A stretch of DNA of 64,000 bases from Spirosoma aerolatum (GTDB taxonomy: Bacteria; Bacteroidota; Bacteroidia; Cytophagales; Spirosomataceae). A program made the translations under genes and the position numbers. The notes under the pieces were generated by a model, which was not told the origin of the DNA, did no database searches, and saw only the letters and a list, made by a program, of their open reading frames with translations. Positions 1 through 64,000 of this stretch are shown here, in pieces. Where the stretch lies: NCBI RefSeq assembly GCF_002056795.1, contig NZ_CP020104.1, forward strand, positions 4,287,501 through 4,351,500, written 5' to 3'. Position 1 is the stretch's first letter; every line of letters begins with the position of its first letter.

Positions 1-108
1 AAAATCTGAAAATATTTTTTGACTTGATTTTCAGCGGTTTACACTTAACTCACTGATTGTTAGGCGGTTGCTTTATCGATCAGCCCCGTTTCTTTCGATT
101 TGGGACTG

Positions 109-139
109 CAAAGGTAGGGGCTTTTTTACCCCTTGTCAA
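109..139 (-). promoter_or_regulatory. Strong Bacteroidota-type promoter reading leftwards
   Basis: On the minus strand TTG (139-137) is followed after 20 nt by TACCTTTG (116-109), then GCAGTCCC. This fits the Bacteroidota housekeeping promoter (TTTG or TTG, 19-21 nt, TAnnTTTG). It points to a gene left of the window with a leader of at least 100 nt. The leader is AT-rich and has no obvious start codon in good context. A stable-RNA or ribosomal-protein operon would fit, but that is inference. Confidence 0.55.
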
Positions 140-157
140 GACCTGTTCCAAAAATAG

Positions 158-196
158 TTAGGGTACTCACCAAACATTATTTGGTAAGCACCCTAA
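158..196 (-). terminator. Terminator after tyrS
   Basis: Imperfect inverted repeat: 158-174 pairs with 180-196 around a 5-nt loop. On the minus strand it is followed by a run of T. It lies just downstream of the tyrS stop codon and just upstream of the leftward promoter. Confidence 0.6.
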
Positions 197-224
197 AATC
201 AGTCAGTTAGTAGAAATAAAATTT

Positions 225-1526
225 TTAAACTTTTTTCAAAAGATGATTTTTCTTGCCCTTCGATACCAGGATATAGCGCTCTTGCAGCCACTCTAACGCT
301 ACCGGAGCCGCCGGATCGGCTACTTTTATTTTGTTTAAACTGACCGCATTTTGTGAAATTGCTCGGCGAGCTTCTCCCTTTGATGCATACACTTCGCCCC
401 TACTGCCGACTGACAGTAAATCGGTGATATCCTTACAACTGGCTAGTTCATCGCTCGTTATTTCGGTTTGCGGTACGCCTTCAAAAATAACGTCAAACTC
501 GTCAGACTCAATGGAGCGTAATGTATCCAGTGTTGCTTTACCAAATAAAACCTCCGATGCTTTTACGGCCAGATCATAGCCAGCTTGCGAATGAACCCGA
601 ATGGTTACATCCTTTGCAATGGCTTTTTGTAAAATGCGCAAATGGGGCGCTTCGGCATGCTGTCGCTCCAGCTCTTCAATTTGCTCCTTAGGTAGCAGTG
701 TAAATACCCGAATTAACCTTGGGCAATCGTCATCCGTTGCATTGAGCCAGAATTGGTAGAACTGATACGGAGACGTCATAGCAGGGTCGAGCCATACGTT
801 GCCTCCAGCCGACTTACCAAATTTGGTTCCGTCTGCTTTTGTGATCAACGGCGTAGTTAAGGCGTAAGCTAGATGCTCTTCCGAAGCATCAGCCGATCCA
901 CTTTCCTTACGTCGGATGAGTTCAGTACCGGTTGTAATGTTACCCCATTGGTCCGATCCGCCCATTTGCAGTCGGACACCTTTATGTTTGTAGAGCCAGT
1001 AGAAATCGTACCCCTGCAATAACTGGTAAGAGAATTCCATAAACGACAGCCCGGTTTCAAGCCGTTTTTTTACAGAATCTTTGGCCACCATGTAATTTAC
1101 GGTAATGTGCTGCCCTGCCTCCCGTAAAAAGTCCAGAAACGACAACTCCTTAAACCAATCGTAGTTATTAACCATTTCGGCAGCATTTTCGCCGGAATCA
1201 AAATTTAGAAAGCGAGTCAGTTGAGCCCGGATTCCTTCCTGATTTCGACGCAGTGTCTCTTCAGAGAGATAATCTCGTTCCGTCGAACGGCCTGATGGAT
1301 CACCAATCATTCCGGTAGCTCCGCCCACCAGAGCAAATGGTTTATGCCCTGCCCGTTGTAAGTGGACAAGCAGCATGATTGTAGCCAAGTTACCAATGTG
1401 CAGCGAGGCTGCCGTAGGGTCGAAACCGATATAACCGGCAGTCATTCCCTTTTCCAATTGTTCTTCGGTGCCGGGGGTCATGTCGTGTAACATACCACGC
1501 CAGCGCAGTTCTTCGATAAAATTCAT
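225..1526 (-). CDS. tyrS: Tyrosyl-tRNA synthetase
   Basis: Class I aminoacyl-tRNA synthetase that charges tRNA-Tyr in the cytoplasm. Numbered from the longest reading (start at 1535), the HIGH-type motif HIGN is at residues 46-49, the tyrosine-binding region GGSDQWGN near 192-199 and the KMSKS-type motif KFGKS at 238-242. The last ~65 residues look like the S4 RNA-binding domain. Length (about 433-436 aa) is normal for a bacterial TyrRS. The methionine at 1526 (MNFIEEL) is preferred over the one at 1535 because family N-termini begin close to it. No T-box leader is visible. Confidence 0.97.
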
Positions 1527-1537
1527 AATTGTCAATG

Positions 1538-1587
1538 AGTGAACGAGTGGCTGACGCGAGAACCGTTCGCTCTTTCATTCGTTCACT
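1538..1587 (-). repeat. Inverted repeat in the tyrS leader
   Basis: Arms 1538-1546 and 1579-1587 pair over 9 bp, with more GAACG/CGTTC pairing inside. The word GAGTGAA/TTCACTC also builds the hairpin near 45.2 kb. It lies between the probable tyrS promoter and its start codon, so it would be part of the 5' leader. Confidence 0.45.
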
Positions 1588-1599
1588 TTTTAAGGATCG

Positions 1600-1607
1600 C
1601 AAAGTTA
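1600..1607 (-). promoter_or_regulatory. Probable -7 box of the tyrS promoter
   Basis: TAACTTTG on the minus strand matches TAnnTTTG and lies about 75 nt before the tyrS start, just after the queA stop codon. No clear -33 TTG is seen at the right distance, so this is a half match. Confidence 0.35.
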
Positions 1608-1612
1608 ATTTT

Positions 1613-2833
1613 TTATGGTAAAAGCAGCGATGAATCGCCGTAACTCAGGAAACGATAGTCGTTTTGCAGGGCTTCGTTGTAAACTCGCTTCCATTCATCA
1701 CCGATCAGAGCGGCTATAAGCAGAATTAAGGTTGAGCCGGGCTGATGAAAGTTTGTGATAATGCCTTTGCACAGTTTTAGTTCATAACCGGGTGTGATGT
1801 AAATCCCAGTATGGGCCACGAGTGCTTCCTGTTGAGTCTCGATCATATGCTGCAATACAGCCGTCAACGATGCTTTTACAGTAGGCTGATCAGTGGTTGG
1901 TAATTGATAGGCATACTTTTGGTCCAGTCGGAACGGCTCATTCTCTCCATTGATTAACTTGGCCCCCATCCAGTATAAACTTTCCAGCGCACGCATTGAC
2001 GTGGTCCCTACTGGAATAATTTTTTCTGTATGCTGTAGTAGGTTTTGGAGATTTTGCTGTGTGTAGACTACCTGTTCGGTATGCATATGATGTTGCCGGA
2101 CGTCCTCTGTTTTGATCGGCTGAAAAGTACCAGCGCCTACGTGCAGCGTCAGGTAATCATAACCGATGCCCTGCTTACTCAGATTATTGAACACGGCAGG
2201 GGTGAAATGAAGCCCGGCTGTTGGGGCCGCTACCGCTCCTTCCTGTTTTGAGTAAACTGTCTGATAAGTCTCGCGATCAGCCTCAGTAGGGTCTCGTTTC
2301 AGGTAGGGAGGCAACGGAATTTCGCCTGCATAGTGAATAATTTGGGCGAATGTTAAATCAGCGGGTTGCCAACTAAGCTTAACCAATGACTGGTCGTAGT
2401 CGTACCAGGAAACTGAAATATCAATGTCACTGTGTTCTGCATCTCCAGCGAACTGTAATAGCAGCGTTTCGTCCCGCTTCCAACGTTTCCGATTACCAAT
2501 CATTCCCTGCCAGATTGCCGACCCCGTCGCTTCCATTGACTGACTGATGGGCAAATCATTAGGAAATGGACTTAACAAAAACAGTTCGATTATTGAGCCC
2601 GTTGGCTTTGTGAAATACAACCGGGCCGGAATTACTTTGGTATTGTTGAAGACCAGAAAACTCTTCTTTGGCAATAAGGCTGGTAAACCAGAAAACCGCT
2701 CATGGACTATCTCTCCCCTTCGATAAACAAGCAGTTTTGATGCATCGCGTTGGGCCAGTGGAAAACGGGCAATACGTTCATCAGGCAGATCGTACTGGAA
2801 CTGCCTCAGCAACAATCCATTAGACTCAGTCAT
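1613..2833 (-). CDS. queA: tRNA preQ1(34) S-adenosylmethionine ribosyltransferase-isomerase
   Basis: QueA transfers and isomerises the ribosyl group of S-adenosylmethionine onto preQ1 at the tRNA wobble position, giving epoxyqueuosine. The N-terminal stretch around DLPDERIARFPLAQRDASKL, the segment GAVAAPTAGLHFT, the LHVGAGTFQP motif and the C-terminal ITNFHQPGSTLILL are hallmarks of the family. At 406 aa it is longer than the usual ~345-360 aa because of insertions in the middle. Its start overlaps the stop of the upstream membrane-protein gene by 8 nt, so the two are probably cotranscribed. Confidence 0.95.
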   Translation of the reverse strand: MTESNGLLLRQFQYDLPDERIARFPLAQRDASKLLVYRRGEIVHERFSGLPALLPKKSFLVFNNTKVIPARLYFTKPTGSIIELFLLSPFPNDLPISQSMEATGSAIWQGMIGNRKRWKRDETLLLQFAGDAEHSDIDISVSWYDYDQSLVKLSWQPADLTFAQIIHYAGEIPLPPYLKRDPTEADRETYQTVYSKQEGAVAAPTAGLHFTPAVFNNLSKQGIGYDYLTLHVGAGTFQPIKTEDVRQHHMHTEQVVYTQQNLQNLLQHTEKIIPVGTTSMRALESLYWMGAKLINGENEPFRLDQKYAYQLPTTDQPTVKASLTAVLQHMIETQQEALVAHTGIYITPGYELKLCKGIITNFHQPGSTLILLIAALIGDEWKRVYNEALQNDYRFLSYGDSSLLLP

Positions 2834-3332
2834 CAGCGCCGGGTTTCATGAACAAACGAATAGGTAGTCCGGCCAATACAGCAATCAGAATAACCGTGCT
2901 TATTGGTAATAACCAGGCGTAATCAAAAGGTTGCAGGCTCCGATCGGCGCGGTTAACCAACGATAAGACAAACAAACCCATTGCCAGAATCGTATTAATA
3001 GCAGCAATGAGCGCATAAAACCAATTGGTAAAAATCTCGTTGAGCAACGAGCGATGGCTTGTCCATACCCCCGCAGGAACAGGAATCTGAGCGGTTGGTA
3101 CGCGCAAAAACAATTTCGAAATAGCTCTTAAAACCGTGTTGGCAATAAGAAAGATAGCAACCGAAAGGTAGAAGATCGTTTCCCGATTAATGGTTTGGAT
3201 GGGCTGTTTGAGATCATCAAATCGAACTGCGACCTCTTCGGGATATGAGATATAACTGGCAAATAATGAACCAACAAATCCGATTATGGACAGAATGCGC
3301 CATGTTCGGACAAAAAAAGTACCTGCTTTCAT
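2826..3332 (-). CDS. Small membrane protein of unknown function, upstream of queA
   Basis: About 168 aa with four likely membrane spans: one near the N-terminus (FVRTWRILSIIGFVGSLFA), two in the middle and one at the C-terminus (WLLPISTVILIAVLAGLPI). No family was recognised. The methionine at 3332 (MKAGTFF) is chosen because the twelve residues before it in the longer frame come from a purine/pyrimidine-rich intergenic stretch. Its last 8 nt overlap queA, implying translational coupling. A functional link with queuosine is not implied. Confidence 0.7.
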   Translation of the reverse strand: MKAGTFFVRTWRILSIIGFVGSLFASYISYPEEVAVRFDDLKQPIQTINRETIFYLSVAIFLIANTVLRAISKLFLRVPTAQIPVPAGVWTSHRSLLNEIFTNWFYALIAAINTILAMGLFVLSLVNRADRSLQPFDYAWLLPISTVILIAVLAGLPIRLFMKPGADD

Positions 3333-3407
3333 GTAAAAGAGAGAAAGAGCGAAAGAGTGAAAGGACAACTAACCCAACCTCTTTAATCGACTCGTTAAAA
3401 TCAGGAG

Positions 3408-3415
3408 CAAAGTTA
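3408..3415 (-). promoter_or_regulatory. Probable -7 box for the membrane protein-queA operon
   Basis: TAACTTTG on the minus strand, about 80 nt before the membrane-protein start, matches TAnnTTTG. The -33 element is not clear. Confidence 0.3.
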
Positions 3416-3573
3416 CGGCTGGAACGGATGAAATCCGTTAGTTTCGCTCACTCGATTCGTAGAACTATCGCACTTATGCCTGTATTAACGATTATACGTA
3501 TCTCCCACAAACGCCCAATTCCTCACTCAACCTCCCTTATAGTGCCCTTTTACTCGTTCGCTCCTTACTCATT

Positions 3574-4125
3574 ATGAAGATTTACACGAAAACGGGAGAC
3601 AAAGGTCAGACCGGGCTAATTGGAGGCCGCCGGGTCAGCAAGGCTGATTTACGGATTGATGCCTATGGTACCATTGATGAATTAAACGCCTGGATTGGTC
3701 TGGTACGAGACCAGCTTGTCAATGAAAGCCGTTCAACGCTACTAAAGGAAATTCAGGACCGGCTGTTTACGGTAGGCGCTGAACTCGCTACTGATCCAGA
3801 GAAAGCTTCCAAACGAGCTATACCCAGTATTACTGCCGACGATATAGAAATGCTCGAACAGGCGATGGATAACATGGACGCCGAACTGCCCGAACTACGG
3901 GCGTTTATCCTGCCGGGGGGGCATCAGGCCGTGTCGTTTTGCCATCTGGCCCGAACCGTTTGTCGACGGGCCGAACGTCTGATTATTACACTTCATGAAC
4001 AATCACCGGTCGATGAACGTGTGCGCCAATATATCAACCGATTATCCGATTATTTATTTGTTCTTAGCCGGAAAATGGCACAGGAATTGAGTTCTGACGA
4101 GGTAGTCTGGAAGCCCAGAATCTAA
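3574..4125 (+). CDS. PduO-type cob(I)alamin adenosyltransferase
   Basis: Transfers the adenosyl group of ATP to cob(I)alamin, giving coenzyme B12. The N-terminal ATP-binding motif TKTGDKGQTGLIGG (residues 5-18), the RIDAYGTIDELNAWIGL block and the C-terminal RRAERL block (ATP/corrinoid-contacting Arg and Glu) are typical of the PduO/ATR family. Length (183 aa) is normal. No cobalamin riboswitch is seen upstream. No B12-dependent enzyme lies in the window, so it probably serves general cofactor salvage. Confidence 0.95.
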   Translation: MKIYTKTGDKGQTGLIGGRRVSKADLRIDAYGTIDELNAWIGLVRDQLVNESRSTLLKEIQDRLFTVGAELATDPEKASKRAIPSITADDIEMLEQAMDNMDAELPELRAFILPGGHQAVSFCHLARTVCRRAERLIITLHEQSPVDERVRQYINRLSDYLFVLSRKMAQELSSDEVVWKPRI

Positions 4126-4166
4126 TTTTTCCGACCGACGAAAAAAAAGTTGTCAAGACAACTAAA

Positions 4167-4193
4167 TTTAGTCGATCTAATTTTTTAGCTTTG
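4167..4193 (+). promoter_or_regulatory. Probable promoter of ilvE
   Basis: TAGCTTTG at 4186-4193 matches the TAnnTTTG -7 element and lies about 47 nt before the ilvE start. A weak TTTA lies at the -33 distance. The AT-rich stretch 4139-4185 separates it from the previous gene. Confidence 0.45.
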
Positions 4194-4239
4194 CCGCAGC
4201 CTGATCTTCAGCAGGCTAACTCATTAACCACAAGCTGTT

Positions 4240-5310
4240 ATGACGACGGACGTATTGCAAATTGAATTGCGGAAAGCGGAACGCTCCCGCCTTCAGGAGG
4301 TAGATTTCAACCATCTGCCTTTCGGAAAACATTTCTCAGACCACATGTTCGTGGCCGATTTTGTCGATGGTGAATGGAAAAATCAGATGATTGTGCCATT
4401 CGACAACTTCACGCTAAGCCCTGCTCTGTCGTCACTACATTATGGTCAGTCGATCTTTGAAGGTCTGAAAGCATTTAAGAATGAGACTGGCGAGGTATTG
4501 ATGTTCCGGCCCCATGCCAACTTTGAGCGGATGAACGAATCGGCTCGTCGGATGTGCATGGCCACGTTGACAGAAGATGTATTCATGGGTGGTCTGGAAG
4601 CCCTGCTGCGGGTAGATGCAGGCTGGGTACCTGATACCCCTGATAGTTCGCTGTATATTCGGCCGTTTATGTTTGCGACCGACACCTATCTGGGCGTGGC
4701 TCCGTCAAAAACCTATCGCTTCTGTATTTTCACGGGTCCGGTGGGCGCTTACTATACCAATCCACCTAAACTGAAAGTAGAAACGGAGTACATTCGGTCG
4801 GCTCCTGGTGGAGTTGGCTACGCCAAATGCGCTGGTAACTATGCCGGTTCGATGTACCCGACGATGCTGGCTCAACAGCAAGGTTACGATCAGTTGATCT
4901 GGACTGATGCCCGCGAACATAAATACATTGAGGAATCGGGCACCATGAACATCATGTTTGTAATTGATGGCAAGCTCGTTACACCAGCTACCTCTGATTC
5001 GATTCTTAAAGGCGTTACGCGCGATACCATCATCCAGATTGCCCGCAGTTGGGATGTACCCGTTGAAGAACGTCGGGTATCGATTGAGGAAATAATCAGT
5101 GGTATTGAAACCGGTCGATTGACGGAAGCTTTCGGTGCGGGCACAGCCGTGGTTGTGTCGCCCTATTCGCTCATCGGCTATAATGGTAAAGATTACATGC
5201 TGCCGGAATTTGCGCCCGAAGATTCGTTTGCCGTTCGGGTAAAAAATTACCTGACCGACTTACGGACGGGTAAGATTGCCGATCAGTTTGGCTGGGTATA
5301 TAAAGTGTAA
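4240..5310 (+). CDS. ilvE: Branched-chain amino acid aminotransferase
   Basis: PLP-dependent fold type IV aminotransferase for the last step of valine, leucine and isoleucine synthesis and the first step of their breakdown. K196 in GGVGYAKCAGNY is the PLP lysine. SLHYGQSIFEGLKAF and the C-terminal EAFGAGTAVVVSP are family signatures. Length (356 aa) matches the longer, eukaryote-like subgroup common in Bacteroidota. It is followed by a strong hairpin, so it is monocistronic. Confidence 0.96.
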   Translation: MTTDVLQIELRKAERSRLQEVDFNHLPFGKHFSDHMFVADFVDGEWKNQMIVPFDNFTLSPALSSLHYGQSIFEGLKAFKNETGEVLMFRPHANFERMNESARRMCMATLTEDVFMGGLEALLRVDAGWVPDTPDSSLYIRPFMFATDTYLGVAPSKTYRFCIFTGPVGAYYTNPPKLKVETEYIRSAPGGVGYAKCAGNYAGSMYPTMLAQQQGYDQLIWTDAREHKYIEESGTMNIMFVIDGKLVTPATSDSILKGVTRDTIIQIARSWDVPVEERRVSIEEIISGIETGRLTEAFGAGTAVVVSPYSLIGYNGKDYMLPEFAPEDSFAVRVKNYLTDLRTGKIADQFGWVYKV

Positions 5311-5325
5311 ACCACAGAATAACCA

Positions 5326-5367
5326 AAACGCAACAACCCCGACCAAACGGTCGGGGTTGTTGCGTTT
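5326..5367. terminator. Strong hairpin terminator after ilvE
   Basis: Perfect 19-bp stem: 5326-5344 pairs with 5349-5367 around the loop AAAC. It is GC-rich in the middle with A and T tracts at the two ends. Confidence 0.9.
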
Positions 5368-5511
5368 ATAGCAATTATTAATTGTAGCTGTTCAGTAACC
5401 AATTCGCAAAAATCTAAATTAACTAAGATTTAATTGACTTTTACCAATTATAGCTGTTATTACGTCACGGTAATGTTACCATCTGTTCATCTACATCTTT
5501 TCCCTGTTATA

Positions 5512-6147
5512 ATGAAAGCCCTTGCCTTATTTCTATCGCTCCTTATCTGTTCATTGCTGTTCAACTCCTGCAAAAAGGACGATGCACAACCACAATCGAT
5601 TGCCAATGCTGTGGTAAATGGTGATTTTGAAGCTTCTCCTTATCAAGACTGGCTATCCAATGTAAACAGGGTCTCCAAAACCAAACCGAATAGTTATACC
5701 GTTGAGTACTCTACCGAAGCTGCCTCCTCACCTAGCCATTCCATTAAAGTTAGCTGCAATGCGGCTTACAATGATTCTACCTACCACTTGTTACAACAGC
5801 TTTTTTACACACCCAGCTCGTCAGCACCAAATGGGGCTAAGATACTGAACATACCCACGGGCGCGAAACTTACGATGAAGGCAAAAATCAAGACGGTTAA
5901 TGTCCAGGGAAATGGTATTGTCATAGCCGTCGGTGGCAATTACGGGCTCAATAAGAATTATGCGTCAGCCTTTTATACATCAACCGAAGGTAAAGTCCCG
6001 ATTACAGGTACGAACGATTTCAAGGAATATTCAATCACCTTCGACTCGTTTCCTGCGGATACTTATAGTTTATATGTATTAATCTTCTTTTCGCCAACCA
6101 CTACGGGGACAGCTTACTATGACGATGTGTCGCTATCAGTCAACTAA
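5512..6147 (+). CDS. Lipoprotein with a carbohydrate-binding-module-like domain
   Basis: About 211 aa. Starting at 5512 gives a clear lipoprotein signal (MKALALFLSLLICSLLFNSC) with the lipid-bearing Cys at residue 20. The longer frame from 5434 adds 26 residues in front and is unlikely. The mature part, starting NAVVNGDFEASPYQDW and ending TGTAYYDDVSLSVN, has the layout of CBM4/9-type beta-sandwich domains (opening NGDFE, closing YDDVSL). It probably binds a glycan or sits in a surface complex. No enzyme domain is attached. An erythromycin-esterase-like lipoprotein gene follows 47 nt downstream. Confidence 0.75.
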   Translation: MKALALFLSLLICSLLFNSCKKDDAQPQSIANAVVNGDFEASPYQDWLSNVNRVSKTKPNSYTVEYSTEAASSPSHSIKVSCNAAYNDSTYHLLQQLFYTPSSSAPNGAKILNIPTGAKLTMKAKIKTVNVQGNGIVIAVGGNYGLNKNYASAFYTSTEGKVPITGTNDFKEYSITFDSFPADTYSLYVLIFFSPTTTGTAYYDDVSLSVN

Positions 6148-6194
6148 GCTAGAACAGTACACATACGATTATATCACCACATCAGCAATTAGTT

Positions 6195-7469
6195 ATGTCC
6201 TCATTAGGATATCGAGTTTTATTCGTTCTCGGGTTTAGCCTGTTTTTAGCAGGCTGTAAACAACCCGATATAGACCCGTTTGAGGGGTTAACCACCGATC
6301 AAATCGCTATTGTCCAAGCCTTAAACAAAAGCATCGCACCGATCCAGGATGCCGACCCCAACCGTGATTTTACTGACCTGACCCCTCTTGATACCATTCT
6401 GGCTAAAGCTCAGGTTGTGGGTATGGGCGAGGGCACACACGGTACCCGTGAGTTTTTCCAGATGAAAGACCGCTTGTTTCGATATATGGTTCAAAAACAC
6501 GGGATTAAGGCCATTGGCTTTGAAGCTAACTTTGGTCGTTCGGTGATTGTAAATCGGTTTATTCACGGCCAGACGACAAACCTGGCCTCAGCTTCGGTAG
6601 CCGCTAAAAGTATGTATTTCTGGACCTGGTCGACGGAGGAAGTACGCGATTTACTACAATGGATGAAAGACTACAATGTTGGAAAACCGGATGATCAACA
6701 ACTGTCTTTTTACGGTTTCGACTGTCAGTATGCGGATGATGAGCGGCCATTAATCAATGAGTTTCTGGCTAAAGTAGAGCCTACTTCCCTACCGGGAAGC
6801 GATTCATTGGCTAATTTATACAATAGGTTTGTAGAGAATGAAACGAAATGGGCAGCAGCAGGTGGCCGGGAGAACTACGAAATTGCCAGACAGGCCGTTC
6901 GTGTGCTGATCCAACAGGCGGATGTAATGAATGGAGATGTCTGCAATACCTATATAAAACGGGATATGTACATGGCGGAGAATGTGCAATGGATGCTTAC
7001 CCGAATGCATGTGAGTAAGGCAAGCCTATGGGCACATAATTATCACATTTCTAATATACCCTATGCTAACTGTAGCCAACCATCGATGGGCGGCTATTTA
7101 AAACAACTATTGAAAGACAAGTATCTGACGATCTGCACCTTCCTTACGAATGGTTCGTTTACGGTTCGGGATGCCTCCAAGAATAATTCGCCTTTGTCCC
7201 AATTATCCGTTCATACGGGCGATGTTAGCACGTCCTTTAATAACTTATTGGGCAAAGCTCAGTATTCCAATTTTATGCTCAATTTAAATCAGCCGGCATT
7301 AGCGCCTGCTTTAACCAACTGGTTAGGATCCAAACATCCTCTGTTCGAAACCGGTGCGGCTTTCGACGAAACGCGGCCAGAGCAGTATTATTCCGTATCG
7401 ACTTTGACAGGCCGATTCGATATACTCCTTCATTTTCGGGACACCTCCCCATCGAAGTTACTTCCCTGA
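6195..7469 (+). CDS. Erythromycin-esterase-family lipoprotein
   Basis: 424 aa with a lipoprotein signal (LFLAGC, Cys21). VVGMGEGTHGTREFFQMKDR (H82, E86) and IGFEANFGRS (E110) match the active-site region of the erythromycin esterase superfamily (EreA/EreC), where this His acts as the catalytic base. DCQYADDERP and SLWAHNYHISN are further family blocks. Most chromosomal members do not hydrolyse macrolides and their substrates are unknown. The lipid anchor puts it outside the cytoplasm, which is unusual for characterised Ere enzymes. Confidence 0.85.
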   Translation: MSSLGYRVLFVLGFSLFLAGCKQPDIDPFEGLTTDQIAIVQALNKSIAPIQDADPNRDFTDLTPLDTILAKAQVVGMGEGTHGTREFFQMKDRLFRYMVQKHGIKAIGFEANFGRSVIVNRFIHGQTTNLASASVAAKSMYFWTWSTEEVRDLLQWMKDYNVGKPDDQQLSFYGFDCQYADDERPLINEFLAKVEPTSLPGSDSLANLYNRFVENETKWAAAGGRENYEIARQAVRVLIQQADVMNGDVCNTYIKRDMYMAENVQWMLTRMHVSKASLWAHNYHISNIPYANCSQPSMGGYLKQLLKDKYLTICTFLTNGSFTVRDASKNNSPLSQLSVHTGDVSTSFNNLLGKAQYSNFMLNLNQPALAPALTNWLGSKHPLFETGAAFDETRPEQYYSVSTLTGRFDILLHFRDTSPSKLLP

Positions 7470-7491
7470 TTTTGCATTAACCTTTTTCCGC

Positions 7492-9501
7492 ATGAGAGCC
7501 ATCTGGGTACTATTCTTCATGGTTTTTAGCCTTCAGTCGTTCGCGCAGCCCCCGCGAACGCTTAAACGCTATTTTGGCATGCATTTCGATTTCCACGCAA
7601 CGGAAAACGATACCACTATTGGAAAGAACCTCTCCGAAAAATCGCTCGACTCGCTTTTGACAGCCATCAAACCCGATTTCATCCAGGTCGATTGCAAAGG
7701 TCACCCAGGCATTAGCAGTTATCCGTCGAAAGTACCAACGGCTACTCATGCCCGTAACATCACGGGTGATCCATTGGCTTTTTACCGGAGCGTTACCCGC
7801 AAACATGGCGTTGATTTATACCTCCATTACTCTGGTGTGTTTGATGTAGCAGCTATCGAAAAACACCCAAACTGGGCCGTTGTAAAAGCCGACGGCTCTA
7901 TCGACAAATCGAAAACCTCGGTACACGGTCCTTACGCCGATTCGCTTTTGGTCCCGCAACTTAACGAGTTAGCCAGTTGTGGAGCCAATGGTGTTTGGGT
8001 AGATGGTGAATGCTGGGCTACTATACTCGATTACTCACCAACTGCCCTTCAGCGTTTCCGCGAAGAAACCGGAATCACCACCATTCCACGTTCCAGCAAA
8101 GATTCTGGTTATGAAGCCTTTCGGGAGTTTGCCCGTCGGTCGTTTGTCCGTTATCTCGGTCGATATGTTGATACTATTCACCAGAAATACCCTACATTCC
8201 GAATAGCATCGAACTGGGCTTATTCCTCTATGATGCCAGAGCCGATTACCACAAATGTCGATTACCTGTCGGGTGATCTGACTCCGGGTAATAGCGTTAA
8301 TTCTGCTGCCCTGGAAGGGCGAATTCTGGCTGCCCAGAGTCAACTCTATAAAAAGCCCTGGGATATTATGTCGTGGAGTTTCTGGTATAGCTTTAACCCC
8401 AATCGTCAGGGCGACCAGAAAACAGCCATCCATTTGATGCAGGATGCGGCACAGATTCTTTCGCTGGGAGGTGGTTTTCAGGCGTACTATCAGCAAAGCA
8501 ACACAGCCGCTATTCCCCTTCGTTACCTATCCGTCATGACCGAACTGAGCCGATTTGTTCGAGCCCGGCAACCTTTTTGCGAAGGCACTACCCCAATTCC
8601 ACAAGTGGCGGTGGTCTATGCAAACACTACCGTTCGGGCTTTCAATCAATCGCTTTTCGGCAACGGCCAAACGCAGCGTATCAATGGGGTCCTAACCGCC
8701 CTGCTCGATGCGCAGTTGCCGGTTGAGGTGCTGTCGGAACAGCATTTGCAGGGTCGTATGAATCAATATCCCCTCATAATCGTCTCGCAACAGGATTCTC
8801 TCAGCCCCGACTTCCGACATGACTTACTTGCCTATGCTCAACAGGGAGGCCATTTGTTCATTATGGGTGCCCGTACCTCCCAGCAGTTCGCGACCGAACT
8901 AGGTGTAACTGCTGGTCCTATTCAATCAACCAGCTCGCCCAAAACCCTCTTGTTAAATGGTAAGACGCTGATGCTCAGCGGCCCTTTCCTACCCATTCGA
9001 CTCGCCAGCAAAGCCGCTCAACCCATTGGAAAATTTCTGGCATCAGAGGCTAACGAACTGGTCAATGGTGTTGTAGCTTCCGAAATACCCTGGGGGAAAG
9101 GGAAGCTTACGGGGATCTATGCTGACATTAGCGCCGATTATCGCATCCATCAGTCATCGGGTCTGCGCGATTTTATAGCTGCTCTAGCCAAGCCGTTACT
9201 ACCCAATCCACTGGTTGAGGTTCGTGGCTCGCATTTAGTCCATGTCGTTCTGGGGCAACAACACAACCGACTCACTGTAAACCTGATCAATACCGGAGGT
9301 CGCCATGCCGATCCGCAGGTTTTTACGTATGATGAGGTACCGCCCCTCACAAATCTAGAAGTTCGTATACGTACTAATCATCAACCGAAACGGGTAATGC
9401 AACAACCTGAAAATAAACAATTAACATTTCAATATGCCAATGGTATCGCCACTGTGACCGTTCCTCAATTAACTATTCACTCGGTATTAGTGATGGATTA
9501 A
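7492..9501 (+). CDS. Secreted TIM-barrel glycosidase-like protein
   Basis: 669 aa with a Sec signal (MRAIWVLFFMVFSLQSFAQ). Residues ~25-330 look like a (beta/alpha)8 barrel: YFGMHFDFHA at the start, FIQVDCKGHPG, YLHYSGVFD and GANGVWVDGECW, where acidic residues sit at strand ends as in clan GH-D/GH29-like glycosidases. A middle domain (IPQVAVVYANTTVRAFNQSL to LFIMGARTS) resembles the Rossmann-like trimerisation domain of GH42 enzymes. The C-terminus is beta-rich. The family is not certain and no catalytic pair can be fixed by eye. It starts 22 nt after the esterase-like gene, so the two are probably in one operon. Confidence 0.65.
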   Translation: MRAIWVLFFMVFSLQSFAQPPRTLKRYFGMHFDFHATENDTTIGKNLSEKSLDSLLTAIKPDFIQVDCKGHPGISSYPSKVPTATHARNITGDPLAFYRSVTRKHGVDLYLHYSGVFDVAAIEKHPNWAVVKADGSIDKSKTSVHGPYADSLLVPQLNELASCGANGVWVDGECWATILDYSPTALQRFREETGITTIPRSSKDSGYEAFREFARRSFVRYLGRYVDTIHQKYPTFRIASNWAYSSMMPEPITTNVDYLSGDLTPGNSVNSAALEGRILAAQSQLYKKPWDIMSWSFWYSFNPNRQGDQKTAIHLMQDAAQILSLGGGFQAYYQQSNTAAIPLRYLSVMTELSRFVRARQPFCEGTTPIPQVAVVYANTTVRAFNQSLFGNGQTQRINGVLTALLDAQLPVEVLSEQHLQGRMNQYPLIIVSQQDSLSPDFRHDLLAYAQQGGHLFIMGARTSQQFATELGVTAGPIQSTSSPKTLLLNGKTLMLSGPFLPIRLASKAAQPIGKFLASEANELVNGVVASEIPWGKGKLTGIYADISADYRIHQSSGLRDFIAALAKPLLPNPLVEVRGSHLVHVVLGQQHNRLTVNLINTGGRHADPQVFTYDEVPPLTNLEVRIRTNHQPKRVMQQPENKQLTFQYANGIATVTVPQLTIHSVLVMD

Positions 9502-9576
9502 TAAAAATTAATTTTTTCCAGTATTTTGCTTCATAAATACCATTTGCTTACTTGAGCAATCTTTCTATCTACTGCT

Positions 9577-10710
9577 ATGAAGCTGCCAATTCTCCTGCTC
9601 CTGATTATCATTTGTGTAACGAATGCATACAGCCAGTTTACCGTATATCAGAACGATAGTGGGCAGCTTTTCACTACGTTCGAAACGTACGCAAGCGGCA
9701 TCAATGCCAGTGCCCGAACGCAGACGACGTATCAGGGTAGCCCGTTTCTTACCTATCCAATCTGGCAACCTGGCACCGTTTTGTTAGATAAACAGGGGAA
9801 GCAGGTCGATGCCGAACTCGCCTACAATCTGGTGACTAACGAAGTGCTCTACCGGTTTCCGGGTGATTCTGCCGTTCAGATTATTACCCCAGAAGCATTT
9901 ACGATCAATTCAGATCGTTTTATTCGCCCTCAGGGCACTATATCTACCAATACGTTCCGGCCTTATTTGATGGCTCTATCCGATGGGCCAACCAAACTGC
10001 TGAAAGGTATGAGTCGGCAACTCCGAGCCAATAGCCGACTCGATAGTTATAGTAAGGAAATCTACACACTCGGGGCTTACATCACTAAAACTGATTATTA
10101 TATTCAGAAAGGGGAAGCCAAACCGGAGTTGATCAATCTGGCAAAAAATAGCTCTGTGCTGGCCGTTTTGTATGAACAGGCAGACAAATTGAAGGCCCAA
10201 TTACCTGACAAGTCACTAACGCCGGAAGCTCTCATCCCAATGCTGGCTTACTATGATAACTTAATGGCTGCCGACCGCACAGCGAAATCGCCTTTGCTGG
10301 CTAATCCTACGTTTACACAAGTACTCCATCAAAAACTTGCTTATCCAGCCTATGCGCAAAATCAGGGTTTCTATGGCCGGGTATATGCAGGCTTCGACAT
10401 TGACAATCAGGGGCAGATCACAAACGTAAGCATCCTGAGTCCCGACAATGCGGGCTTCCGATTCGATTTAACCGTCCGAAATGCGCTGGAAAAGATGCCA
10501 CCCGTCAATCCTGAGCTTCAGGGGAAATACGTCTTGCCTGTTGCCTTCATATTGACCAACACCAAAGAGTCGAACGAGCCCCATATACCCGTCAACCAAC
10601 TTCCCAGCGACCGTTTGATCGGCAAAACAATACTGGACGAATTTGTGGTTAAAATAAGCATTTCTAAACCCGGTATCGCGTCGCGCGAAGTGTGGGGCTA
10701 TTACAAATAG
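9577..10710 (+). CDS. Secreted protein with a TonB C-terminal-like domain
   Basis: 377 aa with a Sec signal (MKLPILLLLIIICVTNAYSQ). The C-terminal part (about 255-330: GRVYAGFDIDNQGQITNVSI, then LTVRNALEKMPPVNPELQGK) has the layout of the TonB C-terminal domain seen in energy-transducer-like proteins. There is no membrane anchor or proline-rich linker, so it is not a working TonB. The N-terminal ~200 residues were not recognised. Function unknown. Confidence 0.65.
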   Translation: MKLPILLLLIIICVTNAYSQFTVYQNDSGQLFTTFETYASGINASARTQTTYQGSPFLTYPIWQPGTVLLDKQGKQVDAELAYNLVTNEVLYRFPGDSAVQIITPEAFTINSDRFIRPQGTISTNTFRPYLMALSDGPTKLLKGMSRQLRANSRLDSYSKEIYTLGAYITKTDYYIQKGEAKPELINLAKNSSVLAVLYEQADKLKAQLPDKSLTPEALIPMLAYYDNLMAADRTAKSPLLANPTFTQVLHQKLAYPAYAQNQGFYGRVYAGFDIDNQGQITNVSILSPDNAGFRFDLTVRNALEKMPPVNPELQGKYVLPVAFILTNTKESNEPHIPVNQLPSDRLIGKTILDEFVVKISISKPGIASREVWGYYK

Positions 10711-10730
10711 ACCTCGCCTTGCCAAACCGG

Positions 10731-11297
10731 CTATTTTGCGGAAGCCGTAGCCGAGCCGTTTGCAAGCGCCATTCTGACTTTCAACCCGAAATCTTTGCCC
10801 TTCGAAACGTCCTTCATAGTCACTGTAATTCCGCCCGGACTCGTCCATTGATTAGCCTTTGGCGTACCGTAATGGGCAGTAAAATAGGATTTCAGCTCGT
10901 TCTGATAGGCATTAACCGACTCCTGGCTGTTCAGGAATAAATCAACATCAATGGCCGATACTTTTTTGGCCGTTTGATAATAGAGCATATCAGCCGATTC
11001 AAGGTTTTTGAACTCGATGGTATAACCAACGTGATCATCATCACTCTCGAACGGTTCACCTTTCTCCACTCCCTTCACCTTATCAAAGTCATCACCCAAC
11101 TTAATACCACGCCAATCACTGTCAGCCGTCAGCCCCAGTTCAGCCAGGCGGTCGGTAATTGTTACGTCTATGTCTGATTGTGAAGCAGTTGTGGCCGTTG
11201 TATCAGCCGTTTGTGTATTCGTTTGCTGGCGATTTTTACAAGCCTGCTGGCTGAATACCAAGAAAACACTCAAGAGAAGTATAGCTATTTGTTTCAT
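10731..11297 (-). CDS. Lipoprotein of unknown function, last gene of the ABC exporter operon
   Basis: 188 aa with a lipoprotein signal (FLVFSQQAC, Cys20) and a Thr/Gln/Ala-rich linker. The folded part includes DWRGIKLGDDFDKVKGVEKG, reminiscent of small domains that open with GIKLG(D/M)..., but no family is assigned. Its start is only 3 nt after the stop of the ABC gene at 11301-13064, so it is likely cotranscribed and may act with the exporter. That link is inference. Confidence 0.7.
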   Translation of the reverse strand: MKQIAILLLSVFLVFSQQACKNRQQTNTQTADTTATTASQSDIDVTITDRLAELGLTADSDWRGIKLGDDFDKVKGVEKGEPFESDDDHVGYTIEFKNLESADMLYYQTAKKVSAIDVDLFLNSQESVNAYQNELKSYFTAHYGTPKANQWTSPGGITVTMKDVSKGKDFGLKVRMALANGSATASAK

Positions 11298-11300
11298 ACA

Positions 11301-13064
11301 TTAACTAACTCGTTTGCCATGAAGCAGCATATCGACCGCATCCCCCAACGAACCGGCGCGGGTAACCTCCCCGGAATTGATGAAGAAAATCTCGTCGGCA
11401 TTTTCAATGGTATTTAATCGGTGCGCGATGATGATGCGCGTGGTGGATTCGGGCAGATTCTGCAAAATTTCTTCCAGTAACTGTTCGGTTATGGTGTCGA
11501 TGTTGGCGGTCGCTTCGTCCAGAATAAGCAGTTCAGGATTACGTAAAACTGCCCGAATGAACGCTATCAGTTGCTTTTGCCCCAGACTGATCGTATCGCC
11601 GGTCGACTGCACGCTGGTTTCCAATCCTTCGTCGAATCGTTCCAGCAATCCAGTCAGGTTCGCTTGCCGAATTACTTCCGCCAATTGCTCGTTGGAATAA
11701 TTCCGGTACTGTTCATTACCATACAGGATATTCTCCCGAACGGTGCCCGTAAACAAAAAGGGCTCCTGTAGAATAAAACCGATTTTCTGCGTCCGCTCTT
11801 CGGCGCTATACGACCGGATATCTTTACCATCGAGCCATACGGTTCCACTGGTTGGGTCGTATAAACGGGCAATAAGCGAAGCGGTTGTGGTTTTGCCTCC
11901 TCCCGTTGGGCCAACCAGTGCGTAGGTCTTCCCTCGTTCGAGCGTGAAGCTGATATTATGCAGCACTTCGTGACCATTGGGATAGCTAAACGATACGTTC
12001 TGAAAGGCCAGTAAAGATGCGGTTGATACCGCCAACTGGTTTTCAATCGTCGGCAAATTCGATTGCATCGTCAGCAAATACGAAATCCGGTCCCAACCCG
12101 CCATGGCCACCTGAAAGCTAGCCCACAAGGCAGCCAGTTGCCTAAGCGGGTTATAAAAGTTCGTCACATAGGCCAGAAAACTAATCAATAACCCAACGGT
12201 AAATCGGTCTGTTGAGATCAGGTAAATACCAAATGTCAAAACGACTACCTGTCCCAAACTCGCAACGAAACCATAAACAGGCATAAAAACCGTATTGGCG
12301 ATTCCAGCACCTATAGCCGCTTGATAATTTACTTCGTTCGCTTCTTCGAAACGCTTACGAAAATAATCGCGTCGGTTAAAGGCGATGATTACTTTAAAAT
12401 TGGTCAGGCTCTCCTGAATTTCGGCACTCATCCCACCTACGCTTTTCAGGCTAGCAGCATTTTTCCGCTTTACCCAGGGGGAGGTAACCTGTGTAAACAA
12501 CCAGATCAGAATGGCTGGTGCCAGGGCAGCCGCTCCCAATGGCAGATCAATAAAAAGTAAAAACAGCCCTGCACCAATCATGGTCACAATACTCCCGACA
12601 AACTGCATCAGCGATTGCGAGAAAAATTGGTTCAGCTTGTCGGTGTCGTTGTTGATCCGCGAAATCAGGTCCCCTGCTTTATTCTGATTGAAAAATGCGA
12701 CGGGTAATTCCTGAAGTTTGCTAAACACAGCATTGCGCAGCTTGAATAGCATCCGTTGCCCCACGCCCCCCATAAGCCGGGTTTGTAAATAACTGGTGCC
12801 CAACGTACAGGCATACATCGCCAGCAAAATACTGCCATACACCAGCAACCCATGAAACTGTTTGGCCTGCACATACGTATCCACCGCCCGACCAATCAGC
12901 ACGGGACCCAGCAGGTTCAGGCTCGAATTGATCAGGATAGCAGCAAAGGCCAACAGCAACGTCTGGCGCTCATCATTGATGAATGTCAGGAGTTTGCGGA
13001 GAGCTTTTGTCGTGGCATTTTTTTCTTCCTTCTGCCCGACAAACTGATTAAGATCGTAGTTCAT
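11301..13064 (-). CDS. ABC exporter half-transporter, subunit with intact Walker B and H-loop
   Basis: 587 aa: six-span type IV exporter membrane domain (about 30-330) followed by an ATPase domain. Walker A GPTGGGKT (385-392), Walker B LLILDE (512-517, catalytic Glu517) and switch His548 (IAHRLNT) are intact. The signature motif is altered to ISLGQ (492-496) instead of LSGGQ. Its first 17 nt overlap the end of the partner gene at 13048-14802. The two would form a heterodimeric exporter of lipid, peptide or drug in the inner membrane. Substrate unknown. Confidence 0.92.
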   Translation of the reverse strand: MNYDLNQFVGQKEEKNATTKALRKLLTFINDERQTLLLAFAAILINSSLNLLGPVLIGRAVDTYVQAKQFHGLLVYGSILLAMYACTLGTSYLQTRLMGGVGQRMLFKLRNAVFSKLQELPVAFFNQNKAGDLISRINNDTDKLNQFFSQSLMQFVGSIVTMIGAGLFLLFIDLPLGAAALAPAILIWLFTQVTSPWVKRKNAASLKSVGGMSAEIQESLTNFKVIIAFNRRDYFRKRFEEANEVNYQAAIGAGIANTVFMPVYGFVASLGQVVVLTFGIYLISTDRFTVGLLISFLAYVTNFYNPLRQLAALWASFQVAMAGWDRISYLLTMQSNLPTIENQLAVSTASLLAFQNVSFSYPNGHEVLHNISFTLERGKTYALVGPTGGGKTTTASLIARLYDPTSGTVWLDGKDIRSYSAEERTQKIGFILQEPFLFTGTVRENILYGNEQYRNYSNEQLAEVIRQANLTGLLERFDEGLETSVQSTGDTISLGQKQLIAFIRAVLRNPELLILDEATANIDTITEQLLEEILQNLPESTTRIIIAHRLNTIENADEIFFINSGEVTRAGSLGDAVDMLLHGKRVS

Positions 13065-14802
13065 ACTGGTTGGTGCTCCGCTGCGACTGGTAAATCTGAA
13101 CGTATTCGGGGCTAGTGGTCATCAGTTCGGTATGTGTACCCTTATCTACGACTTCGCCTTCCATAAGCAAAATAATCTGCTCGTAATTTTCCACGGCGGT
13201 AATCTTTTGGGTGACCGAAATAAGGGTCATGCCAGGGTAATTCTGCTGCACATTAGCCAGAATTTTCTGCTCGGTATTGGTATCCACCCGCGCGGTAAAG
13301 TCATCCAGCAGAAGTATTTTTGGGTTGAGTGCCAGCGCACGAGCCAGCATGATCCGCTGCTTCTGCCCTCCCGACAGGCTGCTACCCCTTTCCGACACAA
13401 TGGTTTCGAGCTTATCGGGCAACGAATCGACAAAATCCTGCAATTCTGCCGTGGCAATGGCCTTATTCATTGACGCTTCGGTGACGGTTTCGTTGAAGGC
13501 AATGTTCTCGCGCAGGCTCATATTAAAGATAATGCTATCCTGGAAGACAAACCCAACCTGCTGATGAAAAGCATCTTCGTCATACGCATCAATCGGTTGT
13601 CCATCAAACATGACCAGGCCGGACGTAGGTTTAATCAGCCCTGTTAACAGAAACAGAAGTTGACTTTTCCCCGCAGCCGTTGGCCCTACAATGGCGGTTT
13701 GGGTCCCCGCACTGACCGAAAACGAAATATGTTTCAGAACAGGCTTTTCCCCATAATTAATCGACACATCCTGAAGCGCTACATCACCGTTCAAGGTAAC
13801 ATCAATTGTTCCACTTTTGACCGTCTCAGCTGTCTGCAAGACCTGATTCACACGCATGTAGGAGGCCGATGCCTGAGCAATCACGTTACTCATGAACCCA
13901 ATCAGGATGATTGGAAAAATGAGCAGGGCCAGATAACTGTTGAAGGCCGCAAAGTCGCCCAACGACATACTGCCCCTAATGACAAAATGCCCACCCAGTA
14001 CCAGTATTGTCAGCATAGCCATATTGGCCGTAAACGTGATAACAGGAATGAGTCCGGCAAACAACTTTAAGATGCCAATACCTAACTCCTTTGCCTGCGT
14101 GTTCGCTGCCAGAAATTTTTCATATTCCAGCTGTTGCGAGTTGATAACCCGAATCAGGGCTGATCCCAGAATACTTTCGTTGATGACTTTGTTGAGCCAG
14201 TCAATTACCTCACGGCTTTTGATGAACAACACGCGAACTTTTTTCAGGACTAGAAAAAACGTAACCCCAATAATGGGTACAATCGACAGAACCGCCAGCG
14301 CCAGTTGCCAGTTGATGCCAATTAGCAGAATACTAGCCCCAACGATGATGCATAGCGACGACACAATGGACACGATGGCCTGCGATACGAATGTCTTAAC
14401 AGAATCAATATCAGATGTCAGGTTAGTAAGCAGTTTGGCCGGATTGGTATCCTGGATATACGTAAAACTCTGGCGGGAAATTTTATCGGCCAGTTTGGTT
14501 CGCAGGTCTTTGGCGACACGCTCTGACGCGCGCGTCTGGACAATACTTTGCAGATAGGTAAACAGAAAAATAACCAGTGCAGCCCCCAAAAACTGGATCA
14601 GCGTTGTTTTTAGCACATAGTGACCGGCACCGTACGCGTCAATTGCCTTTGCGATAATCATAGGCAGCACCAGATTGATTCCGTTGCTGGCCAAGGCCAG
14701 GAAAATCAGCAGGAAAATCGTTCTGGAGTAGGGTTTCAACAACCCCAGCAAAGGCGAAGGAGGTTTCTTTGCTGCTTCTTTTTTCGGTACAGGTTGGCTC
14801 AT
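13048..14802 (-). CDS. ABC exporter half-transporter, degenerate-site subunit
   Basis: 584 aa with the same layout: membrane domain about 25-320, ATPase domain about 335-584. Walker A GPTAAGKS (373-380) and the canonical signature LSGGQ (476-480) are present. The catalytic Glu after Walker B is replaced by Asp (LLLDD, D501), and the switch His is replaced by Gln (SVTQKIT, Q532). Paired with the altered ISLGQ of the partner, this makes one weak and one active ATP site, as in heterodimeric exporters such as TM287/288 and BmrCD. First gene of a three-gene operon. Confidence 0.92.
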   Translation of the reverse strand: MSQPVPKKEAAKKPPSPLLGLLKPYSRTIFLLIFLALASNGINLVLPMIIAKAIDAYGAGHYVLKTTLIQFLGAALVIFLFTYLQSIVQTRASERVAKDLRTKLADKISRQSFTYIQDTNPAKLLTNLTSDIDSVKTFVSQAIVSIVSSLCIIVGASILLIGINWQLALAVLSIVPIIGVTFFLVLKKVRVLFIKSREVIDWLNKVINESILGSALIRVINSQQLEYEKFLAANTQAKELGIGILKLFAGLIPVITFTANMAMLTILVLGGHFVIRGSMSLGDFAAFNSYLALLIFPIILIGFMSNVIAQASASYMRVNQVLQTAETVKSGTIDVTLNGDVALQDVSINYGEKPVLKHISFSVSAGTQTAIVGPTAAGKSQLLFLLTGLIKPTSGLVMFDGQPIDAYDEDAFHQQVGFVFQDSIIFNMSLRENIAFNETVTEASMNKAIATAELQDFVDSLPDKLETIVSERGSSLSGGQKQRIMLARALALNPKILLLDDFTARVDTNTEQKILANVQQNYPGMTLISVTQKITAVENYEQIILLMEGEVVDKGTHTELMTTSPEYVQIYQSQRSTNQYELRS

Positions 14803-14827
14803 AGATAGCCTTGGGTGAAGGATAGCA

Positions 14828-14835
14828 CAAAGGTA
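14828..14835 (-). promoter_or_regulatory. Probable -7 box of the ABC exporter operon
   Basis: TACCTTTG on the minus strand, 26 nt before the start codon at 14802. The -33 region would lie inside the hairpin at 14850-14903. Confidence 0.4.
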
Positions 14836-14849
14836 GCAAAAAGCGTATC

Positions 14850-14903
14850 GGTTTGTGGTTAAAAGTTGAGCAAAGCACTCTGCTCAACTTTTAACCACAA
14901 ACC
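14850..14903. terminator. Perfect 23-bp palindrome after the flotillin-like gene
   Basis: 14850-14872 pairs perfectly with 14881-14903 around an 8-nt loop. It starts 3 nt after the flotillin stop and probably ends its transcript. No long T tract follows, so it differs from a standard intrinsic terminator. It resembles the other long intergenic palindromes of this window. Confidence 0.7.
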
Positions 14904-14906
14904 AGT

Positions 14907-16871
14907 TTAGTTGCTTTCCCCAGCTTTCGGCTCTACGGCTTTGGTCACATCCACAATTTTTGTAACCTTACCTGTTTTACGCTCCTCGATCTGCTCCAGG
15001 AGTTGAAGGCCCATTAGCCCATTCAGTGATCCGTCGGAGCCATTGCCCGTTCCATTGATAACGATATCGGGTATGATACGTATCTGACCCTTACCGATCT
15101 CTTCCGTGATTTTGAATCGGGTAAAGTTATCATCGCCCATAGCGCGTACCTGCAATTCGTAGGCTTCGGCCGTTGAACGACCAATGGCCAGAATTTTTTC
15201 GGCTTCGGCATTACCCGTTTTGGCAATGCGTTCGGCTTCGGCATCGGCGGTAAGTTTGGTAGCTTCCGCATCGGCAGCCGCCTGCCGACGACGCGCTTCG
15301 GCGTTGGCTTCGGCCCGTATCTTGGTAGCTTCTGATTCAGCAACAACCTGTAACTTAAGGCTTCGTGCCTCCCCTTCCGATTTTTTTACGGCGGCATCAG
15401 CCGTTCGCTGGGCAATTTCGACGCTCTGCTGGGCTTTCACCACTTCGCGCTGAATATCGGCCAGGGCTGTTTCGCGTTCCATCCCCTGCCGTTTTTCCTG
15501 CGCCATCCGCTGCGTTTCGTAGGTCTTTTCCTCCTCCTGAGCAATCTTCCGATCGGTCAGGGTTTTCATAAGACTATCCGGTGGTACGATATCACCAATC
15601 AGCGTATCGACAGCGTTTACGTTATACACTTCCAGTACAGCACGGATATGCTCGCGGGCAGCCTCCTGCCGTTCTTTACGAGTACTCAGGAAGGCAATCA
15701 CATCGGAATCCTGCGCTGAGTTACGAAAATAGTTGCCGATAGTCGGCTCCAGTACCTGCGAGACCAGATTTGTCATGCTCCCAAAGCGGGCAATTACTTT
15801 CGGAGCCTCCGCCGATGGAATATGGATAATCTGGGCCACGTCGAGGTTGAATGGGAAACCGTCTTTCGAGCGAACCGTAATAGTCGAGAGGTTTCGGTCG
15901 AGCGCGTGGGCTTCTGTTCGGGCATTGGCCCAGTTAAGGACCAGGTTCGTGGTCGGTACGCCTTCCACTTTCATGGTATAGGTATTGATCGGGTATTTAC
16001 CCGGTCCCAGCGGTTCCATCCAGACGCCCCGAAAGCCTTTCCGCACGATGTTGCCGTGTTTAAACGACTCGCCGGTCAGGTCTTCGCCATCTTCGCCAAT
16101 GTACGAAATCACGACGCCCACATGGCCAATCGGCACTTCGGTCATCGGTATTTCCTCAATCTGGATGGCCCAGGGATTTATGTAATATGAACCTGCCAGC
16201 ACAACCTGCGGCTGAAGTCCCCGATTACCGCCATGTTTCAGGAAGCTATCAACATCCTGGAAGTTGTTATGGCCTTCTACGTTTTTACCGGCGATCTGTC
16301 CTGGTTGTAAAGGTGCCCCATCGAGCGTCGTAATGATACCGACCATGTTTTCCCGAATAACAGTCATGTCGGCAATGGTTATCGTAAACGCGAACGTATT
16401 GATCCGATAGGTACCGGGTGTCAGCAAAGCCGTTTGGCGACCTTTTTGCCCACCACTGCTCAGAAAGCGTTCAGTATCCTGAAAGTTGTCACAATCGACC
16501 CGACGAGCCAGAATATTACCCGTTGGTAATTCAGCACCGTCATTCGATAAGACCAGACCGATTTTCCCTTCCGGGATGACCGTAAATGGTTGCATGGTTA
16601 TCCCATACTGCCAGGGCCACATCCACCAGTATAAACCCGGAGCCAGGGTTTGCGCCTGATAACCCGCTTCGCCTTTGGTAGCAATAATTCGCCCATCGGG
16701 CAGGCCTTTTTCGGCACCAACCAGCACGTATTTTTTCGTAACCAGACCGATCCGATCCTCGGGAACAATAACCATCCCGAACAAAAAGCGGAGTACTACT
16801 TTATAAAGTACAAAGGTCAACAGGAGCAGGATAATCCAGCCCCAACTCATGATAAGTGGACTTAGTTCCAT
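14907..16871 (-). CDS. Long flotillin-like SPFH/band-7 membrane protein
   Basis: 654 aa. One membrane span near residues 8-34, then four related ~60-70-residue segments (about 36-95, 98-167, 171-240, 245-300), each built as VP..xIGLV, an LP.G.I block and an L.PG.Y.IN end. Next comes an SPFH-like region (about 305-450), then a long charged coiled coil (about 460-590, A/E/K/R-rich) and a C-terminal tail. Flotillin-type proteins form large membrane-bound assemblies that organise membrane microdomains. The family usually has about 500 residues or fewer, so the repeated N-terminal part is the extra piece. It could instead be listed simply as SPFH-domain protein. Confidence 0.85.
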   Translation of the reverse strand: MELSPLIMSWGWIILLLLTFVLYKVVLRFLFGMVIVPEDRIGLVTKKYVLVGAEKGLPDGRIIATKGEAGYQAQTLAPGLYWWMWPWQYGITMQPFTVIPEGKIGLVLSNDGAELPTGNILARRVDCDNFQDTERFLSSGGQKGRQTALLTPGTYRINTFAFTITIADMTVIRENMVGIITTLDGAPLQPGQIAGKNVEGHNNFQDVDSFLKHGGNRGLQPQVVLAGSYYINPWAIQIEEIPMTEVPIGHVGVVISYIGEDGEDLTGESFKHGNIVRKGFRGVWMEPLGPGKYPINTYTMKVEGVPTTNLVLNWANARTEAHALDRNLSTITVRSKDGFPFNLDVAQIIHIPSAEAPKVIARFGSMTNLVSQVLEPTIGNYFRNSAQDSDVIAFLSTRKERQEAAREHIRAVLEVYNVNAVDTLIGDIVPPDSLMKTLTDRKIAQEEEKTYETQRMAQEKRQGMERETALADIQREVVKAQQSVEIAQRTADAAVKKSEGEARSLKLQVVAESEATKIRAEANAEARRRQAAADAEATKLTADAEAERIAKTGNAEAEKILAIGRSTAEAYELQVRAMGDDNFTRFKITEEIGKGQIRIIPDIVINGTGNGSDGSLNGLMGLQLLEQIEERKTGKVTKIVDVTKAVEPKAGESN

Positions 16872-17104
16872 AGCTGAAACAGTGTTAAAATGGTTAAGAA
16901 ATAAAAAGTAAGTGGAGAGATCCAGAGTCAGATGACTCTGTTAGTGATCGGAGAATGAAGACATTAGGTCTACATCGGTGTAGGGAGTTGACTGTCAGAT
17001 TGACGGGTCAAATGTATAGCGGCACCCGATCTCCGTGTATCGAAAATCGGATGATTGGTTACGGCATGGCCGGATTGGAGCCGGGGATTGATGAGTGGCT
17101 TAGT

Positions 17105-18541
17105 TTATAACTCCTGCGCCAGATTAAAGAAAAAGCCAGTGGTACCCTGAGCGTTGATAGTACCGCTGAATCGCAGCACCAGATTATAGAATGTTACAAT
17201 ATCGAGGCTCATTCCTGTACCAGCCAGTAGTTTATTGGCGAGATGGCTCTGATACTGTTCGGCTACTGTACTGTGTACATAGCCGGTATCCCCGAAGGCT
17301 GTCAGGTAAGCCGCTATCGGCACGGTATTGAACTGACGAACGTGTAGCCAGTTGAGTTGCTTCCGAACATTAAACAGCTGATATCGCAGACTATTCCGCC
17401 AGATAGCCGTACGCTGGCCATCAATCACGTATAACTCATACCCACGGATCATATCACTGGAATTACCGAGGCCGCGTAGGTTGTAATAGGGCTGATGATT
17501 CGGCCAGGTGGAACGCCCACGCACATTGACAGCTCCATAAAATTTACCTCCCAATGGCCAATATCGGGTAATAGATGCCGATACATCCAGAAACCGAAAG
17601 TTATCGCTGGGCAATAAGCCTGATACCGTTACCCCTCCAAAAAACAACGTTCCCTGCAACGGATAGACAACGTTGTCGCGCCGGTCGTATCGGTAACTGT
17701 AACCCAGCGACGAATAGTGCTGGGTTGTACGACCATCAAGGAAATAATCAGGATTCAGTTTTGCAATGGTATCAGCAATGGTATTTCGGGTATAGGTAGC
17801 GTTGAGCGTATGGTAATGATATAGCCCCCGGCGATGCGTCAGAATTACCGTCGCATAAGCCCGTTCGCGAAGCACATCTTCCGATTTGACGTATACCCAT
17901 TTATCGAACTGAGTCCGGTAAGGAATTTCCTTATTGGTAACGTACACCAGATCGGCGCGTAAACCGATTTTCTGGGCCTTATCAATGTAAGGAGTGGCAT
18001 ACGACAGCACAGTACGTTGTAGAAAACCACGTTCGATGGCTATTTGAAGCCGGTCGTTAGTACCCGTAACGTTTCGGTAACTCAGTCGGCCTCCATAAAT
18101 AACCCGGCTGAAATCACGTCCCCGGTCGTACCACCATTCATTAAAATTACGGTCGGCCAGATCGAAAACTGGGTAAGCAATAAAATACCATCGCTCTTTC
18201 ATCGTCACAGTCAGATCGAGTTGCGCCAATTGAGTCGAATCCGACGGTGAGCTGAGTGACGTAGTTAGATCGACGGTTATAAAAAGGGTCGTGTTATTGA
18301 TATTTCGCTGATCCCAGGCAAGGCGGTCCGGCAGGTCCGACAACCGAACAGAATCACCAACATGCAGGGTCATTTCGCGTGCGACGATCCGATCTTTTGT
18401 ACGGTAATTACCTTTAAGCGTAATGGAACGTATCACGACTGTCTGTGTCGAATCGGTCGCTGAATCAGCGAGAGCGCATTGAAAAGACATCAGAAACACC
18501 GTTACAGCCAGTATAACGGACGGCCACATTTTGGGAATCAT
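17105..18541 (-). CDS. Omp85-family outer membrane protein (BamA/TamA-like)
   Basis: About 478 aa with a signal peptide (VILAVTVFLMSFQCALA). A single POTRA-like segment follows (VVIRSITLKGNYRTKDRIVAREM, about 36-115), then a 16-strand-type barrel with the hallmark GNSSDMIRGYELYVIDGQ (the RGY/VRGF motif). It ends in an aromatic/hydrophobic strand (FFFNLAQEL). With one POTRA it is shorter than BamA (five) and TamA (three), so it is a paralogue rather than the essential BamA. The ATG at 18541 is preferred to a TTG at 18547. Confidence 0.85.
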   Translation of the reverse strand: MIPKMWPSVILAVTVFLMSFQCALADSATDSTQTVVIRSITLKGNYRTKDRIVAREMTLHVGDSVRLSDLPDRLAWDQRNINNTTLFITVDLTTSLSSPSDSTQLAQLDLTVTMKERWYFIAYPVFDLADRNFNEWWYDRGRDFSRVIYGGRLSYRNVTGTNDRLQIAIERGFLQRTVLSYATPYIDKAQKIGLRADLVYVTNKEIPYRTQFDKWVYVKSEDVLRERAYATVILTHRRGLYHYHTLNATYTRNTIADTIAKLNPDYFLDGRTTQHYSSLGYSYRYDRRDNVVYPLQGTLFFGGVTVSGLLPSDNFRFLDVSASITRYWPLGGKFYGAVNVRGRSTWPNHQPYYNLRGLGNSSDMIRGYELYVIDGQRTAIWRNSLRYQLFNVRKQLNWLHVRQFNTVPIAAYLTAFGDTGYVHSTVAEQYQSHLANKLLAGTGMSLDIVTFYNLVLRFSGTINAQGTTGFFFNLAQEL

Positions 18542-18664
18542 TCTCAAAAATACGTCTTTTCAAAAAAATAAGACAAGAATATCTCCATATCCTGCAAATC
18601 GCTATGTATAATTGCTAGCTCTTGAGCGAACACCTATGATGATTCTTTAAAGATACTACAATCG

Positions 18665-20044
18665 ATGCAAACGGGAACTGTTCAAAAATCCTCCACAAAG
18701 GCCAAACCGAATCTAAGCTTCTGGCAAATCTGGAATATGAGTTTTGGCTTTTTTGGCATTCAATATGGCTTTGGTCTACAACAGGCCAACATGAGTCCTA
18801 TTTTCCGATACTTGCAGGCCGACGAAGCCAATATTCCCATCCTATGGCTGGCTGGCCCTATTACAGGATTAATTGTCCAACCCATTATTGGTTCCATCAG
18901 CGACCGAACCTGGTCGCCACGCTGGGGCCGGCGTAAACCCTTTTTCCTGATTGGCGCCATCGTAACCAGTTTAGCCCTTTTTCTGATGCCCAACTCCTCG
19001 GTCCTCTGGATGGCTGCCAGTTTAATGTGGATTCTGGATACGGGACTAAACATCACCCAAGAGCCTTTTCGGGCATTCATCGGCGATAAATTAAACGACA
19101 AGCAACGCGATTTAGGGTTTGCCGTACAAAGTTTTTTTGTGGGTTTTGGTCAAACCCTGGCCAACCTGATGCCGACGATTTTCCGGCTTCTGGGATTAAC
19201 CACAACCGCTGCCGTAGCTGCCAATGTCATCCCCAACAGCATTAAATACCCATTTTATCTGGGAGGTCTTGCTGTTTTACTGGCTGTGATCTGGACGGTG
19301 TATACGACAGATGAATACCCGCCCGAAGACATGAAGGAATTTGAGCGGATGAAGAAAGAGGGTAGTGGCATTGGCGGGGCTTTTTCAGAAATATTCCATG
19401 CCTTTAAAGAGATGCCCTCGACCATGAAGCAGTTGTGGTGGGTCAAGTTTTTCACCTGGTTTGCCTTACCGCTTATGTGGCAATACCTGACGCTGGCTGT
19501 AGCCCGACATGCCTTCAACGCACCCACCGCCGAATCGCCGGGTTTCCAGGAAGGTACCGAATGGGGAAATATCTGTTTTGCCATGTTCAACGTCGGTTGC
19601 TTTACGATTTCGTTCTTTCTGCCAGCCATTGCTGAACGAATTGGCCGTCGGGCTACCCATGCCGCATTTCTAACCATCGGAGGGCTGGGTTTTCTGTCGA
19701 TGTTACTCTCCAACGATAAATATATTTTCTTCGTGGGAATGACGCTGGTGGGCCTGGCCTGGGGGTCTATTCTGTCGATGCCTTATGTACTATTATCGAG
19801 CTCCGTTCCAGCCGAACGTATGGGTGTTTATATGGGTATTTTCAATGGCTTTATCGTTGTTCCGCAGATTGTCAACAACTTAACAGTGCGTTTTTTCTAC
19901 CCCACCCTCCTCAACAATGACCCACGCAATGCATTGGCCTTAGCAGGAGTCTGCCTTTTACTGGCAGCCGGGGCCTGTTTTCTGGTCAAAGAGACTAAGC
20001 GGAGCGAAGAAGCGGCCTTCCCGATTGAACCCGGTGGCAACTAA
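18665..20044 (+). CDS. MFS sugar transporter (SLC45/GPH-like)
   Basis: 459 aa, about 12 membrane spans. FFGIQYGFGLQQANMSPIF and PIIGSISDRTWSPRWGRRKP match the MFS loop 2-3 motif in the form seen in SLC45/maltose- and sucrose-type transporters. A PfkB-type sugar kinase follows 107 nt downstream on the same strand, which suggests uptake then phosphorylation of a sugar. The disaccharide hydrolase that would link them is not in the window. Confidence 0.88.
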   Translation: MQTGTVQKSSTKAKPNLSFWQIWNMSFGFFGIQYGFGLQQANMSPIFRYLQADEANIPILWLAGPITGLIVQPIIGSISDRTWSPRWGRRKPFFLIGAIVTSLALFLMPNSSVLWMAASLMWILDTGLNITQEPFRAFIGDKLNDKQRDLGFAVQSFFVGFGQTLANLMPTIFRLLGLTTTAAVAANVIPNSIKYPFYLGGLAVLLAVIWTVYTTDEYPPEDMKEFERMKKEGSGIGGAFSEIFHAFKEMPSTMKQLWWVKFFTWFALPLMWQYLTLAVARHAFNAPTAESPGFQEGTEWGNICFAMFNVGCFTISFFLPAIAERIGRRATHAAFLTIGGLGFLSMLLSNDKYIFFVGMTLVGLAWGSILSMPYVLLSSSVPAERMGVYMGIFNGFIVVPQIVNNLTVRFFYPTLLNNDPRNALALAGVCLLLAAGACFLVKETKRSEEAAFPIEPGGN

Positions 20045-20151
20045 AACAATCTACGAAATACGGACACGAATTACCATTTATTGCCAACGACTGCCATATT
20101 CGCGTTACCAATCATTCGTAACTCGTATCCTGTTTTCAGTCAATCATTGAC

Positions 20152-21099
20152 ATGGCTTCTATCGACCGCCCTTACGCACTGCTTTCTGTTGGTGAGCTTC
20201 TGGCCGACTTCATTGGTCATCACGTATCTACCAACCTGGTTGATGCACAGGACTTTCGCCGATACCAGGGCGGCAGTCCGGCGAATATGGCCGCCAACAT
20301 GGCCCGGCTCGGCAATAAGGTAGCGCTGGTAGCCTGTGTTGGCAACGACAGTATCGGTAAATATTTAACCCGTGAGATTAACGAGTCGGGGGTTGATACG
20401 CAGTTCATTACTGCCGATCCGCTCGAACCGACGACCATAGTAGTGGTATCGCGTACCGCTGGTACACCCGATTTTGTCGCCTATCGTCATGCCGATTGTC
20501 AGCTTCGTCCCGAACAGATTCCCGACTCGTTGCTGGCTCAAACTCAGCTTTTTCACACAACCTGTTTTGCCTTAAGCCGCCAGCCTGCCCAGGAGGTTAT
20601 TGTCGATGCTGCCCGGCGGTCTCAGGCGGCTGGTTGTCAGGTGAGTATCGACGCGAATTATGCCCCGACCATCTGGCCCGACCGTCAGCAAGCCTGGCGT
20701 GTATTGAGAGATTATTTTGCCGCAGGGGCGTTGGTAAAAGTGAGTGAAGATGATATAGAACGGCTCTATGGTGAGCGACAAGCTCCGGAAAAGGTTATTC
20801 AGGACTTTCATCAAATGGGAGCGCCGATGATTTGCCTAACGTTGGGTGCCGATGGAAGTCTGGTTTCCTACGATGGAGGTGCAAAACAGGCCCGAATTCC
20901 CGGCAAAAAGATCGATGTCGTCGATGTAACCGGAGCAGGCGATGCGTATTGGGCTGGTTTTCTGACGGCTTATCTGGACGGTTACGCCCCCGGCAATTGC
21001 GCGCATGCGGGAGCCGCTTTAGCCAAAATGAAACTAACCCGCCAGGGACCACTGCCCGAAAAAATAGACAGAAAATTGATCTACGAGCAGTTTGAATAA
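20152..21099 (+). CDS. PfkB-family carbohydrate kinase (fructokinase-like)
   Basis: 315 aa ribokinase-fold kinase. The N-terminal substrate motif YQGGSPANMAANMARLG and the C-terminal DVTGAGDAYWAGFL motif carry the anion hole and the catalytic Asp of GAGD. Substrate cannot be fixed by eye. Fructose is likely because it follows an SLC45-type sugar transporter and resembles bacterial fructokinases more than ribokinase or KdgK. It ends in a strong terminator. Confidence 0.88.
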   Translation: MASIDRPYALLSVGELLADFIGHHVSTNLVDAQDFRRYQGGSPANMAANMARLGNKVALVACVGNDSIGKYLTREINESGVDTQFITADPLEPTTIVVVSRTAGTPDFVAYRHADCQLRPEQIPDSLLAQTQLFHTTCFALSRQPAQEVIVDAARRSQAAGCQVSIDANYAPTIWPDRQQAWRVLRDYFAAGALVKVSEDDIERLYGERQAPEKVIQDFHQMGAPMICLTLGADGSLVSYDGGAKQARIPGKKIDVVDVTGAGDAYWAGFLTAYLDGYAPGNCAHAGAALAKMKLTRQGPLPEKIDRKLIYEQFE

Positions 21100-21121
21100 C
21101 ATTTGTATTAGGAAGACCGGC

Positions 21122-21165
21122 AAAAAAGAATGGGTTAACTTCACAGAGTTAACCCATTCTTTTTT
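21122..21165. terminator. Bidirectional terminator between the sugar kinase and a lipoprotein gene
   Basis: Perfect 19-bp stem (21122-21140 with 21147-21165, 6-nt loop) that starts with a run of A and ends with a run of T. It therefore serves the two convergent genes in both directions. Confidence 0.92.
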
Positions 21166-21186
21166 GAATTATAATGACCGAAAACG

Positions 21187-21816
21187 CTACTTCAGAGCGC
21201 CAACTTTATCAAGATCGAGATCCCCCAGGACTGATTTTAACTTATCCATACTAACTCCGTGTCCTTTTGCTGAGACGATAAATCGTTTGTTTACCAGTAC
21301 GTTTATCTCACCGTCTTTGCTGGCGTTATCGTATTTCTCGTAGGATTTGTTGCTACCCATAGTACTCGTTTTCTCGTACCCGTTATCGGTTTCCTTATCA
21401 ATTTCAACCATTGACCAGGCAGCCAGGCCAATCATCATAGCAGAGCCTCCCCCATCGATAATAGACAGTTCGATGCTTTCGCTGCCATCGTCGTTCGAAT
21501 ATTTCCCATTGGCCGTCGAAATGACCATGCCTGCCGCACCATTTTTCTCACCGGTCGCTTCTTTACGCGGCAGTCCATCCGCATCGGCGGGTAACAGCTC
21601 TTTCAGCTTACGAAAATCGACGGTTTCGACTGGGCCATTCTTCTGCAACTCTTCGGCCTTCGATGCCATTTCCTTCAGGGCGCCAACGGCTCCTAAGGCC
21701 GACACCGACTCCTCCTCTTTTTTCTCTTCTTCCTCTTTTTCTTTACTTCCGCCACAACCCATCAACAACATCACCGGCAGCAATCCGGCCCACAACAAAT
21801 GTCGATTCGTTCGCAT
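21187..21816 (-). CDS. Lipoprotein of unknown function with a charged linker
   Basis: About 209 aa. Lipoprotein signal ending LLMGC, then a Lys/Glu run (residues ~24-38), then a folded part with AWSMVEIDKETDNGYEKT and INVLVNKRFIVSAKG, which looks like a domain that acts on or senses something in the periplasm. No family was recognised. The ATG at 21816 is preferred to a TTG at 21822. Confidence 0.7.
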   Translation of the reverse strand: MRTNRHLLWAGLLPVMLLMGCGGSKEKEEEEKKEEESVSALGAVGALKEMASKAEELQKNGPVETVDFRKLKELLPADADGLPRKEATGEKNGAAGMVISTANGKYSNDDGSESIELSIIDGGGSAMMIGLAAWSMVEIDKETDNGYEKTSTMGSNKSYEKYDNASKDGEINVLVNKRFIVSAKGHGVSMDKLKSVLGDLDLDKVGALK

Positions 21817-21978
21817 AATCAATTTACGTTAGAATGAGGTAAAGGTTTAATGATCAGAAAGCTACACTTTCTTCAGATACGACGGCACATCTATTGAGTA
21901 AACGTATGCCTGGTTTAATTAAGAATTAATTCCTATATTCTACAGGTGTTTATACCCATACGTCGATGGAGGAAGGCC

Positions 21979-23640
21979 TCAATCAACACGCCTGCAATTC
22001 ACATAGTAATTTGAATCGGGCAATAGCGAGGTTACCTCTTTAGCTGCAATCGTTTTCCATTGAGTAGTGGGTTGGAGCTGTTGAAATGGTCCGGTTTCAT
22101 TATAGCACACCCGAACGGGCATCGAAAACCCGGCTATGCAGTTAGTCCATCGGTATTGTACCCCACTGGCAACGAGCTTGTATTCGAGTACAGGAATCCG
22201 AACATCGCGCAGATACTGGTCAAAAACAGGTTTCAGGTTCAAGCCCGTTTGCTGAATCATATACTGCTCAATTTGCGTACTTGTGACCGTCTGGTGGTAA
22301 AAGGTTTTATTCATACCCCGCAGCAGTTGCCGCCATTTGGCATCATCGCCAACCAGTTGACGGATCATGTGGAGCATATTCCCTCCTTTGTAATACATAT
22401 CACCTGAACCTTCGTAATTGACGTTGTAAATGCCAATAATCGGCCGGTCGTTTCGGATATTGGCCCGGCAGCCGACTACATACTGCGCTCCAGCATCTTT
22501 ACCGTAATAGTATTCCGTAAACAGGTTTTCTGAGTAGTTGGTAAAACTCTCATGAATCCACATATCAGCAATATCCTTGTAGGTGATATTATTAGCAAAC
22601 CACTCATGACCCGACTCATGCACGATGATAAAATCCCATTTTAGTCCCCAGCCCGTTCTGGACAGATCGCGCCCTAAATAGCCATTCTGAAAGCGATTGC
22701 CGTAGGTAATCGAACTTTGATGCTCCATGCCAAGGTAGGGCGTCTCGACCAGTTTATAGCCGTCAGCATAGAAGGGATACGGGCCAAACCAGTACTCAAA
22801 CGCTTTCAGCATTTTAGGCACCTGCTGAAACTGTACCCTGGCGGAGTCCAGATGTTCCGGTAATACGTAATAGTTCAGCGTAAGCGGTCCTTTTTCACCC
22901 GAATACGTTTCTTCCCAATGTTCATACCGGGCAATGTTGAGGTTAACACCATAATTATTGATGGGATTCTGCACATACCAGTCGAAGGTACGCGTATGAT
23001 CGGGATTGGTTGTTACTCGTCGAAGGCGCCCGTTCGATACGTCAGTAAGGTCTTCGGGTACGGTTACACTGATGGCCATTGAATCAGGCTCGTCGTACAT
23101 ATGGTCTTTGCAGGGCCACCAGGCACTGGCTCCTAATCCTTGGCAGGCTGTGGCAATAAACCAGTGGCCTGCTTTGTCGTGTTTCCAGACCATACCCCCA
23201 TCCCACGGTGGACGTTTAGCCACGTGGGGCTTGCCCGAATAATAGACAGTGATCGATTCCTTACTTCCTGGTGTCTGTACCTTCGACAGGGTCACAAACC
23301 AGGCATTACCATCCTGCCGAACCGACAACGATTCCCCATCCTGCTCTACACGCGTAATTCGCAGGGGGCGTTGCAAATCTACCTGCATGACCGTATTGGC
23401 TTTCAGTACCCGATACCGAATGGTCGTTGACCCCGTCAGGGTACTATCGGTAAGCCGTACGCGCACGTTCAGGTGGTAAAACGTTAAGTCCCACCAGGCT
23501 CGTTCAGGCGTTATGGAACCTCGCAGCGTATCATCGTGGGTAAACTCCATACGCTGCGCTGATGACACAACAGGCAAAGCAAGTAAGCAGGCCATTAGCA
23601 GCCAACTTAGAAGCGAACGATTTAGCTTAGTTTGTTGCAT
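21979..23640 (-). CDS. Secreted M1-family metallopeptidase
   Basis: 553 aa with a Sec signal (LLALPVVSSAQ). Zinc site H341-E342-S-G-H345 and E364 (WIHESFTNYSE) form the gluzincin HExxH-18-E pattern. The substrate-binding exopeptidase motif reads GMEHQ (about 304-308) in place of GAMEN. Length (553 aa) is short because the C-terminal helical ERAP1-like domain is missing. It ends in a beta-rich tail. Probably a periplasmic or surface aminopeptidase. It lies 79 nt after an S9 peptidase gene on the same strand. Confidence 0.92.
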   Translation of the reverse strand: MQQTKLNRSLLSWLLMACLLALPVVSSAQRMEFTHDDTLRGSITPERAWWDLTFYHLNVRVRLTDSTLTGSTTIRYRVLKANTVMQVDLQRPLRITRVEQDGESLSVRQDGNAWFVTLSKVQTPGSKESITVYYSGKPHVAKRPPWDGGMVWKHDKAGHWFIATACQGLGASAWWPCKDHMYDEPDSMAISVTVPEDLTDVSNGRLRRVTTNPDHTRTFDWYVQNPINNYGVNLNIARYEHWEETYSGEKGPLTLNYYVLPEHLDSARVQFQQVPKMLKAFEYWFGPYPFYADGYKLVETPYLGMEHQSSITYGNRFQNGYLGRDLSRTGWGLKWDFIIVHESGHEWFANNITYKDIADMWIHESFTNYSENLFTEYYYGKDAGAQYVVGCRANIRNDRPIIGIYNVNYEGSGDMYYKGGNMLHMIRQLVGDDAKWRQLLRGMNKTFYHQTVTSTQIEQYMIQQTGLNLKPVFDQYLRDVRIPVLEYKLVASGVQYRWTNCIAGFSMPVRVCYNETGPFQQLQPTTQWKTIAAKEVTSLLPDSNYYVNCRRVD

Positions 23641-23719
23641 GTATCCTAACGTTCTGAATGGTCCCCTTTGACAGTGGTGAAGCCCTTCAAATATGAGCGG
23701 ACGATTTGTTTGCTTACTA

Positions 23720-25960
23720 TCAACGAGGGCCGGGAGGACATGATTTCAGTAGGTAATTGGTATACAGTGTCCGCAAATGCAGATTGGTACCCGCTCCCTC
23801 CGAAATGCTGTGCGTCCGGTTTGGATAGGGCATCACCTGAAACTGCTTATTATATTTTACTAGTTCATTAATCAGTACCTCGGCATTATCGTAATGCACA
23901 TTATCGTCACCGGTACCATGAATATAGAGCAGATTGCCCCGCAGATTTTTGGCATAGGTAACCGGCGACCCATTCACAAAATCCTCGCGGTTCTCCTGGG
24001 GGAGGCCCATGTATCGTTCCTGGTAAATATTGTCGTAAAATAATTGATTGCCAACAGCCGCGATGGAAATACCTGTTTTATAGATGTCGGGGTACTGAAA
24101 AAGCAGATGCAGCGTTGTTGAACCTCCCCCACTCCACCCCCAGACGGCTACCCGACTGGTATCCATGTAGGCATGCTGGGCCAATAATTTTTTAGCCCCC
24201 ATAGCCTGATCGCGGACGTTGAGCCGACCAATTTGCCGATAAATCGATTTGCGCCAGGCAGCCCCTTTCAGATTGGGAGTTCCCCGATTATCGAGCGCCA
24301 CATACAGATACCCCGCTTTGGCCATATCGCCATTGAAAAGTCGATTCTGACCTACCGAAAATACATCATTCACGGTACTGCTGGCCGGTTCGCCGTAGAC
24401 ATAGAAAACAACTGGATATTTTTTGGTACTGTCAAAATCCGTAGGTTTCGCCATCCAGCCGTCTAGCGTTACGCCATCGTCGGTGGTGACGGTAAAGAAA
24501 TTGATGTTAGGTTTAGGCATTGTATTGATTTTCAGACCATTCTGACCACTTACAGGTTTATGGTCGGGCAGGGTAACCCACTGGCGAACGGGTGGAGTCT
24601 GGTAATTGGTAAAGGTATGCTGAGCCAGTCGGCCATTTGGGGATATAACATAACTGTTCGTCCCTGACAAATCGGCGGGGGTGACCCGTTCGGCTTTCCC
24701 TTTTCCGTCCAGCCGGGTACGATAAAGGTATCGCTGGTTAGTATTCTGAGGAGAGGCAATAAAGTAAATCAGGTTGGTCGCTTCATCGATATGGCTGATA
24801 CTGGCCACATCATACGAACCGGGCGTCAATAACGTTTCTTTCTTTCCATCGGCATTGATCCGATATAGATGCTGCCACCCATCTTTTTCAGAAAGCCACA
24901 CGAACGCTTTTCCACCATCAATCCATTCCCAGCTAGCGGGATCATCTTTGGCATCGATCCAGGCTTTGTCGGTTTCGGTATAAATTGGTGTTATCGACTG
25001 TCCCGTAGTTGAACAGATCAAAAGTTTACTTTCATTTTGCTTACGGTTCAATTGTTGCACAATCAGACCGCTTCCATTTGGTAACCAGGCCATTCGAGGC
25101 AGGTAATGCTGCTGCGGATCACCGGGTATGGCCAGCCAGCTGGTTGTCGGTACGGCGTCACGGCCACCCGCAACCGATACAATCCCGATTCGGGTGGGCG
25201 AAGGAGACTCTCCCACTTTAGGATATTCGACTGGAACAACATGCGAATACACCGAATCGGTTGTATTGAGCATCAGATAATCGCGAATCCCCGTTGCATC
25301 GACCTGCCAATACGCAAGCTGCTTACTATCAGGACTCCACCGAAATCCGTCGCGGCATCCAAACTCTTCCTCATAGGCCCAGTCGAACGTACCATTAATG
25401 CGTTTACGGGTCCCATCGGCAGTAAGTTGGGTTATTTTACCTGTTGCTACATCCTCCACAAATAGGTTATGCTCACTAACGTACGCTACAGTACGACTAT
25501 CGGGCGACAGTTTGGCATACATCAGCGATTGTGATGGTCGGCCTTTTCCAAGCTGCCGCAACTCACCCGTGGTCCGATTCACCAGGTAATAATCCCCACG
25601 CGTGTTATAACGCCAGACCCGAGCGGTATTAGTAAACAGTAGAATGCTGCTACTATCGCTGGAAAAAGTAAAATCGGCAATGGGCGATGCCTGATCGTGG
25701 GCCACTGGCTGCAATCTGGCTTTGGGTAAAACCACCGTTCTATTTCCCGTTCGAATATCTGTTTTTACTAAATCGCCCTGCTCGATACTTGTATAAGCAT
25801 TCCCATCAGCCGACCAATGGATTTGTCGGCCAGGGACCTGTGCCCATAACGAATGATTTGAGAGCGTAATTACCAGAACAATGAAAAAACGGCAAAAAAT
25901 ACTAGGTGTTGATTTCACAGATGAAGTTTGATTTACAGTCAGTAATCGCCAAAAATACAT
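23720..25960 (-). CDS. Secreted S9 prolyl oligopeptidase-family peptidase (DPP IV-like)
   Basis: 746 aa. An N-terminal beta-propeller (DPP IV N-terminal type, with TADGTRKRINGTFDWAYEEE carrying the double-Glu that binds the free N-terminus in DPP IV) is followed by an alpha/beta-hydrolase domain. The nucleophile Ser is in GWSGGG, the Asp in HGTGDDNVH and the His in NRTHSI. The signal peptide (FFIVLVITLSNHSLWAQ) starts about 25 residues in, so the real start may be a GTG near 25918. Likely removes X-Pro/Ala dipeptides outside the cytoplasm. Confidence 0.92.
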   Translation of the reverse strand: MYFWRLLTVNQTSSVKSTPSIFCRFFIVLVITLSNHSLWAQVPGRQIHWSADGNAYTSIEQGDLVKTDIRTGNRTVVLPKARLQPVAHDQASPIADFTFSSDSSSILLFTNTARVWRYNTRGDYYLVNRTTGELRQLGKGRPSQSLMYAKLSPDSRTVAYVSEHNLFVEDVATGKITQLTADGTRKRINGTFDWAYEEEFGCRDGFRWSPDSKQLAYWQVDATGIRDYLMLNTTDSVYSHVVPVEYPKVGESPSPTRIGIVSVAGGRDAVPTTSWLAIPGDPQQHYLPRMAWLPNGSGLIVQQLNRKQNESKLLICSTTGQSITPIYTETDKAWIDAKDDPASWEWIDGGKAFVWLSEKDGWQHLYRINADGKKETLLTPGSYDVASISHIDEATNLIYFIASPQNTNQRYLYRTRLDGKGKAERVTPADLSGTNSYVISPNGRLAQHTFTNYQTPPVRQWVTLPDHKPVSGQNGLKINTMPKPNINFFTVTTDDGVTLDGWMAKPTDFDSTKKYPVVFYVYGEPASSTVNDVFSVGQNRLFNGDMAKAGYLYVALDNRGTPNLKGAAWRKSIYRQIGRLNVRDQAMGAKKLLAQHAYMDTSRVAVWGWSGGGSTTLHLLFQYPDIYKTGISIAAVGNQLFYDNIYQERYMGLPQENREDFVNGSPVTYAKNLRGNLLYIHGTGDDNVHYDNAEVLINELVKYNKQFQVMPYPNRTHSISEGAGTNLHLRTLYTNYLLKSCPPGPR

Positions 25961-26004
25961 AGATTTCCAATACCACTCAAAACGAGATCAAGTAACTAAC
26001 TACA

Positions 26005-26050
26005 CAAAAAACAGCGATACGGCCAAGCTTCTCGCTCCAACCGTATCGCT
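26005..26050 (-). terminator. Terminator after lgt
   Basis: 26013-26022 pairs with 26041-26050 (10 bp). On the minus strand the stem is followed by a T tract (26005-26011 region). Confidence 0.75.
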
Positions 26051-26071
26051 GCAACTTTACCTAAACTCGTC

Positions 26072-26917
26072 TTAAGATTCAATCGGTTTCGACGTTTCAT
26101 GATCAGACACAACCACCGGCGTCCGGTAGCTGCGAATCAGGAAATAGACCCCCATCAATACGGCTGGGATACTCAACCACTGACCCATATTTAAGGGTAA
26201 ATTATCCTCAAAAGCCACCTGATTCTCTTTGAGGTATTCGTAGAAGAATCGCAGGCTAAATACCCAAATCAGAAAAATACCCAGCATACTCCCTCGCGGG
26301 GTGCGCTCCTTGGTCCGATTCCAGAACCACAACAGAATAAAAAACAGGATCAGACACGAAATCGACTCGTACAACTGAGCAGGGTGGCGCGGAATTTTGG
26401 CGTATTCATTATTATTCATGAAAACAAACGCCCAGGGAACATCGGTTGGACGGCCTACAATTTCGGAATTCATGAGGTTGCCAAACCGAATACAGGCTCC
26501 GGCCAGCGCCACCACAATAACGATTCGGTCGGTTACCCACAAAAATGTCTGATTGGTTAACCGGCTTTGTTTCCGACGAGAATACAGCCATAGTCCAGTC
26601 AGAATACCAATAGTAGCTCCATGACTGGCCAGCCCCGCAAACGGTGGCGTAATAACCGTTAAAGGATGATGTAGCAATACGTCGGGTTCGTAAAAGAGGA
26701 AATGGCCGATGCGGGCTCCCAGAATAGTAGCCACTACCATATAAATCAGGAGTGTGTCGGTATCGGCAACAGGCTTATTCTCTTTTTTGTAGATATAGCT
26801 CATGATCTGCATACCGATCAGAAAACCCAACGCAAACAGCAAGCCATACCAACGTACTGAGAATGAACCAATGTGGAAAATTTCGGGATTGACCTCCCAA
26901 ATAATGTATTGAAGCAT
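26072..26917 (-). CDS. lgt: Prolipoprotein diacylglyceryl transferase
   Basis: 281 aa inner-membrane enzyme that adds diacylglycerol to the lipobox Cys, the first step of lipoprotein maturation. The Lgt signature around RFGNLMNSEIVGRPTDVPW and the H/G-rich PPFAGLASHGATIG block are present, with about seven membrane spans. It supplies the many lipoproteins in this window. A yidD gene stands divergent. Confidence 0.96.
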   Translation of the reverse strand: MLQYIIWEVNPEIFHIGSFSVRWYGLLFALGFLIGMQIMSYIYKKENKPVADTDTLLIYMVVATILGARIGHFLFYEPDVLLHHPLTVITPPFAGLASHGATIGILTGLWLYSRRKQSRLTNQTFLWVTDRIVIVVALAGACIRFGNLMNSEIVGRPTDVPWAFVFMNNNEYAKIPRHPAQLYESISCLILFFILLWFWNRTKERTPRGSMLGIFLIWVFSLRFFYEYLKENQVAFEDNLPLNMGQWLSIPAVLMGVYFLIRSYRTPVVVSDHETSKPIES

Positions 26918-26939
26918 AAGAAAGAAAAATGCGTTTGAT

Positions 26940-27032
26940 GTTTACGGTTAATGATTGTCGGATTACTCCCAGTTGACGCAGCAAAGCTACTCATGTCAGC
27001 CTACCGTAAACCGAAAATCATGAACTATAAAC
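26940..27032. repeat. Imperfect palindrome between lgt and yidD
   Basis: 26940-26961 pairs with 27011-27032 at 18 of 22 positions. The right side (26995-27032) starts GTCAGCCTACCGTA, exactly as the palindrome arm at about 51468, and continues with GAAAA.CAT as there. The two copies are therefore members of one dispersed repeat family. TAGCTTTG on the minus strand (26989-26982) lies inside and may be the lgt -7 box. Confidence 0.55.
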
Positions 27033-27042
27033 CAACTAAAAG

Positions 27043-27050
27043 CAAAGATA
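27043..27050 (-). promoter_or_regulatory. Alternative -7 box for lgt
   Basis: TATCTTTG on the minus strand matches TAnnTTTG, about 130 nt before lgt. It competes with TAGCTTTG at 26982-26989. No clear -33 element is seen for either. Confidence 0.25.
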
Positions 27051-27094
27051 CATATTGCGGGAAAGTTTTTGACCGATTTGCTGTTTAAGCGTAT

Positions 27095-27307
27095 ATGATG
27101 ACATCATTTTTAATTGGTCTGGTCCGAGTGTATCAGGCAGTAGTATCGCCCTATTTCCCTAATGCCTGCCGCTACACACCTACCTGCTCGCAATATACGA
27201 TTGAAGCCATTCGTAAACATGGCCCCTTACGGGGTACGTGGCTTGGGCTGAAACGCATCGGTCGTTGCCATCCTTGGGGTGGGCACGGTTACGACCCTGT
27301 TCCCTGA
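27095..27307 (+). CDS. yidD: Membrane protein insertion efficiency factor YidD
   Basis: 70 aa. The whole protein matches the YidD family: an N-terminal amphipathic helix, then [21 protein letters not shown] with its conserved Cys residues, then [20 protein letters not shown]. It helps the YidC insertase at the inner membrane. It is not next to rpmH, rnpA or yidC here, as it often is in other phyla. Confidence 0.95.
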
Positions 27308-27428
27308 TGATTCATATATCGACAAAATAGGCTGACATTTTGACGCATTTACACATCTTGCCCGATTTTTGCCCTCGATTAGCAACATCCGGAAACCGAT
27401 ATTAACCGACTACCATTGACCGAAACCT

Positions 27429-27803
27429 ATGCTTGGTATCACTGCCGATAATAAATTAAAACGCCTTATTGTTGTAGGCGACCGTGTGCTGATAAAACCT
27501 AAAGATCCTACCGACCGTACGAGTAGCGGCCTTTATCTGCCTCCCACAGTTCAGGAAAAAGAACAGGTGCAGGCTGGCCATGTCATAAAAGTGGGCCCAG
27601 GCTACCCGATTCCTGCACCTACTGAAGATGAGCCCTGGAAAGAAACAGAGGAGAAAGTAAAATATATGCCTCTTCAGGCGCAGGAAGGTGATCTGGCGAT
27701 CTATCTGCAACGTAATGCCATCGACGTACAGTACGAAGGGGAGCAATATGTCATTGTTCCTCAATCGTCTATTCTGATGCTGGAGCGCCTGGAGGAGCTG
27801 TAA
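27429..27803 (+). CDS. GroES-like co-chaperonin family protein
   Basis: 124 aa. IVVGDRVLIKPKDPTDRTSSGLYLP, GHVIKVGPGYP and QYVIVPQSSILMLERL follow the GroES fold. The mobile-loop region is changed (VQEKEQVQAG), and an insertion (PAPTEDEPWKETEEKVKYMP) lies before the GDLAIYLQRNA segment. No groEL follows. It is probably a second, divergent GroES-like protein, since the housekeeping groES normally sits with groEL. Its partner is unknown. Confidence 0.85.
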   Translation: MLGITADNKLKRLIVVGDRVLIKPKDPTDRTSSGLYLPPTVQEKEQVQAGHVIKVGPGYPIPAPTEDEPWKETEEKVKYMPLQAQEGDLAIYLQRNAIDVQYEGEQYVIVPQSSILMLERLEEL

Positions 27804-27816
27804 TCCATGTCTAAGC

Positions 27817-27946
27817 ATTAACACGATTTTGTCAGATTAATGAGAGAACGCAGATTTTTATGATGAATATGATATTTACTGGTTCATACACCACAAGCTA
27901 TCCTACCCATCTACAGCGTTTACATTTAAAACAAAATCGTGTTAAT
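27817..27946. repeat. Widely spaced inverted repeat after the GroES-like gene
   Basis: 27817-27832 pairs perfectly with 27931-27946 (16 bp) across 98 nt of AT-rich sequence. No ORF lies inside. It could be a structured 3' end, a small RNA or a minimal inserted element. No target duplication was found by eye. Confidence 0.5.
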
Positions 27947-27974
27947 ACCCAAAGCGGCTACATTATGGTTGGAA

Positions 27975-28688
27975 TCATAGCGTATCCAGGTACTTTAATA
28001 CGTTGGCAACTTCTTTCCAGGATTTAAGCTTTATTTTCTGCTCAGTCAGATACCCGTTTAGTTGATCGGCCTTTTGTGGCAATGCACTGAGCAATGCCTT
28101 CTTGTTCAAAAAAACCGATTTCATTTCGCCGTCCGACAGTTTTTCAACATAAGTATCTGTCGATGGTTTTACTGTCGACACCCAGATAAAATAATCTTCG
28201 CGCTGCTCGAATCGCTTCTTGCCAAAATCATTGGCCATCGTTTCGGTATTGCTTTTGATAACCGATACGATACGTTTGAGCAGTTTTGTGTGTCGTCCGT
28301 CATACACAAGCTGGTAAAAATCTATTGGTGACCAGGTTGCTACGGCCGGAAAACCTTTTCGGAACCGGAGTGTATCGGCGGTAATGATCCCAAATTCAAC
28401 TACCGAATTGACCGGAGTAAGTACTTTACCTCCTTCCACATACTCAACTTCACCCGAATAGGAGTTGTATCGTAATCGAGCGGGCACCTGCTTCCGGCCA
28501 TATACGAGCCACCCATTCTGGACACTATCGCCCGGTACAAAAGGCGAGCCTTCTACATCATCGTAAGGCTTGAAATTCGGCGCATAAATTCGAATGGTAC
28601 GGCTATAGCCATACTCTACCTGCGCTACGACTTGTGTAGCTATATGCAGTAAAAAACCCAATGCTATCCAATACGTAGAACGACTCAT
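27975..28688 (-). CDS. Secreted protein of unknown function
   Basis: 237 aa with a Sec signal (WIALGFLLHIATQVVAQ). The mature part has a beta-rich N-half (GYSRTIRIYAPNFKPYDDVEG; YNSYSGEVEYVEGG) and a charged helical C-half. No family was recognised. It stands alone between a palindrome and the esterase-like gene. Confidence 0.65.
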   Translation of the reverse strand: MSRSTYWIALGFLLHIATQVVAQVEYGYSRTIRIYAPNFKPYDDVEGSPFVPGDSVQNGWLVYGRKQVPARLRYNSYSGEVEYVEGGKVLTPVNSVVEFGIITADTLRFRKGFPAVATWSPIDFYQLVYDGRHTKLLKRIVSVIKSNTETMANDFGKKRFEQREDYFIWVSTVKPSTDTYVEKLSDGEMKSVFLNKKALLSALPQKADQLNGYLTEQKIKLKSWKEVANVLKYLDTL

Positions 28689-28748
28689 AACTTTTAGACA
28701 GAAAAGTATGTAAGCAAATAAGTAGCGACCAGATAGAGACTGGCCTGT

Positions 28749-30704
28749 TTACGGTTCTCCAAATTTAGCAGCTTCGGTTATTCCTTTCCAGGTATCGGTC
28801 CGAAAGGGTATTGCCGGAAAACCTTCCCGATTATACAGGTTCACATCACCGTTGTCGTCGGCCCAGCCGTATCGGACAGCGACAGGCGTCGTAACCGAAT
28901 CGGCATGTACGACCACTGTATTTCCTTGGATATCGGCTTTTGCAAAATAGAACTTCTGATCGGCGCCAGCAATTTCAAATCCTTTCAGATAACCGTACTT
29001 ATCTTTTACCGATAGTCCAGAACCTACATTTTGAAAGCCTATTGTAGCCGTGTTCCCATTCACCGTAAGCTTATCGAATATAGGCCCCGCGCTCACCCCG
29101 GGCTTTTGATAGGCAATTCGCATGGCTTCGGCTGCTAATCGCTTACCCACATCTTCCTTATTTTTCGGGTGAATATCGGATCGTTCGCCAATATCGGCCG
29201 TTACGGCCATACCCGTATTCGGCAACTGGAGCGTCATGGTCTGTGCTTCGCGGAGTTCAGCCCAGGTGCTTCCTTTCCGGCTATCCCCATTCGACGCGTT
29301 AAAGCTGGCTAACTGTACAAACAGAAACGGGAAATCATAACCCCAATGCTTCCGCCAGTCCTGAATCATCAGTGGGAACGATTCACGATATTGATAGGCT
29401 CGACTTGCGTTCGACTCCCCCTGATACCAGATTGTTCCGGCAATGGCGTAAGGAATCAATGGTTTCAACATGGCATTGAACAACTGGGTTGCGTAGGTAT
29501 TAGGGCCTGGTTTATAAGACGATTCACTTACGGAGGCAATTCGGTATTGCCAGCTTCCTGCCAATGGGACCAATACCGACTCCCCGGCTAGTCGTAGCTG
29601 TTCGGCTTCTCCCATAAAACCACCTGCTCCACCCGTATCCTGCACGCGTACGGCAATCACATTTCGACCGGGCTTCAACAATCCATCTGGTACTGGATAC
29701 GACCTCGGCGACGTCCCTTTGCCCGACCCAACCAGTTGACCGTTTATGTACGTAGAATCCTGATCGTCGATGGGGCCAAATTGGAGCGTCATTCGTTTCA
29801 GGTTGCTCCCTTCGGGAATCATAACCTCCCGACGAAACCAGACAACCCCATCCAGTGTCGGCAAGCCTTTCCATTCCCAGTCCCCCAGCACATTCATCCA
29901 TTTCCATTGTGACGTACTCAAAGCGGGATCGGGCCAAGTCCGAATTTCAGCAGCCGTTGGCAAGCCACCCTGTTGAGAGGCTACGAGTTTCTGCGTTCGT
30001 TCGGAACCGCTTTTTATCACCTCTTCATAGGTAGCGGGTAACTTGCTGGCGACCAGTCGTAATTCATCATTCTGATTAAGAGCCTCCCGACTAGTCCAGG
30101 TTTCGGAATGCGTACCACCCCAGGATGTATTGATCAGACCAACAGGCACGTTCAGTTCTTTTTGAAGCTGTTTGGCAAAAAAATAACCAACGGCTGTAAA
30201 GCTGGGGGCGGTTTCAGGTGTGCAGATATCCCAGCTCCCTTCGATATTATCTTTAGGCGTTAGGCTAATATCTTTCTTGACCAGCAGTTGGCGAATGTTC
30301 GGATAGTTGGCTAGAGGGATTTCGGTCTTTGCATTGGCAGCAGCTCGCAGTGGCCATTCCATATTCGACTGCCCCGAACACACCCACACTTCACCCAGTA
30401 GCACATCATCGTAGGAAACCGTATTTTGCTTTCCCTTTATAACCAGTTGGTAAGGCCCACCAGCCTCCATTGGATCAAGCCTAAGCGTCCACTTACCTTC
30501 TTTGTCGGCTTTACCCGTTTTTGTCTGCCCGTTGAACATCAGGATGACTTTTTCAGAGGGGTCGGCCCAGCCCCAGATGGGTATGGACTTTCGGCGCTGG
30601 AGCACCATATGCGAGCCAAATACATTTGGTAATCGGACATCAGCAAAGGAGGTCTGACTAATAAGACTATTCGCAAGGCAGAACCACAAAGCGAAACGTT
30701 TCAT
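28749..30704 (-). CDS. Secreted sialate O-acetylesterase-family protein
   Basis: 651 aa with a Sec signal (FCLANSLISQTSFA). The SGNH-type blocks are VCSGQSNMEWPL (nucleophile Ser), WYQGESNASRAYQY and the C-terminal DIHP (Asp-His pair). A jelly-roll domain like the beta-galactosidase sugar-binding domain (about 260-380, ending NVIAVRVQDTGGAGGFMG) is inserted between them. Such enzymes remove acetyl groups from sialic acid or plant glycans. The substrate here is unknown. Confidence 0.9.
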   Translation of the reverse strand: MKRFALWFCLANSLISQTSFADVRLPNVFGSHMVLQRRKSIPIWGWADPSEKVILMFNGQTKTGKADKEGKWTLRLDPMEAGGPYQLVIKGKQNTVSYDDVLLGEVWVCSGQSNMEWPLRAAANAKTEIPLANYPNIRQLLVKKDISLTPKDNIEGSWDICTPETAPSFTAVGYFFAKQLQKELNVPVGLINTSWGGTHSETWTSREALNQNDELRLVASKLPATYEEVIKSGSERTQKLVASQQGGLPTAAEIRTWPDPALSTSQWKWMNVLGDWEWKGLPTLDGVVWFRREVMIPEGSNLKRMTLQFGPIDDQDSTYINGQLVGSGKGTSPRSYPVPDGLLKPGRNVIAVRVQDTGGAGGFMGEAEQLRLAGESVLVPLAGSWQYRIASVSESSYKPGPNTYATQLFNAMLKPLIPYAIAGTIWYQGESNASRAYQYRESFPLMIQDWRKHWGYDFPFLFVQLASFNASNGDSRKGSTWAELREAQTMTLQLPNTGMAVTADIGERSDIHPKNKEDVGKRLAAEAMRIAYQKPGVSAGPIFDKLTVNGNTATIGFQNVGSGLSVKDKYGYLKGFEIAGADQKFYFAKADIQGNTVVVHADSVTTPVAVRYGWADDNGDVNLYNREGFPAIPFRTDTWKGITEAAKFGEP

Positions 30705-30740
30705 GCTGGTAGAGGTTAAGAAAATGAATCAGAGTCCATA

Positions 30741-30765
30741 AAAAAGGCGGCTAGTAAAGCCGCCT
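30741..30765 (-). terminator. Terminator after the outer-membrane-like protein gene
   Basis: 30745-30752 pairs with 30758-30765 (8 bp, GC-rich, loop AGTAA). It is followed by five T on the minus strand. Confidence 0.8.
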
Positions 30766-30793
30766 ACTCTCTTCTATTTCGTTGGTCAATCGC

Positions 30794-31669
30794 TCAACGG
30801 ATTCTGCTGATTTTCGATTTCCCCTGTACTTCCAATACATTTGACAGCGCCCGCCGAACGGCGAAATTGTAGCGCAGGGTCAGTCCATAGCTCATACCTG
30901 AGCCTGCTCCCTGCAATTGGGCCTGCTGAGCCGCTGAACGATTGGCGGTATACGTTACGTCCGTCGTTACGGAATTGGCGAGCCCCCACAGTTTGCGAAC
31001 CGATAAGCCTAAATCCAGCGCATTGGACAGCCGGACATTGTATTCAGCACCAAGTTCGGCCAGGGTTGCGGTCTGTGCGTTTGTGGTCGTCTGGGTTGTC
31101 AGTTGAAACATTTCAGGAGCTTCCCAACGGCCTGAGTACCGCTTACCGGTTATGGATACAACGCCTTCCTGCTGAGTAGTGTTGGGCGCTACCCACATCC
31201 CTCCACTAACCCAGAATCCCGATCGAAGCCAGGGCTTACTGGTCGAGAGAAGTAAACGTTTGCCTCGCAGAACAAACGCATTCTGATCATTTGAATACCG
31301 GAACGAAACAGTTGGCACCGTGTTGGTGATCGACATTTGTGTATGAATGGGCATGCGAGAATAGCCGCCCTCCACCATCCATCGTTCATGATAAGCCCAT
31401 CCAACGACAACACCCCAGCTTGCTTTACCAACTGGGTCACTCTGAATAAGTCCATTTAACGAATTATCGAGCTGGGCTCGATCAGTCCGAACAAAACTTT
31501 CGAGGGATACGTACCAGCGGTCGCGTACCTGTGGCCCACCATAACGGCTCAGTAATCGTTTGTATTGCTGCCCATTTTCGGGTAGCTGGTAATAGTCCGT
31601 TACCCCCTGACCACATACAGGCAGTACGGCCAAGCCGAGCAGTACATACAGCAAGTAGTATTTTATCAT
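30794..31669 (-). CDS. Probable outer-membrane beta-barrel protein
   Basis: 291 aa with a Sec signal (LLYVLLGLAVLPVCGQ). Alternating hydrophobic strands such as WGVVVGWAYHERWMVEGGYS and SGMSYGLTLRYNFAV suggest a small barrel of about 8-10 strands. It does not end in Phe. Instead an Arg/Lys-rich tail follows. No family was recognised. Confidence 0.65.
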   Translation of the reverse strand: MIKYYLLYVLLGLAVLPVCGQGVTDYYQLPENGQQYKRLLSRYGGPQVRDRWYVSLESFVRTDRAQLDNSLNGLIQSDPVGKASWGVVVGWAYHERWMVEGGYSRMPIHTQMSITNTVPTVSFRYSNDQNAFVLRGKRLLLSTSKPWLRSGFWVSGGMWVAPNTTQQEGVVSITGKRYSGRWEAPEMFQLTTQTTTNAQTATLAELGAEYNVRLSNALDLGLSVRKLWGLANSVTTDVTYTANRSAAQQAQLQGAGSGMSYGLTLRYNFAVRRALSNVLEVQGKSKISRIR

Positions 31670-31920
31670 ACGGGGTATCGGTTAAATGGTATCGCAAATA
31701 ACGTGATAAACATTTGTTTGTTAATCACTTACAGCTCTTTTTTTTATAAAAAGCGATTAAAATTACTAAACGTACAACCGTCTACTCAATTCCTTCACTT
31801 TTTTGAACAAAAGCGGTCCATATACAAGCTATTAATTCGCGAAATACCAATGGAAACTAGGCAAGTATATGGCGCTAACTACTAAAGTCGTTTGAGTAAT
31901 TTTCTACCTTTCAGAACATA
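31670..31920. other. AT-rich intergenic stretch without a recognised gene
   Basis: About 250 nt of AT-rich sequence between the barrel gene and the terminator of the DUF2911 gene. A 60-codon frame on the plus strand (31703-31885) is present, but its composition looks random and no start context supports it. No repeat or RNA was recognised. Confidence 0.5.
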
Positions 31921-31948
31921 AAAAAACCCAGCCTTCAGGACTGGGCTT
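31921..31948 (-). terminator. Terminator after the DUF2911 gene
   Basis: On the minus strand CCCAG and CTGGG pair with an inner CC/GG and a one-base bulge, followed by a T6 tract. Confidence 0.8.
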
Positions 31949-31988
31949 TCGCAACTAAAAAGTTTTTCAGGACTTAAAAGCTATGCGT

Positions 31989-32519
31989 TTATGAGCCATG
32001 TTTCAAAACTGGCACCGAGATGGTCATGTTATCCCAGGCAATGGCAATGCTGGAGTTCGAGGGGGTGATCGTCAGTTTTTCGATTGGTGTTTTATTCATT
32101 GAAACCGGCACTTTAATCATCGCTACATCGCTGGCTTTTATTTTTTCATAATCGTACGCCCCCCACTGACCGAGCTGACTGTTCAAAATAACACTCCATT
32201 CTTTCTCACCCGGAATCGTAAATAGTGTGTAAGTACCGGCCTTAACCATTTTACCTCCGAACATCACATCATTTTTGAACGTAATTTCCGTGGCCTCATT
32301 TGCACCGGTACGCCATACTTTCCCATATTTTTCCAGGCTACTAGACCCTTCAGGGCCAAAAATAACACGACCTTTTTTGGATGGCTGACCATACACAACC
32401 TTAATACTCTTGTCAGGGCTTTCGGCAGTCATTTTGGGACTCGCTGGTGCCTGGGCCTGAACACGAGCCACTGTTACCATAGTCAGTAAGAGCGCAACTA
32501 CTGCAATTAGTTTTTTCAT
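31989..32519 (-). CDS. Secreted DUF2911 protein
   Basis: 176 aa with a Sec signal (LLLTMVTVARVQAQ). The mature part is one DUF2911 domain: KVVYGQPSKKGRVIFG, GKVWRTGANEATEITF, KAGTYTLFTIPGEKEWSVI and a closing beta part IAIAWDNMTISVPV. Function of the domain is unknown. It is common in Bacteroidota, outside the cytoplasm. A longer paralogue with a TPR-like tail lies at 53876-54775. Confidence 0.88.
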   Translation of the reverse strand: MKKLIAVVALLLTMVTVARVQAQAPASPKMTAESPDKSIKVVYGQPSKKGRVIFGPEGSSSLEKYGKVWRTGANEATEITFKNDVMFGGKMVKAGTYTLFTIPGEKEWSVILNSQLGQWGAYDYEKIKASDVAMIKVPVSMNKTPIEKLTITPSNSSIAIAWDNMTISVPVLKHGS

Positions 32520-32672
32520 GGTTAACCTGTTAAGTTATTTAACTGTCTTTTATAACAGCCTAAAGTAAATGATAGTTTTTCGACATCGGTACAAAATGTA
32601 GGCCAAAAGATGGTATTTTTATCCCTGTCAATAGCCAATTATCATACAATTGGCCTAATCCGAAGGCCCAAC

Positions 32673-34502
32673 ATGGCAACTACTTATTTTAGTAAGCGAA
32701 ATCTGCAATTTCTGCTCTATGAAGTATTTAAAGCAGACGAACTAACGAAATACGATTATTTCAGTGCCCACGACCGGGAAACGTTTAACCTCGTTCTGGA
32801 TTCGGCGACCTACATTGCCGATACACTGATGTACCCCTACCTGAAAGAAGTCGATAAGAATCAGCCTGAACTTAAAGACGGCAAGGTACGGGTACACCCG
32901 CAAATAAAGGAGTACCTCAAAGCAATGGGTGAAGCGGGTCTGATTGGCGCTGGGTTCTCCTTCGAGCACGGTGGTCAGCAACTGCCCGAAATGATCAGTT
33001 CGTGCGTCGGCTTTATTGTGATGGCTGCCAACAACGGTATGATGTATACCGGTCTTACATCCGGCTCGGCTCACCTGATCACATCATTTGGATCGCCCGA
33101 GTTAATTGAGGCCTACGTACCTAATCTGCTTTCGGGCACCTGGCAGGGAACTATGGCACTTACAGAACCGCAGGCCGGGTCGTCACTGTCGGATGTGATC
33201 ACAACAGCGACTCCACTGCCCGATGACGAATCCAAAGTAAGCCATGCAGGAGCCTATAAAATCAAGGGACAGAAAGTGTTTATATCGGCGGGCGACCACG
33301 ATGCCACCGAAAACATCATTCACCTGATGCTGGCCCGGATCGATGGAGCGCCCAAAGGGACTAAAGGCATTTCTCTGTTTGTTGTTCCTAAGTATCGCAA
33401 AGACGAACAGGGGAACTTTGTCGACAACGATGTTACCTCAACCGGAGTATATCACAAAATGGGGCAGAAAGGCGTTCCGGCCATGCACCTGACGATGGGG
33501 TCGAACGATGATACCATCGGCTATCTGGTCGGGCAACCTAACCAGGGTTTGTCTTACATGTTCCAGATGATGAATGAAGCTCGTATAGGCGTTGGAATGA
33601 CCGCTACTGCCATAGCTACAGCTGCCTATTATGCGGCTCTCCAATACGCGAAAGAGCGTCCGCAAAGCCGTCGTCTGAACGAGAAAAATCACCTGGATGC
33701 CCCCCAAACAGCTATTATCAATCACCCCGATGTACGCCGGATGTTGCTGTTTCAGAAAGCTGTTACCGAAGGATCGCTGTCGTTACTGCTCGAAGCTGCC
33801 CGATTATATGATCTCCATGAAGTAACGGAAGGCGAAGAGAAAGAGAACACGTTTTTGCTACTTGATCTGCTGATGCCCGTTGCGAAATCGTATCCATCCG
33901 AAATGGGTGTTCAGTCGGTCAGCCAGAGCCTACAAACCTTTGGCGGTTACGGCTATACTGAAGACTTCCCGGTAGAGCAACTTTACCGCGACATTCGTAT
34001 CACGCCCATCTATGAAGGGACAACGGGTATTCAGGCGCAGGATTTGCTTGGCCGGAAGATGACCATGAAAGGCGGCAAAGCACCCCAATTGCTCTTCGCT
34101 GAAATCAGTAAAACGATAGGTACTGCCAGCACCTACGATGACCTGAAACCCTACGCCGACAGCCTGACAACCGAACTCAAACGCACCCAGGAGGTATTAA
34201 CCAGCCTAATGCCCTATGCCCAACAGGGGAACATTGAGCGGTATTTGTCGGATGCCACTTTGTTCCTTGAGTTCTTTGGGATTGTGGTGGTGGCCTGGCA
34301 GTGGCTCAAACAGGCCATAGTTGCCAAACAGGCTTTACTGACCCAAAATCCTGAAGGCGACGAACTAGCCTTTTATGAAGGAAAGATTCATACAATGAAA
34401 TATTTTTTTCACTACGAAGTACCCAAAACGTTGGGACTAGCCGTTCGGTTGAAAGACCCCGAAGTGCTGACAATAGTCACGGAAAAAGAACTAGCCCTGT
34501 AA
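32673..34502 (+). CDS. Acyl-CoA dehydrogenase, long form with C-terminal extension
   Basis: About 609 aa FAD enzyme. ALTEPQAGSSLSDVITTATP (FAD/substrate contact), MNEARIGVGM, QTFGGYGYTEDFPVEQLYRDIRITPIYEGTTGIQ (the catalytic-base region; the Glu of YEGT is the base in the short-chain subgroup) and an extra ~120-residue C-terminal helical domain identify the long bacterial acyl-CoA dehydrogenases of fatty-acid beta-oxidation. The start at 32673 (MATTYFSKRN) is preferred over 32610 because the first 21 residues of the longer frame have no match to the family. Confidence 0.93.
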   Translation: MATTYFSKRNLQFLLYEVFKADELTKYDYFSAHDRETFNLVLDSATYIADTLMYPYLKEVDKNQPELKDGKVRVHPQIKEYLKAMGEAGLIGAGFSFEHGGQQLPEMISSCVGFIVMAANNGMMYTGLTSGSAHLITSFGSPELIEAYVPNLLSGTWQGTMALTEPQAGSSLSDVITTATPLPDDESKVSHAGAYKIKGQKVFISAGDHDATENIIHLMLARIDGAPKGTKGISLFVVPKYRKDEQGNFVDNDVTSTGVYHKMGQKGVPAMHLTMGSNDDTIGYLVGQPNQGLSYMFQMMNEARIGVGMTATAIATAAYYAALQYAKERPQSRRLNEKNHLDAPQTAIINHPDVRRMLLFQKAVTEGSLSLLLEAARLYDLHEVTEGEEKENTFLLLDLLMPVAKSYPSEMGVQSVSQSLQTFGGYGYTEDFPVEQLYRDIRITPIYEGTTGIQAQDLLGRKMTMKGGKAPQLLFAEISKTIGTASTYDDLKPYADSLTTELKRTQEVLTSLMPYAQQGNIERYLSDATLFLEFFGIVVVAWQWLKQAIVAKQALLTQNPEGDELAFYEGKIHTMKYFFHYEVPKTLGLAVRLKDPEVLTIVTEKELAL

Positions 34503-34530
34503 GCCATCGTTCTCTTTTTGCCTAGTATAC

Positions 34531-34567
34531 AGACAGGCCGCATTCATGTATTGAATGCGGCCTGTCT
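34531..34567 (+). terminator. Terminator after the acyl-CoA dehydrogenase gene
   Basis: 16-bp stem: 34531-34546 pairs with 34552-34567 around a 5-nt loop, followed by ATTATTTG. It ends 17 nt before the first CRISPR repeat. Confidence 0.85.
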
Positions 34568-34584
34568 ATTATTTGCTCACCATC

Positions 34585-34746
34585 ATTTCAATTCCAATCA
34601 GGTACGATTAAAAGCACGTTTGACGATTTGATCAACCTGATCCATTCGGTATTTCAATTCCAATCAGGTACGATTAAAAGTTTGCCTCTTCTACGACCTG
34701 CGTCGAAAGCGACTGCATTTCAATTCCAATCAGGTACGATTAAAAG
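34585..34746 (-). CRISPR. Orphan CRISPR array: 3 repeats, 2 spacers
   Basis: Three identical 30-nt repeats at 34585-34614, 34651-34680 and 34717-34746, starting ATTTCAATTCC and ending GATTAAAAG on the plus strand, with two different spacers of exactly 36 nt (34615-34650, 34681-34716). Read on the minus strand the repeat ends ATTGAAAT, close to the ATTGAAA(C/G) 3' handle of type I-B and III arrays, so the array is assigned to the minus strand. The leader would then be the AT-rich region 34747-34968. No cas gene is in the window, so it is an orphan or relic, or served in trans. Confidence 0.93.
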
Positions 34747-34968
34747 TCGAGAGAATTTACATAAAAAACTGCGTTGTAGGAGCATATATGCTGTTTTAGA
34801 GATTTTTTTGAGAAGGTTAGTCGTCAATCGGCAATGCTTCGAAACTACGGGCCGATCGACGACTAATTGATAATCAGACAACTAACCTCAAAACACTTGG
34901 GAACAATCTAAATTCCCAATAAGCCAAAGAGCTAATTACGCCGATAGACGACAACTGAGTAGCCTGTC
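34747..34968 (-). other. Possible CRISPR leader with a hairpin
   Basis: AT-rich 222 nt between the array and the AddB-like gene. It contains an inverted repeat, 34817-34832 with 34851-34866 (15 of 16 pairs). If the array is read on the minus strand, this is its leader side. The AddB-like stop codon lies at its right end, so the hairpin could also be that gene's terminator. Confidence 0.4.
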
Positions 34969-37900
34969 CTACCGTCCACAAATGCCTTTAAAGTCACAGT
35001 ATTGGCAGGTTTCTAGCCGATCCGTTTTTCGGAATGGCTCACTTAGGTCCAGAATCTGCCGAATGAGTTGCTGCAAAATGGCTTCCGAATCGGCAATGTA
35101 CTGATTGGGATCGTCGTTCGCCCCAAATCGGACCGGGTTGGTTTTAAAACCGCCATTCAAATCACGGAACGAATAAAACCCAGCTTCAACGGGCAATCCA
35201 CCCGTCAGAAATACGTCGTTCTTCGCTTTATCACGGGGCAACCCACCCCATTGACTGATATTTTTGAGTGCCAGATACCGATACATCCACAACTGACGCA
35301 TTTTTTCCTCGCGCCCGTCTTTCAGTAGCTTTTCGGTTAAGTCGGGAGGGGTTTTATCAGCCAGATCAACGCGACCGGTTTTATAATCGACAATCCGAAT
35401 CTGGCCACCATACTGCTCAATCCGGTCAACCTTACCGGCAATGCGTACCCGAATAGACACGCCCTTTTCAAGTGGTACATCCAGGTAGGTTTCCAGCGTT
35501 TGTTCAGTAGCGATCACCGTCAGGCCAGTCAGTTTGCTTTGTTCACGCTGAAAATCAAGCATGAGCTTCTGGGCCAGTTCATACAGCAGCAGATTCATAC
35601 CCGATTCGATCACCCGGCCTTTCATCGATTTAGCAAATTCCTCTTCCAGCAAATGCTTGATTATGGCCTCATCAATGGGTAAGGATTTTAGTCGGTATTC
35701 TTTGTCCAGCCGTTCCAGCACCATGTGCAGCCAGCTTCCAAACTCAGCCGCCCCCATCTTTTCTTCGATATCGTCTTCTTCCGCAATATTTACAATCCGG
35801 CTAAAGTAGAACCGCATGGAGCAGCTAATGAACTGGTTCAGATAGGATGGATATAAGCCCCTCGTTGTGAGCAGGGTGATAAGCTGTTTGCGAATGGCAG
35901 CCGTTTTAGGAACGCGCAAATCGGTCAGATCGGCTACGGTATTACTCCCAGCCTTACCAAAACGAACCGTTGGGTAACTTAACTTTATACGGCCCTGGGA
36001 GCCAGGAACAAGTTCATGCTCGATCTGTCGGATAAATCGGCTTGGCTCACCTTTGCTACTTCCATAGGCATCCGTCGATGTGGTATGTAGCAGTACAATG
36101 TCGCTGGCTCGCTGGAGCAGTCGGTAAAAGTGATAGGCCATTACGGCTTCCTGCTCCCGATAGGTCGGCAGTTTTAGTTCGGCAGCTATATCGAACGGAA
36201 TCAGAGAGTTCAGTCGACGGGCCTGGGGTAAAACTCCTTCATTGACCGACAAAATAATTACCCGGTCGAAGTCAAGTGCCCGCGTTTCGAGCATACCCAT
36301 GATCTGCAACTGACTCTTGCCTTCGCTGGTAAATGGAATACTAGTCTGTCGAATCAACTCATACAAAAACGTACGAAAACTTCGCACGGTAACCGTAGCC
36401 TGTGATGAAGCCTGCCCTTTCTGCCCCTGCCCTCTTCCATCTGCCATCTGTTGTTCGAGTGTAGCTTCGAGTTGCTTGAGCAAGGTAAAAAACAGATACA
36501 GGTATTCGATTTCGATGGCATCCTGACTGACCCGATAAACATCCCGAAGGCGTTCGATCAGCTCGTAAAAAATTTGGACAGCCCGCATGGGTTCGTTTTC
36601 GGGCCATCGCGCAAACAAGACCTGCACGAGTGGGTCGTTCTGGCCCAGCATTCGGAGTTCGTTCTCAGTCAGATACACCCGCTGGTTCTGAACAATTTCT
36701 TTAGCCATCCACTGAAACAAGGGTTCCGGTGGCAGTTCTTCACCCGATTCGAGTACGTCGCCCGGCCACATCAGCCCTTTGATGCGCTCGTACTGCTTCA
36801 CGAACGGATGATTAAGCAACTTCACCACATGCCGATGGTGGTACTTAAACAATCGTCCATTCGGGCCATCTTTCGACCGAAACTCATGCACCGTCCTCTG
36901 CATTTCAAACAGCGTATCGATTAGGGTAAAGAGTAAGGACGAACGTAGCGATAACCCCATCGTTACGTTCAGATCTGTCACATTTTCGTCCAGCGCATAC
37001 AATACCGGAATCAACAGGGTTTCATCGGCCAGCACAATAGCGGTTTTCCCCCTGGCCACCGTCTTGCTGTTCTCCTGCCAGTCGCTGTAAATTTTTCCGG
37101 CTACTTTCGCCTGCATACTGGCGTTCGGCACGCCTACTACCCGAATATTTTTTTCGGTATTGAGCAGATTATTTGATAGCTGGGCTAAATCTTCGCGGTT
37201 CTGTTTTGAGAAAAACCAACCATTATCCCGGTATCGTCTCAGAAATTCCCCGGCCTCCTGCCGCCAGTCGGCTACATAATATTGATCAGCATCCCAGATC
37301 AATTCAGCTTTTTTAGCATCGATCAGCACCCGTATTATTTGCTCCTCGGCCCGGCTAAGCGCGTTGAATCCAACAAAATAGATCCGCTCATACGCCAGGT
37401 TATCACGAATCAGCGTGTCAACCTGTTGCGCCAGAATTCGATAAGCCATTCCCCGGTAAGCCAATCGCTGCTCGCTCAATCGATTGTGGAGACTGGTATA
37501 GGCACTATGCAGATTCTCAAACAGCCGGAAATAACGGGATGTACCCGGTGTTTCGACAATAGGTTTTGCCGATGATGGATGATCGACCTGCCAGCGTTCA
37601 AGTGCTTTAGCCGCCGTCAAATAGCTAAATAACTCCTGAGTATCAATCAGGTACTGATCGATCCGATCGAAATCAGCTAATAGTACGGAGGCCCAGCCAA
37701 TAAATTGCTCAAACTCAACCTGTGGATCAATCACTTTGAATACCTCGAAGAGTTCGAACAACAGACTTACCGAATCGATCAACTGAACCCCGGCTGCGTG
37801 CGTAATAAAATCGTCGACCGCCAAGGCATGAGGGGCCAGAAATGGGCGATCGGATAGCGATGCCAGTTCGTCCAGAAAAACGGAAACAGCCCTACGGGTA

Positions 37901-37980
37901 GGCAAAATCACCCAAACATCGCTCAGGCTGGGGCCGTGGGTTTCAAAAATTCGTTGGGCCGTTTGCTGAAGAAATGTCAT
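34969..37980 (-). CDS. AddB-like helicase-nuclease subunit, PD-(D/E)XK family
   Basis: 1003 aa. The N-terminal UvrD-like part opens VWVILPTRRAVSVFLDEL and continues with AddB-type helicase-fold blocks, including ALDFDRVIILSVNEGVLPQA. The C-terminal nuclease domain has EFGSWLHMVLERLD, then GKVDRIEQYGGQIRIVDYKTG (catalytic Asp and DYK). Four Cys (FISCSMRFYF, then TCQYCDFKGIC at the end) form the Fe-S staple of AddB-type nucleases. It processes DNA ends for RecA-dependent repair. The AddA-type partner is not in the window. Confidence 0.88.
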   Translation of the reverse strand: MTFLQQTAQRIFETHGPSLSDVWVILPTRRAVSVFLDELASLSDRPFLAPHALAVDDFITHAAGVQLIDSVSLLFELFEVFKVIDPQVEFEQFIGWASVLLADFDRIDQYLIDTQELFSYLTAAKALERWQVDHPSSAKPIVETPGTSRYFRLFENLHSAYTSLHNRLSEQRLAYRGMAYRILAQQVDTLIRDNLAYERIYFVGFNALSRAEEQIIRVLIDAKKAELIWDADQYYVADWRQEAGEFLRRYRDNGWFFSKQNREDLAQLSNNLLNTEKNIRVVGVPNASMQAKVAGKIYSDWQENSKTVARGKTAIVLADETLLIPVLYALDENVTDLNVTMGLSLRSSLLFTLIDTLFEMQRTVHEFRSKDGPNGRLFKYHHRHVVKLLNHPFVKQYERIKGLMWPGDVLESGEELPPEPLFQWMAKEIVQNQRVYLTENELRMLGQNDPLVQVLFARWPENEPMRAVQIFYELIERLRDVYRVSQDAIEIEYLYLFFTLLKQLEATLEQQMADGRGQGQKGQASSQATVTVRSFRTFLYELIRQTSIPFTSEGKSQLQIMGMLETRALDFDRVIILSVNEGVLPQARRLNSLIPFDIAAELKLPTYREQEAVMAYHFYRLLQRASDIVLLHTTSTDAYGSSKGEPSRFIRQIEHELVPGSQGRIKLSYPTVRFGKAGSNTVADLTDLRVPKTAAIRKQLITLLTTRGLYPSYLNQFISCSMRFYFSRIVNIAEEDDIEEKMGAAEFGSWLHMVLERLDKEYRLKSLPIDEAIIKHLLEEEFAKSMKGRVIESGMNLLLYELAQKLMLDFQREQSKLTGLTVIATEQTLETYLDVPLEKGVSIRVRIAGKVDRIEQYGGQIRIVDYKTGRVDLADKTPPDLTEKLLKDGREEKMRQLWMYRYLALKNISQWGGLPRDKAKNDVFLTGGLPVEAGFYSFRDLNGGFKTNPVRFGANDDPNQYIADSEAILQQLIRQILDLSEPFRKTDRLETCQYCDFKGICGR

Positions 37981-38023
37981 GAGTTGGTGCGTACATAATC
38001 AGACTGCTCCAGCAGCCAATCAG

Positions 38024-38031
38024 CAAAGATA
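38024..38031 (-). promoter_or_regulatory. Probable -7 box of the AddB-like gene
   Basis: TATCTTTG on the minus strand matches TAnnTTTG, about 44 nt before the start codon. No clear -33 element. Confidence 0.3.
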
Positions 38032-38357
38032 ACCCACCAACGACCGATTTCCTGCCCGAAAGGCCGACAATTTGCCCAATGCACAACGCAAAATTTATAA
38101 GCGATTGGCATCCAGACGCTCAATAACTCTTAACTATCGATGCGATTGGAAGTCGAAAGTGTAACACGCCTGCAATTTTGTTTCTTGGTAGTTGAGTACC
38201 ATTCAGGTAGGGATGAGACACGCCACCTTATATTTTTTCCCGTTTTTACGTTACTATTTAGATTTATATGAGCCCACTAGGTAATTACGTGACTAAAATC
38301 AGCCGAATGCATTCACATAGTGTTACTTACTAACCAAAATCAATAAGTATAATTTAC
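38032..38357. other. Intergenic region without a recognised gene
   Basis: About 325 nt between the AddB-like gene and the small membrane ORF. It becomes AT-rich from about 38220 onwards, as a promoter region would. No ORF, repeat or RNA gene was recognised. Confidence 0.5.
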
Positions 38358-38393
38358 ATGGTCAATTCTTTATGTTACCATATCGCCGTAACC

Positions 38394-38513
38394 ATGAATC
38401 GCACCAAATCCTTTGACCCCGTTCTTGTTCTTACCTGGCTGGTTGCTATCTTTTTTTCACTGCTATGCCATTACTGTATCCTGCGGCTGTTAATTGGTTG
38501 GCTTAAGGCCTAA
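38394..38513 (+). CDS. Putative 39-residue single-span membrane peptide
   Basis: Reads MNRTKSFDPVLVLTWLVAIF and continues with FSLLCHYCILRLLIGWLKA. It has a charged N-terminus, one long hydrophobic helix and a Lys near the end. Its stop TAA (38511-38513) abuts the miaE stop on the other strand. An in-frame ATG at 38358 would add 12 residues. An AT-rich region fits a promoter upstream. No family known, and too short for standard gene callers. Confidence 0.4.
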   Translation: MNRTKSFDPVLVLTWLVAIFFSLLCHYCILRLLIGWLKA

Positions 38514-39110
38514 TCAGTGCATCCGATCACCCCGTACGTCTAGGTTGGCCATGATGTCAGCTTCGACAGCCAGAAATTCTTTCCAGCGCTGGCGAACCCG
38601 TTCAGCAGGCAGGTAGGTTTCGGCCAGGTCGATAAAATTACGGTAGTGTCCTGCCTCCGAAATCATTAGTTCACGATAGAATTTCTGTAGCCCTTCATCG
38701 GCAATATGTTCGGACAGGAGTTTGAATCGTTCACAGCTCCGGGCTTCGATGAGCGCATTGATCAACAGATTATCCATCAACTGCTCCTTCTGATCGCCAA
38801 TGGGTCGGCGAAGTCGGCTGCGAAGTTGATTGACGTACTCATCTTTACGTTGACGGCCAAGTGGAATGTTCCGTTTACGAAGTTCTTTCAGCACACGCTG
38901 AAAATGCCCCCACTCTTCTGCCACCACGGGCGTCAGGGTTTCGACCAGTTCTGTTTTATCTGAATACTGAACAATCAACGAGATACACGAGGATGCGGCT
39001 TTCTGTTCACAGTAAGCATGATCAATCAGGATATCGCCAATATTCATTTCGGCGATGTTGACCCAACGCGGATCGGTTGGTAATTCAAGCCCTAAAGTCG
39101 TCAGCGACAT
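38514..39110 (-). CDS. miaE: tRNA-(ms2io6A)-hydroxylase
   Basis: 198 aa non-haem di-iron enzyme that hydroxylates the isopentenyl group of ms2i6A37 in tRNA. The ferritin-like ligands are visible: Glu in DHAYCEQKAA, Glu-x-x-His in VAEEWGHFQRV, Glu in IEARSCERF and Glu-x-x-His in SEAGHYRNF. Length is normal. miaA and miaB are not in the window. Confidence 0.94.
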   Translation of the reverse strand: MSLTTLGLELPTDPRWVNIAEMNIGDILIDHAYCEQKAASSCISLIVQYSDKTELVETLTPVVAEEWGHFQRVLKELRKRNIPLGRQRKDEYVNQLRSRLRRPIGDQKEQLMDNLLINALIEARSCERFKLLSEHIADEGLQKFYRELMISEAGHYRNFIDLAETYLPAERVRQRWKEFLAVEADIMANLDVRGDRMH

Positions 39111-39142
39111 TCGTTCGTACGATTGGTTGATTGTTTATTCAA

Positions 39143-39150
39143 CAAAGGTA
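39143..39150 (-). promoter_or_regulatory. Probable -7 box of miaE
   Basis: TACCTTTG on the minus strand, 33 nt before the miaE start codon, matches TAnnTTTG. Confidence 0.4.
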
Positions 39151-39167
39151 ATAACTATCGCCTGACG

Positions 39168-40526
39168 CTAAAAAAACAAGGGTTTACCCTGATAAAAGTC
39201 CAGTACTTTCTGCTTAAAAAAACTATCGTATTTAGCCTGCAACAATTCTGACTGCGCCAGGACCAATTGGCTCCGAGTAACGCCAAAAGCAATCGCATCA
39301 ATACTTCCCAGTTCCAAGGTTCGTTCAGCATATCGGTACGCTTCACGCACTGCTTCATACTGAGTCAATAATGCCTGATATTTCCGTGCTGCCGCTTTAT
39401 AATCCAGAAACGCATTGACTATTTTCCCCCTGAGTTCCCGGTCAACCTGCTGGTAGGCCAACTTAGAGGCCGTCATATCGAGCCTGGCTATCTGGTCAAT
39501 GTTTCGCAGCATTAGCCGATTGAAAATAGGAAGGTATAACGACAAACCCACTTGTTGATTCAGATTGGTACGTAATTGCTGGTTGAAGCGCTCCGGTTTA
39601 TAATTCGACGTTCGGGTAGCAATCTGTGCCGTAAATGTCAGCGCAGGCAGGTAAATAGCCCGCTCCGACTGCCACAAATAATAGGCTGTCTGCACTTTCG
39701 AATCAGCCGCTTTCAGATCGGGCAACGTAGCGGTTGATGTATTTAATAATTCGTCAAGGGTAAGTTTCGTCATCTGCCAGTTATCGGGAACACGAACAGT
39801 ATCGACCGTAATGGCTTCGTTGAGCGGCATACCCATTACATTCATTAATGTGAAAGTTGCCTTCTCAATATTGGTTTCCGCATAAACAGCCATCAGCTCT
39901 TCAGCAGCAACCAGTGATTGTATAGTAAGCAGGTCGCCCTTATTCAATATGCCTTTACTAAACGAAGCCTGTATTTTTTGCTGCTGCCTGTTCAGATAAC
40001 CTGACCGTATTTTTGAGCTTTTTAATTGTTCATGAGCTAACAAAATTTGCAGATAAGCATAAGTAACGTCTATAATAACGTCATTAACACTTACCTCATA
40101 TCCATAATTGGCTGTAGTTACTTCCTGATTGCGAAGTTTGAGTCGATTCACATTCGAAAGCCCATTAAATAAATCAAGGTTTAGGTTAATTGAGGCCTGA
40201 TTACCGAAATTGAACTGATTTGACAATAAATTAGTCGATGGGTCAATAATAAACCCCCAGTTTCCGGCTGAGCGGACCCGAGCATCGAGCGTTGGCAAAA
40301 ACTGGTTTTTTGCCTGTTGTCGTTGCAAAAGGCTTCTGTTCTGGAGCAAACTTGCCTGTTGAATCTGCGGATTATTTTTTTGCGCAAATGACAAACATTC
40401 CGTTAATGTCCAGCTTTTCTGTGCCAAAGCTTCATAACTGCATACATAGATGAATAACCAATAGAAGCCGTATCTGATCGATGTAATTAATAAGGTCCTG
40501 ATGCGCATATACATACCGCCATTCAT
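39168..40526 (-). CDS. TolC-family outer membrane channel, last gene of the DUF4956 operon
   Basis: About 446-452 aa with a signal peptide (FYWLFIYVCSYEALAQ). Two related halves of long alpha-helices and short beta-strands typify the outer membrane efflux protein family: LTECLSFAQKNNPQIQQA opens the first, and the region around LDELLNTSTATLPDLKAADS opens the second. It starts 32 nt after the DUF4956 gene and completes an adaptor-membrane protein-channel operon. It probably spans the outer membrane and periplasm. Confidence 0.92.
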   Translation of the reverse strand: MNGGMYMRIRTLLITSIRYGFYWLFIYVCSYEALAQKSWTLTECLSFAQKNNPQIQQASLLQNRSLLQRQQAKNQFLPTLDARVRSAGNWGFIIDPSTNLLSNQFNFGNQASINLNLDLFNGLSNVNRLKLRNQEVTTANYGYEVSVNDVIIDVTYAYLQILLAHEQLKSSKIRSGYLNRQQQKIQASFSKGILNKGDLLTIQSLVAAEELMAVYAETNIEKATFTLMNVMGMPLNEAITVDTVRVPDNWQMTKLTLDELLNTSTATLPDLKAADSKVQTAYYLWQSERAIYLPALTFTAQIATRTSNYKPERFNQQLRTNLNQQVGLSLYLPIFNRLMLRNIDQIARLDMTASKLAYQQVDRELRGKIVNAFLDYKAAARKYQALLTQYEAVREAYRYAERTLELGSIDAIAFGVTRSQLVLAQSELLQAKYDSFFKQKVLDFYQGKPLFF

Positions 40527-40558
40527 GTAAATTAAGATGTGGAATCAGAAAGAACTAG

Positions 40559-41230
40559 CTATTCATCTTCGGACAATAGATTAACCTCCATAACCCCCTC
40601 AATAGCTTTCAATGCATAGACCAGGCTGTCGCTGTCCTCACTGTTTTTCATGCGTATGGTATAGGAAAACCGAATAAATGAGTCATTGCCCTTTGTAGAC
40701 AGTTTCGTACTGATCAATTCGTATTTTTTGCAAAAAGAGCTTAGAACAGTCCGGTGCTGACTTCTATCGCTCTGTGTGGCACTCCTGATTACATTTAGGG
40801 TAAAATATCGCTGTTTTGTACTGGCCAGCACTTTAGCAGTTCCAATCGTTATTAATCCGATAAGAAAACAACCGGCTAACGCTACAGTATATAATCCTTC
40901 ACCACAGGATAAGCCAATAGCCAACGCAAAAAAGAGAAACATAAAATCCTGTGCGCCTTTCATAGCCGCCCGAAACTGGATAATTGACAGAATGCCAACC
41001 ATACCAAATGCCTGAGCAAGATTATCGCCAATTACCATCATGATAAAGGCAGTAATCATGGAGAGCATCACAATTGAACGAATCAGATTGATTGAATAGC
41101 CTACTCCCCGAAACGTAAGAATATAAAAACAGGAAATAATGCCTCCACAAAACGTAGCCAGCAACGTATTGACAATAACTTCTCGAATGGTGATGGAAAA
41201 ATTAAAAACCTGCTGAAGTTCCTGATGCAT
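40559..41230 (-). CDS. DUF4956 membrane protein (MgtC-like layout, ACT-like tail)
   Basis: About 223 aa. Four to five membrane spans in the first ~130 residues. The core AFGMVGILSIIQFRAAMKGA, then MFLFFALAIGLSCGEG, matches the DUF4956 family and recalls MgtC/SapB. Residues ~145-223 form a soluble alpha/beta tail (RYFTLNVIRSATQSD; SLVYALKAIEGVMEVNLL) like an ACT domain. The ATG at 41230 is chosen. A TTG at 41260 would add ten hydrophobic residues. DUF4956 usually sits with CotH and VTC-type polyphosphate polymerase genes. Here it sits between a HlyD-type adaptor and a TolC-type channel. Confidence 0.85.
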   Translation of the reverse strand: MHQELQQVFNFSITIREVIVNTLLATFCGGIISCFYILTFRGVGYSINLIRSIVMLSMITAFIMMVIGDNLAQAFGMVGILSIIQFRAAMKGAQDFMFLFFALAIGLSCGEGLYTVALAGCFLIGLITIGTAKVLASTKQRYFTLNVIRSATQSDRSQHRTVLSSFCKKYELISTKLSTKGNDSFIRFSYTIRMKNSEDSDSLVYALKAIEGVMEVNLLSEDE

Positions 41231-41287
41231 GAGCAAGAAAGGTAAAACGAAGTATGGCAAGAAAAGGGCAGTAATGAACGAACTGCT

Positions 41288-42367
41288 TTAGTGAATAAGA
41301 AATAGCTTACCCACTCGGATAATATGCTCTTTTATGGAAATAGGTTGAGATTGAATAGTGGCTTTAACCAGCATTCCCGGCACAAGTGGTACGTTTTTTT
41401 CGGCAATCAGTGCAGTCACAAAAAAAGCCTGACGTCCATCGACAAGCTGAATAGTATTATCAATGCTACTGATTTTCCCCAGAACCGTTTGCGTTGTGCC
41501 TGTAATGTCAACCGCTACTTCCTGATCTATCTGTACGTACTCGCGCTCCAGATAATTGACGGGCAATACCACTATAAATCCCGAATTATCGGCTACCGAC
41601 ACAAGTACTTCTTCAGTAGGATTTAGGGAGGCTTTCTTGAACAATATCGTTCCCGACACTGGTGACAGAAGCGTTAAGTCTTTCAGGCCATTTTTTATCT
41701 GCTGTATCTGTTGCTGTAAAGCGCCGATACGCCGTTGGGTTACCTGAATTTCCTCAGGCTTGCTACCTGTAATAGCCGATTTGTAATCCGCTTCAGTCAT
41801 GTTTACTGTCAATTCACGAATACGCAGTTTGTTAAGCGCTGTTTCGTATTCCTGAGTAGACGTAAGAGAATCTTTGTACAGAGCTTCAGTCCGATTTGTC
41901 AGTTTACGCTGAGCCTCAAGCTCCTCTTTCGCTAACGCCATCTGGCCAGCTATTTTCTCTACATCAGCCAGCTTGTGCCCTGAATTGTGCAGCAAAAGTT
42001 CGGCCTCCTGCACAGCCAGATCGCCTTGCAGTTGCATGAGCCGCTCCTGATCCTGATTCGAATACAGGCTAGCCACGGTATCGCCCTTTTGAATAGTGGG
42101 TTTATCATATAAACTCGGACTCAGTTGAAAATTAGCCTGATAACCTCGTTGAAAAACTGAAGTGGAAAACGAACTCAACTGGCCTGTCCGGTTATCTTTT
42201 ACTGTTGAAATAAGGTTTCCGTTCTGTGCCCGGCTTAATGTCCACTCACTTGTGGGCATAACTAATCCATTCGTAGCGATCGTATAGGGCATTGTTACAA
42301 AAGCAACTTCTGCTAGAAGCAACAACATCAACACAAAACCAGTAAAAAACAGTAAATACCTTTTCAA
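41288..42367 (-). CDS. HlyD-type membrane fusion (adaptor) protein
   Basis: About 359 aa. One N-terminal membrane anchor (LLFFTGFVLMLLLLAEVAFV), a biotinyl-lipoyl half (KPTIQKGDTVASLYSN), a long coiled-coil hairpin (about 105-220, ALAKEELEAQRKLTNRTEAL), the second lipoyl half (LLSPVSGTILFKKASLNPTE) and beta-barrel domains follow the membrane-fusion-protein pattern. The start is probably TTG at 42365-42367; the next ATG would cut the anchor. First gene of the operon. No ABC, RND or MFS pump gene is adjacent. Confidence 0.9.
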   Translation of the reverse strand: MKRYLLFFTGFVLMLLLLAEVAFVTMPYTIATNGLVMPTSEWTLSRAQNGNLISTVKDNRTGQLSSFSTSVFQRGYQANFQLSPSLYDKPTIQKGDTVASLYSNQDQERLMQLQGDLAVQEAELLLHNSGHKLADVEKIAGQMALAKEELEAQRKLTNRTEALYKDSLTSTQEYETALNKLRIRELTVNMTEADYKSAITGSKPEEIQVTQRRIGALQQQIQQIKNGLKDLTLLSPVSGTILFKKASLNPTEEVLVSVADNSGFIVVLPVNYLEREYVQIDQEVAVDITGTTQTVLGKISSIDNTIQLVDGRQAFFVTALIAEKNVPLVPGMLVKATIQSQPISIKEHIIRVGKLFLIH

Positions 42368-42595
42368 GAGTCGTATGTGTGTAGATTGTTATGCAATTTC
42401 TTAATACTTATACATTAAATCACTTCTTTCGTAGGATATAATTACCATTCACTAAAAAGCGTACCTATCCCATAAAAAGATAATATTGATTTACCATGAA
42501 TCGGCTATTGATAAACTATAGACGTTTATTGCGTATATGAGCGGATGCATAACATCCTGAACTTATTTCGTGTTATTTCAATGTAAAGTTCGCGA

Positions 42596-43261
42596 ATGAA
42601 ACAACCTGTTTATTTTTTCCTGATTTTGCTTGTATCAGGGCTTTTAGCAAGCTGTAATCAGCAGCCAGCTAACAAAAAAGCGACTACCACTATCGACGTT
42701 AACCCGGCTAAACTACCCACACAACGTACCGGTGAGGCTGTTGCGACATTCGCAGGAGGATGTTTCTGGGCCGTGCAGGAAGAAATGAAATCACTTAAAG
42801 GTGTTCGTGTTGCTATGTCGGGTTACTCAGGTGGTGATCTCGATTATCCAACTTACGAACAGGTCGGTACCGATCAGACGGGACATGCCGAATCGGTACA
42901 GGTTTACTACGATCCTAAGGTGATTTCGTACGATACTCTGCTCGATGGTTTCTTTGCCGGACACGATGCCACTCAACTAAACCGGCAGGGCCCTGATATT
43001 GGCAAACATTACCGCTCAGCTATTTTCTACCGTACACCCGCTGAAAAGGCCCGAATCGAAGCAGCCATCCGTCGTGAAAACGAATCAGGCCATCATAAAG
43101 CCAAAGTGGTTACACAAGTCGTGCCATTCAAAGCGTTTTTTCCAGCCGAGGTTTATCATCAGGATTATTACGAGCATAATTCATACAATATGTATATCCA
43201 ACTCGTCTCAAAAGCCAAAGTAGAAACCTTTCGCGAACGGATGGCGAATTGGTTGAAGTGA
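42596..43261 (+). CDS. msrA: Lipoprotein peptide-methionine (S)-S-oxide reductase
   Basis: 221 aa. AGGCFWAVQEEMKSLKGV carries the catalytic Cys of MsrA (GCFW). GYSGGDLDYPTYEQVGTDQTGHAESVQVYYDP, RSAIFYRTPAEK and YHQDYYEHN are family blocks. The N-terminus is a lipoprotein signal (LLVSGLLASC), so the enzyme acts in the periplasm on oxidised methionine in exported proteins. No MsrB domain is fused, and no C-terminal resolving Cys is seen. Confidence 0.93.
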   Translation: MKQPVYFFLILLVSGLLASCNQQPANKKATTTIDVNPAKLPTQRTGEAVATFAGGCFWAVQEEMKSLKGVRVAMSGYSGGDLDYPTYEQVGTDQTGHAESVQVYYDPKVISYDTLLDGFFAGHDATQLNRQGPDIGKHYRSAIFYRTPAEKARIEAAIRRENESGHHKAKVVTQVVPFKAFFPAEVYHQDYYEHNSYNMYIQLVSKAKVETFRERMANWLK

Positions 43262-43425
43262 GCGAGGTGCCACCTAAAACGAAAACGCCACACCGCCTTT
43301 TCCAACATTCGGCCCGTCCTACGACCATTTCCCCATTCCCATAACCGTTCGGCCTAATCTGATATTGTGGGATTCGGCCGAACCTTGTAACATTGTTCTG
43401 TCTTTCACATAATTGACTGACTCCT

Positions 43426-44124
43426 ATGCCAGAATCTGATAAATCCATTGGGCGTAAAATTCTGAGTTTCTTCATCAAGGAAGATGAACAGGGCGTTGCA
43501 ACGGGCTCTGCGCCAACCACAGGACCAGCTTCGCCCCGACCACCAGCTCCCACGCCGTCGAATTCAGGGCCGGAGGCTCCAGCCCCAGCCCAAACCGGCT
43601 CTGTCGACTCAAAGTTTGCCGAGCACTTTGCTACTGTACTGGCGCAGAACAATCCGCCCGGCCCCGATTATTTTGAGTTTCGGGAAGCCTTGCGCAGTCT
43701 GTCGAACTTGGGATTACCCGAAGACAAGCAGTATCAGGCAGCCTGGGCCAGCTTTAAGGCAATGGGGGGCAGTACCGATATGACCACATTGACCAATACG
43801 GCAAATGGTTATATTGCAGCGCTCAACAAAGATCGTGATGGCTTTGGCAAAAGCGTAGAAGCGGCCCTGACTGAACGTGTCGGCGGTTTGCAGAACGAAC
43901 AGAAGCGGCTACAAGCCGAAAATGAGTCGCTGGCAAAACAGTTGATCGAGATTCAGAAGCAGATCGACGCCAACACAGCCCGGCTGACCAGTATCAGCGG
44001 AGAAATTACAGAGCAGGGAGGTAAAATAACGCAGAATAAGCAAAACTACGAAACCACCTTTGCGCACTTTGTCGATCAGATTAAAGGCGACATCGCCAAA
44101 ATGACACAGTACTTAAACCAATAG
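43426..44124 (+). CDS. Module gene 1: Pro-rich linker and coiled-coil protein, unknown function
   Basis: 232 aa, soluble. Residues ~1-25 are a short charged helix (GRKILSFFIKEDEQG), ~26-62 a Pro/Ala/Ser/Gly-rich linker, ~63-140 a compact helical domain (HFATVLAQNNPPGPDYFEFR; LGLPEDKQYQAAWASFK) and ~150-210 a coiled coil rich in Gln, Glu and Lys. No family was recognised. It is followed by an inverted repeat and three more genes of the same module on the same strand. Confidence 0.75.
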   Translation: MPESDKSIGRKILSFFIKEDEQGVATGSAPTTGPASPRPPAPTPSNSGPEAPAPAQTGSVDSKFAEHFATVLAQNNPPGPDYFEFREALRSLSNLGLPEDKQYQAAWASFKAMGGSTDMTTLTNTANGYIAALNKDRDGFGKSVEAALTERVGGLQNEQKRLQAENESLAKQLIEIQKQIDANTARLTSISGEITEQGGKITQNKQNYETTFAHFVDQIKGDIAKMTQYLNQ

Positions 44125-44203
44125 ATATGTTGTATGATATAGGATGTAGTCAATTAATACCAACACTATTACATCCTATATCACACATCTTACATCATAC
44201 ATC
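44124..44203. repeat. Inverted repeat at junction 1 of the four-gene module
   Basis: Arms about 44124-44148 and 44170-44203. The inner 14 bp (TGATATAGGATGTA and its complement) pair perfectly, the outer parts less well. The arms are made of repeated words (TACATC/GATGTA). It fills nearly the whole gap between module genes 1 and 2. Confidence 0.7.
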
Positions 44204-44208
44204 AAAAC

Positions 44209-45222
44209 ATGGCAACTCCTGATTTTTCTCAACTGAGTAGTGGTTCCGGTCCCGAAAAGAAATCGTTCTGGAACCGCCCCGAGGGTGTACTGGGCATGAT
44301 TGTACTGGCGGGAATCGCTGGTTTTGGCCTCTGGCACCTCAACGATATTCTGGAATTCCTGATTCGGGCAACCTCGAATATACTTGAATTGTCGCTATTG
44401 CTGGGTGCGCTGGGCGTACTGATCTTCCTCTTCACCAGCAAAGACGTTCGGACGGCGATCTTCTTCCTGTTCAAATCGCTAATGCGCAGCCTTACAGGTA
44501 CGGTCATTCAACTGAACCCTATCGCGATCATGAAAATCTATGTTCAGGATTTGAAAGATAAGCGCGAAAAAATGCAGGGACAGATTAATACGCTGGCCGG
44601 GCAGTTGGTAAAGCTTAACAAACGGATCAACGAAAACAATGAAGCCATCAAGCAGAAATTTGCGGAAGCGAACAAGGCGAATTCAATGACCGAAAAGCCG
44701 GGTATGCGCGAAGCGGCTCAGCTCGCTACCATTGAGGGAGCTGGCCTTCAGGAAATGAACGAGAAGCTTTTGCCGCTGCAACGCAACATGAAACAGGTGC
44801 TGGCTTTTATGGAAAAAGTGAACCAGAGCGCCGACTATATTATCAAGGAAACGGAAATTAAGGTTCGTTTGAAAGAGACCGAGTACCAGATCGTCAAAGA
44901 GAGTTCCAACGCGCTGAAAACGGCGGTCAGCATCTTCAAAGGCGATCCCGACAAGAAGTTCTATTTCGACCAGTCGATGGAGTATATCCAGGATGATATG
45001 AGCAATAAGCTGGGCGAAATGAAGCGGGCCATGGACCTGTCGATGGACTTTATCAATGGAGTCGATATTCAGAATGGTATCCTGTCCGACAAAGGTCAGG
45101 CCCTGCTGGAAGCCTACAATAAAGGAGAATTCAAGATGGTTCAGTTGGATGCCCCGCCCCAAACCATTAACCTCGGCCCCGCCCCACAAAAAGACGCTGG
45201 TTATAAGAATTTGCTGGACTAA
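44209..45222 (+). CDS. Module gene 2: membrane coiled-coil protein, unknown function
   Basis: 337 aa. Two hydrophobic segments (about 27-46 and 58-77), then a positively charged stretch. Residues ~110-165 (IYVQDLKDKREKMQGQINTL onward) and ~185-250 form long coiled coils resembling the PspA/toxic-anion-resistance style of helical membrane-stress proteins, though no family can be claimed. The C-terminal ~40 residues are Pro-rich (DAPPQTINLGPAPQKDAG). It lies between module genes 1 and 3, with an inverted repeat on each side. Confidence 0.75.
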   Translation: MATPDFSQLSSGSGPEKKSFWNRPEGVLGMIVLAGIAGFGLWHLNDILEFLIRATSNILELSLLLGALGVLIFLFTSKDVRTAIFFLFKSLMRSLTGTVIQLNPIAIMKIYVQDLKDKREKMQGQINTLAGQLVKLNKRINENNEAIKQKFAEANKANSMTEKPGMREAAQLATIEGAGLQEMNEKLLPLQRNMKQVLAFMEKVNQSADYIIKETEIKVRLKETEYQIVKESSNALKTAVSIFKGDPDKKFYFDQSMEYIQDDMSNKLGEMKRAMDLSMDFINGVDIQNGILSDKGQALLEAYNKGEFKMVQLDAPPQTINLGPAPQKDAGYKNLLD

Positions 45223-45226
45223 TTTC

Positions 45227-45316
45227 AATTTTGAATGAGTGAATGATCGAATGCCTGAATAATATTCACAGCCTCTCCCTCCATTCACTCATTCACTCAT
45301 TCAATCATTCAAAATT
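45227..45316. repeat. Inverted repeat at junction 2 of the four-gene module
   Basis: Arms 45227-45260 and 45283-45316 pair over most of 34 positions (about five mismatches). Both arms are built from the 4/8-nt words GAATGA and GAGTGA. It fills the gap between module genes 2 and 3. Confidence 0.75.
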
Positions 45317-45325
45317 AACATTCCT

Positions 45326-46378
45326 ATGCAACGATTAACCGTAGCCGGTCGGCTGCTTATTACGGCCCTTATTTTGGCCGCTATCTTTTTCGCGTTCCGT
45401 TACTTTGGTGGTAACGATGCTCTGAAGAAACTTCAGTCGAAAGACAAAGAAAAGGAGTACACAGAGTCGCAAACCATGCCACGCGCCGACGACAAGACGG
45501 CCGAGGAAGCTACCGAAGAGTCGAGTGCTTCTTCATCCGGTTCATCGGACGAAGCGAGCAGCAGCCAGCCCCAGGCGAATTTTTCGTACACGGCGCCCGA
45601 ACCCCAGAATGGCGTTCTGAAAGGTGTGGTTGAATTAGGGGCCAGTGGATTCAATTCGTTCGTTGTTCGGATTGACGATCAGAAACGCTGGAAGCTCGAA
45701 AAAGCTGAGTTTGGCAATAGCCTCGTTCTGGAAAATATGGCTACAGACAACGACGTGCGGACTGGCCTGAAAAGCTATATCGGCAAGATGCTGGACTTTG
45801 GCGTGGGTGGCCGGAATATCCATTTCGTCGTTAGCTCTGGGGCTGTGAAAGCTGAAGGCACCCAGAAAATTATCAAAGTGCTGAAATCGCTGAACTACTT
45901 TGTCAATACAGTAACGCCCGAACAGGAAGGTAGTCTGGCCCTACGAGCAGTGCTGCCAGACTCCTACGAAGGCAACTCGTTTGTGACAGACATTGGATCG
46001 GGCAACACCAAAATTTCATGGAAAGAAGGTGGCTCTATCAAAGCTCTGGAAACCTACGGATCTAAATATTACAGTGAAGGTACCAGCGATGCTACCGTGT
46101 ATGATGCAGTAAAAGCGAAAGCAAAGCAGGTGCCTTCCGACCATCGGCAAACCTGTTTTATCATCGGTGGCGTTCCCTTCGAACTGGCCAAGTCGGTTCG
46201 GAAAGGCAAAGAGCGCTATACGGTTCTCGATGCCCCATCAGCCTATAAACTGGAAAGTGCCAAATCGAAAGCTGGGCTGAACGTCTACAAAGCTATTGCC
46301 GACGCCACTGGCTGCAACCAGTTCGTCTTCGACTGGGATGCAAACTTCACCATCGGCTATCTGTTGACACTAAAATAA
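45326..46378 (+). CDS. Module gene 3: membrane-anchored PPX/GppA-like ASKHA protein
   Basis: 350 aa. One N-terminal membrane span (about 9-27), an acidic/Ser-rich linker (about 30-90), then an ASKHA-fold domain laid out like the exopolyphosphatase/GppA family. It has a phosphate-1-like strand VVELGASGFNSFVV (about 101-114, with Glu where PPX has Asp), HFVVSSGAVKA (~166-176, like ATSALRDA), NTVTPEQEGSLAL (~194-206, like ISGEEEA), phosphate-2 TDIGSGNTKISW (221-232) and an adenosine-type FIIGG (278-282). It may sense or bind a nucleotide or polyphosphate. Topology of the domain is not certain. Confidence 0.75.
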   Translation: MQRLTVAGRLLITALILAAIFFAFRYFGGNDALKKLQSKDKEKEYTESQTMPRADDKTAEEATEESSASSSGSSDEASSSQPQANFSYTAPEPQNGVLKGVVELGASGFNSFVVRIDDQKRWKLEKAEFGNSLVLENMATDNDVRTGLKSYIGKMLDFGVGGRNIHFVVSSGAVKAEGTQKIIKVLKSLNYFVNTVTPEQEGSLALRAVLPDSYEGNSFVTDIGSGNTKISWKEGGSIKALETYGSKYYSEGTSDATVYDAVKAKAKQVPSDHRQTCFIIGGVPFELAKSVRKGKERYTVLDAPSAYKLESAKSKAGLNVYKAIADATGCNQFVFDWDANFTIGYLLTLK

Positions 46379-46462
46379 TGATTGAATGCTAGAATGACTG
46401 AATGATTGAATTGGAAATATGTCCTCTATTCAATCATTCAGTCATTCTAGCATTCAATCATT
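46377..46462. repeat. Perfect 34-bp palindrome at junction 3 of the four-gene module
   Basis: 46377-46410 pairs with 46429-46462 without a mismatch around an 18-nt loop. It begins inside the stop codon of module gene 3 and ends 8 nt before the start of module gene 4. Built from GAATG and ATTGAATG words like junction 2. No T tract follows. Confidence 0.9.
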
Positions 46463-46470
46463 TCCTTCCC

Positions 46471-46974
46471 ATGACCCTCCGTGATGTTTTTCAGGCCATT
46501 TCGGGCCAGCCTGCTTTATTGTTTATGCTTCTGATGGCCATACCGACAGGAGCTTTTTTGGTGAATTTGTGGTCGGGGGGCACGGCCGAAGAAATTATTA
46601 AGTGGAAGTATGTGTATGCTGTGCTGGTATATCTGGCCTGCATTCCAGGGGTGTTTGCCGTTACGCTGAACCTTTACCTGTTTCTGTTCGAGCGGCAGAG
46701 TGTGTGGGATATGAATTTGGCGCTTCAGGTACTTCCCATACTCACCATGATTGCCACCCTAATGCTGATCAGGCGAAAAATCCCTTTCGATTACATACCA
46801 GGCTTCGGAAAGCTGTCGGGCTTTCTGACATTGATTGCTGCGGTTATAGGAATTATGTGGTTCATCGACCGGACCCGCATTTACGCCGTTACCTACATCC
46901 CGTTTACCTACATTGTCGTTGGGTTTGTGGCCCTTCTACTTATCATTCGCTTCGCCTGGAGCCGCATTTTCTGA
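46471..46974 (+). CDS. Module gene 4: multi-span membrane protein, unknown function
   Basis: About 167 aa with four to five membrane spans (LLFMLLMAIPTGAFLV, YVYAVLVYLACIPGVFAVTL, LALQVLPILTMIATLMLI, LSGFLTLIAAVIGIMWFI, YIVVGFVALLLIIRFAW). The methionine at 46471 (MTLRDVFQ) is chosen because the longer frame from 46402 reads through the palindrome. No family was recognised. It closes the module, as a divergent/convergent boundary follows. Confidence 0.72.
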   Translation: MTLRDVFQAISGQPALLFMLLMAIPTGAFLVNLWSGGTAEEIIKWKYVYAVLVYLACIPGVFAVTLNLYLFLFERQSVWDMNLALQVLPILTMIATLMLIRRKIPFDYIPGFGKLSGFLTLIAAVIGIMWFIDRTRIYAVTYIPFTYIVVGFVALLLIIRFAWSRIF

Positions 46975-47053
46975 CATGTATCAATATACATTCAACTTAG
47001 CGCAAACCCCATCAGAGAAAGTTCGTACTTAGGCTTATAGCGTAGCTCGTCTA

Positions 47054-48031
47054 CTACTCACTGGCAATCGACAAACGGTTCGCTTCTATCTGTTTAGCGG
47101 CCCGTTCCTGTCGGTATTTCGGAAGGTTTATCAACAATACGCTCCCCAGAATCACAACCAGTCCGGCAATTTGAGTCCAGGAAATAGGCTCATTGGCAAA
47201 CAAAACACCGAGAATAACAGCAATAACCGGATTCACATAAGCATAGGTACTGACCTGCGTAGCCGGGCGCACCTGAAGCAGCCAAACGTAAGCACTATAG
47301 GCTATGATCGATCCAAACACCACCAGATACCCCAACGCCAGCCAGGCCTGACCGGACACCTGTCCCCACTGAACCCGTTCGTACTCCTGATTGAGCAGGC
47401 TGGCGGGCAAAAATACCAACCCGGCTATGATCATTTGCCAGGCTACATTGACCGTTGACCCTCCCTCCGATGGATGGTGCTTTGAATACAGCGAACCTGA
47501 CGACCAGGCTATTGAACCACCAATCAGGAGGAGCATGGATATCGTTTCAGCCTGATTAGCATTGCCGCTGAACAAATCGCCCAATTGTTCGCTGAACAGC
47601 AAAATCACTCCGATGAAACCAATCAACAACCCGGCCAGCGTGGCCTGGCTTTTGAAATTCGTTTTCCAGTTGGGCTTATCCAGCAGGACAAACCAGAGCG
47701 GAGCCGACGACACCATGATAGCAACCAGTGCACTCGGCAGGCTCTGCTCCACCCAGATCACAGCCCCATTGCCCCCGACCAGCAGCAGGACACCAACTAC
47801 TGCCGAAGTCAGCATGCTTTTTTTGTTAAACAGCGGCTCGCCTTTCAGGAATCCCCACAGCAACATCAGCATACCAGCCGCCAGGAATCGCATAGCCCCC
47901 ATCAGCATCGGCGGGAAATCCTGTATGGCCATCTGGATAAAAAAATAGGTAGATCCCCAAACAATATAAACGATAGCAAACGCACTGATAACCAGAAGTG
48001 GCGATACAGTTTTTTGGGTTGGTTGATTCAT
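47054..48031 (-). CDS. EamA-family (DMT) transporter
   Basis: 325 aa, ten membrane spans in two EamA repeats (about 12-150 and 160-305). FAIVYIVWGSTYFFIQMAIQ at the start and the second-repeat end ILGVLFANEPISWTQIAGLVVI are typical. Members export amino acids or metabolites. A LysR-type regulator is divergent 109 nt away, with a dyad between them, so the transporter is probably its target. Confidence 0.92.
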   Translation of the reverse strand: MNQPTQKTVSPLLVISAFAIVYIVWGSTYFFIQMAIQDFPPMLMGAMRFLAAGMLMLLWGFLKGEPLFNKKSMLTSAVVGVLLLVGGNGAVIWVEQSLPSALVAIMVSSAPLWFVLLDKPNWKTNFKSQATLAGLLIGFIGVILLFSEQLGDLFSGNANQAETISMLLLIGGSIAWSSGSLYSKHHPSEGGSTVNVAWQMIIAGLVFLPASLLNQEYERVQWGQVSGQAWLALGYLVVFGSIIAYSAYVWLLQVRPATQVSTYAYVNPVIAVILGVLFANEPISWTQIAGLVVILGSVLLINLPKYRQERAAKQIEANRLSIASE

Positions 48032-48071
48032 GGCTTTTCGTTTTTCAGGTGTTATTTACTGATCAAGAGGC

Positions 48072-48079
48072 CAAAGGTA
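48072..48079 (-). promoter_or_regulatory. Probable -7 box of the EamA transporter
   Basis: TACCTTTG on the minus strand, 41 nt before the EamA start, matches TAnnTTTG. The LysR dyad begins 11 nt upstream of it. Confidence 0.45.
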
Positions 48080-48085
48080 GTGCAC

Positions 48086-48130
48086 TTTGATTCATGAGTA
48101 AAGCGAATTATTTTTGTAGAAATCATGAAT
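48086..48130 (+). promoter_or_regulatory. LysR promoter with overlapping operator-like dyad
   Basis: TTTG (48086-48089), 19 nt, TATTTTTG (48109-48116): an exact match to the Bacteroidota TTTG-N19-TAnnTTTG promoter, 24 nt before the LysR start. The 8-bp inverted repeat ATTCATGA (48090-48097) and TCATGAAT (48123-48130) brackets it. The arms also lie upstream of the divergent EamA promoter, which suits both autorepression and activation of the transporter. Confidence 0.6.
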
Positions 48131-48140
48131 TCTGCTCATC

Positions 48141-49070
48141 ATGGAAATCAGGCATCTTCAGATGGTTAAAGAGGTAGCGGCCAGTGGTAACCTGACCAAA
48201 GCCGCTGATCGTCTTTTTCTTACGCAATCGGCGTTAAGCCACCAGTTGAAGGAAATAGAAGCCTATTTCCATACCCAGCTTTTTATTCGTGATAAAAAAC
48301 AAATGCTGCTCACCCAGGCAGGCGAAGTGGTGTTGCAGGCCGCTGAGAAAATCCTTCAGGAAGTAGCCGAAACCAGGGCGAAAGTTCGTTGCCTTACCGA
48401 TCCCGAATCGGGCGAAGTACGCCTGTGTACCCAATGCTATACCTCCTACCATTGGCTGGCTGGTTTTCTGCGGGAATACCAGACCATTTATCCAAAAGTG
48501 GATGTGAAGGTTGAGCTGGAAGCCCCTTTTCATGCTGCGGATCACTATTTGCTAGCCAATAAAATTGACGTAGCCATTACCGAAGGCGACGAAAACCCTA
48601 AATTTTCCTACACGCCCCTGTTTCAGGACGAGTTTGTTGCCGTTGTTGCTCCCGACCATCCCTGGGCCAGTCGTCGTTGGATTGAGATCGATGAGTTTGT
48701 CGATTACAACTACATCATGTATAACATTCCCGATGAGGAAAGCTCCAATTTTATGACGTTTTTCAAGCATCGCCGACCACCAAAAGTCTATAAGATTACG
48801 CTGACCGAAGCCATTCTGGAGATGGTAAAAGCGGGCTTGGGGGTAGCTGTTCTGCCGACCTGGGTTATAAAACCCTATATTCAATCGGGGCAATTGACCA
48901 CTGTTCGGGTTACGGAGCAGCGGATTCTTCGTACCTGGTACGCGGCTACCCTGAAAACCAAACAGCTTCCGCCCTACACAACAGCTTTCATCGAACAACT
49001 GGCGTCGTACATGAGCGAGCGCGAAGGCTATGCATGTACGGCAGCAATCACGTCTGGTTGCTTTGCGTAA
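48141..49070 (+). CDS. LysR-type transcriptional regulator (MetR-like N-terminus)
   Basis: 309 aa. The N-terminal winged helix-turn-helix is in the first 62 residues (GNLTKAADRLFLTQSALSHQ, followed by LKEIEAYF, resembling MetR). The C-terminal periplasmic-binding-like effector domain runs to ~295. It probably controls the divergent EamA transporter. The ligand is unknown, and an amino acid or its derivative would fit the transporter family. Confidence 0.92.
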   Translation: MEIRHLQMVKEVAASGNLTKAADRLFLTQSALSHQLKEIEAYFHTQLFIRDKKQMLLTQAGEVVLQAAEKILQEVAETRAKVRCLTDPESGEVRLCTQCYTSYHWLAGFLREYQTIYPKVDVKVELEAPFHAADHYLLANKIDVAITEGDENPKFSYTPLFQDEFVAVVAPDHPWASRRWIEIDEFVDYNYIMYNIPDEESSNFMTFFKHRRPPKVYKITLTEAILEMVKAGLGVAVLPTWVIKPYIQSGQLTTVRVTEQRILRTWYAATLKTKQLPPYTTAFIEQLASYMSEREGYACTAAITSGCFA

Positions 49071-49085
49071 TCCATTACAATAGCC

Positions 49086-49784
49086 ATGTTTCTTCGTCTG
49101 CTTACACAGGCACTTAGTTGCCTTGCTCTGTTTTTATCAATAACCTGTACACCTTCTTTACAGGAGCCAGCCTCGCCAGATTATACCTATTTTCCACTCG
49201 AAACGGGCCGATTTTGGATCTACGACGTACAGGAAAAGCAATTTACATCAGCAGACTCGCCAGTTCAGCGAACCTATCAGCTAAAAGAACTCGTGGGGCA
49301 GGCGTATACGGATGTAACAGGGCAACAGGCTTACCGACTATTGCGCTACAAACGAAGCGACGATACGCAACCCTGGCAACCCGATTCGGTATGGTCGGTC
49401 CGGTTAGTCAATAACCTGGCCATACGCTCGGAAAACGGCAGGGATTTTGTTAGCTTGTTGTTTCCAATCAGCGATCAATCAAGCTGGAATGGCAACCAAC
49501 TTTCTGGTGCGGGCGCGGATCTATATGTAGTCCGCAACGTCGGACAGCCTTACCGCGTACTGGCAAAACAATTCGACAATACCGTAACAGTCATTGCTCA
49601 GGATGACTCTACGCTGGTATCGCAGGACAAACGCATGGACGTGTATGCCCGAGGGATTGGATTAGTGTATAAGGAACGTACCCATGTGCAGTTTTGTACA
49701 GCCTCGCCAACCTGCATTGGGCATCAACTGATTGACTATGGTACTCAACAGATTTACCGTATCCGCACATACGGCACTGACTAA
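49086..49784 (+). CDS. Lipoprotein-like exported protein of unknown function
   Basis: 232 aa. The signal sequence (ALSCLALFLSITC) suggests a lipoprotein with Cys21. The mature part, opening DYTYFPLETGRFWIYDVQE, with a Tyr/Trp-rich beta structure and GIGLVYKERTHVQFC near the end, is common in Bacteroidota but has no named function. It starts 15 nt after the LysR stop. The downstream subtilase gene starts inside its last 47 nt. Confidence 0.75.
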   Translation: MFLRLLTQALSCLALFLSITCTPSLQEPASPDYTYFPLETGRFWIYDVQEKQFTSADSPVQRTYQLKELVGQAYTDVTGQQAYRLLRYKRSDDTQPWQPDSVWSVRLVNNLAIRSENGRDFVSLLFPISDQSSWNGNQLSGAGADLYVVRNVGQPYRVLAKQFDNTVTVIAQDDSTLVSQDKRMDVYARGIGLVYKERTHVQFCTASPTCIGHQLIDYGTQQIYRIRTYGTD

Positions 49785-51414
49785 CTTAGCTGGTTTACTC
49801 ATGCTCATCATTCTGAGTCATGTTGATACGTTTGGCCAGAATCGAAAATACCTGGTCCTACTGCGCGACAAGGCCAATTCGCCTTACAGTGTGAACCAAC
49901 CCGACAAGTTCCTTTCGCAACGGTCGATCCTCCGTCGACAGCGGCAAAATATAACTATTCTGGAGCGCGATTTGCCCGTTAACCCTGCCTACGTCAAACA
50001 ACTTCAGCAGGCCGGTGCCAAAATCTGGTTTTCGTCGCGCTGGCTCAATGCCGTTCTGGTCGAAGCCAACGAGGCCACAATAGGTACAATTCAGCAATTG
50101 CCGATTGTGAAAGGGCTGGAGTTTGGTCGTTCGCTGGCGAATGCGCGGGTTAGTGTTACCGACTCAGTAGTACAATTCGTTAACGAAGTCAGTGCAATCA
50201 ACAAATTTGGGGATGTACAACCACTCAACTATGGTTCATCCCTGGCGCAGATCACTCAGATTGGGGTCGATAAAATGCACCAGCAGGGCTATCATGGCGA
50301 AGGTATGCTGATAGCTGTACTCGATGCCGGATTTCAGAATGCCGACAAAGTCAGTTTTTTAAAGCCTGTTTTCGACGACAAACGCATACTGGCCACCTAC
50401 GATTTTGTCAAAAAAGAAGCCAGTGTGTATGAAGATGACTCGCACGGTTTATCCTGCCTGTCGGCCATTGCCGCCACAGCCGATTATCAGCTTTATGGCA
50501 CAGCTTACAAAGCCTCCTTTATTCTGCTTCGTACTGAGGATGCCGCTAGCGAACGCCAGATTGAAGAGGCCAACTGGTTGTTCGGGGCCGAATATGCGGA
50601 TAGCGCTGGCGTCGATGTGATTAGCTCTTCGCTGGGTTATACACAATTCGACGATGCATCGACCAGCTATACGTACCAGAATATGGACGGGAAAACGGCT
50701 CTTTCAAGTCGGGCAGCCGAAATCGCTACCCAAACGGGTATGGTAGTGGTGGTAGCGGCTGGTAACGAGGGGAATAGTAGCTGGCATTACCTGTCTGCTC
50801 CCTCCGATGCGGCTTCTGTACTGGCAATTGGTGCGGTTGGTACAACTGGGCAACGGGCATCATTCAGTTCATTCGGTCCTTCGGCCGATGGTCGGGTGAA
50901 GCCCGATCTGGATGCCCAGGGACTCGGAACAATTGTGGGCTATCCAACCAGTTCAATTGCTTCTGGCAACGGTACGTCGTTTGCAACACCGCTAATTGCT
51001 GGTCTGGTGGCCGGTTTCTGGCAGGCCCACCCACGCCTGACGGCCGCTCAGGTCACCGATGCCCTCCGTCGATCCGGTAGTCAGTATGGTACACCCAATG
51101 ACCAATTAGGCTATGGAATTCCCAATTTTGAGCGGGCGTCGTCCCTTTCAGACGCTTACAAAGAGTTGTCAGTGTTCCCAAACCCCTTCAGCGACGAGCA
51201 ATCGTTGGGCGTTCAGTGGGGCGAAATCCAGGAAAATACACCGCTCGATGCCACATTGACCAACATGGCCGGACGGATAGTTTGGCAAAATCGGTATGTT
51301 TCACCAGGGCTGGCGGCTTTCCGTCTTCCCAATTTAAGCCTGTCGGCTGGTGTTTATGTGATGACCCTCATAGCTGGCGATAAAAAACGTACCTTAAAGC
51401 TGGTAAAACAGTAG
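49738..51414 (+). CDS. Secreted subtilase (S8) with type IX secretion sorting tail
   Basis: About 558 aa. Signal segment (LAGLLMLIILSHVDTFGQ), an inhibitor-like prodomain (~25-150), then the catalytic domain with Asp in IAVLDAGFQN, His in DDSHGLSC and Ser in GNGTSFATPLIAGLVAG. The last ~80 residues are a type A T9SS sorting domain: LSVFPNPFSDEQSL, then VYVMTLIAGDKKRTLKLVKQ. It is secreted across the outer membrane by PorSS and may be attached to the surface. The ATG at 49738 is preferred over the TTG at 49732. Confidence 0.93.
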   Translation: MVLNRFTVSAHTALTNLAGLLMLIILSHVDTFGQNRKYLVLLRDKANSPYSVNQPDKFLSQRSILRRQRQNITILERDLPVNPAYVKQLQQAGAKIWFSSRWLNAVLVEANEATIGTIQQLPIVKGLEFGRSLANARVSVTDSVVQFVNEVSAINKFGDVQPLNYGSSLAQITQIGVDKMHQQGYHGEGMLIAVLDAGFQNADKVSFLKPVFDDKRILATYDFVKKEASVYEDDSHGLSCLSAIAATADYQLYGTAYKASFILLRTEDAASERQIEEANWLFGAEYADSAGVDVISSSLGYTQFDDASTSYTYQNMDGKTALSSRAAEIATQTGMVVVVAAGNEGNSSWHYLSAPSDAASVLAIGAVGTTGQRASFSSFGPSADGRVKPDLDAQGLGTIVGYPTSSIASGNGTSFATPLIAGLVAGFWQAHPRLTAAQVTDALRRSGSQYGTPNDQLGYGIPNFERASSLSDAYKELSVFPNPFSDEQSLGVQWGEIQENTPLDATLTNMAGRIVWQNRYVSPGLAAFRLPNLSLSAGVYVMTLIAGDKKRTLKLVKQ

Positions 51415-51419
51415 TTAAG

Positions 51420-51498
51420 GTTTATGGTTTTCAGTGTACGGTAGGCTGACGAGTAAAGTGTTTACTCGTCAGCCTACCGTACACTGAAAACCATAAAC
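51420..51498. repeat. Perfect 38-bp palindrome between the subtilase and macrodomain genes
   Basis: 51420-51457 pairs without a mismatch with 51461-51498 around the 3-nt loop GTG. It starts 5 nt after the subtilase stop and ends 13 nt before the macrodomain start. The right arm shares GTCAGCCTACCGTA and following bases with the lgt/yidD palindrome near 26995. It has no T tract and no ORF. Confidence 0.95.
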
Positions 51499-51511
51499 TG
51501 CATACAAAGCT

Positions 51512-52027
51512 ATGCCAATTCTCCGTGTCATTCAGGGCGATATAACCAAGCAGGCAGTCGATGCCATTGTAAACGCAGCCAACACCAGTTTACTGGGTGG
51601 TGGTGGCGTAGATGGGGCTATCCATCGGGCGGCAGGCCCCGAACTTGTTTTCGAATGCCGGATGTTACACGGCTGCAAAACGGGTGATGCCAAACTAACC
51701 AGAGGGTATCGTTTACCTGCTCCCTACATCATTCATGCTGTAGGGCCAGTCTGGCGAGGAGGAGCGCATGGCGAAGCCGATTTGCTGGCAAGCTGTTACC
51801 GACGATCGCTGGAAATCGCCAATGCGGAAAACCTGAATAGTATCGCTTTCCCGAATATCAGTACAGGTATTTACGGATATCCCAAGGACAAAGCCGTTGA
51901 AGTTGCCATCACTGCGGTCAGGAATTACCTGAAAAAGCAAACATCCATTCAGGAGGTTATCTTTGTCTGCTTCGATATAGATAATCTAACGCTTTATGAG
52001 CAAAGGCTATATTCGCAAAATGAATAG
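51512..52027 (+). CDS. Macrodomain protein, O-acetyl-ADP-ribose deacetylase-like
   Basis: 171 aa, one macrodomain of the MacroD/YmdB type. [20 protein letters not shown] carries the Asn and the Asp-Gly-Ala-Ile-His of the active site, and [14 protein letters not shown] binds the diphosphate. These enzymes hydrolyse O-acetyl-ADP-ribose and mono-ADP-ribose on proteins. Palindromes flank it on both sides (51420-51498 and 52027-52100). Confidence 0.94.
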
Positions 52028-52100
52028 AACACGGATCATTATGATGATTATGATTTCTTAAGATCTGTGTAAATCATAATCATCATAATGATCCGTGTTC
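52027..52100. repeat. Perfect 30-bp palindrome after the macrodomain gene
   Basis: 52027-52056 pairs without a mismatch with 52071-52100 around a 14-nt loop. It starts at the last base of the macrodomain stop codon and ends 22 nt before the methyltransferase start. Arms are built of ATGAT/ATCAT words. Confidence 0.95.
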
Positions 52101-52122
52101 CATCCTGAACAGGCAACTCGGT

Positions 52123-52710
52123 ATGGATCAGACTTTACACAGGTTTCTGGAAGATCTGGCGAAATTTGGCAAAACCAACGATCAGCAGACGGCTCAACGT
52201 AGTGAACGAATGCTCAATATTACACCCGATACGGGCCCATTCCTATCCATTCTCATCAAATCTGCCAAAGCAAAAGATATCCTCGAAATCGGCACCTCAA
52301 ATGGTTATTCGACGATCTGGCTGGCTGATGCAGCACGCTGTACGGGTGGCCATGTAACCACCATCGAGATGAATCCCTGGAAAGTCAATCAGGCTCGCCT
52401 TAATTTTCAGACAGCTTCCGTTGATGAGTTCATTACCCAAATCGTGATTCCAGCCGAAACCTATTTACCAACCTGCCCATCGGATAGCGTTGATTTTATC
52501 TTTCTGGATTCTGAACGAAGTCAGTATGCTGGCTGGTTGAATCAACTGCTCAGGCTTTTACGGCCCGGTGGGTTGCTCGTCGTTGATAATGCGGTATCGC
52601 ATGAAGCCGAACTCGCTGAATTTACGAGTGTAGTACGGCAAACACCCGGCCTCGACACGTCCTTAGTGCCAATAGGGAATGGCGAATTACTGATTTGGAA
52701 ATGCATTTAA
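52123..52710 (+). CDS. SAM-dependent O-methyltransferase
   Basis: 195 aa of the class I methyltransferase fold. ILEIGTSNGYSTIWLAD is the SAM-binding motif I. VTTIEMNPWKVNQARLNF and VDFIFLDSERSQYAGWLNQL (metal-site Asp) resemble the catechol/caffeoyl-CoA O-methyltransferase family. Substrate unknown. It follows the palindrome after the macrodomain gene. Confidence 0.88.
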   Translation: MDQTLHRFLEDLAKFGKTNDQQTAQRSERMLNITPDTGPFLSILIKSAKAKDILEIGTSNGYSTIWLADAARCTGGHVTTIEMNPWKVNQARLNFQTASVDEFITQIVIPAETYLPTCPSDSVDFIFLDSERSQYAGWLNQLLRLLRPGGLLVVDNAVSHEAELAEFTSVVRQTPGLDTSLVPIGNGELLIWKCI

Positions 52711-52720
52711 CCCCATAAAA

Positions 52721-52751
52721 AACGAACCATCTATTCGCTAGATGGCTCGTT
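52721..52751. terminator. Bidirectional terminator after the methyltransferase
   Basis: 52721-52733 pairs with 52739-52751 (12 of 13). An A tract precedes it, giving T on the minus strand for the convergent gene. Confidence 0.75.
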
Positions 52752-52772
52752 AAGAAATGAGTATAGAATTAC

Positions 52773-53192
52773 TTAGTCTTCCCCAACAGCGGTACTATCG
52801 CTCTTCTTAGTACGTTTTTTGACCATATACTCCGTAGCAGTCGACGATTCGCGGGGTTCACTCACCCGTTGAATTTTATAGTTTCGGTCAGCCAGACTCA
52901 TGGAAGGCGTATGATCAACTGAAACGCCACCAACTGGCTGTACCGCTGGGTGCTGGTTCTTGTAGTTTGCTAGCTGAGCATCCGAAGGAGAAGGTTTCTG
53001 AACGGCAACTCCTGACTTTTTCTCCCATCGACTGGCAGCAGCCGCCATGTTGGGATGCTTATAATTGGCGGTCGAATACATGGGATTATTCAACGGCTTT
53101 TTCTGACCATCATCCCGATTTGTCTGAGCATTGGCTTGACCAGCTATCGACAGAATGCCGATGCCGACAAGCAAAAAGGTTAGCGATTTCAT
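52773..53192 (-). CDS. Small exported protein of unknown function
   Basis: 139 aa with a Sec signal (FLLVGIGILSIAGQANAQ). The rest is polar, low in hydrophobic residues and probably unfolded (PLNNPMYSTANYKHPNMAAA; KKRTKKSDSTAVGED at the end). No family was recognised. Confidence 0.65.
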   Translation of the reverse strand: MKSLTFLLVGIGILSIAGQANAQTNRDDGQKKPLNNPMYSTANYKHPNMAAAASRWEKKSGVAVQKPSPSDAQLANYKNQHPAVQPVGGVSVDHTPSMSLADRNYKIQRVSEPRESSTATEYMVKKRTKKSDSTAVGED

Positions 53193-53218
53193 CGTTTTTC
53201 TCTGGTTTTGTTGTAAAG

Positions 53219-53226
53219 CAAAGTTA
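53219..53226 (-). promoter_or_regulatory. Probable -7 box for the small exported protein
   Basis: TAACTTTG on the minus strand, 27 nt before the start codon, matches TAnnTTTG. Confidence 0.35.
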
Positions 53227-53277
53227 ATACCTCGTCAGATTAAAAAACGATTAAAATAGCTACTATGTTTATAGTTC

Positions 53278-53811
53278 TTATATCTTTTTACGCAGCAATC
53301 GCAAAATCGACTCTGAATCGGCTATTGAAGTGGCTTTTTCCAGAGAAAACCATTGAATATTTGTTCGTTCGTCAGAAGCCCCAAACACATCTTCCGGGTC
53401 AGCTTCAAACAGGAATCGAATGTCATAATGCAGATGTTCGGGCACAGCGTTCCGCGCTGGAATGGTGTGCACATCTACGTCGAAAATCGCCGGGCTGAGT
53501 AGACGAACCGATTGGAGTCCGGTTTCCTCCTGTGCTTCTTTCAGCGCTACAGCAGCCACATCGGGGTCGCCGTCGGCATGGCCACCCGGTTGCAGCCAAC
53601 GATCCAGTTTGCGATGATGAATCAACAGTGTCTGCTGGCGGTCGGGGCTTACAATCCAGGCCGATCCGGTAACGTGTCCAATCAACAACGACCGTTCAAA
53701 GCAATCCGGATGCTGTTCAACAAAGGCAATGGTGGCCTCCGTCATGGCCTTTTCATTGAAATCGGATGGGGTGTGCTGGTAAAGTAAACTTAATAACGGC
53801 TGGCGGTACAT
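53278..53811 (-). CDS. NUDIX hydrolase
   Basis: 177 aa. Nudix box GGHADGDPDVAAVALKEAQEE, then TGL, at about 76-98 fits Gx5Ex7REUxEExGU with changes: the first conserved Glu is replaced by Asp and REU by KEA. The upstream LLIHHRKLDRWLQPGG is typical of NUDIX proteins. It hydrolyses a nucleoside-diphosphate derivative, substrate unknown. Confidence 0.9.
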   Translation of the reverse strand: MYRQPLLSLLYQHTPSDFNEKAMTEATIAFVEQHPDCFERSLLIGHVTGSAWIVSPDRQQTLLIHHRKLDRWLQPGGHADGDPDVAAVALKEAQEETGLQSVRLLSPAIFDVDVHTIPARNAVPEHLHYDIRFLFEADPEDVFGASDERTNIQWFSLEKATSIADSESILRLLRKKI

Positions 53812-53875
53812 TCGTTGTTTTTGTTAGGTAAAAACTGCAATTTGCTACCGTTTTTTCAATACTCTATCGACTATT

Positions 53876-54775
53876 ATGCACAAGTTAACGCTTACAGCCG
53901 TAACGCTCTGTCTGGCAGCTCAGTTAGCCACCGCGCAAATCAAATTGCCTTCTCCCAGCCCTGGTGCCTCCGTTATGCAAACGGTCGGCACTACCGACAT
54001 GACCATAACCTATTCGCGTCCAAGCCTGAAAGGTCGTCAGCCTTTTACGTCATCGTTTGTACCACTGGGTAAAGTGTGGCGAACAGGAGCCAACTCACCT
54101 ACCCTATTTACAACCACAACCGATGTGATGGTTAACGGCAAAACGCTTGCAGCCGGTAGCTATGCTATTCTGTCGATACCCGAGGAAGGTTCGGCAACGC
54201 TGATTTTCAGCAAAAACAAGACGAGTACCGAGCAATCGTATAAGCAGGAGGAAGACGCGCTTCGTGTCAACCTGACGCCGATGGAGAACAGTGAGAAAGT
54301 GGAAACCTTTACCATCGGTTTCAGCGATGTAACTGATAGCACCGCCAAACTGAATTTCATCTGGGCTAACATCAAAGCCGTTGCCGACTTAAAAGTAGAC
54401 GTAGCGGCCAATTCTGCCGCCAACGTCGATAAGGCTGTTGCCGAAAAACCGAACGACCCAGCTGTGCTACAGGCTGCCGCCAGCTATAACCTCTCAAAAG
54501 GTCGGAATCTGGAGCAATCGTTAAGCTGGATCGATCAGTCGATTGCAGCGGGCGAAAATTACCGGAACCTGTATGTAAAGGCACAAATTTTGGGCAAGAT
54601 GGGCAAATATGCTGAAGCGCTGCCATTGGCACAAAAAGCCCTTTCACTCGGTCAGTCGTCTACTGATGGCGCTTTCCCTTTCTTTAAGGATGGCATTGAG
54701 AAAAGCATTTCAGAATACACTGCCAAAGTACCAGCCGTGCCAGCCATCAAAGGCAAAGGCAAGAAAAAAGCATAA
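53876..54775 (+). CDS. Secreted DUF2911 protein with a TPR-like C-terminal half
   Basis: 299 aa with a Sec signal (TAVTLCLAAQLATAQ). Residues ~20-165 are a DUF2911 domain (MTITYSRPSLKGRQPF, GKVWRTGANSPTLFTTTTDV, AAGSYAILSIPEEGSATLIF). Residues ~180-285 form helix pairs like tetratricopeptide repeats (NKAVAEK-type segment, then SLSWIDQSIAAGENYRNLYV and ALPLAQKALSLGQSS). The paralogue at 31989-32519 lacks the repeats. Function unknown. Confidence 0.88.
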   Translation: MHKLTLTAVTLCLAAQLATAQIKLPSPSPGASVMQTVGTTDMTITYSRPSLKGRQPFTSSFVPLGKVWRTGANSPTLFTTTTDVMVNGKTLAAGSYAILSIPEEGSATLIFSKNKTSTEQSYKQEEDALRVNLTPMENSEKVETFTIGFSDVTDSTAKLNFIWANIKAVADLKVDVAANSAANVDKAVAEKPNDPAVLQAAASYNLSKGRNLEQSLSWIDQSIAAGENYRNLYVKAQILGKMGKYAEALPLAQKALSLGQSSTDGAFPFFKDGIEKSISEYTAKVPAVPAIKGKGKKKA

Positions 54776-54798
54776 TCTGAAGTTCCATTTTCCGAAAG

Positions 54799-54834
54799 CA
54801 CAAATGCAGGTCAAATTGGCCTGCATTTGTGTTT
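54799..54834 (+). terminator. Terminator after the DUF2911-TPR gene
   Basis: 54799-54810 pairs with 54820-54831 (12 bp) with further inner pairs, followed by TTT. It lies about 24 nt after the stop. Confidence 0.8.
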
Positions 54835-55004
54835 ATAACCCTTTTAAGCGCTTAGCTACAATGAGCTTCATGTAAACGAATGTGACTACAACTAGTTACT
54901 TATAGGTTAGCTAGTGGCCAAATCCTGACAATTAACTAGAAATCAACTGGAATAAGTAGAACACTCCACATACCGTATTTTACTTACTCTACACCTTCTT
55001 GTTT

Positions 55005-56201
55005 ATGCGTGCTGCTAGTTTAGTTTTACTCGTTGGCTTAACGACGCTGATTTTACCAACCGCCTGCGTCGATTTGCTGGAGACTCCCTTAACGCAACGG
55101 GTCAACGTCATAGTAGTCGATGGAACACTGACGAACCTCAATGAAGACCAGAAAATCCATATCAACCGTGCCAAATCCGATTCGTTAACTGGCCGTTTTG
55201 GCAGCTTGCCCATCACCAAAGCCCGAGTCGAGGTCGTAGTTGATTCAACCCAGATACTGGTCTTTACCGAGACCGACACAGCGGGCGCCTACCGCTCCCC
55301 AGCGGGTTTTCGGGCACAACCCGGCCACGCCTACCAACTGCGCTTTACCCTCTCGGATGGTACGCAGTATCGCTCAACAACGGAAGTGATGGTACCAGTC
55401 CCTGCCATTGACCGCGTCCATACAAAATTCAACCCCGCCAGTTTACCCGCTACCCTTGGCGATGGCACCATTAATCAATACCGGGGGGCACATGAAATAA
55501 CCATTGATTTTCAAGACCCTGCCAATCAGCACAACTATTATCGCTGGGACTGGCTGCTATGGGAGAAACAGGACTGGTGTCGTACTTGTATTAATAATGA
55601 GTATGTGATCGCCTTGCTGGATAGAAACCCGCCAATTATCATCGAAGATTGTTATGGTCAGAAAGTCGATAATGGGTACTTTGTCTCAGATTACCAGTGT
55701 CGTACCCAATGCTGGGAGATTTTGCGCAATTATACGACGAATGTGTTCGACGATGTGTATAGTAATGGCGGGCAGATTTTAGGCCGTTCAGTGGCCCAGA
55801 TTCCGTTTTACCAGCAGAATGGTTGTTTGGTTCAGCTTCGTCAATCCTCACTTACGAAGGCAGCCTACCAGTACTACCGGACGGTAGAAGAACAGACCCA
55901 AAATAATGGGGGCGTGGCGACGACTCCGCCAACGGGGTTAGTGGGAAATATTCGCAATGTGGCCAATGAACATGAAAGCGTGATTGGCTACTTTACGGCC
56001 TCATCGGTGTCAGTAGCGCTGGACTGGATCGACCGAAAGGATGCAACGGGTCGTCCGCCGGGCTTATTTATCGCGTTGAACAACCGCCCCCCCTCGCAGC
56101 CCTTTAATACAGGAGGCTATGGCTCAAAGGATTACCCAACGGCTACCTGTGTACCGAGTGATGGCCGTACGCCCAACAAGCCACTTGGTTGGCGCGATTA
56201 A
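55005..56201 (+). CDS. DUF4249 lipoprotein
   Basis: About 398 aa. Lipoprotein signal (LVLLVGLTTLILPTAC), then a beta-rich N-terminal half (VIVVDGTLTNLNEDQKIHIN, then SLTGRFGSLPITKARVEVVV) typical of DUF4249, and a Cys/Trp-rich second half (WEKQDWCRTCINNEYV). Members usually follow a TonB-dependent receptor gene and are thought to act with it at the outer membrane. No receptor is adjacent here. The ATG at 55005 is preferred to a TTG at 54999. Confidence 0.85.
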   Translation: MRAASLVLLVGLTTLILPTACVDLLETPLTQRVNVIVVDGTLTNLNEDQKIHINRAKSDSLTGRFGSLPITKARVEVVVDSTQILVFTETDTAGAYRSPAGFRAQPGHAYQLRFTLSDGTQYRSTTEVMVPVPAIDRVHTKFNPASLPATLGDGTINQYRGAHEITIDFQDPANQHNYYRWDWLLWEKQDWCRTCINNEYVIALLDRNPPIIIEDCYGQKVDNGYFVSDYQCRTQCWEILRNYTTNVFDDVYSNGGQILGRSVAQIPFYQQNGCLVQLRQSSLTKAAYQYYRTVEEQTQNNGGVATTPPTGLVGNIRNVANEHESVIGYFTASSVSVALDWIDRKDATGRPPGLFIALNNRPPSQPFNTGGYGSKDYPTATCVPSDGRTPNKPLGWRD

Positions 56202-56220
56202 TTGGTGCTGTTTTATTGGC

Positions 56221-57903
56221 CTACCGTCCCCATATACGCTGCAATATCCACGCAATTCCTACCACAAGCAGACACCCGATGGCGTTCAGCCACAGGAAAG
56301 CAGTCAGGTCGAAGTACCAGCTCAGAATGACCAGAATCTCAGCGATAATAGCCCCCCAGAACGTGGCCTTCCCGTCGATGGATTTGACGTAAAAAGCGAC
56401 GACAAAAACACCCAGAATAACCCCGTAAAATAAGGACCCCAGGATGTTGACGGCTTCGATCATACTGCCAAACTGATTGGCAAACTGAGCCACGATAATG
56501 CAGAAAATACCCCAGCCAATGGTAACCCAGCGCGATGCCTGTACGTAAAAAGCATCGTCGCCATCGGGGCGAATCAGGCGTTTATACACATCCACAACGG
56601 TACTGGATGCCAGGGAGTTATACGCCGACGCTATCGACCCCATCGAAGCCACAAAAATGACCGCAATTAGTAGACCGATTAATCCATGCGGAAGGTAATC
56701 CAGTACAAATCGCAGGAATACGTAATTCACATCATTTGTATCAGCCGCAGGGTTGGCCTTTTTGATGAGCTTCGTCACATTGGTCTTAACACCTTTTAGC
56801 GCTTCGTCAGTTTCTCGAATCCGCGTTCCAGCCGCTTCCTGCCCCGCCTGATCGTCGGTTTGCAGCGCTGCTTGCATATCGAGGACGGCCCGCTGCCGTT
56901 GGACGGTCAGGTTCTGATGCTTGATTTCGGCAAGCTGATAGTCGCGGGCATACGCGCTTTGTTTTAATCGGTCGGTTTCCTGTTTGTTAAAAAAGATGGG
57001 CGAGGGGTTGAACTGATAAAAGACAAACACCAGCACACCAACCAGCAGAATTAAAAACTGCATTGGAACTTTCAACAGGCCATTCATCAATAAGCCGAGT
57101 CGACTTTGTCCGATGGTTTCGCCCGTGAGGTATCGCCCCACTTGCGACTGATCGGTACCGAAATACGAGAGTTGCAGAAAAAAGCCCCCAATCAGTCCCG
57201 ACCAGATGTTGTATCGGCTGTTTGGGTCAAATTTCAGGTCGATCAGGTTCATCCGTCCGGCCTTACCCGCCACGTGCAGCGCATCAACAAAGCCAATTCC
57301 ATCGGGCAATAGCTTCACGGTCAGGTAACCTGCCAATGCCATGGCAAAGGTCACAATGGCCATTTGCTGAAGATGGGTATACGATATGGCTTTGGTTCCC
57401 CCGGTAACGGTGTAGGCCAGCACGATACCCCCCATAATCAAGTTGGTCAGGTAAATGTTCCAGCCCAGAATAGTAGATAGAATAATGGAAGGCGCATAGA
57501 TCGACAAACCTGTTGATAAACCCCGCTGGAGCAAAAACAGGCCCGCCGTCAGGGTGCGAACCCGCGTATCGAAACGTGATTCCAGAAACTCATAGGCAGT
57601 AAAAATCTTTAGTCTGTGAAAGATTGGTACGAACGTTACCGATAAGACGACCATAGCCAGCGGGAGTCCAAAATAGAACTGTACAAACCGCATACCGTCG
57701 GTAAAGCCCTGCCCCGGTGCCGATAAAAACGTAATGGCACTGGCCTGCGTAGCCATCACCGACAGCCCAACATGATACCAGGGCAGCGAATGACCGGCCA
57801 GCAGGTAATCATTCATACTCCGGCTTCCCCGACTTCGAACAATGCCATAGGTAATGATGCCCACCAGCGTGAACACTAATACGCCCCAATCAAGAATACT
57901 CAT
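56221..57903 (-). CDS. Sodium:solute symporter (SSS family)
   Basis: 560 aa with about 13 membrane spans. LAGHSLPWYHVGLSVMATQA, then SAITFLSAPGQGF, is the SSS transmembrane 1-2 signature that holds the Na+ site. A long soluble insert (about 300-395, Gln/Arg/Lys-rich helices) interrupts the second half. Substrate is unknown. It starts with the ATGA overlap of a 41-residue gene at 57900-58025 that is probably its companion. Confidence 0.92.
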   Translation of the reverse strand: MSILDWGVLVFTLVGIITYGIVRSRGSRSMNDYLLAGHSLPWYHVGLSVMATQASAITFLSAPGQGFTDGMRFVQFYFGLPLAMVVLSVTFVPIFHRLKIFTAYEFLESRFDTRVRTLTAGLFLLQRGLSTGLSIYAPSIILSTILGWNIYLTNLIMGGIVLAYTVTGGTKAISYTHLQQMAIVTFAMALAGYLTVKLLPDGIGFVDALHVAGKAGRMNLIDLKFDPNSRYNIWSGLIGGFFLQLSYFGTDQSQVGRYLTGETIGQSRLGLLMNGLLKVPMQFLILLVGVLVFVFYQFNPSPIFFNKQETDRLKQSAYARDYQLAEIKHQNLTVQRQRAVLDMQAALQTDDQAGQEAAGTRIRETDEALKGVKTNVTKLIKKANPAADTNDVNYVFLRFVLDYLPHGLIGLLIAVIFVASMGSIASAYNSLASSTVVDVYKRLIRPDGDDAFYVQASRWVTIGWGIFCIIVAQFANQFGSMIEAVNILGSLFYGVILGVFVVAFYVKSIDGKATFWGAIIAEILVILSWYFDLTAFLWLNAIGCLLVVGIAWILQRIWGR

Positions 57904-58025
57904 GATAACCAGCGCATTAAACCATAAAATAGAATCACTTCGACAACCAGGCTACCGATAACGATAGCATAAAGCTGTGGCCAGGAACGCACGAAAGGAG
58001 GTAAATCAGTTGGATTACGGGTCAT
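57900..58025 (-). CDS. 41-residue single-span membrane protein, companion of the SSS symporter
   Basis: Starts MTRNPTDLPPFVRSWPQLYA and continues with IVIGSLVVEVILFYGLMRWLS. One membrane helix near residues 18-38. Its stop TGA overlaps the symporter start in ATGA, which implies translational coupling. Sodium solute symporters in some bacteria have small companions (for example PanF with YhdT). This one was not recognised as that family. The ATGA overlap and single clean helix make it a believable gene. Confidence 0.6.
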   Translation of the reverse strand: MTRNPTDLPPFVRSWPQLYAIVIGSLVVEVILFYGLMRWLS

Positions 58026-58151
58026 GAATGAATGGGTCGTCGGATCTATAACGGCGAAATTAGCAGAAATAGATGTATCGACTCCGATTAACTACAGGAA
58101 TGGCTTATTTCTCCTAAACCTTTACAAACGAAATGCCAGACTCTATCCGAA

Positions 58152-59306
58152 TTAGTTACGCCCAATAAGCAGGTTATACGCAATATAGGGATAGAAGTAG
58201 CTGTATGTACTCGGACTAGTCGACATTCCATAGTATGCAAGCCGGGGTTGTATAACCGATAAAGCTCCCAGATCGAACGCGTGTCGACGTCGATCAAAGC
58301 GAAATGCCAGCGACAAGTTTGCACTAGCGTTACTTTGATATGGATTCAAATAGAATACATTGTCGCTTAAAACGGTCAGATTACGGCTGATTTTATGCAT
58401 AGCGCCAGCCGATATAAACGGAGTCTTACTGTAAACAGTGTAATCAGGCAAAAGTCGCATGCCATAACCCAGTGTTACATTGCGCTGGTTACTTCCTAAC
58501 GAAAACAAACCATGTAAAAGAAGTTGCTGAGGCATTGAAAAGAGCGTACCTTTTTGTCGGGGCTGATACGTCACATTTACCCCAAATCGGAACTGATCAC
58601 CAATAGGAAATGTCAGCTTCGAAAAGAAACGATAATTAGTACTCAAAACAGTTTCTCTCGCCATATTTTCCCGTTCAAACACATCGATAAAGGGATTCAC
58701 ACTAGCCCCGATACTCAAATTTTGGGTAACTCCGTAATGAAACTCATTGAGCAGTAACAACGCATTCCGATAATATCCTTTCCCTTTCTCAGCGTTAAAA
58801 GCAGTAGCGGTAAGCGGGAGAAACGGCCAAAATCGATTAGCGAAGGCGGGTTTACCCAAAGTAGTCAGGCCCTTTTCATCTCCCCCTGCCCGTACTGTAT
58901 CGACCCGAAGCAGCAATTCAGGTTCAAAATAGGTGAGTTGTCCATTCTGCTTACGCACCGTAATCATGGTCTCATTCTTACGGACAAACGTACCCGGCAA
59001 CTGCGTGCCATCTTTTAAGACAAAAACCGTTTGGGAAGCAGATGGGTTAATGATCAAATTGTCGTCCTTCGGACGTTCGGCCAGTATTTTCACGACCTGA
59101 TCAGCCTCTACAAAAGACAGATCACCACCCCGAACCCGAACACTGATGATCGAACTATCCTGTCGGACAATCTGTCCCCGTACAACCGAGCCGTCACGCA
59201 TGAGCAGGTAAGAGTGTTTGCGATAGGTGTCTTCTGGTGTTATTTTAATAAGCTGTGCCTGGGCTAGAAATGGGCATAGGAATAAAAGAAATAGAACTGT
59301 TTTCAC
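58152..59306 (-). CDS. Exported protein with two SH3-like repeats and a barrel-like C-terminus
   Basis: 384 aa with a Sec signal (FLLFLCPFLAQAQ). Two related segments (about 30-75, LLMRDGSVVRGQIVRQDSSI; about 90-135, FVLKDGTQLPGTFVRKNETM) look like small SH3-type beta-barrels. Residues ~160-384 are alternating strands (GVNVTYQPRQKGTLFSMPQQ) suggesting an outer-membrane barrel. Start codon is GTG, chosen because the signal peptide begins directly after it. Function unknown. Confidence 0.72.
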   Translation of the reverse strand: MKTVLFLLFLCPFLAQAQLIKITPEDTYRKHSYLLMRDGSVVRGQIVRQDSSIISVRVRGGDLSFVEADQVVKILAERPKDDNLIINPSASQTVFVLKDGTQLPGTFVRKNETMITVRKQNGQLTYFEPELLLRVDTVRAGGDEKGLTTLGKPAFANRFWPFLPLTATAFNAEKGKGYYRNALLLLNEFHYGVTQNLSIGASVNPFIDVFERENMARETVLSTNYRFFSKLTFPIGDQFRFGVNVTYQPRQKGTLFSMPQQLLLHGLFSLGSNQRNVTLGYGMRLLPDYTVYSKTPFISAGAMHKISRNLTVLSDNVFYLNPYQSNASANLSLAFRFDRRRHAFDLGALSVIQPRLAYYGMSTSPSTYSYFYPYIAYNLLIGRN

Positions 59307-59350
59307 AATAGAAGACGTTAAGGTTGAAGAATTGGCGTTTATATTTCTTT

Positions 59351-60550
59351 ATGCAAACGGTTACACACCGACAATTATTTTTTCAGCATATAGCTCAGAC
59401 CTCCGATTTTCCATTAGGGTTGGAAATCGAACGAGCCGAAGGTATTTATTTATACGAAAGTGATGGCAGCCGCTACATTGACCTTATTTCGGGCATCGGA
59501 GTAAGCAACGTTGGGCATCGGCATCCACGTGTGCTGGAAGCGATCCACCAGCAGTTGGATAAGTACATGCACCTGATGGTGTACGGGGAATACATCCAAA
59601 CTCCTCAAACCCAGCTTGCCCAGGCACTTGCCCAAACGTTACCTCCAAGCCTAAACAATGTGTATTTCACCAATTCGGGAACCGAAGCGGTTGAAGGGGC
59701 TATGAAACTGGCGAAGCGATACACGGGGCGTTCCGAGATCATTAGTTGCTTTAATGCGTATCATGGGTCTACACAGGGAGCCCTGTCATTATCGGGGGAT
59801 GAAAATTTTAAACGAAATTTTCGCCCACTCCTACCCGATATACGTCATATTCGACATGGTAACCCAACCGACCTCGGCCAAATTACGACTCGAACGGCCG
59901 CCGTGATTATTGAAGTTGTCGCTGGTGAAGCAGGTGTCCGCGTGCCGGAGCCAGCCTATTTTCAGGCGCTTCGTCAACGCTGCTCCGAAACAGGTGCTTT
60001 ATTGATTTTTGATGAGATTCAAACGGGTTACGGACGCACGGGTACGTTCTGGGCATTTGAGGGCGTTTCGGTTGTGCCCGACATCCTTCTTTGCGCCAAA
60101 GGCATGGGGGGCGGCATGCCCATTGGAGCCTTCATCAGTTCAGATGAATTAATGAGTGTGTTTAAAAATAATCCGATTCTCGGTCATATCACAACGTTCG
60201 GTGGACATCCGGTTTCCTGTGCTGCCTCACTGGCCACGCTACAAATCATTCAGGAGCAAAAATTGCATGAGCAGGCTGAGGCTAAAGGACAATTATTCAG
60301 GCAGTTGTTAAGGCATGCAGCCATTCGGGAAATCCGTGGTAAAGGGTTGATGCTGGCCGTTGAATTCGACTCTTTTGACGTCCTGAAACCCATTATCGAC
60401 CGTGCCATAGCAAACAGCCAAAACGGTCTGGGTATTATAACCGACTGGTTCCTGTTTTGTACTAATTCCATGCGAATAGCTCCCCCATTGATTATTACCG
60501 AAGAACAGATTCGGGAAGCCTGTACAGTGATCCTGGAAGCAATGGACTGA
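59351..60550 (+). CDS. Class III PLP aminotransferase
   Basis: About 399 aa. Motifs of the acetylornithine/ornithine/GABA aminotransferase family: NVYFTNSGTEAVEGAMKLAK, FNAYHGSTQGALSLSG, ALLIFDEIQTGYGRTGTFWA (PLP ring Asp) and ILLCAKGMGGGMPIGAF (PLP lysine). Substrate is not clear: it lacks nearby arginine genes, so acetylornithine is unproven. The start at 59351 (MQTVTHRQ) is preferred over 59324. Confidence 0.9.
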   Translation: MQTVTHRQLFFQHIAQTSDFPLGLEIERAEGIYLYESDGSRYIDLISGIGVSNVGHRHPRVLEAIHQQLDKYMHLMVYGEYIQTPQTQLAQALAQTLPPSLNNVYFTNSGTEAVEGAMKLAKRYTGRSEIISCFNAYHGSTQGALSLSGDENFKRNFRPLLPDIRHIRHGNPTDLGQITTRTAAVIIEVVAGEAGVRVPEPAYFQALRQRCSETGALLIFDEIQTGYGRTGTFWAFEGVSVVPDILLCAKGMGGGMPIGAFISSDELMSVFKNNPILGHITTFGGHPVSCAASLATLQIIQEQKLHEQAEAKGQLFRQLLRHAAIREIRGKGLMLAVEFDSFDVLKPIIDRAIANSQNGLGIITDWFLFCTNSMRIAPPLIITEEQIREACTVILEAMD

Positions 60551-60612
60551 TTTTCTTCGACAGGATGTACAGCCGGGCCGACGTTTCGGCTGTACATCCT
60601 ATTGAAAAGAAA
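60551..60612. terminator. Bidirectional terminator between convergent genes
   Basis: 14-bp perfect stem 60562-60575 with 60587-60600, flanked by TTTTC and GAAAAG that can extend it. It ends both the aminotransferase and the convergent Omp85 gene. Confidence 0.85.
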
Positions 60613-60614
60613 TT

Positions 60615-61754
60615 TTAAAATGCCTCACCTAACTGAAAATACAGGCCGTTCGACACACTCTGGCCAATGCCCCAACCATAATCGACACGAAGGTTTAAGC
60701 GTTCTTTCTGATTCAGGGCCAGTCGGAGTCCACCACCAAATGAGTATTTAAGCTCCTGAAAATTCAGTTCATGCAGGTTGTCGCCTACGTTACCAACCCC
60801 AAAAAAACCAACAGCCCCAAATCGCCAGAACAACGGCACCCGGTACTCAGCCTGGGCTACAATCTGATCTTCACTACGATAACGCCCATCATAAAAGCCC
60901 CGCATACTATTAGACCCACCAAAGCTGGCTAAACTTCGCAAGGGCGTATTGCCTCCATTGAAAAATCCATAGGCCTGAATGGCCAATACCTGCTGTCGGT
61001 ATGTCCGAAGAAAACGTCGAAAATCGACCACATAATTGGTATACCGAAAATTTGAACCAAGTGCAGGATTAAAATGGTTGAAATACACCTGTAAAAAGCC
61101 ACCCCGATCGGGTGCAAATGCATTATTCCGGGAGTCGTATGTAAGACTTAATCCAGCTCCGGAAATGTGGTACGGCTGACGGCCAATCACCTGCTGCTGA
61201 TCGAAAAGTCCTCCCGACTGATAGTCGACATCCAGCAATCGCTGGTATTCGTAAACCAATCCGGCAAAAACGCGCTCTTTAAGTTTACGTTGGGCATGCA
61301 GATAAATGTAGTATTGTTTAAAAATATAGGCTTCTACCTGTTCATCAGGAGCATCCTTACCAAGTCCCCAAAATCGGTCGGGAAAATAGCTGTACGACAA
61401 TTGATAATTTAGGATAATTCGTTCGCCCGGAAAATAAGTTGTTCCATTCACTGCCGCAATAAATTGTTTCCGAAGGGAGTATAATGCAAGAGCCTGAGTG
61501 TTTGACGTACGGGTAATGGTATCATGCCGATTAAACCGAAATGTAAAGGATCCAGCCAGGCCAAACGACCAGTCTGTTTCGATAGAACGGGCTACCAGCG
61601 GCAAAATCAGCGTATTTCGGGTACGAATTAGCTGACTGGGAATGGGTTCGCGCGGAACACGGAGGCTGTCGGGCTGCGCTCGAAGTGCTTGTCCCAGGCC
61701 CATTAATTGGCTGATTAACAGCAAAACCAACCTTTTATCAAGTAAAACTGACAC
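60615..61754 (-). CDS. Omp85-type surface-antigen barrel without POTRA
   Basis: 379 aa with a signal peptide (LVLLLISQLMGLGQALRAQ). After a ~30-residue linker the barrel begins directly (LILPLVARSIETDWSFGLAG). GGSNSMRGFYDGRYRSEDQI carries the RGF lid-loop motif of Omp85 proteins. It ends in GLYFQLGEAF with a terminal Phe. No POTRA repeat is present, so it is an Omp85 side-family member with no clear role in outer membrane assembly. Start is GTG. Confidence 0.85.
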   Translation of the reverse strand: MSVLLDKRLVLLLISQLMGLGQALRAQPDSLRVPREPIPSQLIRTRNTLILPLVARSIETDWSFGLAGSFTFRFNRHDTITRTSNTQALALYSLRKQFIAAVNGTTYFPGERIILNYQLSYSYFPDRFWGLGKDAPDEQVEAYIFKQYYIYLHAQRKLKERVFAGLVYEYQRLLDVDYQSGGLFDQQQVIGRQPYHISGAGLSLTYDSRNNAFAPDRGGFLQVYFNHFNPALGSNFRYTNYVVDFRRFLRTYRQQVLAIQAYGFFNGGNTPLRSLASFGGSNSMRGFYDGRYRSEDQIVAQAEYRVPLFWRFGAVGFFGVGNVGDNLHELNFQELKYSFGGGLRLALNQKERLNLRVDYGWGIGQSVSNGLYFQLGEAF

Positions 61755-61932
61755 TGTAAACGAATTAACCGTTAATTAAACTCGCATTAATTAAATTGCG
61801 GCAAAGTAATCCTAAAATTGTAAATTTCGTAGATTTGGGCTTTTATTAACCGACACAGTCTGCACCCATTCAATAGGGGGCAGCCAATGGGTTGGCATCA
61901 ACTACGGAACCTCCGATTTGTAAACCACCGAT

Positions 61933-62748
61933 ATGAGCAAATTAAACTTACCGCCCTTTACGTTAGGCGAATCTATCACTCCAGAACAACGCCAGTTTTT
62001 CAACAAATATGGTGTCATTGTATTTCGTAACTTCATTGAGCCCGAAACAGTTAAACTTTTTATCAGTGAAACGGAGCGGATCGAAAAACAATGGCTCGAC
62101 GAAGGGCGTGATAAGGTAAATGGCGTTCCACTAAAATTTGGTAAGGACGAAGAAGGGAACCCTATGATTCAGCGCATGTGCTTCCTGTCGCAGCACAGCA
62201 CAGCTCTTCATGAATTTTTGCAGGACCCTCGCCTTCAGGCTGTTGTAGACCTGTTGCAACCTTATGAGGGCCGCATTGCTGAAATTGAAAAAGATGGTCT
62301 TATTCTGAACCATTACGTTCGTACCCCCAACAGTAAGTTCTCGCAAATGGGCTGGCATACGGATAGCCCTCGCGACATTTTCCTCGGTCAGCGCATTATG
62401 CCCATGCTTAACGTAGGCATACACCTCAATGCGACACCTTACGAAAACGGAGGACTTCGTGTGATTCCTGGCACCCACAAACAGGGTATTCTTAAAATGC
62501 TGTTCCGCAAAAAATACTTCGTCGACAACGAGCCAGATAAGCATGAAGTGGGCTTCGACATCAATGCAGGTGACCTGTCGGTACATGACGGACGGCTTTG
62601 GCACCGGGCACAGCAATCGCCTTACTTTGGTGAAGCCAGCCGTCGACGCGTGATGTATGTACCTGTCGTAACGGGTAAGTATATGCCTAAGCATGAGAAC
62701 AGCAAAACGCCGTTCTATCACCGCTTTATCTCTAAAGTCAATATTTAA
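61933..62748 (+). CDS. Phytanoyl-CoA dioxygenase (PhyH) family protein
   Basis: 271 aa Fe(II)/2-oxoglutarate oxygenase. Iron ligands His-x-Asp in GWHTDSPRDIF and the distal His in DGRLWHRAQQSP. Arg in ASRRRVMYVPV binds 2-oxoglutarate. The jelly-roll core YENGGLRVIPGTHKQGILKM is typical. Substrate unknown. An SDR gene follows 95 nt downstream, beyond a palindrome. Confidence 0.9.
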   Translation: MSKLNLPPFTLGESITPEQRQFFNKYGVIVFRNFIEPETVKLFISETERIEKQWLDEGRDKVNGVPLKFGKDEEGNPMIQRMCFLSQHSTALHEFLQDPRLQAVVDLLQPYEGRIAEIEKDGLILNHYVRTPNSKFSQMGWHTDSPRDIFLGQRIMPMLNVGIHLNATPYENGGLRVIPGTHKQGILKMLFRKKYFVDNEPDKHEVGFDINAGDLSVHDGRLWHRAQQSPYFGEASRRRVMYVPVVTGKYMPKHENSKTPFYHRFISKVNI

Positions 62749-62755
62749 GCGTTAT

Positions 62756-62823
62756 AAAGTATAGGGTTATAAAGTTGTAAGCAGCTCCTGGCAAAGCCTG
62801 CAACTTTATAACCCTATAACTTT
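62756..62823. repeat. Palindrome between the dioxygenase and SDR genes
   Basis: 62756-62777 pairs with 62801-62823 over 22 bp with a single bulge, around a 23-nt loop. Arms are built of TATAAAG words. It lies about 8 nt after the dioxygenase stop, with no clear T tract after it. Confidence 0.8.
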
Positions 62824-62843
62824 ACTTAGCTAAATCATTTTAT

Positions 62844-63617
62844 ATGGCCTACGCCCTCATTACAGGAGCCAGCCGGGGCATTGGCTTAGCCATTGCGACA
62901 GAACTGGCCCGGCAAAAATTTGATCTATTGCTGGTTGCCCGTTCTGAAACATTGCTCCGGGAAGCAGCCAGTCAGCTAGCCAGCGAACATGGAATCAAAA
63001 CAGATTTCCTGGCCCTCGATCTAGCCGCCACGGGCGCTGCTCAACACGTACTTGCCTGGTGTCAGCAAAAAGGATATGCCATACAGATGCTAGTTAACAA
63101 TGCAGGCTATGGTCTGAGTGGGCCCTTTGAAAAGCATCCGTTAGCCGAACATACAGATATGATGGCGGTAAATATGACGGTTCTGGTAGAACTAACCTAC
63201 TTGTTTCTTCCTGTCCTGCGACAACAGCCTAAAGCCTACATTCTGAATATTGGAAGTTCTGCAGCCTATCAGGCCGTACCGGGGCTTAGTCTATATTCTG
63301 CCTCCAAAGCGTTTGTGCTCCAGTTTAGCCGGGGTCTGCACCAGGAATTAAAACGCTCAGCTGTATCGGTTACCTGTGTATGTCCTGGTTCTACCGATAC
63401 AAACTTCGTTGATCGGGCTCAAATTGGTGAGAAAGGCCGGAAAGCAGCCGCAAAAGTGAATATGACGCCCCAGGAAGTAGCCCGTCAGGCCGTTGAGGCC
63501 ACCTTAGCCGGGCAGGCCGAAGTCGTAACGGGCTTACTCAATAAAGCAGGAAAATTCATGGCCTGGCTGCTCCCTAAAGGACTTGTGGAAAAGACCGCTG
63601 GCAGCATATACGAATAA
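62844..63617 (+). CDS. Short-chain dehydrogenase/reductase (SDR)
   Basis: 257 aa classical SDR. NAD(P) motif TGASRGIG (residues ~7-14), NNAGYG, catalytic Ser in NIGSSAAYQ and YSASK (Tyr and Lys). PGSTDTNF is typical of the DltE-like/YdfG subgroup. Substrate unknown. Confidence 0.93.
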   Translation: MAYALITGASRGIGLAIATELARQKFDLLLVARSETLLREAASQLASEHGIKTDFLALDLAATGAAQHVLAWCQQKGYAIQMLVNNAGYGLSGPFEKHPLAEHTDMMAVNMTVLVELTYLFLPVLRQQPKAYILNIGSSAAYQAVPGLSLYSASKAFVLQFSRGLHQELKRSAVSVTCVCPGSTDTNFVDRAQIGEKGRKAAAKVNMTPQEVARQAVEATLAGQAEVVTGLLNKAGKFMAWLLPKGLVEKTAGSIYE

Positions 63618-63751
63618 CCATTTTTGCATTCCGCTAATAAATGGCACTTTATTTGTCATACTATAGTTTTAGACATATAACTATATAAAGACGTTGGATG
63701 CAGACCTTATCGTAAACCAAGTTTCCTAGCCTGCCGACGTCCAACCAATTC

Positions 63752-64000
63752 ATGCAATTTTCCGATTTATCAGTAATAGATCCTATCCTGAAAGCGCTTG
63801 CTGAAGAAGGATATACCACCCCAACCCCCATTCAGGAACAAGCCATTCCCATCTTGCTGCGTCGTCGCGACTTATTGGGCTGTGCGCAAACCGGGACTGG
63901 TAAAACAGCCGCTTTTGCCATTCCTATTCTGCAATTGCTCAATGAAGACCGGGTTAAAAATCCGAAAGCTCCCCGGCGCATCAAAACACTGGTACTGACG
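63752..64000 (+). CDS. DEAD-box RNA helicase, N-terminal part (cut by window edge)
   Basis: The frame is open from ATG 63752 to the window end (83 codons). Q motif GYTTPTPIQEQAIP, then motif I AQTGTGKTAAFAIPILQLL, are typical of RhlE-type cold-shock RNA helicases. The rest lies to the right. Confidence 0.92.
   Translation, partial: MQFSDLSVIDPILKALAEEGYTTPTPIQEQAIPILLRRRDLLGCAQTGTGKTAAFAIPILQLLNEDRVKNPKAPRRIKTLVLT

Follow-up and report, generated by a model that had tools for sequence, protein, structure and literature searches.

The window analysed here is a stretch of 64,000 nucleotides from Spirosoma aerolatum, in which four neighbouring ORFs on the + strand (g1 to g4) form a real and conserved inner-membrane module. 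The preliminary description had already placed four same-strand genes with these features at the locus; the ORFs were confirmed at those positions, and the start of g4 was corrected. The genes and the hairpins in the gaps between them are as follows:

43426..44124, + strand: g1, 232 aa, with a Pro-rich N half and a C-terminal coiled coil
44126..44192, + strand: hairpin in the g1-g2 gap (z -5.0)
44209..45222, + strand: g2, 337 aa, two hydrophobic spans followed by long helices
45221..45322, + strand: hairpin in the g2-g3 gap (z -7.0)
45326..46378, + strand: g3, 350 aa, with an N-terminal span, a low-complexity Ser/Glu linker and a predicted PPX/GppA-fold (ASKHA) domain at about residues 94-350
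46377..46462, + strand: perfect 35-bp inverted-repeat hairpin in the g3-g4 gap (-56.3 kcal/mol, z -14.6)
46471..46974, + strand: g4, 167 aa, a polytopic membrane protein with no Pfam/NCBIfam family

The intergenic gaps are 84 bp (g1-g2), 103 bp (g2-g3) and 92 bp (g3-g4), and the strong hairpins after g1, g2 and g3 may separate transcripts; scans for sigma-70 promoters and terminators stayed at the level of shuffled sequence. The listed start of g4, 46402, falls within the perfect inverted repeat, and since its relatives align from the ATG at 46471 (MTLRDVF...), the protein is taken as 167 aa. When all proteins of the window were scanned against Pfam and NCBIfam, none of the four genes gave a match above cut-off. 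Many weak coiled-coil matches of g1 and g2, such as that of g1 to Mod(r) at E 7.5e-5, were rejected as coiled-coil noise.

The distribution of the genes was followed in 194 genomes of the order, with three weak matches of 32 excluded from the g3 counts (G112, G123 and G148; E 7.6e-6 or weaker) and two of 36 from the g2 counts (G097 and G166). g1 is present in 43 of the 194 genomes, among them 29/29 of those with g3 and 34/34 of those with g2, and counted per genus the co-occurrence is 13/13 for g3 and 13/13 for g2 (Fisher p 3e-12). Linkage of the module genes at genome level is strict in this sample, and g1 is the hub of the module. In G097, the weak g2 match directly adjoins its g1.

Gene order was also compared in 28 related loci, which were collected with g3. 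The preliminary description had looked to a shared gene order in relatives as the mark of a module, and this expectation held in part: g1-g2-g3 run uninterrupted in 18 of the 28 loci, and g3 stands apart from g1-g2 in nine. All nine genomes with a stand-apart g3 locus carry an adjacent g1-g2 pair at another place. The arrangement is beyond chance. In the order sample, g2 adjoins g3 in 16 of the 29 g3 genomes, the gap not exceeding about 231 bp. g1 and g2 are separated in G136 and G128, as are second copies in G060, G191, G588 and G591, and g3 copies without g1 or g2 occur in two genomes (G289 and G505). g4 lies 3′ of g1-g2-g3 in 11 of the 18 uninterrupted loci, some loci stopping shortly past g3. 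It was found in 12 of the 194 genomes, always directly 3′ of g3 (nine) or of a g2-like gene (three), with a partial copy in G184 and an internal stop in G159, and is limited to the window's own family within the order sample. A single fixed four-gene operon is ruled out by the separated g3 loci and by the confinement of g4 to one family.

g3 is predicted to have the two-lobed PPX/GppA (ASKHA) fold. Its motifs had been read as following the exopolyphosphatase/GppA layout, and SSGAVKA (residues 170-176), PEQEGSLAL (198-206) and DIGSGNTK (222-229) are indeed in place in the predicted structure. The match of g3 to PF02541 is sub-threshold (16.4 bits vs a cut-off of 27), and a lipoprotein-like relative of g3 in L070 passes it (29.3 vs 27 bits). 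Two positions of the predicted active site are as follows:

45926..45928, + strand: Glu201 of g3, at the PPX catalytic Glu position (DrPPX E114, EcPPX E121, AaPPX E119)
46010..46012, + strand: Lys229 of g3, which replaces a conserved Glu (EcPPX E150, AaPPX E148)

Position 201 is Glu in 53/53 rows of alignment A4 and in 54/55 of a second set (one Lys), while position 229 is Lys in 53/53 A4 rows and in 54/54 aligned residues of the second set, lipoproteins included. Moreover, the Asp of the first phosphate motif (IDxGS/TN) is Glu103 in g3 (53/53 A4 rows and 55/55 of the second set). The residues of the active-site cleft, including Glu201, Asp222, Gly224-Lys229 and Gly281-Gly282, rank with the best-conserved positions of g3. 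EcPPX E150, the counterpart of Lys229, has a metal-related role. The same residue is a Glu of the family (Table 1) and has been called critical for ATP binding (PMC5417653).

Judged from relatives, the PPX/GppA domain of g3 very likely sits outside the cytoplasm: the Hymenobacter relatives L020 and L025 have signal-peptide-like N-termini, and the f26 relatives have lipobox-like ones, both recognised by eye, and the relative that passes PF02541 is itself lipoprotein-like. Given this location, g3 is unlikely to sense nucleotides or (p)ppGpp in the cytoplasm, and the export signals of the relatives were the reason for setting aside an enzyme that acts there on (p)ppGpp or nucleotides. The usual PPX/GppA substrates are not expected outside the cytoplasm. 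Cys277 and Cys330 are both present or both absent in 50/53 A4 rows; the putative disulphide between them fits the periplasm, but it tracks two clades and is no proof.

g3 might be an active ecto-phosphohydrolase (of polyphosphate, nucleotide or similar) that is NTPDase-like and supplies the cell with phosphate, its organisation or protection at the membrane being the task of g1-g2-g4. This reading is unlikely, since every A4 row has Lys for the conserved active-site Glu (EcPPX E150) and Glu103 for the first-motif Asp, and inspection of the ORFs at 38000-52000 by eye revealed no recognisable genes of phosphate transport.

g1 is predicted to be cytoplasmic and membrane-peripheral. Judged by eye in the alignment, it consists in order of an amphipathic-looking N-terminal segment (GRKILSFFIKED), a Pro-rich linker, a conserved helical middle and the C-terminal coiled coil. 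In g2, two regions are distinguished:

44278..44436, + strand: transmembrane hairpin of g2, residues 24-76 (model helices H24-42, H44-56 and H58-76)
44518..45060, + strand: PspA-like helices of g2, residues 104-284, from the invariant Pro104

Of 23 aligned sequences, 22 have two hydrophobic spans (mean KD >1.4) before the helical domain of g2, which covers about residues 103-284, and the remaining one reaches 1.34. On mixed evidence, g2 is likely a transmembrane-anchored relative of PspA/IM30 (ESCRT-III). The preliminary description had held g3 to be the only nameable protein; g3 kept its name, and g2 can now also be given one, as a probable PspA/IM30 relative, from labels, sub-cut-off PF04012 matches and structural matches. 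In the precomputed Pfam column, PF04012 stands for 34 of the 120 g2 relatives listed; among the names of the listed relatives most are "hypothetical", some are PspA/IM30 or phage shock protein A, and some "nucleic acid-binding Zn-ribbon protein". Nine of ten scanned relatives, four of them picked because they were already PspA-labelled, match PF04012 with E from 0.018 to 3e-6, none above the cut-off (best 27.4 vs 33.9 bits), and the match always starts at profile position 21-23. This start lies no more than one or two residues from that given by the structural alignment of the g2 model, a weak one (pLDDT 58, C-terminal helices of low confidence), to VIPP1 7o3w, in which residues 103-241 lie on chain residues 24-157 with an rmsd of 1.8 over 134.

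Other comparisons are less favourable to PspA. Window g2 itself has no PF04012 match at E <= 1, and in an unselected set PF04012 is found at E <= 0.1 in 6/23 sequences and DUF948 in 7/23. hhalign of g2 with five Bacteroidota PspA aligned 46 columns, in a different register and with a probability of 11.6%, the reversed-PspA control being weaker; this result and the unselected scan count against the PspA reading. Among the structural matches, BAR domains and axonemal coiled coils equal or exceed VIPP1 (Z to 12.1 vs 10.3). Foldseek of the weak model gave no match at E <0.001, with arfaptin first and VIPP1/PspA and BAR domains among the matches, while the g2 profile found coiled coils and no PspA in the PDB, and phmmer against the PDB found Ktr subunits only (E 0.15-0.16).

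It is conceivable, if rather improbable, that g2 is an unrelated membrane coiled coil, BAR-like or generic, whose PspA likeness is coiled-coil noise, and that the module is an accessory of TerY-P/Ter-type signalling. The rank of BAR domains above VIPP1, the weak hhalign result and the low count in the unselected set speak for the first part, and for the second, VWA-PP2C-kinase genes lie directly 5′ of g3-g1 in four relatives without a g2 match (L053, L054, L060 and L074; Pfam-confirmed for L053). However, the common start of the PF04012 matches and its agreement with the structural alignment argue against noise, and the TerY-P-like context belongs to a minority, 4 of the 29 g3 genomes. By eye, no VWA, PP2C or kinase genes lie beside the window genes.

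The anchor of g3 connects the module with another group of proteins:

45326..45406, + strand: N-terminal anchor of g3, residues 1-27, common to SBP-OmpA proteins of the ABC variant

Compared with g3 anchors, 17/17 SBP-OmpA anchors score 54-105, against a maximum of 43 for 60 control N-terminal spans; the SBP-OmpA protein of L050 was at first removed by the hydrophobicity filter and was scored later with three further ones. Because the same anchor in relatives bears a substrate-binding/OmpA head together with an ABC importer, the periplasmic heads look interchangeable, which suggests one anchor with exchangeable periplasmic heads as a general rule. ABC ATPase, permease and SBP-OmpA genes are present beside g2 in relatives and none adjoins g2 in the window, and an Emticicia SBP-OmpA query against the whole window genome gave OmpA-domain matches only. 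It is quite doubtful that g3 is a pseudo-enzyme without ligand chemistry, which as a periplasmic plug or adaptor touching peptidoglycan or an outer-membrane partner replaces the OmpA head: the charge reversal at Lys229 and the anchor common to OmpA-domain proteins favour it, but the strongly conserved cleft residues would be needless for a pure plug.

The best explanation overall is a trans-envelope membrane-integrity module, a tentative reading with slightly less than an even chance. In such a module, g2 would be held in the inner membrane by its transmembrane hairpin, with the PspA/ESCRT-III-like domain on the cytoplasmic face, and its helical domain would assemble into a scaffold, with which g1 may co-assemble as obligatory partner through its amphipathic N-terminal segment and coiled coil. 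g3, whose PPX/GppA-fold domain is carried by a single-span anchor, would form the periplasmic head, binding and perhaps slowly hydrolysing a phosphate-rich ligand outside the cytoplasm; its ligand state could be relayed through the anchor to g1-g2, which is the presumed direction of signalling. g4 would be a membrane partner specific to the lineage, and the module as a whole may serve under stress. A more specific form is speculative and not very probable: an outside-in system in which a Lys-retuned extracytoplasmic PPX/GppA-fold receptor senses periplasmic polyphosphate or a phosphate-rich ligand and controls the anchored ESCRT-III-like scaffold, the anchor being a standard plug for phosphatase-fold or OmpA heads and TerY-P-like kinases an alternative cytoplasmic output.

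Canonical PspA (PF04012) was found in 0 of the 13 same-genus genomes sampled, including the window's own, which speaks for the proposed explanation, and the g1-g4 module is a direct candidate for guarding the inner membrane in Spirosoma. Moreover, with g3 a PPX/GppA fold would be located extracytoplasmically, and the module would connect bacterial ESCRT-III-like scaffolds with periplasmic chemistry.

In a literature search lying mostly outside subscription journals, the nearest description was PMC11237479, and no paper on g1, g3 or g4 was found. The portion of that paper available describes operons of PspA or TM-Snf7 with an ABC ATPase, a permease and a PBPB-OmpA protein, to which an AAA+ ATPase is also linked (PMC11237479). 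The loci of Emticicia, Hymenobacter and others with g1-g2-SBP/OmpA-permease-ATPase resemble the operons described there, whereas g1-g2 of the window have no adjoining ABC genes; in the same portion of the text there is no g3, obligatory g1, g4 or anchor common to g3 and the OmpA protein. The VWA-PP2C-kinase context of the TerY-P triad is likewise not seen beside the four genes. PspA/IM30 is a peripheral protein and is not known to have transmembrane spans. In its weak model, g2 appears to resemble PspA/IM30/Vipp1 (bacterial ESCRT-III) in the length and register of its helical hairpin and in the helix before a conserved (D/N)P step, and differs in its transmembrane hairpin anchor and its sub-Pfam-cut-off score. 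With the PPX/GppA phosphatases, g3 shares the predicted fold, the catalytic Glu and the D-x-G-x-G loop, while it is probably extracytoplasmic, membrane-anchored or a lipoprotein, and has Lys for the active-site Glu and Glu for the first-motif Asp. The E-NTPDases (CD39 and Legionella NTPDase1) have the superfamily fold of g3 and act outside the cytoplasm.

The four genes that the preliminary description had placed on one strand of the window were all found there, and the coordinates proposed for them held except at the start of the fourth, which was moved from 46402 to 46471 because the first 69 bases of the longer version form part of a hairpin and alignments with relatives begin at MTLRDVF:

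43426-44124, same strand: g1, Pro-rich coiled-coil protein
44209-45222, same strand: g2, membrane coiled-coil protein
45326-46378, same strand: g3, membrane-anchored PPX/GppA-fold protein
46471-46974, same strand: g4, polytopic membrane protein

In their own genome (one contig, 7.96 Mb), g2 and g3 have one match each, and g3 is 98% identical to its counterpart in Spirosoma sp. 48-14 and 97% to that in S. panaciterrae. Since the genome also encodes two ordinary PPX/GppA proteins above the Pfam cut-off, g3 is not the housekeeping enzyme. A PMSR gene (peptide methionine sulfoxide reductase, Pfam E 3.7e-55) lies upstream of g1 at 42596-43261, as it does in several Spirosoma loci. In the S. telluris record (L027, 7923-9046), g3, msrA and a serine-protease-like gene are each broken across frames, which suggests sequencing errors.

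Co-occurrence and gene order in relatives bear out the proposal that g1-g4 are a module, a real and unusual one, whose function we infer. First of all, the expected common order stood in part: g1-g2-g3 are consecutive in 18 of the 28 loci in which g3 was found, g3 is apart from g1-g2 in nine, and one, of Emticicia (L017), has the order g1-g2-SBP/OmpA-permease-ATPase-g3. All nine genomes with g3 apart carry an adjacent g1-g2 pair elsewhere, followed by ABC/OmpA genes in three, all Hymenobacter.

In a separate order-wide sample of 194 genomes (strong match: E <= 1e-6 for g1, E <= 0.001 for g4), g1 was found in 43, g2 in 34, g3 in 29 and g4 in 12, and no genome with g2 or g3 lacks g1; just one genome, G097, has g1 without a strong match to g2 or g3, and a weak g2 match directly adjoins its g1. 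Counted by genus (93), g3 and g2 each occur in 13, all within the 18 g1 genera (Fisher p 3e-12 for g1 with either, 4e-7 for g2 with g3, kinship between genera being ignored). Among the 29 g3 genomes, g2 adjoins g3 in 16 (gap up to about 231 bp), lies 0.8-0.95 kb away in one (G110) and is elsewhere in four (G069, G082, G096, G136); in three (L143, L146, L147), g3 has g1 as its neighbour, and g4 stands elsewhere, behind a g2-like gene; four have the run VWA-PP2C-kinase-g3-g1 (L053, L054, L060, L074); and in one, 62% complete (G166), g1 is elsewhere. Exceptions to tight pairing are G136, with all three genes apart, and G128, where separate contigs carry g1 and g2; G060, G191, G588 and G591 have a second g2 copy with no g1 next to it, and G289 and G505, which belong to the same genus, have two g3 copies each, without g1 or g2. 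Across the phylum g3 is rare (8 of 395 sampled genomes, E <= 1e-20).

The polytopic g4 has no assigned family and in its 12 genomes is never away from g3 (nine behind it) or a g2-like gene (three behind it); it is partial in G184 and has a stop in G159. Read by eye, g1 starts with a conserved, amphipathic-looking segment, which a Pro-rich linker joins to a conserved helical middle part and then a coiled coil.

Each of the three module gaps contains a strong hairpin (44126-44192, 45221-45322 and 46377-46462). In 12 Spirosoma loci, folds with z below -3 occupy 17 of 22 module-gene gaps, 9 of 26 other co-directional ORF gaps, 5 of 7 convergent gaps and 0 of 7 divergent ones, the distribution expected of 3'-end or terminator-like elements; the hairpins may therefore split the four genes into separate transcripts. 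Over 16 loci (the window, L002-L011, L024 and L026-L029), 36 of 42 gaps fold at z below -3 against shuffles. Identity to the window is near shuffle level for the g1-g2 and g3-g4 gaps in most relatives, except L002 and L003, and mostly only somewhat over it for g2-g3; that is to say, the hairpins are conserved in place more than in sequence. They are often made of 7-8-base near-repeats, and Rfam has no family for them. Perfect long inverted repeats, apparently of the same kind, also lie behind genes at 51420-51498 (38 bp arms) and 52027-52100 (30 bp arms).

The g3 N-terminus in the window is short and basic, followed by one span and an acidic Ser-rich linker. By eye, Hymenobacter relatives (L020, L025) have, in place of this anchor, a signal-peptide-like N-terminus that ends in VAQ/QAQ, and two other genomes (L070, L071) have lipobox-like N-termini, the L070 form scoring above the PF02541 cut-off (29.3 vs 27). 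Judged from these sequences, g3 probably sits outside the cytoplasm, a location that argues for a periplasmic, phosphate-rich ligand. Ligand binding or hydrolysis is putative, and Lys229, where the PPX family has a conserved Glu (EcPPX E150), makes ordinary PPX chemistry less likely. In L020 and L025 an extra stretch of some 60-75 residues separates the signal-peptide-like start from the g3 domain. The lipoprotein-like copies are paired about 5 kb apart (L070 7386-8342 and 13116-14024; L071 6535-7476 and 12204-13166), in genomes lacking g1 and g2 matches, and possibly represent a different use of the domain.

The anchor itself is shared with SBP-OmpA, the OmpA-domain protein that in ABC-variant loci stands beside g1-g2, a permease and an ATPase. 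In L017 the two proteins belong to the same gene run and their first 27 residues are nearly identical. Against g3 anchors of other loci, 13 SBP-OmpA N-termini (partly homologous, most Hymenobacter-type) score 55 to 105 and four further ones 54 to 67, while 60 control ORFs whose N-terminus holds a hydrophobic span (uncurated, partly homologous among themselves) score at most 43, both sets being drawn from the related loci. The simplest reading is that a homologous anchor would carry different heads, g3 or SBP-OmpA; L017 and L041 have both.

As for g2, a relationship to PspA/ESCRT-III is fairly likely. Some relatives of the Emticicia g2 are annotated as PspA/IM30 family or phage shock protein A and some as 'nucleic acid-binding Zn-ribbon protein', most having no name or being labelled hypothetical; PF04012 is precomputed for 34 of 120 listed. 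In our scan, 9 of 10 g2 relatives, four of them picked because already labelled, match PF04012 below cut-off, all nine from profile position 21-23; in an unselected set, PF04012 appears at E <= 0.1 in only 6 of 23 and DUF948 in 7 of 23. The g2 model, itself weak (pLDDT 58), aligns at residue 103 with VIPP1 chain position 24 (rmsd 1.8 over 134), which agrees to within one or two residues with the register of the PF04012 matches. Other results count against the relationship, as does the weakness of the model: BAR-domain structural scores equal or exceed those of VIPP1, Foldseek returned nothing at E below 0.001 with this model, hhalign was weak, and PspA was absent from the g2 profile search of the PDB. 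Canonical PspA was found in none of 13 same-genus genomes, the window's own included; G004, of the TerY-P type and lacking a g2 match, has one.

In summary, the model with the most support has g1-g2 as a membrane scaffold, which a common anchor would couple to a periplasmic head. This head would be a solute- and peptidoglycan-binding OmpA protein tied to an ABC importer in some relatives, and g3 in the window and others. The former variant resembles the PspA/TM-Snf7 operons in the available part of PMC11237479, where such an OmpA protein is linked with an ABC importer; that paper also mentions a Bacteroidetes neighbourhood (CBH24266.1) in which PspA and Snf7 are accompanied by a third gene, for a coiled-coil protein, which may be g1. 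By gene layout, the VWA-PP2C-kinase runs (Pfam for L053, similarity for L054, L060 and L074) match the TerY-P triad, hypothesised in the accessible text of PMC11090510 to be a metal-sensing phosphorylation switch. The module is of a known kind, that of envelope systems of the PspA/Snf7 type; as far as literature searches show, its novel features are the PPX/GppA-fold partner, probably extracytoplasmic, g1 as the hub, g4 and the exchangeable anchor.
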